Below are positions 1 through 36,903 of a stretch of 36,903 nt of DNA, in pieces. The first letter of the stretch is position 1. Every line of letters begins with the position of its first letter. The notes under the pieces are model-generated. The model searched no databases and had not been told where the DNA came from. It saw only the letters and a list, made by a program, of their open reading frames with translations. Source of the stretch: Candidatus Thiodiazotropha sp. (ex Ustalcina ferruginea) (lineage in GTDB: Bacteria > Pseudomonadota > Gammaproteobacteria > Chromatiales > Chromatiaceae); the NCBI GenBank assembly GCA_025656375.1, contig JAHXHU010000131.1, positions 1 through 36,903 on the forward strand, written 5' to 3'. Both the position numbers and the translations under genes were made by a program.

Positions 1-115
1 TGTCACCCCCTTCATCGACCAGGATCAATTCATGTCCCTCCGACCTCAGAGGCTGTAAATCAAGCAGGTACTGCTTGAGCAACTCACCCTCATTCAGGTA
101 AGGAAAATGATGCAC
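1..115 (-). CDS. Arsenosugar-type glycosyltransferase, TIGR04283 family (N-terminal fragment)
   Basis: This is the 5' end of a gene that runs off the left edge of the window. Reading the minus strand from a GTG at 115 gives about 38 residues, including PYLNEGELL, LQPLRSEGHELI and VDEGGD. That is the start of a GT2-fold glycosyltransferase: the usual family pattern is a PALNE motif, then LQxLR, then a VDGGSxD nucleotide-binding motif. The spacing and the ArsS gene directly upstream point to the TIGR04283 glycosyltransferases that accompany arsenosugar synthesis. An in-frame TAG lies just upstream of the GTG, so the GTG is the only plausible start seen. The gene begins 15 bases after the arsS stop and is surely co-transcribed with it. 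The usual VDGGS reads VDEGG here, a small departure. Family assignment from so short a piece is an inference strengthened by context. Confidence 0.6.
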   Translation of the reverse strand, partial: MHHFPYLNEGELLKQYLLDLQPLRSEGHELILVDEGGD

Positions 116-130
116 AGCCTAGATTTCCTA

Positions 131-1096
131 TCAATCAGCAAGCGCCCCGCCGCAACTACTACCCTGACCGGCAGTACAACCGTAACAGTGCTCAGCTACC
201 TGAATGGAAAGCCCCTCCAGGTCGACATCAAACAGATCCTTGAGTCGCGGTTGAAATTTATCACCAGTCCTCAGATGGATCTTCAACATCTGATTAAAGT
301 CACAGTCATAGACAAAGCCCCGCCAATCGACACTCAGTAGATGAGGACACATGACATTCTGAAGGTTGCAGGGTTGGTAGGCATTCCGTAAAAGCTGCAA
401 ATAGTTGTCGAATTCGCCTTTCGACTGCAGATAACTGCCAAACCGCTGAATCGGCATATTGGTAATGGTCAATAGTTGATTGAAATGGATACCATAGCGG
501 TCCAGCAACCGCTTCCGATACTCAGATTCCAGCGGCCCTTGTGGTGGAGGCAGGCTTGGACCCAATGGGTTGTAGACAAGATTCAATACAAGCCCACTCT
601 CCGGCATCCCATAACCAAGTTGATTTAACTTGATCAATGCCTCAATACTCTGTGAATAACTCCCCTTGCCTCGTTGTTGATCGACATTCTCTTCCAGATA
701 ACAGGGAAGGGATGCGACCACTTCAACCTGCTGTGCAGCAAGAAAATCGGCCAGGCCATCCTGCCCCACTTCCAAAAGAATAACCAGGTTACTGCGATCG
801 ATGACATGGATACCCAGCTGTTTTGTCTGCTCCACCAGATAGCGGAAATTTGGATTTAACTCCGGTGCGCCACCTGTCAGATCAAGCTGTTTGATATTAT
901 GATGCTGTAGGAAGGCGAGTACATCCTCAGCAGTGTCACGACTCATCTCTTCTGTTCGCTTGGGACCCGCATTGACATGGCAGTGCACGCAAGAGAGATT
1001 GCAACGAAACCCAAGGTTGACCTGCAACGTTTCGAGCCTTCCCCGACTGACAGCAGGAAAGCTACTGGGTTGGAGTAGATGTACCGTATCAAGCAT
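131..1096 (-). CDS. arsS: Arsenosugar biosynthesis radical SAM protein ArsS
   Basis: A 321-residue radical SAM enzyme. The [4Fe-4S]/SAM motif CxxxCxxC is visible as CNLSCVHC at residues 32-39, followed by a GG(A)PE-type motif (TGGAPELNP) near residue 74. The C-terminal third matches the DUF3641 region of ArsS, ending in a cysteine-rich segment (HCYGCTAG, then SSCGG). ArsS proteins are assigned to transferring the 5'-deoxyadenosyl group of SAM onto methylated arsenic during arsenosugar formation. Some family members carry selenocysteine in the tail, but here all tail positions are ordinary Cys codons. The downstream partner is a TIGR04283-type glycosyltransferase, as expected for this pathway. 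The ATG at 1096 is preceded by a 278-base upstream gap that should hold the promoter. The function is known from the family, not shown by the sequence itself. Confidence 0.88.
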   Translation of the reverse strand: MLDTVHLLQPSSFPAVSRGRLETLQVNLGFRCNLSCVHCHVNAGPKRTEEMSRDTAEDVLAFLQHHNIKQLDLTGGAPELNPNFRYLVEQTKQLGIHVIDRSNLVILLEVGQDGLADFLAAQQVEVVASLPCYLEENVDQQRGKGSYSQSIEALIKLNQLGYGMPESGLVLNLVYNPLGPSLPPPQGPLESEYRKRLLDRYGIHFNQLLTITNMPIQRFGSYLQSKGEFDNYLQLLRNAYQPCNLQNVMCPHLLSVDWRGFVYDCDFNQMLKIHLRTGDKFQPRLKDLFDVDLEGLSIQVAEHCYGCTAGQGSSCGGALAD

Positions 1097-1374
1097 TTCT
1101 GTTCCTAGTGATCATTTCTAAAGCCATCACAGTGAGGTACGTCAAATCAGGTAAAATGGATGTCATATTGAGTCTTGAGCACAATCAGAGTATCGCAACC
1201 GACACCATTTAGACCGGTTATCTCATTGTTTTTAATGATTGTTATAAGTTTTCGCCGATCTCTCTCTTTCATAACTGTTTGAACCAGTTCTAACATTTGC
1301 ACTCAAACCAAAATACTATACATTTAGATATTGCTAATATACTGATGGTTAATTTCATCCGAGGAGTTTAAGAG

Positions 1375-1620
1375 ATGTTACCCATATTCTTAGGCCTGAT
1401 TCTCGCAATGCTGTTCGGCATGATGTCGTTCTTTGTGTATGGACTTGAAGGATTAATCAACTACCCGTGGATCGATACCGTGTTTTGGGTACTGATCCTT
1501 ACAGGTACAACTATTACACTGATCAACGAAGTCGGTCAATGTCTGGCCTGTAAACTCAAGAGAAGACTAGCCATTGAATGGTTTGAACGATACTGCAGCG
1601 AACTGGTCTGTGCAAAGTAG
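1375..1620 (+). CDS. Small membrane protein of unknown function
   Basis: An 81-residue protein that I do not recognise. It has two hydrophobic segments, roughly residues 2-24 and 34-50, separated by a short loop, and then a basic, cysteine-containing tail (CLACKLKRR and a later Cys pair). This suggests a small two-pass inner-membrane protein with a cytosolic tail. A good Shine-Dalgarno sequence, GAGGAG, lies about 8 bases before the ATG, which supports it being a real gene. A weak promoter-like pair (TTGCAC near 1297 and TACATT near 1319) lies about 50 bases upstream. It stands alone between the divergent arsS gene and the tRNA gene. No function can be assigned. Confidence 0.6.
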   Translation: MLPIFLGLILAMLFGMMSFFVYGLEGLINYPWIDTVFWVLILTGTTITLINEVGQCLACKLKRRLAIEWFERYCSELVCAK

Positions 1621-1789
1621 AATATTTCCTTCCTTGTGTAGTGTCATTACCCTTAATCTTGTTTGCCCAGTCCAACACTAAACAGTAAACTGCTGTTTGT
1701 CATAAAAAATGCATAGCTTATGACCCGTACCGCTTTTTTCGGTTGTTTTGGGTTAGTCACTTAAAAATTTGGTGTTTCTGCGTGTAACA

Positions 1790-1850
1790 TTACTCACCCT
1801 TTCGTCAGCACTCGGAAACTACGTATTCGGTGCTGATCCAGAGCCACAAA
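1790..1850. repeat. Hairpin repeat element, copy 1
   Basis: The segment starts with TTACTCACCCTTT, followed by an inverted repeat TCAGCAC (1805-1811) / GTGCTGA (1830-1836) with GGAAACT in the loop. A second copy with the same leading sequence, loop motif and stem position occurs at 3258-3321. The stem bases differ between copies but remain complementary (CAC/GTG here, CAGC/GCTG there), so pairing rather than sequence seems to be kept. It ends about 12 bases before tRNA-Arg. Confidence 0.6.
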
Positions 1851-1861
1851 TACTGTCTTCT

Positions 1862-1938
1862 GCCCTCGTAGCTCAGCAGGATAGAGCAATCGCCTCCTAA
1901 GCGATAGGTCACAGGTTCGACTCCTGTCGAGGGCACCA
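1862..1938 (+). tRNA. tRNA-Arg (anticodon CCU)
   Basis: A complete 77-base cloverleaf with an encoded CCA end. The acceptor stem GCCCTCG pairs with CGAGGGC. The D arm carries GCTCAGCAGGATAGAGC, the anticodon arm is ATCGC-CTCCTAA-GCGAT with anticodon CCT, and the T arm contains GGTTCGACTCC. CCU reads the arginine codon AGG. The minus-strand ORFs over this locus are artefacts of the tRNA sequence. Confidence 0.97.
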
Positions 1939-1979
1939 ATCTTGAGAATGAGCAAACTATCCGGTAGGGGTACCATAAG

Positions 1980-2450
1980 GTGAAATCATCATACCCACTC
2001 CCTCGCAACCTTCTGTTGATGCTGTTTTTGGGTTGTCAATGGTTTTGTTGCAGCACTTTTGCGGCTGTTGCTGAAGGTCAGGTAACCGGTATTCAAAGTG
2101 GTAATCAAATTACCCTCAAATTGTTAGATGGCCGACAACGAAAGGTCAAACTTTTAGGGATCCGAGTACCTTCAGCAAACAGACGCTCAGCTGAAATTGC
2201 CAAGCGCCATATCAATATGCTGCTGGCAGGCCGATTTGTCAGCATCGAATACGAAACGCTTTTACCCAGTGGTGTTATACTCGGAACTGTTCTGCATGGT
2301 GGCTCGGATATCGCATTACGTATGCTCCAGGCCGGATTGGCAGAGGTTGCAGACCACCGATATCTTCAGCCTTTGCAATTGAGAAGCTATTCTGAAACAG
2401 AGGCCTTTGCCCGTTCTAGAGGGATGGGTTTCTGGCGAAAGTCTAGATAA
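1980..2450 (+). CDS. Exported SNase-fold protein with substituted catalytic residues
   Basis: A 156-residue protein with an N-terminal signal peptide (basic start, hydrophobic core at residues 10-28, probable cleavage after the FAA region) and a staphylococcal-nuclease-like OB fold from about residue 33 to the end. Family landmarks are visible: a GQVTGIQSGNQITL strand, VKLLGIRVPS, a Leu/Ala-rich helix, LQAGLAEV and the closing GMGFW. However, the active-site positions look lost. The usual VRLxGIDxPE motif reads VKLLGIRVPS, replacing the Arg, the Asp and the Glu, and the usual YGR motif reads ILG. It may therefore bind nucleic acid or another ligand without cutting. The start at 1980 is GTG. 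An internal ATG at 2019 would still leave a hydrophobic leader but would lose the basic n-region, so I prefer the GTG. Confidence 0.75.
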   Translation: MKSSYPLPRNLLLMLFLGCQWFCCSTFAAVAEGQVTGIQSGNQITLKLLDGRQRKVKLLGIRVPSANRRSAEIAKRHINMLLAGRFVSIEYETLLPSGVILGTVLHGGSDIALRMLQAGLAEVADHRYLQPLQLRSYSETEAFARSRGMGFWRKSR

Positions 2451-2487
2451 ACCAAACCACAGCTTACATTACTTGCGAGATTGTCCG

Positions 2488-2739
2488 ATGGGAAAAAAAG
2501 CCGATAAAGCGGGTAGGAAAAAGGAAAAAATAATAGAGAAACAGAATAAAAAAAGAGAGAAAAAAACTAAAAAACTCAAGCAAAAAGCATCCACGATCAC
2601 CCCTGAACAACGCCTGGATATGATTGCCACTGCTGCCTACTATATCGCAGAAAAACACGGCTTCGATCCTCTAAGGGCAACACAAGACTGGGAGGATGCT
2701 GAGCAGCAGATCGACGCAATTCTCAAATCGATCCCATAG
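2488..2739 (+). CDS. DUF2934 domain protein with lysine-rich N-terminus
   Basis: An 83-residue protein. The first 35 residues are almost all Lys, Glu, Arg and Gln (KKADKAGRKKEK and on), probably disordered and nucleic-acid or surface binding. Residues 40-80 match the DUF2934 pattern: RLDMIATAAYYIAEKHGF, then a DWEDAEQQID helix. Its role is not known in any organism I can name. The ORF track starts at 2407, inside the preceding gene. I place the start at the ATG at 2488 because it follows the SNase-like stop by 37 bases and begins the family-like part. It probably shares a transcript with the gene upstream. A REP-like hairpin lies 12 bases after the stop. Confidence 0.7.
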   Translation: MGKKADKAGRKKEKIIEKQNKKREKKTKKLKQKASTITPEQRLDMIATAAYYIAEKHGFDPLRATQDWEDAEQQIDAILKSIP

Positions 2740-2750
2740 GTTTAAACGCA

Positions 2751-2772
2751 AGGGTACGGCCCTGCCGCACCG
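2751..2772. repeat. REP-like hairpin after a stop codon, copy 1
   Basis: AGGGTACGGCCCTGCCGCACC is an imperfect palindrome. It shares AAACG-x-AGGGT-xx-GGCCCT-xx-CGCACC with the copy at 10319-10342 and, in reverse complement, the core of the perfect hairpin at 35834-35860. It lies 12 bases downstream of the DUF2934 stop. Confidence 0.55.
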
Positions 2773-2929
2773 ATTTCTTGGCCAGCAGATCCACACACCT
2801 TTGAGACAACACTCAGCAGTATCAACCACTCATCCATTAATCAGGCATGCTTATGGTTTGGCAGAACCGTACTCTATGATATTTGACAGAGTGGTGTATA
2901 AAAAATAGCGTCCATATTGCCGTGATGGT

Positions 2930-3142
2930 CTAATCCTTCACATCAGGTTCTTTCTTGCTGAGACGTTTCAGGTTCTCATGTAAAGCGACTTCCAGTGCCT
3001 TATAGACCTTTAGCTGGGCTAGCTGGTAGCGGGTCTGGGGCTCTCCAACAAGTTCAAGCCGGGCACCAAAATAGGCAAGGTCCGCCTCCAGAGAGATCGG
3101 ATTCAAGTTAACCCTTAATTTGTTGTTCTGTTGATCGGACAA
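2930..3142 (-). CDS. Hypothetical 70-residue protein, TTG start
   Basis: A short protein that I do not recognise. It is hydrophilic, with an extended N-terminus and a long predicted helix from about residue 20 to 62 (LEADLAYFGARLEL, then YQLAQLKVYKALEVAL), and an acidic tail. There is no ATG or GTG in a usable position, so the start must be the TTG at 3142. An AAAGG sequence about 10 bases upstream could serve as its ribosome binding site. Composition and the absence of membrane segments suggest a small cytosolic protein, perhaps a partner or regulator. It is convergent with the DUF2934 gene and divergent from sucA. Coding status is likely but not certain. Confidence 0.5.
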   Translation of the reverse strand: MSDQQNNKLRVNLNPISLEADLAYFGARLELVGEPQTRYQLAQLKVYKALEVALHENLKRLSKKEPDVKD

Positions 3143-3257
3143 TATCTTAAAACCTTTGCATCCTTTCGACAGCCCTGTAGCTGGTGGAGTGTCCTATACT
3201 TGGGGCCTGGCGAAGGGTTACCTCCCTAGATATTAGGGTTTCCAAAGATGAGATGCC

Positions 3258-3321
3258 TTACTCACCCTTTTGATCAGCAGCAGGAAACTTTGTTTTTAGC
3301 TGCTGATCTATACAGTTACAA
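3258..3321. repeat. Hairpin repeat element, copy 2
   Basis: TTACTCACCCTTTTGATCAGCAGC begins the element. The stem GATCAGCAGC (3272-3281) pairs perfectly over 10 bases with GCTGCTGATC (3299-3308), and the loop contains GGAAACT as in copy 1 at 1790-1850. It sits in the 352-base gap upstream of sucA, which otherwise holds only a possible 25-codon ORF. Confidence 0.65.
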
Positions 3322-3362
3322 ACCTTTTTTACCTGACTGCACTAGTTTAGCAGAGGAAAGTG

Positions 3363-3440
3363 ATGAATCGTGATAGAGATTTGAGGAAATATTCTCCAAC
3401 ATCTTCTGTCAAGCCATCTGCCTGTGCTAACATTTACTAA
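3363..3440 (+). CDS. Possible 25-residue leader ORF upstream of sucA
   Basis: ATG at 3363 to TAA at 3440 encodes 25 residues beginning MNRDRDL. It has a much better ribosome binding site (GAGGAAAGTG just before the ATG) than sucA itself. It ends 54 bases before the sucA start. No similarity is recognised. It could be a regulatory leader or a chance ORF. Confidence 0.25.
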   Translation: MNRDRDLRKYSPTSSVKPSACANIY

Positions 3441-3494
3441 TAGCTGCCCAAAAATAAATAATCCACCACCAAACCCTGACGGGCTATACACATA

Positions 3495-6335
3495 ATGAGC
3501 AATATCCTGGATTTACTCAGATCCACCTCCGCCTATTCCGGCGGTAACGCTACCTTCGTTGAAGACCTCTACGAAAGTTATCTCAAAGACCCTGAAAGCA
3601 TCCCTCAAGACTGGCGCCGACAGTTTGACGGGCTCCCCAACCGGGGGCGTATAGATACCGCCCATGAACCCATCAGACAGCGTTTCCTCCATTTGGTTAA
3701 GGAGAAACGTTCTGCCACTGCAACCCCACAGGAGAGTCTCTCACCTGGCGCAGCGGAACAACAGGCCTCTGTCTTGCGCTACATCAATGGCTATCGCATG
3801 CGCGGTCACCAGAATGCAAACCTGGATCCACTGAAATTGCGTGACCCTGTGCATGTCGATGATCTCGATCTGTCGTACCACAAGCTGGATAAGCTTGATC
3901 AGAATTCAATATTCAATACCGGCTCGCTGTTTGCGCCTGAACGCATGCCGCTACGTGACATTATTGAACTGGTTAAAAAGAGCTACTGCGGCAGTATCGG
4001 CACAGAATATGGTCATATCACCAGCACCAAACAGAAGCGCTGGATTCAGGAGCGCATTGAGCAAAGACATCTGTTTCAGAAGATCGATAGCGAGCAAAAA
4101 TTCTGGCTTTTAACCCTGCTGACTGCGGCAGAGGGTATCGAGAAGTACCTGCATACGCGTTATGTGGGGCAAAAGCGGTTCTCCCTTGAAGGGGGTGAGT
4201 CCCTGATCCCGTTATTGGATGATCTGATTCAGCATGGTGGTAGCAACGGTATCAGCGAGGTCGTCATAGGCATGGCTCATCGCGGGCGTATCAATGTCTT
4301 GACCAACATCCTCGGTAAACCTCCAAAAGAGATTTTTGATGAATTCGAAGGCCGGGTATCCGTTGACCCCGAACGTCTTGCCGGTGATGTAAAATATCAC
4401 ATAGGTTTCTCGAGCGATATTGATACGCCCGGAGGTATCGTTCATCTTGTGTTGGGCTTTAACCCCTCACATCTTGAGATTATCAATCCCGTCATTGAGG
4501 GTTCAGTACGGGCAAGACAGCGTAGACAGGGCGACCATGATGGTACCCAGGTACTGCCGATATTAATCCATGGTGACTCGGCGTTTGCGGGACAGGGTGT
4601 TGTCATGGAGACCCTGAATCTTTCACAGACACGGGGTTATTCGACTGGCGGTACTGTGCATATCATTACCAACAACCAGATCGGATTTACCACCAGCAAT
4701 CCGTTGGATACCCGCTCTACCCTCTACTGCACCGATGTAGCCAAGATGGTGCAGGCACCGATTTTTCACGTCAATGGTGACGATCCGGAAGCTGTTATCT
4801 TTGTCACCCGCCTGGCATTGGATTTCCGTATGCGCTTTCACAAAGATGTGGTCATTGATGTGATCTGCTACCGCCGACTCGGACATAACGAGGCCGATGA
4901 ACCCGCAGTGACTCAGCCGGAGATGTACAAAAAAATTCGCAACCACCCCACTGTGCGCACCCTCTATGCAGATCAGCTTGTACAGGAATCTGTGATTTCA
5001 CCTCAGGGAGCACGTGATCTGGTGAATAACTATCGGGAATCGTTAGAAGGAGGAATCGTCGAGGCAAGACCTGTAACCTGTGCCTTACAACACCCCTATG
5101 CAGTCAGATGGAATGGCTTCAAGGGTGTCGAGTGGGATCATCCCTGCGATACAACTGTCACCGCAGAGCGTTTCGATCTTCTAGCGGAACAACTGCTTCA
5201 TGTACCCGACGGCATTGAACTCCACCCCAGGGTCGAAAAAGTCTGGACCGAACGCCGACGCATGGCAAGCGGTGATCAATTGATCGATTGGGGATTCGCT
5301 GAAAACATGGCTTATGCCACCCTGTTGACAGAGGGTATCCCGGTCCGTCTTTCTGGCCAGGACTCTGGACGCGGCACCTTCTTCCATCGCCATGCAGTCG
5401 TGCATAATCAGCAGAACGGTGAGTCGTTGATACCGCTGCAACATTTAAGCCCCGAACAATCCGACTTTCTGGTCATCGATTCTCTTTTATCGGAAGAGGC
5501 GGTACTCGGTTATGAGTATGGCTATGCCACGGCGGAACCCAATTCCCTGACTATTTGGGAAGCACAATTCGGTGATTTCGCTAACGGGGCGCAAGTGGTA
5601 ATTGACCAGTTCATTACTTCAGGCGGTGAAAAATGGGGACTCCATTGCGGCTTGGTGATGCTCCTGCCACATGGTTATGAAGGTCAGGGTGCAGAGCACT
5701 CTTCAGCGCGTCCGGAACGTTTTCTACGACTCTGCGCGAACCACAACATTCAGGTCTGTTCACCCACTTCAGCAGCACAGATATTCCACCTATTGAGACG
5801 ACAGATGATACGCCCGTTTCGTCATCCCCTGATCGTAATGACACCCAAGAGTCTGCTGCGACATCGTATGGCGACTTCACCCAAGCAGGAGCTGCTAGAG
5901 GGGGCATTTAAAAATGTCATCGATGACATTGATGCTAAAAATGTCAAGCGACTGATTATGTGTTCCGGCAAGGTCTACTATGAACTGCTGGAGACAAGAC
6001 GTTCTCGTGGTCTGGATGATGTGGCGATTATTCGGATAGAACAACTTTATCCCTTCCCTCAAAAGGAGTTCGATACAGTTGTGAAACGCTACAAGCATGC
6101 AAAAATGGTTATCTGGTGTCAGGAAGAGCCACAAAACCAAGGCGCATGGGACCAGATTAAACACCGTTTCTATTCATTGACCTCCAAGAACAGACAGCTA
6201 CATTATGTCGGCCGTGCAACGGCTGCTGCACCATCGGTCGGCTATCGTTCTGTCCACATATCACAACAGGAGACCCTGATCGATGAGGCACTCTCTGGAC
6301 GTATCAACCCCCGTATGAACTACAGGAATCAATGA
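3495..6335 (+). CDS. sucA: 2-oxoglutarate dehydrogenase E1 component
   Basis: A 946-residue ThDP-dependent decarboxylase, the first subunit of the 2-oxoglutarate dehydrogenase complex. It converts 2-oxoglutarate to CO2 and a succinyl group passed to the lipoyl arm of SucB. The N-terminal E2-binding segment is typical ([16 protein letters not shown], residues 15-30). The active-site block [11 protein letters not shown] lies near residue 260, the ThDP/Mg motif [10 protein letters not shown] near 358, with TNNQIGFTT following. The transketolase-like pyrimidine domain has [13 protein letters not shown] near 619, and the C-terminal domain has EEPQNQGAW. The length is close to the usual 930-950. 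The start ATG at 3495 has a weak ribosome binding site. The gene overlaps sucB by four bases (ATGA), so translation is coupled. The hairpin element and small ORF upstream are the only candidate controls seen. Confidence 0.98.
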
Positions 6336-7525
6336 GCATCGAACTACGCGTTCCACAACTTCCCGAATCTGTTTCTGACGCCACCGTCCTGAGCTGGCAT
6401 AAGCAACCGGGAGAGCAAGTAAACCAAGATGAAACCCTGGTCGATCTCGAGACCGACAAAGTGGTGTTGGAAGTACCGGCTCCCCAATCAGGTACGCTGA
6501 AAGAGATACGCTTCAAGGAGGGTGAGACAGTCCAGGCCGAAGACGTGCTTGGTATTTTGGAGGCTGGCGCTGCACCACAAAAAGAGCGAGCAACATCAAC
6601 CCATTCCGACCAAGAAGCCCCCGTGCTCTCTCCTGCTGTGAGGCGCTTGGTCAGTGAGAGTGGGATAGACCCGAGTACCATTCAAGGCAGCGGGAAAAAC
6701 GGACGAATTGTTAAGACAGATGTCGAAGCCGCATTAGCAGCACAACAATCCAGTCCCACATCCACTCAAGCACAAAGCCAGCAGGCAGCATCTTCACCCC
6801 CTGCCAAATCAACAGTCTCCTCTGGTCGTATTGAAGAGCGGGTACCGATGACCCGCCTGCGTAAGCGCGTGGCAGAACGTCTGGTGGAAGCACAACAGAC
6901 AGCTGCTATCCTTACCACATTCAATGAGGTTAATTTACAGGCTGTATCTGATCTTCGGGTTAAGTACCGTGAGGTGTTCGAGAAACGGCATGATGTCCGC
7001 CTGGGCTTTATGTCGTTTTTTGTCAAGGCCGCAGTAGAGGCACTAAAACAGTTTCCTATCATCAATGCCACTATCGATGATGCCGATATCCTCTACCATG
7101 GCTATTTCGACATCGGCATTGCGGTCTCTTCGCCTCGTGGCTTGGTTGTGCCAATCCTGCGCGATGCAGACCAACTCAGCTTTGCTGCTGTCGAACAGCG
7201 CATCAAGGATTTCGGCACCAAAGCCAAAGAGGGATCGCTTAGCTATGACGACCTGACTGGCGGAACATTCTCTATAACCAACGGTGGTATATTCGGTTCC
7301 ATGCTCTCCACACCGATCCTGAATCCACCACAAAGTGCCATTCTCGGTATGCATTCGATCCAGCAGCGACCGATGGCGGAAAACGGAGAGGTGGTTGTCC
7401 GACCCATGATGTACCTGGCACTCTCCTACGACCACCGGATCATCGATGGACGTGACGCTGTCCAGTTCCTGGTCACTATCAAGCAATTACTGGAGGACCC
7501 AAGCCGGCTGCTGCTGGAAATCTGA
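6332..7525 (+). CDS. sucB: 2-oxoglutarate dehydrogenase E2, dihydrolipoyl succinyltransferase
   Basis: A 397-residue core subunit of the 2-oxoglutarate dehydrogenase complex. It transfers the succinyl group from its lipoyl arm to CoA. The lipoyl domain covers residues 2-76 with the modified lysine at K43 in ETDKVVLE. An Ala/Gln/Ser-rich linker leads to the peripheral subunit-binding domain ([23 protein letters not shown], residues about 92-130). The catalytic domain runs from about 165 and ends with [12 protein letters not shown], placing the catalytic His at 368 and Asp at 372. There is one lipoyl domain only, as usual for SucB. The start overlaps the sucA stop. No lpd (E3) gene follows; the next gene is fumarase after a 249-base gap, so E3 must come from another locus. 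Confidence 0.98.
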
Positions 7526-7774
7526 TCGCCTCACCATTGGTTTTTTTACCATTGAGGATGTTTGATTCCTCCCGCCTTAACCTCAATAAGTGTTGGTGGG
7601 AGCCGGTTTCACAATAAATAGGGTCTCGGTTAATAAATAATCATCCAAATCTGCTGAATCGCCTTCCAATCGATGGGGGTGGCGAAAAATAAAGAAATGA
7701 GAACCTGACATAATCAAAACCAACACCTGCCGTGGCCGACATTGGCTGGTATGTACTCTTCAATAGGAAACAAC

Positions 7775-9298
7775 ATGATCCGCATCCGCCAGGAAGATCT
7801 AATCCATAGCATCTCCGATGCCTTGCAATTTATCTCCTACTATCATCCAGTAGATTTTCTTAAAGCAATGGGTGAGGCTTGGACAAAAGAGCAAAGCCCT
7901 GCCGCCAAAGATGCCATGGCACAGATCCTGGTCAACTCCCGTATGTGTGCAGAAGGAAAGCGGCCTGTTTGTCAGGATACCGGCATGGTGGTGGTATTCC
8001 TCAAGATCGGCATGCAGGTGCAATGGGATGGTGCTATGTCGGTGAGCGAAATGGTCAATGAAGGCGTACGTCAGGGCTATGCCCATCCCGATAATATTCT
8101 ACGCTCCTCGATGGTCTATGATCCATTGGGGAGTCGCAAGAATAGTGGTGACAATACACCAGCAATTATTCATATGGAGCTGGTCCAGGGAGACAAGCTA
8201 GAGATCAAGATTGCCGCTAAAGGTGGGGGTTCTGAAAACAAATCCCGTTTTAAAGTACTTAACCCTTCCTGCTCCATGGTCGATTGGGTATTGGAGGAGT
8301 TACCCAAAATGGGTGCTGGCTGGTGCCCACCCGGTATGCTTGGTATCGGTGTCGGAGGATCTGCTGAGAAGGCCATGTTGCTTGCAAAAGAGTCACTGAT
8401 GGAACCTATCGACATCCATGAGCTTATGACGCGTGGTCCAACAAATCGTAAGGAAGAATTACGTTTGGAGATCTACGATAAGGTCAACGCCTTAGGCATA
8501 GGTGCACAGGGATTGGGTGGGTTGACTACCGTTCTTGATGTCAAGATCAGCGACTTTCCTACCCATGCTGCGTCGCTGCCGGTGGGAATGATCCCCAACT
8601 GTGCGGCTACCCGTCACGTAGAGTTTACCCTGGATGGCAGCGGACCCGCTGTGCTCACGCCACCGAGCCTTGAAGACTGGCCCGACGTAACCTGGGAGGC
8701 CTCTCCACAAGCGCGCCGTGTAGACCTGGACAAGATCAGCAAAGAGGATATTGCAACCTGGAAACCGGGAGAGCTGATTCTCCTCAATGGCAAGCTATTG
8801 ACCGGGCGGGATGCTGCGCACAAACGGATTGCTGATCTCTATGCACGCAATAAACCACTCCCTGATGGCATCGATTTCCATGGCAGGTTCATCTACTACG
8901 TCGGACCCGTCGATCCAGTACGCGATGAAGTAGTGGGACCAGCCGGGCCCACTACGGCCACCCGCATGGATAAATTCACCGAGCTGATGCTGGTTCAGGC
9001 AGGCCTGTTCGGCATGGTGGGTAAAGCAGAACGTGGCCCTGTAGCGCTGGAGGCGATTAAACAAAACGACGCTGTCTATTTGATGGCTGTTGGTGGTGCG
9101 GCCTATCTTGTCTCGAAAGCAATCCGCAGTTCACGCATACTGGCTTTCGAAGAACTCGGTATGGAGGCTATTCGGGAGTTTGAAGTGGTCGACTTCCCCG
9201 TCACGGTTGCAGTCGACAGCCGTGGCAATTCTGTTCATAAAATGGGTCCCGCCGAGTGGCGGGGCAAGATTGGAAAAATACCTGTGGTAACGGAGTAA
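7775..9298 (+). CDS. Class I fumarate hydratase (4Fe-4S), single chain
   Basis: A 507-residue iron-sulfur fumarase, hydrating fumarate to malate in the TCA cycle. The three cysteines expected to hold the cluster are visible: C66 in VCQDTGM, C184 in GWCPPGM and C276 in PNCAATRH, with spacing matching the family. Both the alpha-type N-terminal part and the beta-type C-terminal part (GRFIYYVGPVDP, KAERGPVALEAI) are in one chain. The length agrees with the ~507-residue gammaproteobacterial form. The ORF track begins at a TTG at 7742. I choose the ATG at 7775 because AGGAAAC precedes it by a good spacing and the family-like sequence starts there. The AcuI-type gene follows after 10 bases, probably in the same transcript. 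This class is oxygen-sensitive, which fits a low-oxygen lifestyle. Confidence 0.93.
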   Translation: MIRIRQEDLIHSISDALQFISYYHPVDFLKAMGEAWTKEQSPAAKDAMAQILVNSRMCAEGKRPVCQDTGMVVVFLKIGMQVQWDGAMSVSEMVNEGVRQGYAHPDNILRSSMVYDPLGSRKNSGDNTPAIIHMELVQGDKLEIKIAAKGGGSENKSRFKVLNPSCSMVDWVLEELPKMGAGWCPPGMLGIGVGGSAEKAMLLAKESLMEPIDIHELMTRGPTNRKEELRLEIYDKVNALGIGAQGLGGLTTVLDVKISDFPTHAASLPVGMIPNCAATRHVEFTLDGSGPAVLTPPSLEDWPDVTWEASPQARRVDLDKISKEDIATWKPGELILLNGKLLTGRDAAHKRIADLYARNKPLPDGIDFHGRFIYYVGPVDPVRDEVVGPAGPTTATRMDKFTELMLVQAGLFGMVGKAERGPVALEAIKQNDAVYLMAVGGAAYLVSKAIRSSRILAFEELGMEAIREFEVVDFPVTVAVDSRGNSVHKMGPAEWRGKIGKIPVVTE

Positions 9299-9308
9299 GT
9301 AGTTCGTC

Positions 9309-10299
9309 ATGACTTCCTATAAAGCCTTCCGTATACATCGAGACAATGCACAGCACTCAGCCGGGATCGAGGAACTGGAGTTGCAAGCGCCGGATGAGGG
9401 AGAGCTTCTGATCCGGGTTAAATACTCCAGCATCAACTACAAGGATGCCTTGGCAGGCACCGGCAAGGCGCAGATCCTGAGACACTATCCCCTCACAGGG
9501 GGTATCGATGCCTGTGCTGAAGTCACTGAGAGCAATGATCGACGTTTCAAACCGGGAGATAGTGTCATTGTCACCGGACACGAGCTTTCTGCAACGGCAG
9601 ATGGTGGTTATGCAGAATATCTCAGAGTACCGGCTGACTGGGCTATACCGCTACCTGACGGACTCACTGCAGCCCAATCAATGGCCTTAGGGACAGCGGG
9701 ATTCACCGCTGCATTGGCGTTGTACCGAATGGAAATCAATGGTCAAAGACCCGACATGGGACCCATTCTGATAACCGGCGCAACGGGGGGGTGTTGGCTG
9801 TTTTGCGGTAAACATCTTCGATGGGGAAGGATTTGAGGTCAATGCAGTTACCGGCAAGACGGATCAACATGGCTACCTTGAGCACTTGGGGGCACAGGAA
9901 GTACTGGGTCGAGAGCAAGTCATCACCTATCACCATGCCCTGGAGCGTGGTCACTGGGGTGGAGCAGCGGTAGACAATGTAGGTGGCGAGATGCTCTCCA
10001 GTATCACCCCCAAGATAAGGCCATGGGGCAATATCGCTGCTATTGGCTTGGCAGGCGGTCACGCGTTAAACACGACGGTCATGCCATTCATCCTGCGTGG
10101 TGTCAGCCTACTCGGCATCAACTCCGCCGGCTGTCCCTACGAGATCAGAGAGGAGATCTGGCAAAGACTGGCCACGGATCTCAAACCCAGGCACCTGGAT
10201 GATATCGTCACTCAGACAGTTACACTGGAACAGCTTCCCGAAGTCTTTGATCAAATGCTGGAAGGTCAGATTATGGGCCGTACTGTGGTTTCCCTGTAG
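9309..10299 (+). pseudogene. acuI: YhdH/AcuI-type quinone oxidoreductase, frameshifted in a G7 tract
   Basis: The two ORFs 9309-9836 and 9886-10299 are halves of one MDR-family reductase. The first half has the GroES-like domain (YSSINYKDALA, GGIDACAEV, GDSVIVTG) up to the Rossmann motif ITGATGG. The second half continues with LGAQEVLGREQVI, DNVGGEML and the family-like C-terminus. The break is at seven Gs, 9785-9791. Dropping one G restores GGVGCFAVNIFDGEGFEVNAV and a continuous protein of 329 residues, the normal length for YhdH/AcuI. AcuI enzymes reduce acryloyl-CoA to propionyl-CoA with NADPH. The surrounding codons show no other damage, so this is either a recent mutation, a slippage-prone on/off tract, or a base-call error in a homopolymer. 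Confidence 0.85.
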
Positions 10300-10318
10300 A
10301 GCTGCCTACTCGAATAAA

Positions 10319-10342
10319 CGTAGGGTGTGGCCCTATCGCACC
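10319..10342. repeat. REP-like hairpin after a stop codon, copy 2
   Basis: CGTAGGGTGTGGCCCTATCGCACC, an imperfect palindrome of the same family as 2751-2772. It starts 20 bases after the acuI-type stop codon. The flanks also match copy 1 (AAACG before, TTCT after). Confidence 0.55.
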
Positions 10343-10432
10343 ATTCTGAACTAAAAATAGGGAATGGATTCTTCTATGTGAAGCTAAAAGTACACTGACC
10401 TAGTTTAATGACAGAATCAGGATAAAAGACCT

Positions 10433-11791
10433 ATGACCGATACAGGACATGTCAATCTAGAACAGTTTATGGAAGGTGTAAAAAGACGCAATCCAGGACA
10501 AAATGAATATGTGCAGGCGGTACAGGAGGTTGCTGAGGATATTTTCGATTTTATCCAGGATAAAAATGAATACCACGAATATCAAATTCTACGACGAATC
10601 GCTGAGCCGGATAGAGTCGTAAGCTTTCGGGTCTGTTGGGAAGACGACAACAGTAATATTCGTGTGCAACGCGGCTGGCGAGTACAGAACAACAATGCGA
10701 TCGGGCCTTACAAGGGAGGAATTCGTTTCCACCGTGACGTTAACGAGAGCATACTCAAATTTCTTGCCTTTGAGCAGACTTTCAAAAATAGTCTGACCGG
10801 TCTACCAATGGGTGGCGGCAAGGGTGGTGCCAATTTCAATCCCAAGGGTAAATCCGATCATGAAGTGATGCGCTTCTGCCAATCGTTCATGACCGAACTC
10901 TATCGACATGTTGGGCAGGACATAGATGTGCCTGCGGGTGATATTGGAGTAGGGGCACGTGAGATAGGATACATGTTCGGTCAGTACAAACGCATTACTA
11001 ACGAATTCACCGGTGTGCTTACCGGTAAAGCACTTGAATATGGCGGTAGTCTTATCCGTTCCGAAGCGACAGGCTACGGGGCAGTCTATTTTTTACAGGA
11101 TATGCTTGCACGGGTAGGCAATTCGATTGAAGGAAAGAGCTGTGTCGTTTCCGGCTCCGGAAATGTAGCAACCCATGTGGTCGAGAAGATTAGCCAACTC
11201 GGTGGTAGGGTAGTGACACTTTCAGATTCCGGTGGTTTTGTCTATGACCCCGACGGAATCGACCAGGAAAAACTCAGTTGGGTCAAGGAGCATAAGACTC
11301 GGCACCGCGGTAGAATTGCCGACTATGTTAAGGAGTTTAAGAACGCAGAGTTTTACCAAGGCATGCGACCCTGGTCTGTCAAATGTGATCTTGCCTTGCC
11401 TTGTGCAACACAAAACGAGATTAATGGTGAAGATGCGAGAACACTGATCAAGAATGGCTGCATCGGCGTATCGGAGGGTGCCAACATGCCGACCAATCTG
11501 GATGGCGTGCATGCGTTTAAGGGAGCTAAGATTCTCTTCGCACCCGGTAAAGCGGCTAATGCAGGGGGGGTTGCTGTCTCCGGGCTGGAGATGAGTCAGA
11601 ATTCGGCCCGCATATCGTGGAAAGAAGAAGATTTACAGCAACTACTGGTTGATATTATGAAGCAGATTCATGATAGTTGCGTCGAGTTTGGCGGCACGCC
11701 AGGCAGTGAGCATATTGACTATGTGCGTGGTGCCAATATCGCGGGTTTTATAAAAGTAGCGGATGCGATGCTGGCTTATGGTGTGGTGTGA
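10433..11791 (+). CDS. gdhA: NADP-type glutamate dehydrogenase
   Basis: A 452-residue hexameric-type glutamate dehydrogenase, making glutamate from 2-oxoglutarate and ammonia. The substrate-binding part includes GPYKGGIRFHRDV (about residue 90), the catalytic-lysine motif GLPMGGGKGGANF (K near 130) and PAGDIGVGAREIGYM (Asp near 166). The coenzyme domain has the Rossmann motif VVSGSGNVA near residue 240, then GANMPTNLDG and APGKAANAGGVAVSG. The length and motifs fit the ~450-residue bacterial NADP enzymes. NADP preference is inferred from that class, not read from the binding site. An AGGA sequence lies upstream of the ATG with rather long spacing. It stands as its own unit 134 bases after the acuI-type gene, in the same direction, and uses the substrate that SucA also consumes. 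Confidence 0.96.
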   Translation: MTDTGHVNLEQFMEGVKRRNPGQNEYVQAVQEVAEDIFDFIQDKNEYHEYQILRRIAEPDRVVSFRVCWEDDNSNIRVQRGWRVQNNNAIGPYKGGIRFHRDVNESILKFLAFEQTFKNSLTGLPMGGGKGGANFNPKGKSDHEVMRFCQSFMTELYRHVGQDIDVPAGDIGVGAREIGYMFGQYKRITNEFTGVLTGKALEYGGSLIRSEATGYGAVYFLQDMLARVGNSIEGKSCVVSGSGNVATHVVEKISQLGGRVVTLSDSGGFVYDPDGIDQEKLSWVKEHKTRHRGRIADYVKEFKNAEFYQGMRPWSVKCDLALPCATQNEINGEDARTLIKNGCIGVSEGANMPTNLDGVHAFKGAKILFAPGKAANAGGVAVSGLEMSQNSARISWKEEDLQQLLVDIMKQIHDSCVEFGGTPGSEHIDYVRGANIAGFIKVADAMLAYGVV

Positions 11792-12673
11792 TAGCGGACC
11801 CGGAGAGCACTGGGGACCAAAACAACTCAGACACCCGATTAAATAGGGCAAAAAACTTGGCCCATAATTAATAAGAAGAAGTTATTTAAGTGGATTGATT
11901 TATTGTTAGTAGTCGCGCCTTGATTGTCATCGACTTAAACTGTAAGGGCTCTTATACTTCCTGTAGTCTCAGACTTGGCTCGACATGTGGCTACACGGAG
12001 ATAACACGATGCTAGAGATATACTGAGCAGATACAAGAAGCCCAGACTTCATCAAGAGTGAGAAGTGTTTCAAAACCTGGCAACCGTTGGATTTCGAAGA
12101 AGCAAAGCGGATGTTGAAGAAATTCTGCGGAGCCGATACCAACCTTGGGCTGAAAAGCAAAGCAGTTGAAGGTCTTGTCAACAGACTGAAAACACCCAAG
12201 CTGAAATTCGACAAAAAGCTGAAGAGGAATCTTCCAACAGGGGATTCTCATCCCCTCAACAAGAACGATTTAAGTCGTCTGATCAAATCCCAAAAGACCC
12301 GTGAATCTTTCTGGATCTCTACAGATGAAAAGGAAGACTGCGGCGGACAGGCCAGTAGTTATATCTACAAGATGAGGTTCGACTCAAATAGTCGGGCACC
12401 GATTCCACCGAGGACCGGACGGCCAAAGAGGATCTGACAGCACCTGTGATTGGATATCAAGCCCTCCAGCAGGGTAGTGAACTGCATACATTGATACAGA
12501 GTTTTCGTTATTGGTGCACGGGAGTGCCGGCACTTCGGATAAGGTTAAGGACAACGGGAGAATACTGCCCTTTATGGAGGGCATTCGCACAGTAATGGAA
12601 CTATGACAAGAAAATCAAAGGATAGGCGCAGGCGGCCCTCAAGCCGCCACTGATCATGAATAGCGATATTCGC
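11792..12673. other. Gene-poor stretch with a probable decayed gene
   Basis: The first ~200 bases are AT-rich and show no gene. From about 12000 to 12600, one plus-strand frame reads as fairly protein-like text broken by several stops. Pieces include NLATVGFRRSKADVEEIL, QTENTQAEIRQKAEEES and TAPVIGYQALQQGSELHTL, separated by TGA or TAG codons, with a further protein-like piece (TEQIQEAQTSSRV) in another frame upstream. This is what an old, inactivated gene would look like. I cannot name the parent family. GGCGGC/GCCGCC at 12631-12648 forms a short hairpin that could end transcription of the 69-residue gene on the minus strand. Confidence 0.4.
12087..12437 (+). CDS. Doubtful ORF inside the decayed region
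   Basis: A 116-codon open frame starting with TTG and lacking a convincing ribosome binding site. The product would be very rich in Lys, Arg, Asn and Asp, with no recognisable domain. The overlapping frame two bases over gives equally or more protein-like text but with stops. I consider this ORF more likely a by-product of the decayed gene than a working gene. It is listed because it is the longest plus-strand open frame in the stretch. Confidence 0.2.
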   Translation: MDFEEAKRMLKKFCGADTNLGLKSKAVEGLVNRLKTPKLKFDKKLKRNLPTGDSHPLNKNDLSRLIKSQKTRESFWISTDEKEDCGGQASSYIYKMRFDSNSRAPIPPRTGRPKRI

Positions 12674-12883
12674 TCAGTGTTGCCGATATCCGGAGTCTAA
12701 CCAGCATTGGGGAAGTGGCTCGCCAGAGGGGAATTTCATCTGATCTTTGGCGAATTTTTCAGCATCCTGCATCTCTTCTCCTGCATGGAAGCGACCAACA
12801 ATTTCAACATGGTTTGGATTAAAAAGATCGGTCAGACTCAGTACCTCAACCAGTTTTTCACTGTTTTTCTGCATTAAAAACAT
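12674..12883 (-). CDS. Small conserved-looking protein of unknown function, strong SD
   Basis: A 69-residue soluble protein, not recognised. The start at 12883 is fixed by a near-perfect Shine-Dalgarno sequence, AAAGGAGG, six bases before the ATG. The ORF track's longer start at 12919 is less likely. The sequence has a helical start (KNSEKLVEVLSLTDLF), a middle HVEIVGRFHAGEEMQD and a proline-rich end with PSGEPLPQCWLDSGYR. The mix of Gly, Pro, His, Cys and Trp in the second half suggests a folded and conserved domain, not random translation. It stands alone between the decayed region and the repeat downstream of prfC. No membrane segment or signal peptide is present. Confidence 0.6.
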   Translation of the reverse strand: MFLMQKNSEKLVEVLSLTDLFNPNHVEIVGRFHAGEEMQDAEKFAKDQMKFPSGEPLPQCWLDSGYRQH

Positions 12884-13284
12884 CGAGAACCTCCTTTCTA
12901 TCCGGGCAGAGAACATCACGCCCCTTGTACTAATAAGTATGGATTAGAAGACGTAATTTTCAATGCTGTTGCAGGACTGGAAAGCCATTCATCATCCAGG
13001 GGTTTAGAGCGCTTTTGTGCTGTACACTTGAATAGAGTCAAGCAAAAAACTACCTGATTACCTGCCACATTCAGCTATTGCATAGGTGTTGAATGTAATC
13101 AGTTTAAGGTGTTCTGAAACGTTAATACGAGGATTTGTGTGGACTTCCAGTGCGTTATGGTGGGGCAGGGCTCTGCCCCACCAAACACGGCTGAATAAGG
13201 TCGCGCATATTCGATCCTTAGCAGTTAAGAAAGCGCCCCTTCACCAAACCCAGTCAAGGTGAGTGTTGAAAAATTTCAACCGAA
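12884..13284. other. 401-base gap holding a dispersed repeat
   Basis: No ORF with gene-like features is seen. The gap holds the putative promoter of the 69-residue gene at its left end, the ~150 bp repeat copy A (13045-13195), and a short inverted repeat GTTGAAA/TTTCAAC (about 13264-13280) just past the prfC stop, which has no T-run and is a weak terminator candidate. Confidence 0.5.
13045..13195 (+). repeat. ~150 bp dispersed noncoding repeat, copy A
   Basis: It aligns along its length with 15814-15960. Shared blocks include ACCTGATTACC, TGTTGAA, TCTGAAACGTTA, ATTTGTGT, GACTTCCAG and GCGTTATGG, ending in CACGGCT. Near its right end is a strong hairpin, GGTGGGGCAG-GGCT-CTGCCCCACC (10 bp stem). 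No ORF is kept between the copies. Confidence 0.8.
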
Positions 13285-14865
13285 TTAAAGCTCGCGGGTA
13301 GCAAGATATTTGATGTCCGGCCACCGTTCTATTGCCAGATCCAAATTGACCCGTGTTGGCGCCAGATAGACCAGTTGATCATCCCCATCCAGTGCAAGAT
13401 TGCCATAGGCCGTCTCCTTGAAACGATCGAGCATCTTCTCATCCTTACACTCTATCCATCGGGTGGTAGCCACTCTCACCGGCTCAACGATCGCCTCAAC
13501 CTTGTACTCATGCTTCAGACGTTCCACAGCCACATCAAACTGCAAGACACCCACTGCGCCCAGTATCAAGTCATTATTCTTCATCGGCCTGAAAACCTGA
13601 GTGGCTCCCTCTTCGCACAGCTGCAAAACGCCCTTCAACAGCGCCTTCTGCTTGAGTGGATCCCTCAATACCACACGACGAAACATCTCGGGGGCGAAAT
13701 AGGGGATGCCTTCGTATTTCAGCAGCTCCCCTTCGGTAAAGGTATCGCCGATTTGAATCGTGCCATGGTTGTGTAGACCAATGATATCCCCTGGCCATGC
13801 CTCCTCCACATGCCTTCTTTCATCGGCTTGGAAGGTAATGGCATTACTGATCTGTATGGTCTTATCAATGCGAACATGACGCATCTTCATGCCCTTGCGG
13901 TAGCTCCCGGAACAGACACGCAGAAAGGCAACTCGATCTCGATGTTGAGGATCCATATTGGCCTGGATCTTAAAAACGAAACCGCTGAATTTGGGCTCTG
14001 CCGGCTCTACCAGTCGTTGCTGGGTAGTGCGTAAAAGTGGCCCGGGTGCATATTCAACAAAAGCTTCCAGCAGTTCTTTAACACCGAAGTTGTTAATTGC
14101 GGAACCAAAAAAAACCGGTGTCAGCTCACCACGGGCATAGGCCTCAAGATCGAGTTCATGACTGGCACCACGCACCAGTTCGATCTCCTCGCGTAACTCT
14201 TCGGCCTGGCTGCCGATCATCTCATCCAGCTTGGGATTGTCGATACCCTCGATGATCTCACCCATTTGAATCTTACCCCCGTGGGTCGCGCTGAAAAGAT
14301 GGGTAGTATCGGTACGCAGATCGTAAACCCCTTTTAGGCGTTTGCCCATGCCGATCGGCCAGGAAATAGGTGCACACTTGATCTTCAAGACCTCCTCGAT
14401 CTCATCGAGAATCTCCAGTGGATCACGACCTTCCCGGTCAAGTTTGTTGACGAATGTAAGGATCGGTGTATCACGTAAGCGACAGACCTCCATCAACTTG
14501 ATGGTGCGAGCCTCAACACCCTTCGCCACGTCGATGACCATCAAGGCAGAGTCAACAGCTGTCAGAGTACGGTAGGTATCTTCAGAAAAGTCTTCATGTC
14601 CGGGAGTATCGAGTAGGTTGACGATCTCGCCCTGATAGGGAAATTGCATGACCGATGAGGTCACCGAGATGCCGCGCTCCTTCTCCATCGCCATCCAGTC
14701 AGATGTAGCATGGCGTGCCGCCTTGCGCCCTTTGACCGTGCCCGCCATCTGGATTGCACCGCCATATAGCAGCAGTTTTTCCGTCAGCGTGGTCTTTCCC
14801 GCATCCGGATGAGAGATGATGGCGAAGGTTCGGCGACGACTGAGTTGTTCGAGCAGTTCAGACAT
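13285..14865 (-). CDS. prfC: Peptide chain release factor 3
   Basis: A 526-residue translational GTPase. RF3 removes RF1 or RF2 from the ribosome after peptide release. GTP-binding motifs are all visible: G1 [14 protein letters not shown] near residue 18, the GISVTSSV switch I, G3 DTPGHEDF near 90, and G4 [10 protein letters not shown] near 144. Domain II follows from about 280 ([16 protein letters not shown]), and the C-terminal domain holds [12 protein letters not shown] and [10 protein letters not shown]. The length is essentially that of the E. coli protein (529). The ATG at 14865 is followed directly by the conserved N-terminal sequence. It appears to be a single-gene unit, with repeat copy A about 90 bases past its stop. 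Confidence 0.97.
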
Positions 14866-15108
14866 AAAGACTACATCATGGTGAAAAGCCGCGGATTATA
14901 CCCCATTCACTGATTGTGTATGAGCTTTTTGGAGATTACCTGACCCTATGATTAGCTCGTGAGCATTAGAAATACGTTTTTCTTAACAAACCCTTGAAGC
15001 AAAAGAGTAAGAAGTAGATTCCGCAAGCGTCCACTGTTTAGGCTATACCCATTTATTTTTACAAATGTTTCATATAATTCTGTTAAGAAAATGTGATTTG
15101 GAGATGGC

Positions 15109-15813
15109 ATGGACCTATCCCTAGGACGCTTGTCAGGTTTCAGTAATAACGCTTCTGCTTCAGGCGGTATCCAGCGTGGGTTGGAATCATCCCGAGCTGA
15201 TCAGATCACTGCGGGCAGTTCAGCCGAGGATTCTGCAGCTACCCCCGCCACCCGGGAAAGCGCAACTCAGCGTCCCGTCATGGAAACCGGACAAGCTAAC
15301 CCGTTGACGCCGGAGGAGCAGGCACAGGTCAGGGAGCTACAAAAGGTAGACCGGGAGGTCAGAGCCCACGAGGCTGCCCACAGAGCGGCGGCAGGTGGTC
15401 TGGCATCGGGTGGCAGCTACACGTATCAGACAGGACCGGATGGAAGAAACTATGCGGTTGGTGGTGAAGTCTCCATTAGTGCTTCTTCGTCCGGGACACC
15501 TCGTGAGAAACTTCAGCAGGCCGAGACCATCCGCAGGGCTGCTCTGGCCCCGGCGGATCCATCATCCCAGGACCGCCAAGTCGCTGCACAGGCGGCTGCA
15601 ACGGCCGCGCAAGCTCGCAGTGAAATCAGCGCTGCAAAGCACCAGGAACAGACAAAACAGGGGGAGGAGCCGGTAGGCCAGGATACCCGGCATCAAACTC
15701 AGCAAGTCAGCAACCTCTCTACACTTGGACGTCGAGCCATTGCCTCATTTGAAGGGGTAGCTGGCATTAATGCTTTGCATAGCAACTCAACTCCCATTGA
15801 CGAAATCATTTAA
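15109..15813 (+). CDS. SprA-related putative metalloprotease (CJM1_0395 family)
   Basis: A 234-residue protein. Residues 1-60 are low-complexity (Ser, Ala, Thr, Gln). The conserved core begins near residue 64 with LTPEEQAQVRELQKVDREV, then the HEAAH zinc-binding motif near residue 85, followed by GGSYTYQTGPDGRNYAVGGEV and a helical PADPSSQDRQVAAQAAATAAQARSEI segment. This is the layout of the SprA-related (PF12118) family, called putative metalloproteases because of the HExxH-like motif. Here it reads HEAAH, which meets HExxH. Protease activity has not been shown for the family as far as I know. GGAGATGGC precedes the ATG. It is divergent from prfC, and repeat copy B begins directly at its stop codon. 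Confidence 0.82.
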   Translation: MDLSLGRLSGFSNNASASGGIQRGLESSRADQITAGSSAEDSAATPATRESATQRPVMETGQANPLTPEEQAQVRELQKVDREVRAHEAAHRAAAGGLASGGSYTYQTGPDGRNYAVGGEVSISASSSGTPREKLQQAETIRRAALAPADPSSQDRQVAAQAAATAAQARSEISAAKHQEQTKQGEEPVGQDTRHQTQQVSNLSTLGRRAIASFEGVAGINALHSNSTPIDEII

Positions 15814-15960
15814 AAACAAAACCTGATTACCCACCACACTCATCAATTGCATCAGTGTTGAAAGGTAATTAACTTAAGATGCTCTGAAACGTTATTACGT
15901 GAATTTGTGTTGACTTCCAGCGCGTTATGGCGGGGCAGGACCCAACCAATCACGGCTAAA
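15814..15960 (+). repeat. ~150 bp dispersed noncoding repeat, copy B
   Basis: Second copy of the element at 13045-13195, in the same orientation, about 75-80% identical by eye. The GGGGCAG hairpin arm is kept but its partner arm is missing (GGGGCAGGACCC instead of GGGGCAGGGCTCTGCCCC), so copy B has lost the strong stem. Its right end overlaps the last codons of the minus-strand 480-residue gene. Confidence 0.8.
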
Positions 15961-17398
15961 ACCCACCTCCGGTTCTAAATCCTCCACCTCCACCTCTACC
16001 ACCTCTGCCATCTGGAAACCCGCTCCGTCCCAGATCACCGAGAATATCCCCGATGCCACCGTTCCAGACGGTCCCACGGCCGAAGCCACCAGATCCAAAA
16101 TTCGGATTGGAGCGCCTTGGTCGATAACGTTGCTGTTGCTGTAAAACCTTCCATAACACACCCCGGTCCAGCATACCGGCAAAGAACTGAGCGAGTACTG
16201 TGCCAATGACATTGTCATCTCTGAAGGTGGAGCCCATTCGATCATAACGATTGCGTTTGAATTCCATGCGCAATGCCTCAAGTTCACTGAGGCGCTGTTG
16301 GTGTTGCCCGATCGTCTCTTTGAAACCGTCAATCGCCGACTCCAGATCAAGGTATTGGTTCTCCCTATCCAGCATCCGACTAATGATCAGATCGTCATCC
16401 GGAAACGGCGTATTCAAGGCATCATTACGCAGAGCCATCAAATCGTCTCGTTTGAACTCCGCGGCAAGGAATGTCACCGCTTTTTGTGTGAATTCATCAT
16501 CGCCGGTAGCAAATTCAGCCTTTTGGCTTAGAAATCTCTGGTAGTTGGCTTCATGCCGCCCAATATCGGAATCGACCTCATCCAACCGGGTCTGGGACTC
16601 CTCCAGGGCCTTCTCCAGCGAATGAATGCCATCAGCCTCCCGTGCAGCCTTGTCCAGTACCTTCAAGGTGGCAATCGCTTCGTCAGCAAGCCTGCTGATA
16701 GTGGTGGCGTGCTCGCGCAGGCGGTCGGGGATCTCTTTCAGACGAGTGAAGTTAGCACGGGCATCGGCAAAACCGATCAAATGCGCCACTCTGCCATCAA
16801 GCCAACGTACCAATCCGCTGGCTTTGTAGGCAGGCAATCCATAGTTGCGTTGCCAGAGGTACATAAATAAGGGGTCGCTGCGGTAAGCGTCCCCTTTCTG
16901 TTCACGTTCGGCCTCACTGCGAGATGCCTTTTCACCCGCATGCATGGCCTTGCGTTCAGCCGCCACTGCTTTCTCTCGCTGATGGCGGTAATCGGGGTCC
17001 CGATCAAGCCTAGCCTGAGTCTCAGCCTCAGCATCATCGACTACCTTGGCGGCATGATCCACCTGCTCGGCCTGCGCAGTTCGTTTAGCGGCTAACAATT
17101 CAAATGCGTCTTCAGCACTACGGATCTCTCTCTGCAAAGCGGAAAGGGCCTCATGCCGTTGTGCAAACAGGGCCTTGACCTGGTGTTCAGTCTGATCCAG
17201 TTGCCGCTCCATCTCTCCATCGATCAACCAATCCAGGTGGGTTCTTGCCAATTCCCGATAATCCTGAGTCATAGACTGCTGCTGATCGGCGAGCTGGCCG
17301 GAGATCGCTTCGATCTGCTCCTCTAGCCCGTCGATCTTGCTATGTGGCTTGTTAACTGACTGGTCGATGGAAGCCAGCACCTGTCGTCCTGGGATCAT
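15956..17398 (-). CDS. Coiled-coil protein with glycine-rich tail (third gene of unknown operon)
   Basis: A 480-residue protein, function unknown. Residues about 15-190 are long charged helices, likely coiled coil (for example LARTHLDWLIDGEMERQLDQ, later EKAVAAERKAMHAGEKA). A compact middle part contains YLWQRNYGLPAYKASGLVRWLDGRVA near residues 178-205. A second coiled-coil part spans 220-380. The C-terminus has IGTVLAQFFAGMLDRGVLW, then an Arg/Gly/Asn-rich tail ending in GGGGGFRTGGGF. No signal peptide or clear membrane helix is present. Such Gly-rich ends are common on membrane-associated or assembly proteins. It starts 10 bases after the DUF6384-like gene, so it is the last gene of a three-gene operon. 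The final codons overlap repeat copy B, so the tail sequence may have been altered by the repeat. Confidence 0.75.
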   Translation of the reverse strand: MIPGRQVLASIDQSVNKPHSKIDGLEEQIEAISGQLADQQQSMTQDYRELARTHLDWLIDGEMERQLDQTEHQVKALFAQRHEALSALQREIRSAEDAFELLAAKRTAQAEQVDHAAKVVDDAEAETQARLDRDPDYRHQREKAVAAERKAMHAGEKASRSEAEREQKGDAYRSDPLFMYLWQRNYGLPAYKASGLVRWLDGRVAHLIGFADARANFTRLKEIPDRLREHATTISRLADEAIATLKVLDKAAREADGIHSLEKALEESQTRLDEVDSDIGRHEANYQRFLSQKAEFATGDDEFTQKAVTFLAAEFKRDDLMALRNDALNTPFPDDDLIISRMLDRENQYLDLESAIDGFKETIGQHQQRLSELEALRMEFKRNRYDRMGSTFRDDNVIGTVLAQFFAGMLDRGVLWKVLQQQQRYRPRRSNPNFGSGGFGRGTVWNGGIGDILGDLGRSGFPDGRGGRGGGGGFRTGGGF

Positions 17399-17408
17399 TC
17401 AGCTCTCC

Positions 17409-18347
17409 TCACCATCGGGTTATCGCACCACCCGTGGTGGGCATTTCGTAATTGGGCACAAGGTAACCCTGGTCTTTATATCCAAACCGGTCCTTCTCGA
17501 TGATGCCGTCATCCTGTTTGTCGTTAGCGACTGATTGGAACACCGTTTTGTCCACCCGCAGACCCCACACTTTTACCCAGCCGGTTTTACCGCTCTCTTC
17601 GCTCTCGATGGGTACACTCAGCACCTTTCCTGTCGGATCTACAGCCTCAACAATAAGATAGTAGTTGCGAGCATCAGTATTCACATCAGGAATTCGCCAT
17701 ACGCCGGATCGCTGCTCCTGACGGTTAATGATCTGGATGGTGTATTCCTGTTCCAGCTGGGTCTGAAGTTGCTCCAGTTGTTCAATGGCCTCTTTTGCCT
17801 TCTCACTGTTCTCATCATTCAATGCTACCTTGCCTGCATTGAAAATCCGCATCGCTGTTGTGCGGGCATTGTCCGTCTTGGCCAGTGCTACCACAGCCCC
17901 ATGGGTTGCATGCAATTCCTCAGGCAAAGCTGCGTTTGGCACCACGAATGCGAAGTAATTGGCAGCCAGTGCCACCACACCGGCAAGCAAACCACCACCG
18001 ATCCATTTCCCCCACCTTCCGCGTTTGATGTAGATGTGCGCCAGTCGAGTTGTAAGGCCCCGCTTCGGAGGTTTATAGGTAAAACGGTCTTCCTTGAGTG
18101 CGGCAACCCCCTGTTCAAGGATATGATCCGGCACCTCAATCCCCTGCTGGGCATAGATCTTTCGCAAGCGCTGTTTAAGCTCCTCCTCACGGCCCACCTC
18201 ATCCAGTTCAAGGTTGACCAGGCGTTCCCGGCGGCGCAGTGTATCGACCACGTCCATCGCAAGCATGACCTCGTCCAGAGGTGGGGACTCATGGGTGTTA
18301 CTAAGCTGCGTTGTAGATTCCGCAGGCGTTGTCATCTTATCGCTCAC
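17409..18347 (-). CDS. DUF6384-like single-pass membrane protein
   Basis: A 312-residue protein. The N-terminal cytosolic part (residues about 20-100) is helical and contains LDEVMLAMDVVDTLRRRE, LKQRLRKIYAQQGIEVPDHIL and a KEDRF motif, which I associate with DUF6384; this assignment is from memory and moderate. One transmembrane helix follows a basic stretch (GGGLLAGVVALAANYFAFVV, residues about 118-137). The C-terminal part has a helical region, then a beta-rich domain with VDPTGKVLSVPIESEESGK and a tail ending in GGAITRW, probably outside the membrane. The start is GTG at 18347, overlapping the stop of the gene before it (GTGA), so translation is coupled. An ATG four codons later is an alternative. 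It is the likely membrane anchor of the three-gene set. Confidence 0.72.
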   Translation of the reverse strand: MSDKMTTPAESTTQLSNTHESPPLDEVMLAMDVVDTLRRRERLVNLELDEVGREEELKQRLRKIYAQQGIEVPDHILEQGVAALKEDRFTYKPPKRGLTTRLAHIYIKRGRWGKWIGGGLLAGVVALAANYFAFVVPNAALPEELHATHGAVVALAKTDNARTTAMRIFNAGKVALNDENSEKAKEAIEQLEQLQTQLEQEYTIQIINRQEQRSGVWRIPDVNTDARNYYLIVEAVDPTGKVLSVPIESEESGKTGWVKVWGLRVDKTVFQSVANDKQDDGIIEKDRFGYKDQGYLVPNYEMPTTGGAITRW

Positions 18348-19528
18348 GCATCCAGCTCGACATCAAGCCCTTTTCCCTCCTCTGCCAGTCGTGCCAGTTG
18401 ACGTTTGCCTTCTTCAACCGCTTCACGAATTTCGTCGGCATTCTGGGTGCTCAGTCTACGCATCTCAGCGATAATTTCGTGTGAACGAGTCTGCCAGTTG
18501 ACGACGGAGTCCACCAACTTTTTTACCGACTCTGCTCGGATCGTAGGACCGTAACCGGCCTTGACCGCTGCTTCCTGGACCTTGCCACCAATCTCCGCCA
18601 GATCCTCCAACGACTTGCTGACACCCTCTTTCATCGCCTCGATGGTTTGAGTGCCCTCATGCAACCCGAACATGCCAGTAAAAGAGGCAGTCAGGGCGGT
18701 CAATACGACTTCGTTGGTAGAGAAGAAACTGACTGCCTGAGCATAGACCCGCTCCTTTGCGGTTGTGGTCTGAAGCAGACGTGCCATGACCACCTCCGAG
18801 GTGTTATAACTGACTGTAAGGTTGTCAGAGAGATCCTTGCTGATCTGGTAGCGTTTATCCTCTTTCTGTAATGCACGAACCTTCTCGTCACGGGTCATCT
18901 CCAGTTTTGCCCGCTCAGCGGCATCTTCACTGGCATAGGCCTCCACACCCTTCATCGCTTCGGCAACACTGGCCTTGGCTTCATCAACTTTACCTTCAGC
19001 CGTTTTCAATACTTCCAGGGCCAACACTTCCGACTGCTTCAATGCACCGCGAAAATCCTGATAGGCCTCAAGTATGGTGTGCTCTCTCTGAATCTGGTCG
19101 TTGCTCGATGAAGTCACATCGAGGTAGGTCTCCTTGATCTCATCGAACCGACTCGCAATGTCACCACGGGTGACTTTCATCCAGACATTACTGATCCGCT
19201 CAAAACTGTCCACTTTGCCATCATCAATCTGTTCCACCATTCTTTTGGCATCGTCGCGGATACTGTTGAAAGCATTGGTGATCTTTTCGTAGCGTTCACC
19301 GATTTCCATTGCCTTGACCTGCTCACGCACCACATCATTGAACATCGATGCCTTACCCAAGGTCCTGGCAATGGCCGTCACACGTCCCTCGTCCAGATCT
19401 GATATTTGGTTAAGCAGTGCGATAATCGGCTGCTCCTGGGTATCCTCATCGGTTGGAAGTAATCCTAAGTCATGCAGACGATTCATGGCCTTGTCGAGGT
19501 ACTTCATCGGTGTGGATGGGGTATTCAT
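18344..19528 (-). CDS. Helical protein of unknown function, first gene of three-gene operon
   Basis: A 394-residue, almost entirely helical, acidic protein with no signal peptide. Visible landmarks are MNRLHDLGLLPTDE at the start, a conserved-looking block MFNDVVREQVKAMEIGERYEKI near residues 62-82, and LTVSYNTSEVVMARLLQTTTAKERVYAQAVSFF near 230-262. Then comes LTASFTGMFGLHEGTQTIEAMK near 272-293 and a closing VEEGKRQLARLAEEGK. The overall look resembles the long-helix TelA (tellurite/toxic-anion resistance) proteins, but I do not see a match that I would call. Relatives are sometimes labelled 'cell surface protein', though nothing here indicates export. It overlaps the next gene by four bases. 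The ~110 bases before it hold the probable operon promoter. Confidence 0.72.
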   Translation of the reverse strand: MNTPSTPMKYLDKAMNRLHDLGLLPTDEDTQEQPIIALLNQISDLDEGRVTAIARTLGKASMFNDVVREQVKAMEIGERYEKITNAFNSIRDDAKRMVEQIDDGKVDSFERISNVWMKVTRGDIASRFDEIKETYLDVTSSSNDQIQREHTILEAYQDFRGALKQSEVLALEVLKTAEGKVDEAKASVAEAMKGVEAYASEDAAERAKLEMTRDEKVRALQKEDKRYQISKDLSDNLTVSYNTSEVVMARLLQTTTAKERVYAQAVSFFSTNEVVLTALTASFTGMFGLHEGTQTIEAMKEGVSKSLEDLAEIGGKVQEAAVKAGYGPTIRAESVKKLVDSVVNWQTRSHEIIAEMRRLSTQNADEIREAVEEGKRQLARLAEEGKGLDVELDA

Positions 19529-19639
19529 GGTTTCTCCGTTGACGTTGGATCGTCAGTTAGTATTAATGGGTGGCCCCAGGGCAATCTGTACTTATTACAC
19601 CGATTGGTCAGATTTAAAACCTGAACCCACGGATTCAGG

Positions 19640-20107
19640 CTAAAACTCCAGCGCCATGACCAAGGCATCTTCCCGTTTCCTATCAGCAGCCGGATAGTAA
19701 TTCCTGCGCTGACCAATCTTCACAAAACCTATTTTTTCGTAGAGTTTGAAGGCAATTTGATTACTTGCCCTAACTTCCAGAAACACCGTCTCAGCACCAT
19801 GCTGTCGAGCTATTTTCAGTAACCGTTGACTCAGTTTATAACCCAATCCCTGCCCCTGCCACTTGGGATGAATACAGATATTGAGGATATGTGACTCATC
19901 GATCACCACTGACATCACGCCATAGCCGATGACTTGCTGATCCAGCGTCACCACCCAGCAACAATAACCAACACGTAAACAGTCCTGAAAGATGTCCAGT
20001 GTCCAGGGAAAGGGGTAAACTCTCTCTTCCATGGCCATCACATGAGATAGATCCTCATTTAGCATGGGACGTATACCCAGCAGGGGATCAAGCAGTTGTG
20101 CGCTCAT
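19640..20107 (-). CDS. rimI: Ribosomal protein S18 alanine N-acetyltransferase
   Basis: A 155-residue GNAT-fold acetyltransferase. RimI acetylates the N-terminal alanine of ribosomal protein S18. The acetyl-CoA loop is visible as HPKWQGQGLGYKL near residues 82-94, preceded by SHILNICI and followed by EVRASNQIAFKLYEKIGF, which is the typical RimI ending with RRNYYP and DALVMAL. The length matches the family (about 150). Its start overlaps the stop of the uracil-DNA glycosylase gene (ATGA), so the two are co-translated. This pairing is common in gammaproteobacteria. Confidence 0.92.
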   Translation of the reverse strand: MSAQLLDPLLGIRPMLNEDLSHVMAMEERVYPFPWTLDIFQDCLRVGYCCWVVTLDQQVIGYGVMSVVIDESHILNICIHPKWQGQGLGYKLSQRLLKIARQHGAETVFLEVRASNQIAFKLYEKIGFVKIGQRRNYYPAADRKREDALVMALEF

Positions 20108-20868
20108 CAGGATTTGTTCCCGAGAACGGACAGGGCCAGCTGGAGATCCTGCCAGGCTTTCCTTTTCTGCTCTGGGGAGCGCAATAAATAAGCAGGGTGA
20201 TAGGTAACAACCAGTGGGATCTTCTGTGCTCCAAACAGGTGGATACGCCCACGTAATTTACCCACGGCAATATCGCTTTTTAGCAGATTCTGTGCAGAGA
20301 TCCGTCCGACTGCAAGAATCAATTGTGGCTGTATAAACTCAATCTGTTGTAGCAGGTAGGATTCACAGCATGAGGCCTCCTCCGGTTTGGGGTCCCGATT
20401 TTCTGGCGGACGACACTTGATAATGTTTGCAATGAAGACAGCCTCACGCTTGAAGCCCATTGCCAGCAACATTGCGTTAAGCAGCTGTCCGGCACGTCCG
20501 ACAAAGGGTTCACCCTTTTTATCCTCATCGGCACCAGGTGCTTCACCAATTACCAATAAGTCAGCTTGCGGATTGCCGACACCAAACACAGTCTGGGTAC
20601 AGCCGGCACGTAATGTACAAGCCTGGCATTGTCTGACCTGTTGTTGCAGACTCTGCCAATCATGCCTGGGCATCGCCGTATCTTCTGTGGAGAGCACCTC
20701 TTTTTCAGCTAATCTCTGTTGATCTGCCACTCCTTGATTCACCGAAGCGTGTGATTCGGGCACCCTACCAACAGATCTCTGTTGCTCGGCAGGCAATAAT
20801 TGAGCGCGGCGTTGCCAAACCGTCAGGCCCATCATTTTCAAATAGTGGTTACGTCTCAGTTCATCCAT
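20107..20868 (-). CDS. Uracil-DNA glycosylase, family 4 (iron-sulfur type)
   Basis: A 253-residue protein. Residues about 70-250 form a family 4 UDG. They show the cluster cysteines CQAC and, further on, C in [10 protein letters not shown]; the uracil-pocket motif [36 protein letters not shown]; and the closing TYHPAYLLR. These enzymes remove uracil from DNA to start base-excision repair. The first ~70 residues are a variable Gln/Arg-rich linker ([18 protein letters not shown]), common in proteobacterial homologues, where it may bind a partner such as the clamp or polymerase; that role is a guess. It is first in a two-gene unit with rimI. Confidence 0.92.
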
Positions 20869-21039
20869 GTTGCAAGCGCAAAATAATCTGTTCTGTCAGT
20901 TGGAGTGACTGACTGGAATAGACAATCGACCCGCCATCTAAAATGAATAGCTTCATCATTCTTACATGCGCTGAAGTAATGTGCAGGGTGATAGCGGATT
21001 GGGCGAGTTGTGTTTTATACCCAGTATAGGAGGTCTGCA

Positions 21040-22568
21040 CTAAACGTCTCCAGTTTGCGGATGGGCTTTTGAAGCAGACTCCAGAATCTTATTGACTGCA
21101 CTGATGTAGGCCTTTGCCGAGGCAATGACGATATCGGTGTCAGCTCCCTGTCCATTCGCAATCCGCCCTCCCTTCTCCAGCCGCACTGTCACCTCACCTT
21201 GGGCATCGGTCCCACTGGTAATATTATTGACGGAATAGAGTTGCAGCTCCGCGCCACTGTTGACAATACTTTCAATCGCCTTGAAAGCAGCATCCACCGG
21301 GCCTCCACCTGATGCAGCCCCTGGCTCCTCCTCACTATCAACACTGAGTGTAACCTCTGCATGGGGTGTTTCACCGGTCTCGGAGCAGACCTTCAAAGCG
21401 ATCAACTTGACTCGTTCGTTGAATGACTCTGTCTTGGTATCGGTTACCAGCGCCTGTAGATCTTCATCAAAAATTTCATGCTTCTTATCGGCCAGATCCT
21501 TGAACCGGGAGAAGGCGGCATTCAACTCTTCCTCTGACTCAAAGCTGATCCAATCTGGTGCGAAAGGCATTTCGGCCGGAGTGTTTGCCCAAAACCATAC
21601 GATTTTGACTCCATCCCACATCCTCGGCACGCATGATTTCGTAGGTCTCTCTCGATTTAAGTACACCGTCCTGGTGAATGCCTGATTCATGGGCAAAGGC
21701 ATTTGGACCGACGATGGCCTTGTTGGGTTGCACTGGAAATCCGGTAATGTTGGATACCAATTTGGAGCAGGCGACGATCTGTGTGGTGTCTAACCTTGTC
21801 TGGCAGGAGAAGAGTTCGTACCGCCATCACAATCTCTTCTAATGAAGCATTGCCCGCCCTCTCACCGAGGCCGTTGATGGTGCATTCCACTTGCCGTGCC
21901 CCATTGCTTACAGCAGACAGGGAGTTAGCAACCTCCAAACCCAGATCATTGTGACAATGGACAGAAAAGATGGCCTTGTCAGCATTGGGAACCCGCTCGC
22001 GCATCCGATGAATCAGGTCACCGAACTGGTGCGGCATAGCATAGCCCACCGTATCGGGAACATTCAGGGTCGTTGCACCGGCGTTGATCACCGCTTCAAA
22101 GATACGACACAGAAAGTCGATTTCTGAGCGCCCGGCATCCTCTGCGGAAAACTCTACATTATCGGTATAGTTTCTTGCCCGCTTAACGGCATGCACGGCT
22201 TGTTCGACCACCTGATCCGGATTCATCCGCAACTTGTGCTGCATGTGAATGGGGGAAGTGGCGATAAACGTGTGAATCCTTCCCGAAGTGGCCTCCTTCA
22301 GCGCTTCGCCTGCCCGATCGATATCCTTGTCAAGTGCACGGGCCAGACCACAGACAGTTGAATCCTTCACCGCCTTTGCCACAGCTGAAACTGCTTCAAA
22401 ATCACCATGACTGGCAATTGGAAAGCCTGCTTCAATGACATCCACTTGCAGCTTCTCCAAGGCCTTGCCAATACGGACCTTCTCATCCTTGGTCATGGAA
22501 GCACCGGGGCTTTGCTCACCATCACGCAATGTGGTGTCGAATATGATCAATTGATCAGGTTGGCTCAT
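21040..22568 (-). pseudogene. leuA: 2-isopropylmalate synthase, broken by two frameshifts
   Basis: Three ORFs in three frames make up one LeuA. The N-terminal piece (from 22568) has the [16 protein letters not shown] active site, EAGFPIAS, the metal-binding [13 protein letters not shown] and [16 protein letters not shown]. Then the frame changes near 21810-21820. The middle piece has [31 protein letters not shown] and [13 protein letters not shown]. It runs to a stop near 21540, where the frame changes again. The last piece has SEEELNAAF, DLADKKHEIFDEDL and the regulatory domain to 21040. Both shifts go the same way, and compared with the family each looks like a loss of about 11 bases. LeuA makes 2-isopropylmalate, the first step of leucine synthesis. 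If real, this copy is dead. Either another synthase exists, leucine is imported, or the sequence has errors. Confidence 0.85.
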
Positions 22569-22956
22569 ACAGCTCTCCAGCAGGATACTTAGTCAGACGC
22601 AGATAGAGGTCTGGTTGATCTGAATTTATAGATCCAGATCATAAAAAACAACGGTTGAATATAACCCAGCCCCTTGGGATTGCCAATCATCTCTGCTCTA
22701 CTCTGATGAGGAGAATAACCTACTACAAGATCGGCAACTGTTTGGTTGAAATTGTTAACTTTCCTATCATCTGATGATCTACAGCCAAACACTGTATAGG
22801 GTGGGAAATTCCTATTTCAGCTAAGTTCCAAGAATAAGCTGACATTGAGGGTAATTAAAAGTTAAGTATTGTAATACGACTATAGAATTTAGCTTAATTA
22901 AGGTAAGGGTATAAAGGGATGCTTATGATTAGCCAGCGCAATTCGAAACAGATAGA
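22569..22956. other. 388-base gap between divergent leuA and hemerythrin genes
   Basis: No confirmed gene is present. On the minus strand, an ORF at 22589-22690 could encode 33 residues with a hydrophobic, aromatic middle (YIQPLFFMIWIYKF), ending 20 bases before leuA. It has few leucines, so it does not look like a classical leucine attenuator peptide. GATCTG/CAGATC within 22617-22640 is a weak inverted repeat. The right half (22800-22950) is AT-rich and should carry the hemerythrin promoter, but no convincing -35/-10 pair stands out. Confidence 0.4.
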
Positions 22957-23379
22957 GTGACCGGCATGAGAAAAAAAAAGCACATCGAATGGGTAGCTGA
23001 GTACGAGCTGGGAATCCGTGATATTGATTTCCAACACCACTACTTTTTAGATCTGATCAATCGCCTCTCGGATGAACTGGGGAGCGTTGACAACATCACC
23101 TATCAAGCAGCACTCATTTCAGAACTGAATGCTTATGCCCGCTTTCATTTCATCAGTGAAGAAAATATCATGGGACGCGCCGGCTATCCGATGCTGGATG
23201 AGCATAAAAGACACCATCTCAAATTGATAGATCAACTCACTTCCAGGGAAGCAATACTGCAGATGGACCAGTCGGAATCAAGGGCCAAAGATGTCGTTGA
23301 TTTTTTAGTGGAGTGGTTTCTCAATCACACAAATCACGAAGACAGGCTATTCGCAGATTACCTGCAAAATAAAGGGTAA
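22957..23379 (+). CDS. Bacteriohemerythrin
   Basis: A 140-residue four-helix-bundle protein with a di-iron oxygen-binding site. The iron ligand motifs are all there: DIDFQHHYF (first His), HFISEENIM (His and Glu), DEHKRHH (two His), and NHTNHEDRLF (final His and Asp). The family binds O2 for sensing, delivery or storage, which suits a microaerobic or sulfide-rich lifestyle. No extra signalling domain is attached, so it acts as a free cytosolic O2 binder. The start could be the GTG at 22957 or the ATG at 22966; the latter follows GAGTGA and is about equally likely. The gene lies on the opposite strand between leuA and pssA, and its stop is three bases from the pssA stop (convergent). Confidence 0.92.
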   Translation: MTGMRKKKHIEWVAEYELGIRDIDFQHHYFLDLINRLSDELGSVDNITYQAALISELNAYARFHFISEENIMGRAGYPMLDEHKRHHLKLIDQLTSREAILQMDQSESRAKDVVDFLVEWFLNHTNHEDRLFADYLQNKG

Positions 23380-23382
23380 GCA

Positions 23383-24159
23383 TTATTCTTTATCAGGGTC
23401 TGTCGTTATCCGATGCTCGCGATGCTTACGTAGTTGTAACAAGGTCAAAACAGGACCTGAGATAGCGTAGACAAGGAACAACACAAACAATACGGTCGGT
23501 GGATGGGTCTGCACAATGGCCAGTACGACCATCACCACAACCAACACGATAAAAGGGACCTTACCGTGAAAATCGATCTCCTTAAAGCTGTGGTAGCGAA
23601 AATTACTCACCATCAATAGACCGGTCAGGGTAGTCAGGATCGCAGCGGGCCAACCCAGGGTATTGCCGTCAATCCCATAATCAACACCTAGCCAGACACC
23701 ACCGGCAATGATCGCTGCAGCAGAGGGACTGGGCAATCCCTGAAAAAACTTTTTGTCGGCGATCCCGACCTGGGTGTTGAACCTCGCCAGGCGCAGAGCG
23801 CCACTGGCAGTATAGATAAAGGCCGCCAGCCAGCCCAACTTACCCAGATCACTCAAGGCCCACATATAGATCACCAATGCCGGTGCCAGGCCAAATGAGA
23901 CCATATCCGACAGGCTATCGTACTCAGCGCCAAATGCACTCTGTGATTTGGTCATTCTGGCTACTCGGCCATCCAGTCCATCCAACAGCATGGCCACGAA
24001 AATCGCTACTGAGGCCACTTCGAACTTACTGTTGACTGCGGCGAGAATGGCGTAGAACCCGGCAAACAGAGCACCGGTGGTAATCAGATTAGGCCATAGA
24101 TAGATCCCTCTACTACGCTTCTTTTGCTTTATCCCTTCCGATTCCATGAGTAAAACCAT
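23383..24159 (-). CDS. pssA: CDP-diacylglycerol-serine O-phosphatidyltransferase
   Basis: A 258-residue inner-membrane enzyme that joins CDP-diacylglycerol and serine to make phosphatidylserine, the precursor of phosphatidylethanolamine. The CDP-alcohol phosphatidyltransferase signature DGxxARx8Gx3Dx3D is visible as DGRVARMTKSQSAFGAEYDSLSD near residues 63-85. About six to eight hydrophobic helices run through the protein, and the tail is charged (LRKHREHR). This is the integral-membrane, ~250-residue form, not the peripheral E. coli type. Start choices are 24159 or the ATG at 24147; neither has a strong ribosome binding site. In many gammaproteobacteria pssA is directly followed by leuA; here a hemerythrin gene lies between them on the other strand. 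Confidence 0.93.
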   Translation of the reverse strand: MVLLMESEGIKQKKRSRGIYLWPNLITTGALFAGFYAILAAVNSKFEVASVAIFVAMLLDGLDGRVARMTKSQSAFGAEYDSLSDMVSFGLAPALVIYMWALSDLGKLGWLAAFIYTASGALRLARFNTQVGIADKKFFQGLPSPSAAAIIAGGVWLGVDYGIDGNTLGWPAAILTTLTGLLMVSNFRYHSFKEIDFHGKVPFIVLVVVMVVLAIVQTHPPTVLFVLFLVYAISGPVLTLLQLRKHREHRITTDPDKE

Positions 24160-24326
24160 TGGTTACGATTTAATGGGCCGAATTATAACAAGGCTGACGC
24201 TCAATAGCCCTACTGTGATGGTGACTGAAGCCTATTTACTAACCCGAACCCAGGTTGGTATTTTCCATCCAGTATTAAAAACGATTTCAATTGGATCAGA
24301 CACTAGGGCCTGTTAACCGACCAATT

Positions 24327-25631
24327 TCAGAGCTTGCCGGAGGCCTTCACATCCAGATAGGCATTCACCAGATTAACAGGGAGCTGCTGGGGCCTGCTGT
24401 CAATAATCAAGGCTCCCCGATGGGTGAATCGCTCATGGGCCTGTTTGCGCTGACCAAGGTATCCCAATACCGCCTGGAAGCGTAGTGCCCCCTGCAAATC
24501 GACGACCGGGTGTTCTATCACTGCATCCAGGGAGGCTTCGTGGAGATCTGCAATCACCACCAGATGCCGTCTTACCAGCAGCGAGATTGCCTTTAACAGA
24601 TCATCACGTTCCTCGTTACGGCTGTTGGTCAAAATGATGATTAATGCCCTGCGTTGTTGCAACAGTATCAACTTGTGTGCAGCGGCAAGGTAGTCAGCCG
24701 CATGCAGGGTTGAGTCGAGATCATAGGTGCGATCCAGCAATCGACGCACCACGTCCCCCCCCTTCATCGGTGGTTGCCAGCGCTCTTCGCCAGCAAAGCT
24801 TAAAAAACCAACCGCATCGCCCTGTCGGTCTGCGACATAACTCAGCAGTAACATTGCATTCAGGGCATGATCTAGATGGGCACCGTCACCATCCTCATGG
24901 CGCATGTGCCTGCCACAGTCAAGCATGAAAACGATCTGCTGATCACGTTCATCCTGGTACTCCTTGGATATCAGCCGACGATAACGCGAACTGGCCTTCC
25001 AATCGATCTGGCGCATGGCATCACCGGTACGGTATTCACGAAGCTGATGGAAATCACTACCTTCACCACGGCGCTGGCGGCGACGAACCCCCATCTGACT
25101 GAGATGGTTGTCTGTTGCCAACAAGGCATAGCGGGCAATCTCGCGAAAGTTTGGAAACACCCGAACTTGAGTAATATGATCAATGAAATACTTCTGTCGC
25201 CATAGACCCAGCGGGGAATGAACGAGTAGATCAACGCCATCGAATTGCCTCTCTCCACGCCGGTTGGGCAACACACGATAGTGCAAGTTCGTCTGACGTT
25301 GTGGCGGTATAGCGATCGATTGAAGCTGATCCTGTACGCTGAAATCACTTGGATGGTGATCGTGGACCGCTAAATTGAGTACATATTCCGATCTGTTACG
25401 CAGCCGTAACTCCACATCTGTCCAGACGCCTACAGGTATACTTGTGCGGATATGCCGTACCAATTCAGGTATTGGCAGCTGCCGTAACCGCCACAGATCC
25501 AACAGCGCAAATACCAATAAAAGGGCGCAGAGTAATTTCCAGGGCATCGCCCAAGCCGGATACCAGATCGCTAACAGTGCCGGCGTACAGAGTAGAAACA
25601 GGGCCGTTATCAGTCGGGATGAGGGAATCAC
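24327..25631 (-). CDS. DUF58 domain protein (MoxR partner)
   Basis: A 434-residue membrane-anchored protein. Two hydrophobic helices at residues about 8-48 are followed by a beta-rich domain, then the DUF58 signature YRTGDAMRQIDWKASSR near residue 215 and a von Willebrand A-like strand VFMLDCGRHM near 245. The usual metal-site motif DxSxS of true VWA domains is not kept (DCGRH), which is common for DUF58. DUF58 proteins are nearly always paired with MoxR ATPases and are thought to be their substrates or adaptors in membrane or cell-envelope complexes. The start is a GTG whose sequence overlaps the MoxR stop (GTGA), so the two are translationally coupled. It is the last gene of the operon that begins at 32452. 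Confidence 0.9.
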   Translation of the reverse strand: MIPSSRLITALFLLCTPALLAIWYPAWAMPWKLLCALLLVFALLDLWRLRQLPIPELVRHIRTSIPVGVWTDVELRLRNRSEYVLNLAVHDHHPSDFSVQDQLQSIAIPPQRQTNLHYRVLPNRRGERQFDGVDLLVHSPLGLWRQKYFIDHITQVRVFPNFREIARYALLATDNHLSQMGVRRRQRRGEGSDFHQLREYRTGDAMRQIDWKASSRYRRLISKEYQDERDQQIVFMLDCGRHMRHEDGDGAHLDHALNAMLLLSYVADRQGDAVGFLSFAGEERWQPPMKGGDVVRRLLDRTYDLDSTLHAADYLAAAHKLILLQQRRALIIILTNSRNEERDDLLKAISLLVRRHLVVIADLHEASLDAVIEHPVVDLQGALRFQAVLGYLGQRKQAHERFTHRGALIIDSRPQQLPVNLVNAYLDVKASGKL

Positions 25632-26602
25632 TGGCGTGGTGCAGGGATGTTATCCAACAGATCGTTCAACACATCGTCCGGCTGGTAACCTTCGATCTCC
25701 AGATCGGTGGCGAGTCGTATCCGGTGTCGCAACACGGGCAGTGCTGCAACTTTGATATCATCAGGTGTGACGAAGTCACGCTGTTGCAAAAAGGCTTCAA
25801 CCCTGGCCGCCCGTAGTAGAGATATGGTGCCGCGGGGTCCCGGACCCGCCTCAATGCCATTCCAATCCCTTGCCGAACGTATCAGACGTACTGCGTAGTT
25901 GATAATCTGCTCATCCATCTGCAGTTTTGCTACATGGGCTTGAAGCTGCGGGATCTCATCAGCCTTCAGCTGAGGACGAATAGCGGAAGTATCGAGCTGA
26001 TCACCCACAGCGCCCAGTGTCACTTGCTTCACCATCGCCTGCTCTTCGCTCTCAACAGGATAGTCGATAAACACCTTTAGCAAAAACCGGTCAAGCTGGG
26101 CCTGAGGCAACGGATAGGTACCCTCCTGTTCAATCGGGTTCTGCGTCGCCAACACCAGAAAGGGGGGAGTAAGGGGAAAGGTACGACCCTCGATAGTCAC
26201 CTGCTGTTCTTGCATCGCCTCAAGCAGGGCTGACTGGGTTTTGGCAGGCGAGCGGTTTATCTCATCAGCCAAGAGCAGGTTGCAGAATACCGGCCCCTTT
26301 CGCACCCTGAAATTCTCGCTTTTCATATCAAACATGATATGGCCTGATATATCACTCGGCATCAGATCCGGGGTGAACTGGATACGGCTGAATGCGCCCT
26401 GAACTGCAGCTGCCAGACTACGTACCAGCAGTGTTTTACCTAGACCAGGTACCCCTTCCACCAGAACATGCCCCCCTGAAAAGAGTGCCAGCATGACCTC
26501 ATGGATAACCTGCGGCTGACCAATAACCACCCTTGCAATCTCGGCTTCCAGGCCTATGGCCCGTTGTAAAACGTCCTCATTCAACGCTGCTTGACCTACC
26601 AT
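25628..26602 (-). CDS. MoxR-family AAA+ ATPase
   Basis: A 324-residue AAA+ ATPase of the MoxR group, chaperone-like ATPases that help assemble or activate protein complexes. Walker A is GVPGLGKTLLVRSLA near residue 43, Walker B LLLADEINRSPAKTQSALLEAM near 105, sensor-type ATQNPIEQEGTYPLPQAQLDRF near 150, and the lid domain has the family's GPGPRGTISLLRAARV near 255. The ORF track starts 52 codons earlier, inside the DUF4350 gene. I choose the ATG at 26602, two bases past the DUF4350 stop, because that gives the normal family length and N-terminus. It is coupled on both sides to operon partners. Confidence 0.94.
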   Translation of the reverse strand: MVGQAALNEDVLQRAIGLEAEIARVVIGQPQVIHEVMLALFSGGHVLVEGVPGLGKTLLVRSLAAAVQGAFSRIQFTPDLMPSDISGHIMFDMKSENFRVRKGPVFCNLLLADEINRSPAKTQSALLEAMQEQQVTIEGRTFPLTPPFLVLATQNPIEQEGTYPLPQAQLDRFLLKVFIDYPVESEEQAMVKQVTLGAVGDQLDTSAIRPQLKADEIPQLQAHVAKLQMDEQIINYAVRLIRSARDWNGIEAGPGPRGTISLLRAARVEAFLQQRDFVTPDDIKVAALPVLRHRIRLATDLEIEGYQPDDVLNDLLDNIPAPRQ

Positions 26603-26604
26603 AG

Positions 26605-27780
26605 TTAATGCTCTCTCTTTTCCGGGTGTAACGCCGACAACAGGCGCTGCAGGTTTGTCATGGTTTTTATCAGATGACCGGTATCGCCCTGATGGGGATA
26701 GAGGGCTTGGTGTATTGAATGGGCAGTCATCCCCGTCTTTTCCGCTAACCATTGGCATCGGGCCTCTTCATCCAAGTGATGTAACAGAGGATGGCTAGCC
26801 AACCAACGTTTTTCCACTACACGTCTACCCCCCTCAAACAATCTCGCTGAGGGGTCATGTCGCCAGGCAAACTCCGCTGCCGCCTGTAAGTGTTCGAGTA
26901 GATCCCGTCGTTGTCTGCTTGTTGGTAAAATCAACGGTCCGCTACGTTGACTCAGACGCCAGATCATCAACAGAACCAATAACGCCAGCGTTATCAGAAG
27001 ATAAGGTGCATGTCGCCACAGCAGGCTAAGCAGCGATGGCATCTGGGAACTATAGAGGAGCCATACCGAGTTATTGTCTCCAACCAGGCGGGCCAACAGC
27101 AGGGCATGATCATGCTCCCCAATTCGATCATTACTGAAAAAGTCGTTATCACTGAGAAAGGTAACCCTTCCCTCGCCCCAGGGAAAGATCAACAGCTGCG
27201 GGTAATCCTCATCAGGAGCCGCCCAGTGTGCCTGCTCGCTCTCCACATCGAACCATTTGTTGTTATCGAACTTGATCTGCATCGAGGCCGACTCATCCGG
27301 CAGGAAGAGTGTGCTTATCTCTTCATCTTCATCTTCATCTTCATCTTCATCTTCATCTTCGGTCGACTCACTGCTCACAATAGCAACACTAAACTGTTCC
27401 AGTAAGGGGTGTACAGGCCCATCCTCCAACACTGTTCCCGGTGTGACCAGTAAATGCCCACCGCTTTCTACCCATGCAAGCAATGAAGCAACACGCGCCT
27501 GTGGAAGCGGCGGCCCCAGATCCCTGACAAGTAACAAGCCTGGCCGTTGTGGTGGTTCAGCCAGGAAATGACGACCAGAGTGACTGGTTACATCTATCTC
27601 CAGACGTGACAGATAATACTCAGCCGCCAATAATGGATTGCGCCTGGGTTCTGTTGCCATGCCGCTGCGTATCTGCTTTGAGTGATGCTCAAAATTTTCT
27701 ACAAACCAAAGTGTAAAGTAACCACAGAGCAGGATCAGCAGGGTCAGTCCGACAGCAATACCCAGACGATTATCCCGCAC
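26605..27780 (-). CDS. DUF4350 domain membrane protein with an Asp-Glu repeat tract
   Basis: A 391-residue protein with a transmembrane helix at residues about 8-26 and a second near 250-270 (HAPYLLITLALLVLLMIW). Between them is the DUF4350 domain, including NPLLAAEYYLSRL, LLVRDLGPP and LLAWVESGGHLLVTPG. This looks like a GATase-type fold in the periplasm. The C-terminal cytosolic part is helical (LLEHLQAAAEFAWRHD). After residue 138 the protein carries an uninterrupted run of alternating Glu and Asp coded by a six-base DNA repeat. DUF4350 genes occur regularly between DUF4129 and MoxR genes. Its start overlaps the DUF4129 stop by 11 bases. Function unknown, probably part of the same membrane complex as MoxR and DUF58. 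Confidence 0.85.
   Translation of the reverse strand: MRDNRLGIAVGLTLLILLCGYFTLWFVENFEHHSKQIRSGMATEPRRNPLLAAEYYLSRLEIDVTSHSGRHFLAEPPQRPGLLLVRDLGPPLPQARVASLLAWVESGGHLLVTPGTVLEDGPVHPLLEQFSVAIVSSESTEDEDEDEDEDEDEEISTLFLPDESASMQIKFDNNKWFDVESEQAHWAAPDEDYPQLLIFPWGEGRVTFLSDNDFFSNDRIGEHDHALLLARLVGDNNSVWLLYSSQMPSLLSLLWRHAPYLLITLALLVLLMIWRLSQRSGPLILPTSRQRRDLLEHLQAAAEFAWRHDPSARLFEGGRRVVEKRWLASHPLLHHLDEEARCQWLAEKTGMTAHSIHQALYPHQGDTGHLIKTMTNLQRLLSALHPEKREH
27321..27360 (+). repeat. Hexanucleotide tandem repeat (CTTCAT)n within DUF4350 gene
   Basis: Six full CTTCAT units plus CTTC. On the coding (minus) strand it encodes alternating Asp and Glu. Because the unit is six bases, changes in copy number keep the reading frame and would only alter the length of the acidic tract. 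Confidence 0.95.
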
Positions 27781-29248
27781 TGTTCACCCCGAAGTGGCCG
27801 GGCCATTCCTGACATAGCTTTACCGCCAACGCATATTTGGGTTGTATGTGTCCATAGGCCAGTTTCTGCCACACCCGTGTCAACTGAGCAAAATAGTCAT
27901 TGAGATCATCTTTTACAAAACCTTGGGCATTCTCCAGGCACTCTCCCTCAGTAGCACCTTCTGAAATCTGTAACGAATAGACGTGTACCAGTACCGAAAG
28001 GGAAGCACGGTAGAGAAGACTCAACCCACCCCTGTGATCCCCCTGTTCAATCAACCTGGCTGCCTCTGATGCCGGATTAGCCGGCAGGCTCTCAGGCCTC
28101 AAATCAAGACCCAGGATGTGGGATGGTGCCACTTTTTTCTTATCACTTTGCCCGATACCATGACCTTGCAGCAGGGTACGGTTATGTATAAACCAGTAGA
28201 GCAGATAGGCCAGCACCCCCCCCGCAGCCAACCACATCACGATCTCGCCCATATAGGCAAGATTTCCGTGAAATCCACCCAACATCTGTTTTAACCATGC
28301 CTCCAGCCATCCATTATCCTGGTCGCTATCTTCACCCCTGTATTTCCAGTAACCACGCTCCTCATAACGTCCAAAGGCCTCCTCAGCCAAAACCTCCTGA
28401 ATCAGCCGTTGAGAGGCAGTCGGGTTGATCTCCAATGCCTGGGATGTTTTGGGTTGTAACCCAAATACCAACAGAGAGACCAATAACATCGAGGCAATAC
28501 TCACCAATCCTCTACGCTGATGTCTTTGCGCCAACTGTCTCAATCCCAGTTCCAGATCCCAGGCCTCGAGCTGACTGCGTCGATTGAGATAGAGCGCAAA
28601 CCCTCCAGCAACATAGAAGGGGGCGATCAAGGACATTGCCACCAATGCAGATGTATGATGCAGCCACTCACTCAAAGGATCGGGATCGAACAGATAATTC
28701 TGCCAATCGGTCCAAAGCAGCTCTTGCGGAATCACGGCAACAATCAGTCCGATAAAACCCAACTCCAGAACAATTTCAAAATGGAGTCCCACCAGGGTCA
28801 ACCAACCAGCCGCATGGGCACGCCGTCCCAAAACACCGATACGGCTATTACGGCGTTTGCCCTTAAGTCCCTCCAGGACAACCACCGGCATGACAAAGGA
28901 GCGAGACGATATTAGCCGACGCCAAGTCAGACTGGCAAATAACTGCGGTAGCACAATCCTCAACCAACTTCCGAAGACCGCTTTGACTGATGTCCGTTCA
29001 GCGAACAGACGACGACTCAGCCAGTAGAGCAAGGGTGGTTCGTAGAGCGGCTTAAACCACCAGAGTAACAACCCTGCAAGCCACAATGGTAAAGGCAATA
29101 GCGTCAATACAATCATCACCGGCATTGCGCTGCATAGCCATAGCAGCCAAAGTGGCAGGAACCATTGACGCGCCATGGTAGAACCCAGATCGATACTCTC
29201 CCAAGGCGTACGTGGACGCAATTTGATGGAAATCTTAGCGAGATCCAT
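27770..29248 (-). CDS. Multi-pass membrane protein with C-terminal DUF4129 domain
   Basis: A 492-residue inner-membrane protein. Hydrophobic segments are seen near residues 32-62, 155-175, 205-225, 250-270 and 335-355. Between the last two lies a soluble part (SQRLIQEVLAEEAFGRYEERGYW). The final ~100 residues are cytosolic and match DUF4129: EAARLIEQGDHRGGLSLLYRASLSVLVHVYSL, then TEGECLENAQGF. The N-terminal half contains an LLLWWFKPLYEPPLLYWLSRR segment typical of its homologues. Function unknown. It recurs in operons with MoxR, DUF58 and transglutaminase-like proteins, and may act as the membrane part of that assembly. Its start overlaps the stop of the SpoIIM-like gene by 14 bases. Confidence 0.87.
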   Translation of the reverse strand: MDLAKISIKLRPRTPWESIDLGSTMARQWFLPLWLLWLCSAMPVMIVLTLLPLPLWLAGLLLWWFKPLYEPPLLYWLSRRLFAERTSVKAVFGSWLRIVLPQLFASLTWRRLISSRSFVMPVVVLEGLKGKRRNSRIGVLGRRAHAAGWLTLVGLHFEIVLELGFIGLIVAVIPQELLWTDWQNYLFDPDPLSEWLHHTSALVAMSLIAPFYVAGGFALYLNRRSQLEAWDLELGLRQLAQRHQRRGLVSIASMLLVSLLVFGLQPKTSQALEINPTASQRLIQEVLAEEAFGRYEERGYWKYRGEDSDQDNGWLEAWLKQMLGGFHGNLAYMGEIVMWLAAGGVLAYLLYWFIHNRTLLQGHGIGQSDKKKVAPSHILGLDLRPESLPANPASEAARLIEQGDHRGGLSLLYRASLSVLVHVYSLQISEGATEGECLENAQGFVKDDLNDYFAQLTRVWQKLAYGHIQPKYALAVKLCQEWPGHFGVNSAG

Positions 29249-30224
29249 GATCGCCCCTTCCCATCAACATCAGATACAAAGCCATACCCAACCAGAGTAG
29301 CGTTGCCACACTATACTTAATCGTTGGCTGTAGTGTGCTGGAGGACCAAAATGCTTCGATGAACGCTGCTGCCAATAACATGAGTGCAGCCCCCATAACC
29401 AGTTGCAGGGACTCCTCGGCATGCTCCCTGAGGGCCTGCACACGGGTCCTTTGTCCAGGGGCTATAACCGCATACCCAAGAAGTAGTCCTGCCGCGCCGC
29501 ATATCACAATCGCAGTTAACTCAAATGCTCCGTGGCCGGAAACAAATGGCCAGAAGGTCTCATGATAGCCCAGCTGGCTTAAATGTCCTGCCACACCACC
29601 AATCACCAAACCATTAAAAAGCAATATGAAGAGTGTCCCAACACCCAGCAAGATACCGGTTGCGAAGGTACGAAATCCAATCCCTATATTGTTCAGAATG
29701 TAGTAACCAAACATAGTGAAATCTGTTTCCGAACTCCGTTCTATTGAGCGACCAGGGCGTTCATTGGTCGGATCATAGCTGGTCTCCATCTGCGCCACCA
29801 TGTACTCATCCATGACGGTGTAGATCAGATCCTCCTGCAGGTAGCAACCCACTCCCATCAACAGGGCAGGCAATAGAAAGAACAACAGAGAAAGCTCGAA
29901 ATAGCCCCCATTTCGACGCACCGCCCGAGGGAAACCGCCCAATATAAAGTAGAGCACACGCCATCGCCATCCCCCCTGTTGACGATAGAGTAGCCGATGG
30001 CCACGCAACACCAATCCATGTAGTTGATCGATCAGGGCGGGACTAAAGCCGCGGCTGCGCGCCAAGGCATAATGATTGCAGAGCTGACGATAGCGGGCAG
30101 GAAAGCCTAGATGTTGTGCATGATGCAGGCGTCGCTTACTGCGAGAACGCTGAAGATCGTCCATCAATTGAGCGATTTCATCCCACAGCGCCTGGTTCTC
30201 CGCTTCGAACTGTTGCTGTCTCAT
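29235..30224 (-). CDS. SpoIIM-family (stage II sporulation protein M-like) membrane protein
   Basis: A 329-residue membrane protein of the SpoIIM/DUF95 family. The cytosolic N-terminus is helical (RQQQFEAENQALWDEIAQLM). The family core begins around FPRAVRRNGGYFELSLLFFLLPALLMG, continues with NNIGIGFRTFATGILLGVGTLFILLFNGLVIGGVAGHL and VSGHGAFELTAIVICGAAGLLLGYA, and ends with two more helices. In non-sporulating bacteria these proteins accompany MoxR operons; their role is not known. The ORF track starts at 30326, but the extra 34 residues are translated from the palindromic element at 30248-30362. I therefore place the start at the ATG at 30224, where the family-like sequence begins, although its ribosome binding site (TAGG) is weak. 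Confidence 0.88.
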   Translation of the reverse strand: MRQQQFEAENQALWDEIAQLMDDLQRSRSKRRLHHAQHLGFPARYRQLCNHYALARSRGFSPALIDQLHGLVLRGHRLLYRQQGGWRWRVLYFILGGFPRAVRRNGGYFELSLLFFLLPALLMGVGCYLQEDLIYTVMDEYMVAQMETSYDPTNERPGRSIERSSETDFTMFGYYILNNIGIGFRTFATGILLGVGTLFILLFNGLVIGGVAGHLSQLGYHETFWPFVSGHGAFELTAIVICGAAGLLLGYAVIAPGQRTRVQALREHAEESLQLVMGAALMLLAAAFIEAFWSSSTLQPTIKYSVATLLWLGMALYLMLMGRGDHGSR

Positions 30225-30247
30225 CAACCTAGAATCCGCAGTTGAAT

Positions 30248-30362
30248 ATGGATTTGTGGGAAATCCCGGCGTGCCAGGCAAGGCGTCGTTCGCCGTTAAT
30301 GGCCATTCCCTTAACAAGAACGACAACGCAGCAGGGTGCGTTGGGATTTTTCACAAATCCAT
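30248..30362. repeat. 115 bp palindromic (MITE-like) element
   Basis: The ends are 20-base inverted repeats, ATGGATTTGTGGGAAATCCC (30248-30267) and GGGATTTTTCACAAATCCAT (30343-30362), 18 of 20 complementary. Inside are nested complementary pairs, GTCGTTC/GAACGAC and GTTAA/TTAAC, so the whole piece can fold into one long hairpin. It lies in the 242-base gap between the RDD gene and the SpoIIM-like gene. No clear target-site duplication is visible. Confidence 0.7.
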
Positions 30363-30466
30363 GTAGCGTTTCAGAACTCACCCAATGGGTGCGAGAAAAA
30401 TGCACTATTTCATTTCGCATATCATTACCTTACGTCGATATTAGCGATCAACTGCGGAATCTAGGT

Positions 30467-31180
30467 TTAACGTCCCTTGAGAATCCAGTTGGCATAGGCA
30501 TAGAGTGCATCAACCGCTTTACCATCCTGCAGTCCAGTCTGCTCAACGAGCAGTTCCGCCAGCTCTTCCCGCCGGCCAACAGAAAGATTTTCACCACGTT
30601 CGGCAAAAGCCAGGAGTGTTAACTGCTCGGTTTCGGAGAGTTCAATCGGCGGTTTACTCGCTATGGCCGATGGTGGATCAATTCGTTCGTGTTGCTCATC
30701 ACGGTAGACCACCAGGGTACCCGCTGCCAAATCACCCAGGCGTTTAAACTCCCGATTGATCAGCATTGTGACTAAGCCTGTAGCATAGAGGAAGGGAAGA
30801 AAATCTGCGGTCCGTAAAAGATTTCTTATCACAGATGCACTGGGTGTGACCGGCACGCCATTATCCTGTATCACAAGAATACCCATCGCCCGTTTACCCG
30901 GCGTGGCCCCATTGTGTATCTCAAATACGACTGGGTAAAACCACTCGATAAGAAAGAACCCTATCAGCATCAGGGCCGTTCCAATACCACCAAGTAACGC
31001 CAGAACCATTACCAGAACCAGATAGATGACACCCCGTAACGCGGCATCAATCGCCCATGCACACGCCCTGACAACGGGTCCGGCAAGACGAAAGTCAAGC
31101 AACACACCTTCCGGAATCTCATAACGCCACAGGGTATCGAGCTGTTCTATAGAACGCCCTTCTGTCACTCCGGCTTGCAT
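30467..31180 (-). CDS. RDD-family membrane protein
   Basis: A 237-residue protein with the RDD domain in residues about 20-160. It shows an FRLAGPVVRACAWAIDAALRG start (the Arg and Asp of the family name), two long hydrophobic helices (YLVLVMVLALLGGIGTALMLIGFFLIEW), GATPGKRAMGILV, a third helix near residues 130-148 and DLAAGTLVVYRDE. The C-terminal ~80 residues are soluble and helical. RDD proteins are small membrane proteins, some linked to ion transport or accompanying SpoIIM/MoxR genes. The start at 31180 lies three bases after the stop of the zinc-ribbon membrane gene upstream. The palindromic element follows its stop, before the SpoIIM gene. Confidence 0.9.
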   Translation of the reverse strand: MQAGVTEGRSIEQLDTLWRYEIPEGVLLDFRLAGPVVRACAWAIDAALRGVIYLVLVMVLALLGGIGTALMLIGFFLIEWFYPVVFEIHNGATPGKRAMGILVIQDNGVPVTPSASVIRNLLRTADFLPFLYATGLVTMLINREFKRLGDLAAGTLVVYRDEQHERIDPPSAIASKPPIELSETEQLTLLAFAERGENLSVGRREELAELLVEQTGLQDGKAVDALYAYANWILKGR

Positions 31181-31183
31181 CGA

Positions 31184-32452
31184 TCAAGCATAAAAGATAT
31201 CTCGATAGGCCGAGTAGACAGCTCCGATCAGGATAGGAGAGACCATCAGTAAGCCCAATCCAAACGGAATGGATCCAACGATCATTAACACCATTGCCAC
31301 TAAACCATAGAGCAAAAAAGGCAGGACATTTTTCAAGCATGCCTTGAAGCTCAGTTTCATCGCTTCCCAGGCAGACATCTCCTCCAGTGCAACCAGTGCA
31401 GGCGCGAACAGGTAAGCCATCATAATGGGGATAAATAGCAATGAAGCAATGATAAGACCTATCACAAACGAGGGAGAAAACAGCATCATCGCCATCGCTT
31501 CAGGATCAGCCTGCTGTGAGGCCAATTGCCCAATACTACCGAACATGAATGCACCAAAGCCGACAAAAAACAACACCATGGACAGCAGATAGAACAGGCC
31601 CACCATCACAGATTGACCCGCGTTGTTTGCAAAGCCGGCAAATAGATGACTGACTGAGAAATCACCTCCCTGATCCTGCTCGTGGCAACCAATCATAAGA
31701 CCGGCGATCAACGTAGGGGTCAATAGGGTAACAGCGATGAAACCTAGCAAGGGGATCATACTGACCACAAAAGTCAGTACTATCCAGACAATCATGACCA
31801 CAATCCAAGCCAGAGGCGCCTGTTTGAAATGCCACCAACCCCGGCCAATCCAAGCCAGTCCATTTCCAGCTGGAACGCTTTGAGGACCCTCCATCTCGCC
31901 TTCCTCAGGCTGTACTAATTCAGCCTCCGGTGGAGTATAGGGGTCGCCCTCATCCTCACTGCCCTGATTTACTTCTTCGATTTGTGAAGCCAGCTCAGCA
32001 TCCCTTGCCTTAGCTGCAAGAAATTTTGTTGCCACGATGCCACAATCCTGACAGATCCCCATCTCCATGTTGCTGGAACCACATTTTGGGCATCTATTAC
32101 CGGGTAGCATGGAGGAGTCAAGTACTTCTGTTGCGTCCTCATCACCATTGTCGATGGCTTCAAGAGCAAGGCCTGAAGGGATATTGATTGCGTCAGGTTC
32201 GACTGACTCCTCAATTGGGGGCTTTGGATCGAGCGCTATAACCAGGCCCATTTTTTCAAGCGCCTGTTGATACTTCTCTGCTTTTTCCCTATCGAGATCT
32301 TTTTTTAAGGTAGCGGCCTTGCCACTGAAAATCAGTTTTTTCGCCTTCTCCGATCCCAGTTTGATTTTTTCACTGAATAAGCCAATGATCCGTTCCTGAT
32401 TTGCATCAGGCCTCAGTTTGCCGGTAAAGATGACCTTGTAAACTTCAGACAT
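31184..32452 (-). CDS. BPSS1780-type membrane protein with N-terminal zinc ribbon
   Basis: A 422-residue protein. Residues 1-70 form a small alpha/beta domain (YKVIFTGKLRPDANQERI, KKLIFSGKAATLKKDLD). Then comes a zinc ribbon, CPKCGSSNMEMGICQDCG, near residues 121-138. After an acidic linker follow about six hydrophobic helices of the BPSS1780 type (WIVVMIVWIVLTFVVSMIPLLGFIAV, LFYLLSMVLFFVGFGAFMFG, and so on), with a conserved-looking LVALEEMSAWEAMKLSF loop. Function unknown; the soluble domains face the cytosol and could sense or bind a partner. I start it at the ATG at 32452, preceded by GGAGAGAGG; the ORF track start at 32485 adds 11 unlikely residues. It is the first gene of the long MoxR operon. 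The 287-base gap before it (32453-32739) is AT-rich and should carry the operon promoter. Confidence 0.85.
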   Translation of the reverse strand: MSEVYKVIFTGKLRPDANQERIIGLFSEKIKLGSEKAKKLIFSGKAATLKKDLDREKAEKYQQALEKMGLVIALDPKPPIEESVEPDAINIPSGLALEAIDNGDEDATEVLDSSMLPGNRCPKCGSSNMEMGICQDCGIVATKFLAAKARDAELASQIEEVNQGSEDEGDPYTPPEAELVQPEEGEMEGPQSVPAGNGLAWIGRGWWHFKQAPLAWIVVMIVWIVLTFVVSMIPLLGFIAVTLLTPTLIAGLMIGCHEQDQGGDFSVSHLFAGFANNAGQSVMVGLFYLLSMVLFFVGFGAFMFGSIGQLASQQADPEAMAMMLFSPSFVIGLIIASLLFIPIMMAYLFAPALVALEEMSAWEAMKLSFKACLKNVLPFLLYGLVAMVLMIVGSIPFGLGLLMVSPILIGAVYSAYRDIFYA

Positions 32453-32739
32453 TCCCTCTCTCCAATAGACCTCTATGGCAGACACAGCACTACCAAGCCT
32501 GCGCCTTTGTTCCTGTTAATTGCGGCAACAACCGTCTGTTCTTAAATCGGGAAAAAATTGTTTCCATTAGCTTAACCCACACGAAAGCAGTCATCCTATT
32601 GATTTAAATGATTAAAAGCTATTTATTATGTAGCTTATAACCTGTTTGTCTTTGCTTTATTATTGATCCGAGTCAATCAATCTACAGTTATTTTTCATCC
32701 GTAACATGGATAACTCACTCATCGCAGGCGCTAAATAGA

Positions 32740-33207
32740 TCAGATAGAGTCCTCGATAACGCCTTCAAGCAGGCTGACAATCTCCTTTGTTGCCGGTTGA
32801 CCATCACCCGCAAGATGCGGAGAACGATAAGCCACATAGACCTGTTCAGGTTGGGCTTGTTTTACATAGACAGCGATAGTAAAGGGACATATTGCGATAT
32901 TCTCCACGGCGGGCTCTGCCATCTTGTGGGACATCAGCGCACTGCAAAACTCAACCGATTCAGCTTTTGAAAAAAGTTGAGAAAAACCAAGGTCAGGAGC
33001 AGTACGATTCAGCATCTCACTGACATGCAAGGTACCACTGACCAACAGACCACGTTCGACAATGGCCATCTTGATATTCTCCACTACATCCTCAAAAGAC
33101 TCCTCAGAAGTATAAACCTTAACGGGCGAAGGCTCATTCAAAGGTTCCATCGCCACTGACTGGCACCCGCTGAGAAGCAGCATACAGACAACCCATAAGT
33201 ATCTCAT
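32740..33207 (-). CDS. DUF302 lipoprotein
   Basis: A 155-residue exported lipoprotein. The signal peptide ends in the lipobox LLSGC (Cys near residue 15). The mature part matches DUF302: TSEESFEDVVENIKMAIVERGLLVSGTLHVSEML, a QLFSKAESVEFCSALMSHKM segment, and a closing helix. DUF302 proteins are small alpha/beta proteins of uncertain function, often periplasmic. The start is the ATG at 33207, with GGAG six bases upstream. The ORF track's longer start would put the hydrophobic segment too far in. It lies 19 bases after the TRAP permease stop in the same direction, so it is probably part of the transporter operon. Confidence 0.85.
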   Translation of the reverse strand: MRYLWVVCMLLLSGCQSVAMEPLNEPSPVKVYTSEESFEDVVENIKMAIVERGLLVSGTLHVSEMLNRTAPDLGFSQLFSKAESVEFCSALMSHKMAEPAVENIAICPFTIAVYVKQAQPEQVYVAYRSPHLAGDGQPATKEIVSLLEGVIEDSI

Positions 33208-33226
33208 TTCATTCTCCAATTCTTGC

Positions 33227-35782
33227 TCATTCCAACCCAACCTTACGACGATATTGCAACCACCCGATCAAGCCCAGCAGTATCAGAGGTGGGAATAGAA
33301 ACCAGCGGCTGTCTGGCTGCTTTTGTTGGATATAGAAGCCGATAATGCGATGGGAAAAACCCGCGACAAGACCAGCCTCTTCAGCTGGACTTAAAAAGCC
33401 GATATCGATAATACGAAGAGTATCGCCATCAGGCTCTGTAATAAAGCCCAGGCTTTCAAGTTTGCCACCCTGAAAGTGCTCTGGAATCGTCAGCAGAACC
33501 TCTCGTGACTGCATCAAACCCGCTTCACTCTCTACCTCCACCTGGAGCCGCACCTTTTCACCGGCAGGGACGGAGTCTATGAATGCTTCAACCTCCTGTG
33601 CTGACGACTGCCAAAGCCTCTCAGGAAAGAGTGTCCCCTGCCAATAATCAGGACGGAACAGGGAGAAGACGAGCAGCAACAATACCCCGGTTTCCCATAA
33701 GCGGTTACGAACCAGGAGCCAACCCTGGGTGGCGGAAACAAACAGCAGCATGGCGAGTACGCCCTGTGTCACCACCCGTAAAAAGTCAAAAACCCCATCG
33801 ATGCCGATCATCAACAATTCGGTATTGAAAATGAACATAAAGGGAAGAATCGCGGTACGGATATCATAGTAAAATGACTGCATGCCAGTATGAATCGGAT
33901 CGCCCCCCGAGATACCGGCTGCAGCATAGGCTGCCAGCCCTACCGGGGGAGTATCATCAGCCAAGATACCGAAATAGAAAACAAACATATGCACTGCCAC
34001 CAGAGGAACATCCAACCCATGTGCGGCTGAGAGCTGAACAATGACCGGCGCCATCAACGTCGAGACAACAATGTAGTTGGCCGTTGTGGGCAACCCCATC
34101 CCTAAAATCATACAAATCAATGCCGTCAACAAAAGCATCAGCAGGATTGAGCCAAGCGAAAGGGTCTCGACTAACTCACCCAGCACCTGCCCAATGCCCG
34201 TCAGGCTGACAGTGCCAACCACGATGCCAGCAGTCGCTGTGGCGACACCAATTCCGATCATATTCCGTGCGCCACTCTCCAGACCCACTACCAGCGCATC
34301 AAAGCCCTGTCTAAGTCCACTCACAGCCGATCCACCTGAAAACAATCCTCGCAGTGCTTCCTGGGTCAGCTGAATAACTATCATCAGACAGATGGCATAG
34401 AATACTGAGGTAGCCGGCGAAAGACGCAGTAGCATCAAACACCAAACCAACACCAGGATCGGCAATAGAAAGTGCAATCCACCTAACAGCGTCCTGCCGG
34501 CCGACAAGGTTTCAGGTGTTACTGGCTCCTCTTTTCGCAGGCCACAACGTACCTCGCAATAGATCAGAACGCCGTACAACAGCAGAACCAATCCCGCATT
34601 GACATAGAAGCTATAGCTACCAAACAGGCTATTCAGCGTGCCCACAATCCAGTAGGCAAGGAGAAAGAAACAACTCACTCCCGAGAGCGTCACTCCCCAG
34701 CGCAACAATCGCTGCCTGACATTTTCGATTCTGACACGCTTCTCAGCTTGCATACCGGCCTTGACTGCTTCCAAGTGGACCAGATACATAAGGCCGATAT
34801 AACTCAATATCGCGGGTAGAAAGGCGTGTTTAATAACTTCCAGGTAAGAGATGTTGAGATATTCCACCATCAAAAAGGCAGCAGCACCCATCACCGGCGG
34901 CATGATCTGACCATTGGTCGAGGCCGCCACCTCAATGGCCCCAGCCTTTTCCGAGGAAAACCCCACTTTTTTCATCAACGGTATGGTAAAGGTACCCGTG
35001 GTAACCACATTGGCAATGGATGAGCCTGATACCATGCCAGTAAGCCCGGAGGCTAATACTGCTGCCTTTGCAGGTCCTCCTCTTCTATGCCCGACTAAGG
35101 CATAGGCAACACGGATAAAATAGTGACCGCCACCCGCCTGCTCCAAAAGGCTGCCAAATAGTACAAACAGAAATACAAAACCTGCAGATACACCTACTGC
35201 CACACCAAACACACCTTCGGTAGAGAGCCATTGATGGGATGCAACACGCTCAAGGGAGGCACCTTTATGGGCAAGCAGATCAGGTAACCAGGGTCCTGCA
35301 AAAGTGTAACCAAGAAAACAGATGCCAATCACCATCAGTGGCCAGCCCAAGGCACGACGCGTTGCTTCAAGCAGCAATAACACACCGATAACAGCAACAG
35401 TTACATCCCATTCTGTCGGTGCACCAGAGCGGTCTGCCAATGACTCATAAAAAAGAAACAGATAGGCAGCACAAAAGGCTGCCGATAAACCAAGCATCCA
35501 ATCGGAAAGAGGAATCGAATGGCTGATCATCTTACGGCGAGGAAAAGAGAGATAGGAGAGAAAGATGGCAAAGGTCAGGTGAATGGAACGAACCTCAGTA
35601 TCATTAAACACTCCGATACCGATACTGAACGGCAAAGGTGAGGCAACCCAGAGCTGGAACACAGCCCATGCAAGGGCCGTCCCCAATAAAACCTTGCGAG
35701 CCCAACCGGCCGGACGCCTCCCACCGAATTCAACGGCTTCGATCAATTCGAGCTGAAGCCCGTTACTACTCTTTTGATTCAT
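33227..35782 (-). CDS. TRAP transporter fused permease (DctQM-type) with C-terminal DUF3394
   Basis: An 851-residue inner-membrane protein, the 4TM/12TM fused permease of a tripartite ATP-independent periplasmic transporter. Early hydrophobic helices (residues 28-160) form the small-subunit part. The large DctM-like part shows SGLTGMVSGSSIANVVTTGTFTIPLMKK near 240, ASTNGQIMPPVMGAAAFLMVEYL near 285, LGMGLPTTANYIV near 555 and FGILADDTPPVGLAAYAAAGISGGDP near 605. After the last transport helices, residues about 700-840 form the DUF3394 extension, with a PDZ-like LSPAEEAGLVAGF turn, ending in one more helix. Transport is driven by an ion gradient together with the TAXI binding protein upstream. 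The substrate is unknown. Confidence 0.94.
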   Translation of the reverse strand: MNQKSSNGLQLELIEAVEFGGRRPAGWARKVLLGTALAWAVFQLWVASPLPFSIGIGVFNDTEVRSIHLTFAIFLSYLSFPRRKMISHSIPLSDWMLGLSAAFCAAYLFLFYESLADRSGAPTEWDVTVAVIGVLLLLEATRRALGWPLMVIGICFLGYTFAGPWLPDLLAHKGASLERVASHQWLSTEGVFGVAVGVSAGFVFLFVLFGSLLEQAGGGHYFIRVAYALVGHRRGGPAKAAVLASGLTGMVSGSSIANVVTTGTFTIPLMKKVGFSSEKAGAIEVAASTNGQIMPPVMGAAAFLMVEYLNISYLEVIKHAFLPAILSYIGLMYLVHLEAVKAGMQAEKRVRIENVRQRLLRWGVTLSGVSCFFLLAYWIVGTLNSLFGSYSFYVNAGLVLLLYGVLIYCEVRCGLRKEEPVTPETLSAGRTLLGGLHFLLPILVLVWCLMLLRLSPATSVFYAICLMIVIQLTQEALRGLFSGGSAVSGLRQGFDALVVGLESGARNMIGIGVATATAGIVVGTVSLTGIGQVLGELVETLSLGSILLMLLLTALICMILGMGLPTTANYIVVSTLMAPVIVQLSAAHGLDVPLVAVHMFVFYFGILADDTPPVGLAAYAAAGISGGDPIHTGMQSFYYDIRTAILPFMFIFNTELLMIGIDGVFDFLRVVTQGVLAMLLFVSATQGWLLVRNRLWETGVLLLLVFSLFRPDYWQGTLFPERLWQSSAQEVEAFIDSVPAGEKVRLQVEVESEAGLMQSREVLLTIPEHFQGGKLESLGFITEPDGDTLRIIDIGFLSPAEEAGLVAGFSHRIIGFYIQQKQPDSRWFLFPPLILLGLIGWLQYRRKVGLE

Positions 35783-35833
35783 CTAACATTTCTCAATGAA
35801 CAGAGAACTCCCCGAATCAAAACCCAAAACCGC

Positions 35834-35860
35834 GTAGGGTGCGGCAGGACCGCACCCTAC
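35834..35860. repeat. Perfect hairpin between TRAP genes (REP-like, copy 3)
   Basis: GTAGGGTGCGG-CAGGA-CCGCACCCTAC, an 11 bp perfect stem with a five-base loop, located 12 bases after the stop of the TAXI gene and about 50 bases before the permease start. There is no T-run, so it is unlikely to be a classical terminator. In this place it could protect the upstream mRNA and favour the binding protein over the permease. Confidence 0.85.
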
Positions 35861-35871
35861 AGCTTAAAGTG

Positions 35872-36825
35872 TTATAGCCATCCTTTCTCTTTGTAGTAAC
35901 GCAACGCTCCCGCATGAAACGGTGCTGAATTCCCCTTCAGCATCTCCTCTGACTGCAGATGGGAAAATGCAGGATGGAGTTTCCTGAATAGTGCCAGATT
36001 TTCAAATACCGCTTTAACCATCTGGTAAACAACCTCCTCATCCACTGCCGCAGAGGACACCAGTGTCGCCTTAACGCCGAAGGTTGAGGTGGGACTATCA
36101 CTACCACGATACATCCCTTCAGGAATCATTGCCGAAGCATAGTATGAATTTTCAGCAATTAACCGATCAACAACTTCTCCAGCCACCGGCACCAAATGCG
36201 TATCACAAGCAGTCGCCGCCTCTTTGATCGAGGCATTAGGATGGCCTACCGTATAGATCATGGCATCAATCTTATTATCACACAGGGCTCTTGCCTGCTC
36301 TGTTGCCTTCAGCTCCGAAGCCAGTTTGAAATCATCTTTACGCCAGTCAAACTTTGTCATCATTACTTCCATGGTGCCACGCTGTCCAGAACCAGGATTG
36401 CCGATATTTACCCGTTTTCCTTTTAGGTCAGTGAACACTTTGATACAGCTGTCATCTCTTGCCATCACGGTAAACGGCTCACTATGAATCGAAAACACAG
36501 CACGTAGAAATTTGTTTGGTCCCTGCTGACTGAACTTGGAACTTCCTTGATAGGCATGATATTGCCAGTCAGATTGAGCAACGCCAAAATCGAGCTCACC
36601 ATTGGCAATAGTATTGAGATTAAAGATGGACCCTCCTGTCGACTCTACTGAACAGCGGATACCATGCTCTTTTCTTCCTTTATTCAGCAATCGACAAATG
36701 GCGCCACCCGTCGGGTAATAGACGCCTGTCAGGCCACCTGTACCAATACTGATGAAACGCTGTTCTGCCGCGATACCGAGCAGTGGCAGAAACAGCAATA
36801 GAGACAAACCGATGAACTTATTCAT
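35872..36825 (-). CDS. TAXI-family TRAP transporter solute-binding protein
   Basis: A 317-residue periplasmic binding protein. A Sec signal peptide is clear (MNKFIGLSLLLFLPLLGIAAEQ, cleavage near residue 20). The mature protein starts with the TAXI signature FISIGTGGLTGVYYPTGGAICRL, followed by VESTGGSIFNLNTIANGELDFGVAQSDW and KGKRVNIGNPGSGQRGTMEVMM. The length is typical. It captures the substrate for the fused permease encoded next; known TAXI proteins bind various organic acids or amino acids, and the substrate cannot be read from sequence. AAGGTGG lies just upstream of the ATG. A hairpin separates it from the permease gene. Confidence 0.94.
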   Translation of the reverse strand: MNKFIGLSLLLFLPLLGIAAEQRFISIGTGGLTGVYYPTGGAICRLLNKGRKEHGIRCSVESTGGSIFNLNTIANGELDFGVAQSDWQYHAYQGSSKFSQQGPNKFLRAVFSIHSEPFTVMARDDSCIKVFTDLKGKRVNIGNPGSGQRGTMEVMMTKFDWRKDDFKLASELKATEQARALCDNKIDAMIYTVGHPNASIKEAATACDTHLVPVAGEVVDRLIAENSYYASAMIPEGMYRGSDSPTSTFGVKATLVSSAAVDEEVVYQMVKAVFENLALFRKLHPAFSHLQSEEMLKGNSAPFHAGALRYYKEKGWL

Positions 36826-36838
36826 AGCACCACCTTTT

Positions 36839-36903
36839 TTATGATTTCAGAAAAGCCAGCACAGCTTGCGCAAAGGGCGCTGGCTGTTCTGCATAGAGCC
36901 AAT
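36839..36903 (-). CDS. C-terminal end of a probable alpha/beta hydrolase
   Basis: The gene enters from the right edge; only the last 20 codons and a TAA at 36839 are inside the window. The residues include WLYAEQPAPFAQAVLAFL, which has the look of the final helix of an alpha/beta-hydrolase (the segment after the catalytic His, typically P-E-x-F-N-x-x-L-x-x-F-L). It ends 14 bases before the TAXI start, so it may be co-transcribed with the TRAP genes. The family is an inference from a very short piece. Confidence 0.4.
   Translation of the reverse strand, partial: WLYAEQPAPFAQAVLAFLKS

Follow-up and report, generated by a model that had tools for sequence, protein, structure and literature searches.

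Sets of three genes that are strictly kept and have no known function are promising places to look for new biology, and one such set in the genome of Candidatus Thiodiazotropha sp. (ex Ustalcina ferruginea) raises the question of what its products, here termed A, B and C, do in the cell. The trio stands out by its slow-evolving A, its occurrence in four phyla and its presence on megaplasmids and in the jumbo phage phiR1-37. It is located on contig JAHXHU010000131.1 in a stretch of 36,903 nucleotides (the window), where the following features were found.

18344–19528, minus strand: gene A, ORF with ATG start, 394 aa
17409–18347, minus strand: gene B, ORF with GTG start, 312 aa
15956–17398, minus strand: gene C, ORF with ATG start, 480 aa
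18344–18347, minus strand: A/B overlap of 4 bases (GTGA, read on the coding strand), formed by the A stop and the B start
17399–17408, minus strand: gap of 10 bases between B and C, from the sequence
15814–19639, no strand assigned: cassette interval between rimI and the metalloprotease-like gene, from the spacing in relatives
19620–19639, minus strand: inverted repeat CCTGAATCCGTGGGTTCAGG then TTTTAAAT, read from the sequence, immediately past rimI

The ORFs and the sequence gave the same coordinates, GTGA overlap and 10-base gap as the initial annotation. The trio lies between rimI (19640–20107) and a gene at 15109–15813 on the opposite strand, whose product we take to be a metalloprotease/SprA-like protein. 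Judging by its sequence, the inverted repeat is a possible terminator between rimI and the trio; it was not flagged in the terminator scan. Comparison with two sister genomes resulted in dN/dS values of about 0.04 for A, 0.17–0.19 for B and 0.13–0.16 for C. All three genes are clearly under purifying selection, A most strongly, and these values, together with the conservation across phyla, identify the three ORFs as real genes.

A search with B in 84,980 species genomes revealed 141 relatives, of which 80 were retained. A adjoins B in all 80 loci, in one order and on one strand, and C is present in 78 of them; the two loci without C (L086 and L116) stop at a contig edge shortly past B. In the 67 loci with the three genes fully called, they always share one strand and one order, the median gap being 24 bases for A-B and 7 bases for B-C. 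The same arrangement was found in 13 more genomes of the class sample and in two sister species, and it is far beyond chance. The loci originate from four phyla, with the trio occurring in Gammaproteobacteria, Hyphomicrobiales, Desulfobulbaceae/Desulfocapsaceae, Thermodesulfovibrionia and Trueperaceae. Among the 399 genomes of the phylum sample, A and B are both present in 2 and both absent in 397. Pairwise distances of A, B and C among 64 loci correlate with r 0.81–0.92 (shared ancestry uncorrected), B evolving about two times and C about three times as fast as A.

The distribution is sparse at lower ranks as well, since A was found in 3 of the 19 genomes of the genus sample and the trio in 14 of the 274 genomes of the class sample. 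In three relatives (G277, G283 and G275), rimI and the metalloprotease-like gene are separated by about 50–60 bases, compared to 3.8 kb here, and in a fourth (G278) by 1.15 kb of other sequence. In Thiodiazotropha, the trio fits precisely between these two genes, and the empty site in the relatives identifies it as a block that is gained or lost whole. In the tree of A, Nitrospirota are interleaved with two gammaproteobacterial sequences and Desulfobulbia stand beside a Methyloprofundus sequence, which suggests transfer between phyla, with the limits that the tree places the long branches of plasmids and phages poorly and that metagenome bins can mislead.

A is furthermore encoded in eleven plasmid records (MEGAPLASMIDS). 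The synteny count covers eight of these: six annotated records contain A, then a “DUF6384 family protein” and then a C-like protein, and the ORFs of two unannotated records give the same A-B-C order. Megaplasmids of Pseudomonas and Rhizobiales carry the trio. In the jumbo phage phiR1-37, g190 is A (42% identical) and g191 is B (DUF6384, E 5e-26), and g192 can be assigned as a putative C by its position, its helical character and a Gly/Ser tail with FGGGGGFSSSDSF at its end; g192 was not reached by blastp with C as query. A first viral scan with a narrow A alignment had found nothing. B and C are present in the Dolichospermum phage Dfl-JY45, in which A was undetectable. Four IMG/VR contigs (L164–L167) carry A, B and C being visible on three of them and L166 ending too early. 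A phage origin of the trio on these contigs was rejected, and they were read as prophage edges with host flank because of a tyrosine-recombinase-like gene, beyond which ordinary bacterial-type genes surround the trio.

Constant synteny, correlated divergence and gain or loss as one block strongly support the initial proposal that the three proteins act together, and the synteny was seen in every bacterial locus examined. The best-supported conclusion is a joint action of A, B and C at the inner membrane. For the architecture of the proteins, the following features of B and C were considered.

17940–17996, minus strand: transmembrane (TM) segment of B, residues 118–136, hydropathy 1.94, basic residues on the N-terminal side
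17412–17744, minus strand: beta domain of B, residues 202–312, pLDDT about 90 or higher, from the model and the alignment
17412–17423, minus strand: C-terminal motif of B, ITRW, from the orthologue alignment
15959–16111, minus strand: Gly-rich tail of C, its last residues FRTGGGF at 15959–15979

B matches PF19911 (DUF6384) over residues 19–312 with E 3e-124 and 414.6 bits (profile positions 3–308 of 308), at a curated cut-off of 25 bits and a required match over most of the protein, and belongs to this family. The initial designation “DUF6384-like” was right about the link and too weak in its wording, as B is a full-length member. In the nearest records (L038 and L042), B is 89–95% identical. 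Hydropathy and sequence also reproduced the single membrane segment of B and the Gly-rich end of C. Exactly one hydrophobic segment is present in 67 of 74 B orthologues, nearly always starting at residue 99–124, and a topology with the N-terminus inside and the C-terminus outside is probable. The model of B (mean pLDDT 82) consists of an N-terminal helical domain, the TM segment, a helical bundle and the beta domain. The latter is presumably periplasmic and, according to the alignment, is the portion best preserved in plasmid and phage forms. B proteins of phages and of Pseudomonas plasmids are longer (about 440–490 aa), with the added helical sequence following the TM segment and preceding the beta domain. 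Nearly all B proteins end with [VIL]TxW. The PDB fold search resulted in no match for the beta domain and only in helical-hairpin coincidences for whole B. The only significant viral structural match of B is the entry G4KKD0 (440 residues, E 2.4e-15), which by its length is likely phiR1-37 g191. In a literature search with most subscription papers outside reach, no publication naming DUF6384 was found, in agreement with the initial statement that no function is described for the set.

For C, only coiled-coil-grade family matches were obtained (Pfam, NCBIfam, PADLOC, sequence/profile searches). Two coiled-coil regions flank a conserved block and are followed by the Gly-rich tail, which ends with GGGGGFRTGGGF in the window. 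F[KR]TGGGF terminates 74 of 90 complete C orthologues and close variants terminate nearly all others, a Ser/Thr-rich version (e.g., FSTSDSF) being kept in phage and plasmid C. The fixed C-termini of B and C suggest a role in docking. A likewise has only weak matches in Pfam, NCBIfam, PADLOC and PHROGs, most of them to coiled coils. A and C have no curated family in these four profile collections, and DUF6384, to which B belongs, is itself a family without function. A is unusually conserved, with 62–82% identity across phyla and conserved stretches that include RGD[IV]..RF and SFFSTNE in the alignments. Its model is all-helical with a long hairpin and a mean pLDDT of 69, confident in a core of about residues 140–260 and poor elsewhere. 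No signal peptide and no TM segment were seen in A, and hydropathy revealed no stretch above the threshold in A or C.

We regard it as quite possible, though short of probable, that A-B-C is a self-contained, horizontally transferable cassette encoding one inner-membrane-anchored assembly that protects the envelope under stress. B would span the inner membrane once; the conserved helical domain at its N-terminus (MLAMDVVDTLR block) would be cytoplasmic, and the helical bundle and the beta domain ending in TxW would make up a periplasmic portion. A, as a long helical hairpin, and C, as a coiled coil with a Gly-rich, aromatic-ended tail, would both be cytoplasmic and may be recruited by the N-terminal domain of B into a submembrane sheet or lattice. 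Under stress, such an assembly might reinforce the envelope or seal it, similar to TelA in its working and unrelated to it. The scaffold or envelope-stress complex proposed initially fits the anatomy of the trio and is our best guess; such a role of the trio is apparently undescribed so far. Possible as well, and more doubtful, is an undescribed mobile three-component envelope machine, sequence-unrelated to characterised systems, with which bacteria, megaplasmids and at least one jumbo phage would control crossing of the inner membrane by stress sealing or competitor exclusion. Tractable carriers of the trio are the culturable Devosia, Thiocapsa and Methylorubrum extorquens AM1 as well as phiR1-37.

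Neither sequence nor profile searches matched A, B or C to solved structures, the hits of C being generic coiled coils. Kinship of A to TelA (PF05816), suspected from its helical C-terminus, was rejected by profile comparison: against a small TelA profile of three sequences, A reached an hhalign probability of 0.1% and C one of 2.9%, and PF05816 was absent from the Pfam matches of both proteins and from the whole genome G000. Kinship of A and C to PspA/IM30 (PF04012) was likewise rejected, with no Pfam match and hhalign probabilities of 0.1% (A) and 0.3% (C) against a set of one PspA sequence. The comparison to TelA and PspA systems made initially therefore survives only as an analogy in working. 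With TelA/XpaC, as in XpaC-TelA-SPFH operons, the trio shares a helical soluble protein beside a small helical membrane protein and the proposed action under the membrane, and three-gene TelA operons were also observed in this analysis. The XpaC-like proteins inspected here start with several hydrophobic stretches, whereas B has one TM segment and a periplasmic beta domain. The likeness to PspA/IM30, by analogy only, consists of long helices tied to the inner membrane. The trio as a replacement of PspA is not supported, because the two coexist in 9 of 16 genomes with the trio. Within DUF6384 (PF19911), A and C are constant partners of B and yet lie outside every curated family.

No neighbour is broadly conserved around the trio loci in the neighbourhood survey. 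Stress-type neighbours are limited to certain lineages, namely DUF533/TerB-like, LemA and BON-LysM proteins in Desulfobulbaceae and Thiocystis, and DUF2382 is recurrent in Bradyrhizobium. StiP is located near the trio on two Pseudomonas megaplasmids, which are possibly related to each other. Upstream of A, sigma-54, sigma-32, RpoE and EcfG motifs are neither enriched nor shared, and a sigma-70 scan near A gave nothing above chance. The lineage-specific stress-type neighbours and the missing shared motif upstream of A were counted against the scaffold idea, as were the beta domain of B without a PDB fold match and the only moderately confident model of A.

The Ter module (TerB, TerD, StiP, TelA, TerF) resembles the trio through the StiP and DUF533/TerB-like neighbours and the presence on plasmids and in jumbo phages; it differs in that Pfam identifies no Ter component in the trio and that the association is occasional. 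According to a published survey, TelA forms sub-membrane structures, plasmids and jumbo phages carry Ter genes, and some Ter components form submembrane structures preventing the entry of phage or xenobiotics (PMC7824862). The same membrane-anchored assembly could be imagined to serve hosts and mobile elements mainly by blocking superinfecting phages or incoming plasmids and less by coping with abiotic stress, which we consider rather unlikely. The accessory and patchy occurrence in the genus and class samples, the precise insertion behind rimI, the carriage by megaplasmids and phiR1-37 and the role reported for Ter modules would fit such an exclusion, but A evolves very slowly, unlike most defence genes, and most chromosomal trio loci have no recurrent defence neighbourhood. 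A known anti-phage defence system was rejected with PADLOC-DB 2.0, in which the trio has only coiled-coil-grade hits (best E 0.002) and no match. Cas genes are located some kilobases from the trio on the megaplasmid pMPPla107 and on a P. alcaligenes plasmid, which may be due to chance. Both envelope protection and exclusion of incoming elements are judgements, based on topology, mobility, neighbours and the analogy to TelA and Ter.

The single TM segment, the periplasmic beta domain and the docking-like C-terminal motifs are also compatible with an envelope-spanning device for transport or positioning, e.g., of a polymer or protein, in which the Gly-rich tail of C would be a flexible arm and the periplasmic domain of B the outer contact. 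The variable insert in the periplasmic part of plasmid and phage B would suit this as well. Such a device appears unlikely to us, since the trio is not accompanied by genes for an ATPase, a channel or a substrate.

It is still less probable that the genes are mere neighbours clustered by block transfer and without a common complex. The cassette appears horizontally mobile, which alone is enough to favour clustering; mere neighbourhood is contradicted by the constant gene order, the short gaps and the rates that correlate across several phyla, in chromosome, plasmid and phage settings, and A was never seen without B in the 399 sampled genomes.

In comparison with PDB folds, ClyA-type pore proteins account for many of the 50 best matches of A (probability up to 0.99, TM up to 0.51, with a weak model) and are given little weight because all E-values are above 0.02 and the model has a mean pLDDT of only 69. 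It is very improbable that A is a distant alpha-helical pore protein of the ClyA type, partnered by B and C, as generic helical bundles such as chemoreceptors score level with these matches, the model is weak where it matters for this comparison, the maximum hydropathy of A is 1.18 with no strongly hydrophobic segment, and A matches none of the solved pore proteins in sequence.

The strictly kept trio gives a common frame to three families with uninformative annotations, C being unnamed, B being listed as DUF6384 and A appearing in plasmid records as “cell surface protein” or “merozoite surface protein 3b”.

The trio, composed of the all-helical protein A, the DUF6384 protein B and the coiled-coil protein C, was also detected in the lytic Yersinia jumbo phage phiR1-37, where it is encoded by the consecutive genes g190-g192 (L124:9977-13808). 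In the phage record, these genes are labeled only as hypothetical or CDS and carry no structural mark. In the Dolichospermum phage Dfl-JY45, homologs of B and C were identified (L130:5990-8721), whereas no homolog of A could be found there. The C-terminal end of the Dfl-JY45 C protein, FGGGGRVTGGGF, resembles the C ends of the bacterial proteins.

In two Pseudomonas megaplasmids (L128 and L132), StiP and a peptidyl-tRNA hydrolase-like gene are located upstream of the trio and a dCTP deaminase downstream. A type I-F CRISPR set lies near the trio of pMPPla107.

In three loci of one gammaproteobacterial family (L033-L035; genomes G163, G273 and G009), the DUF6384 match consists of two overlapping profile pieces within an open frame of 424-464 aa, which suggests that a helical segment was inserted or duplicated.

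In the window itself, leuA (2-isopropylmalate synthase, 21043-22568) is split over three frames. In a sister species leuA is intact (516 aa), and relative to that copy the gene in the window carries about two frameshifts, which reflect either an assembly error in the fragmented genome or a pseudogene. Furthermore, two minus-strand ORFs (25628-26758 and 26605-27780) share about 150 bases, which may result from a miscalled start or a further frameshift.
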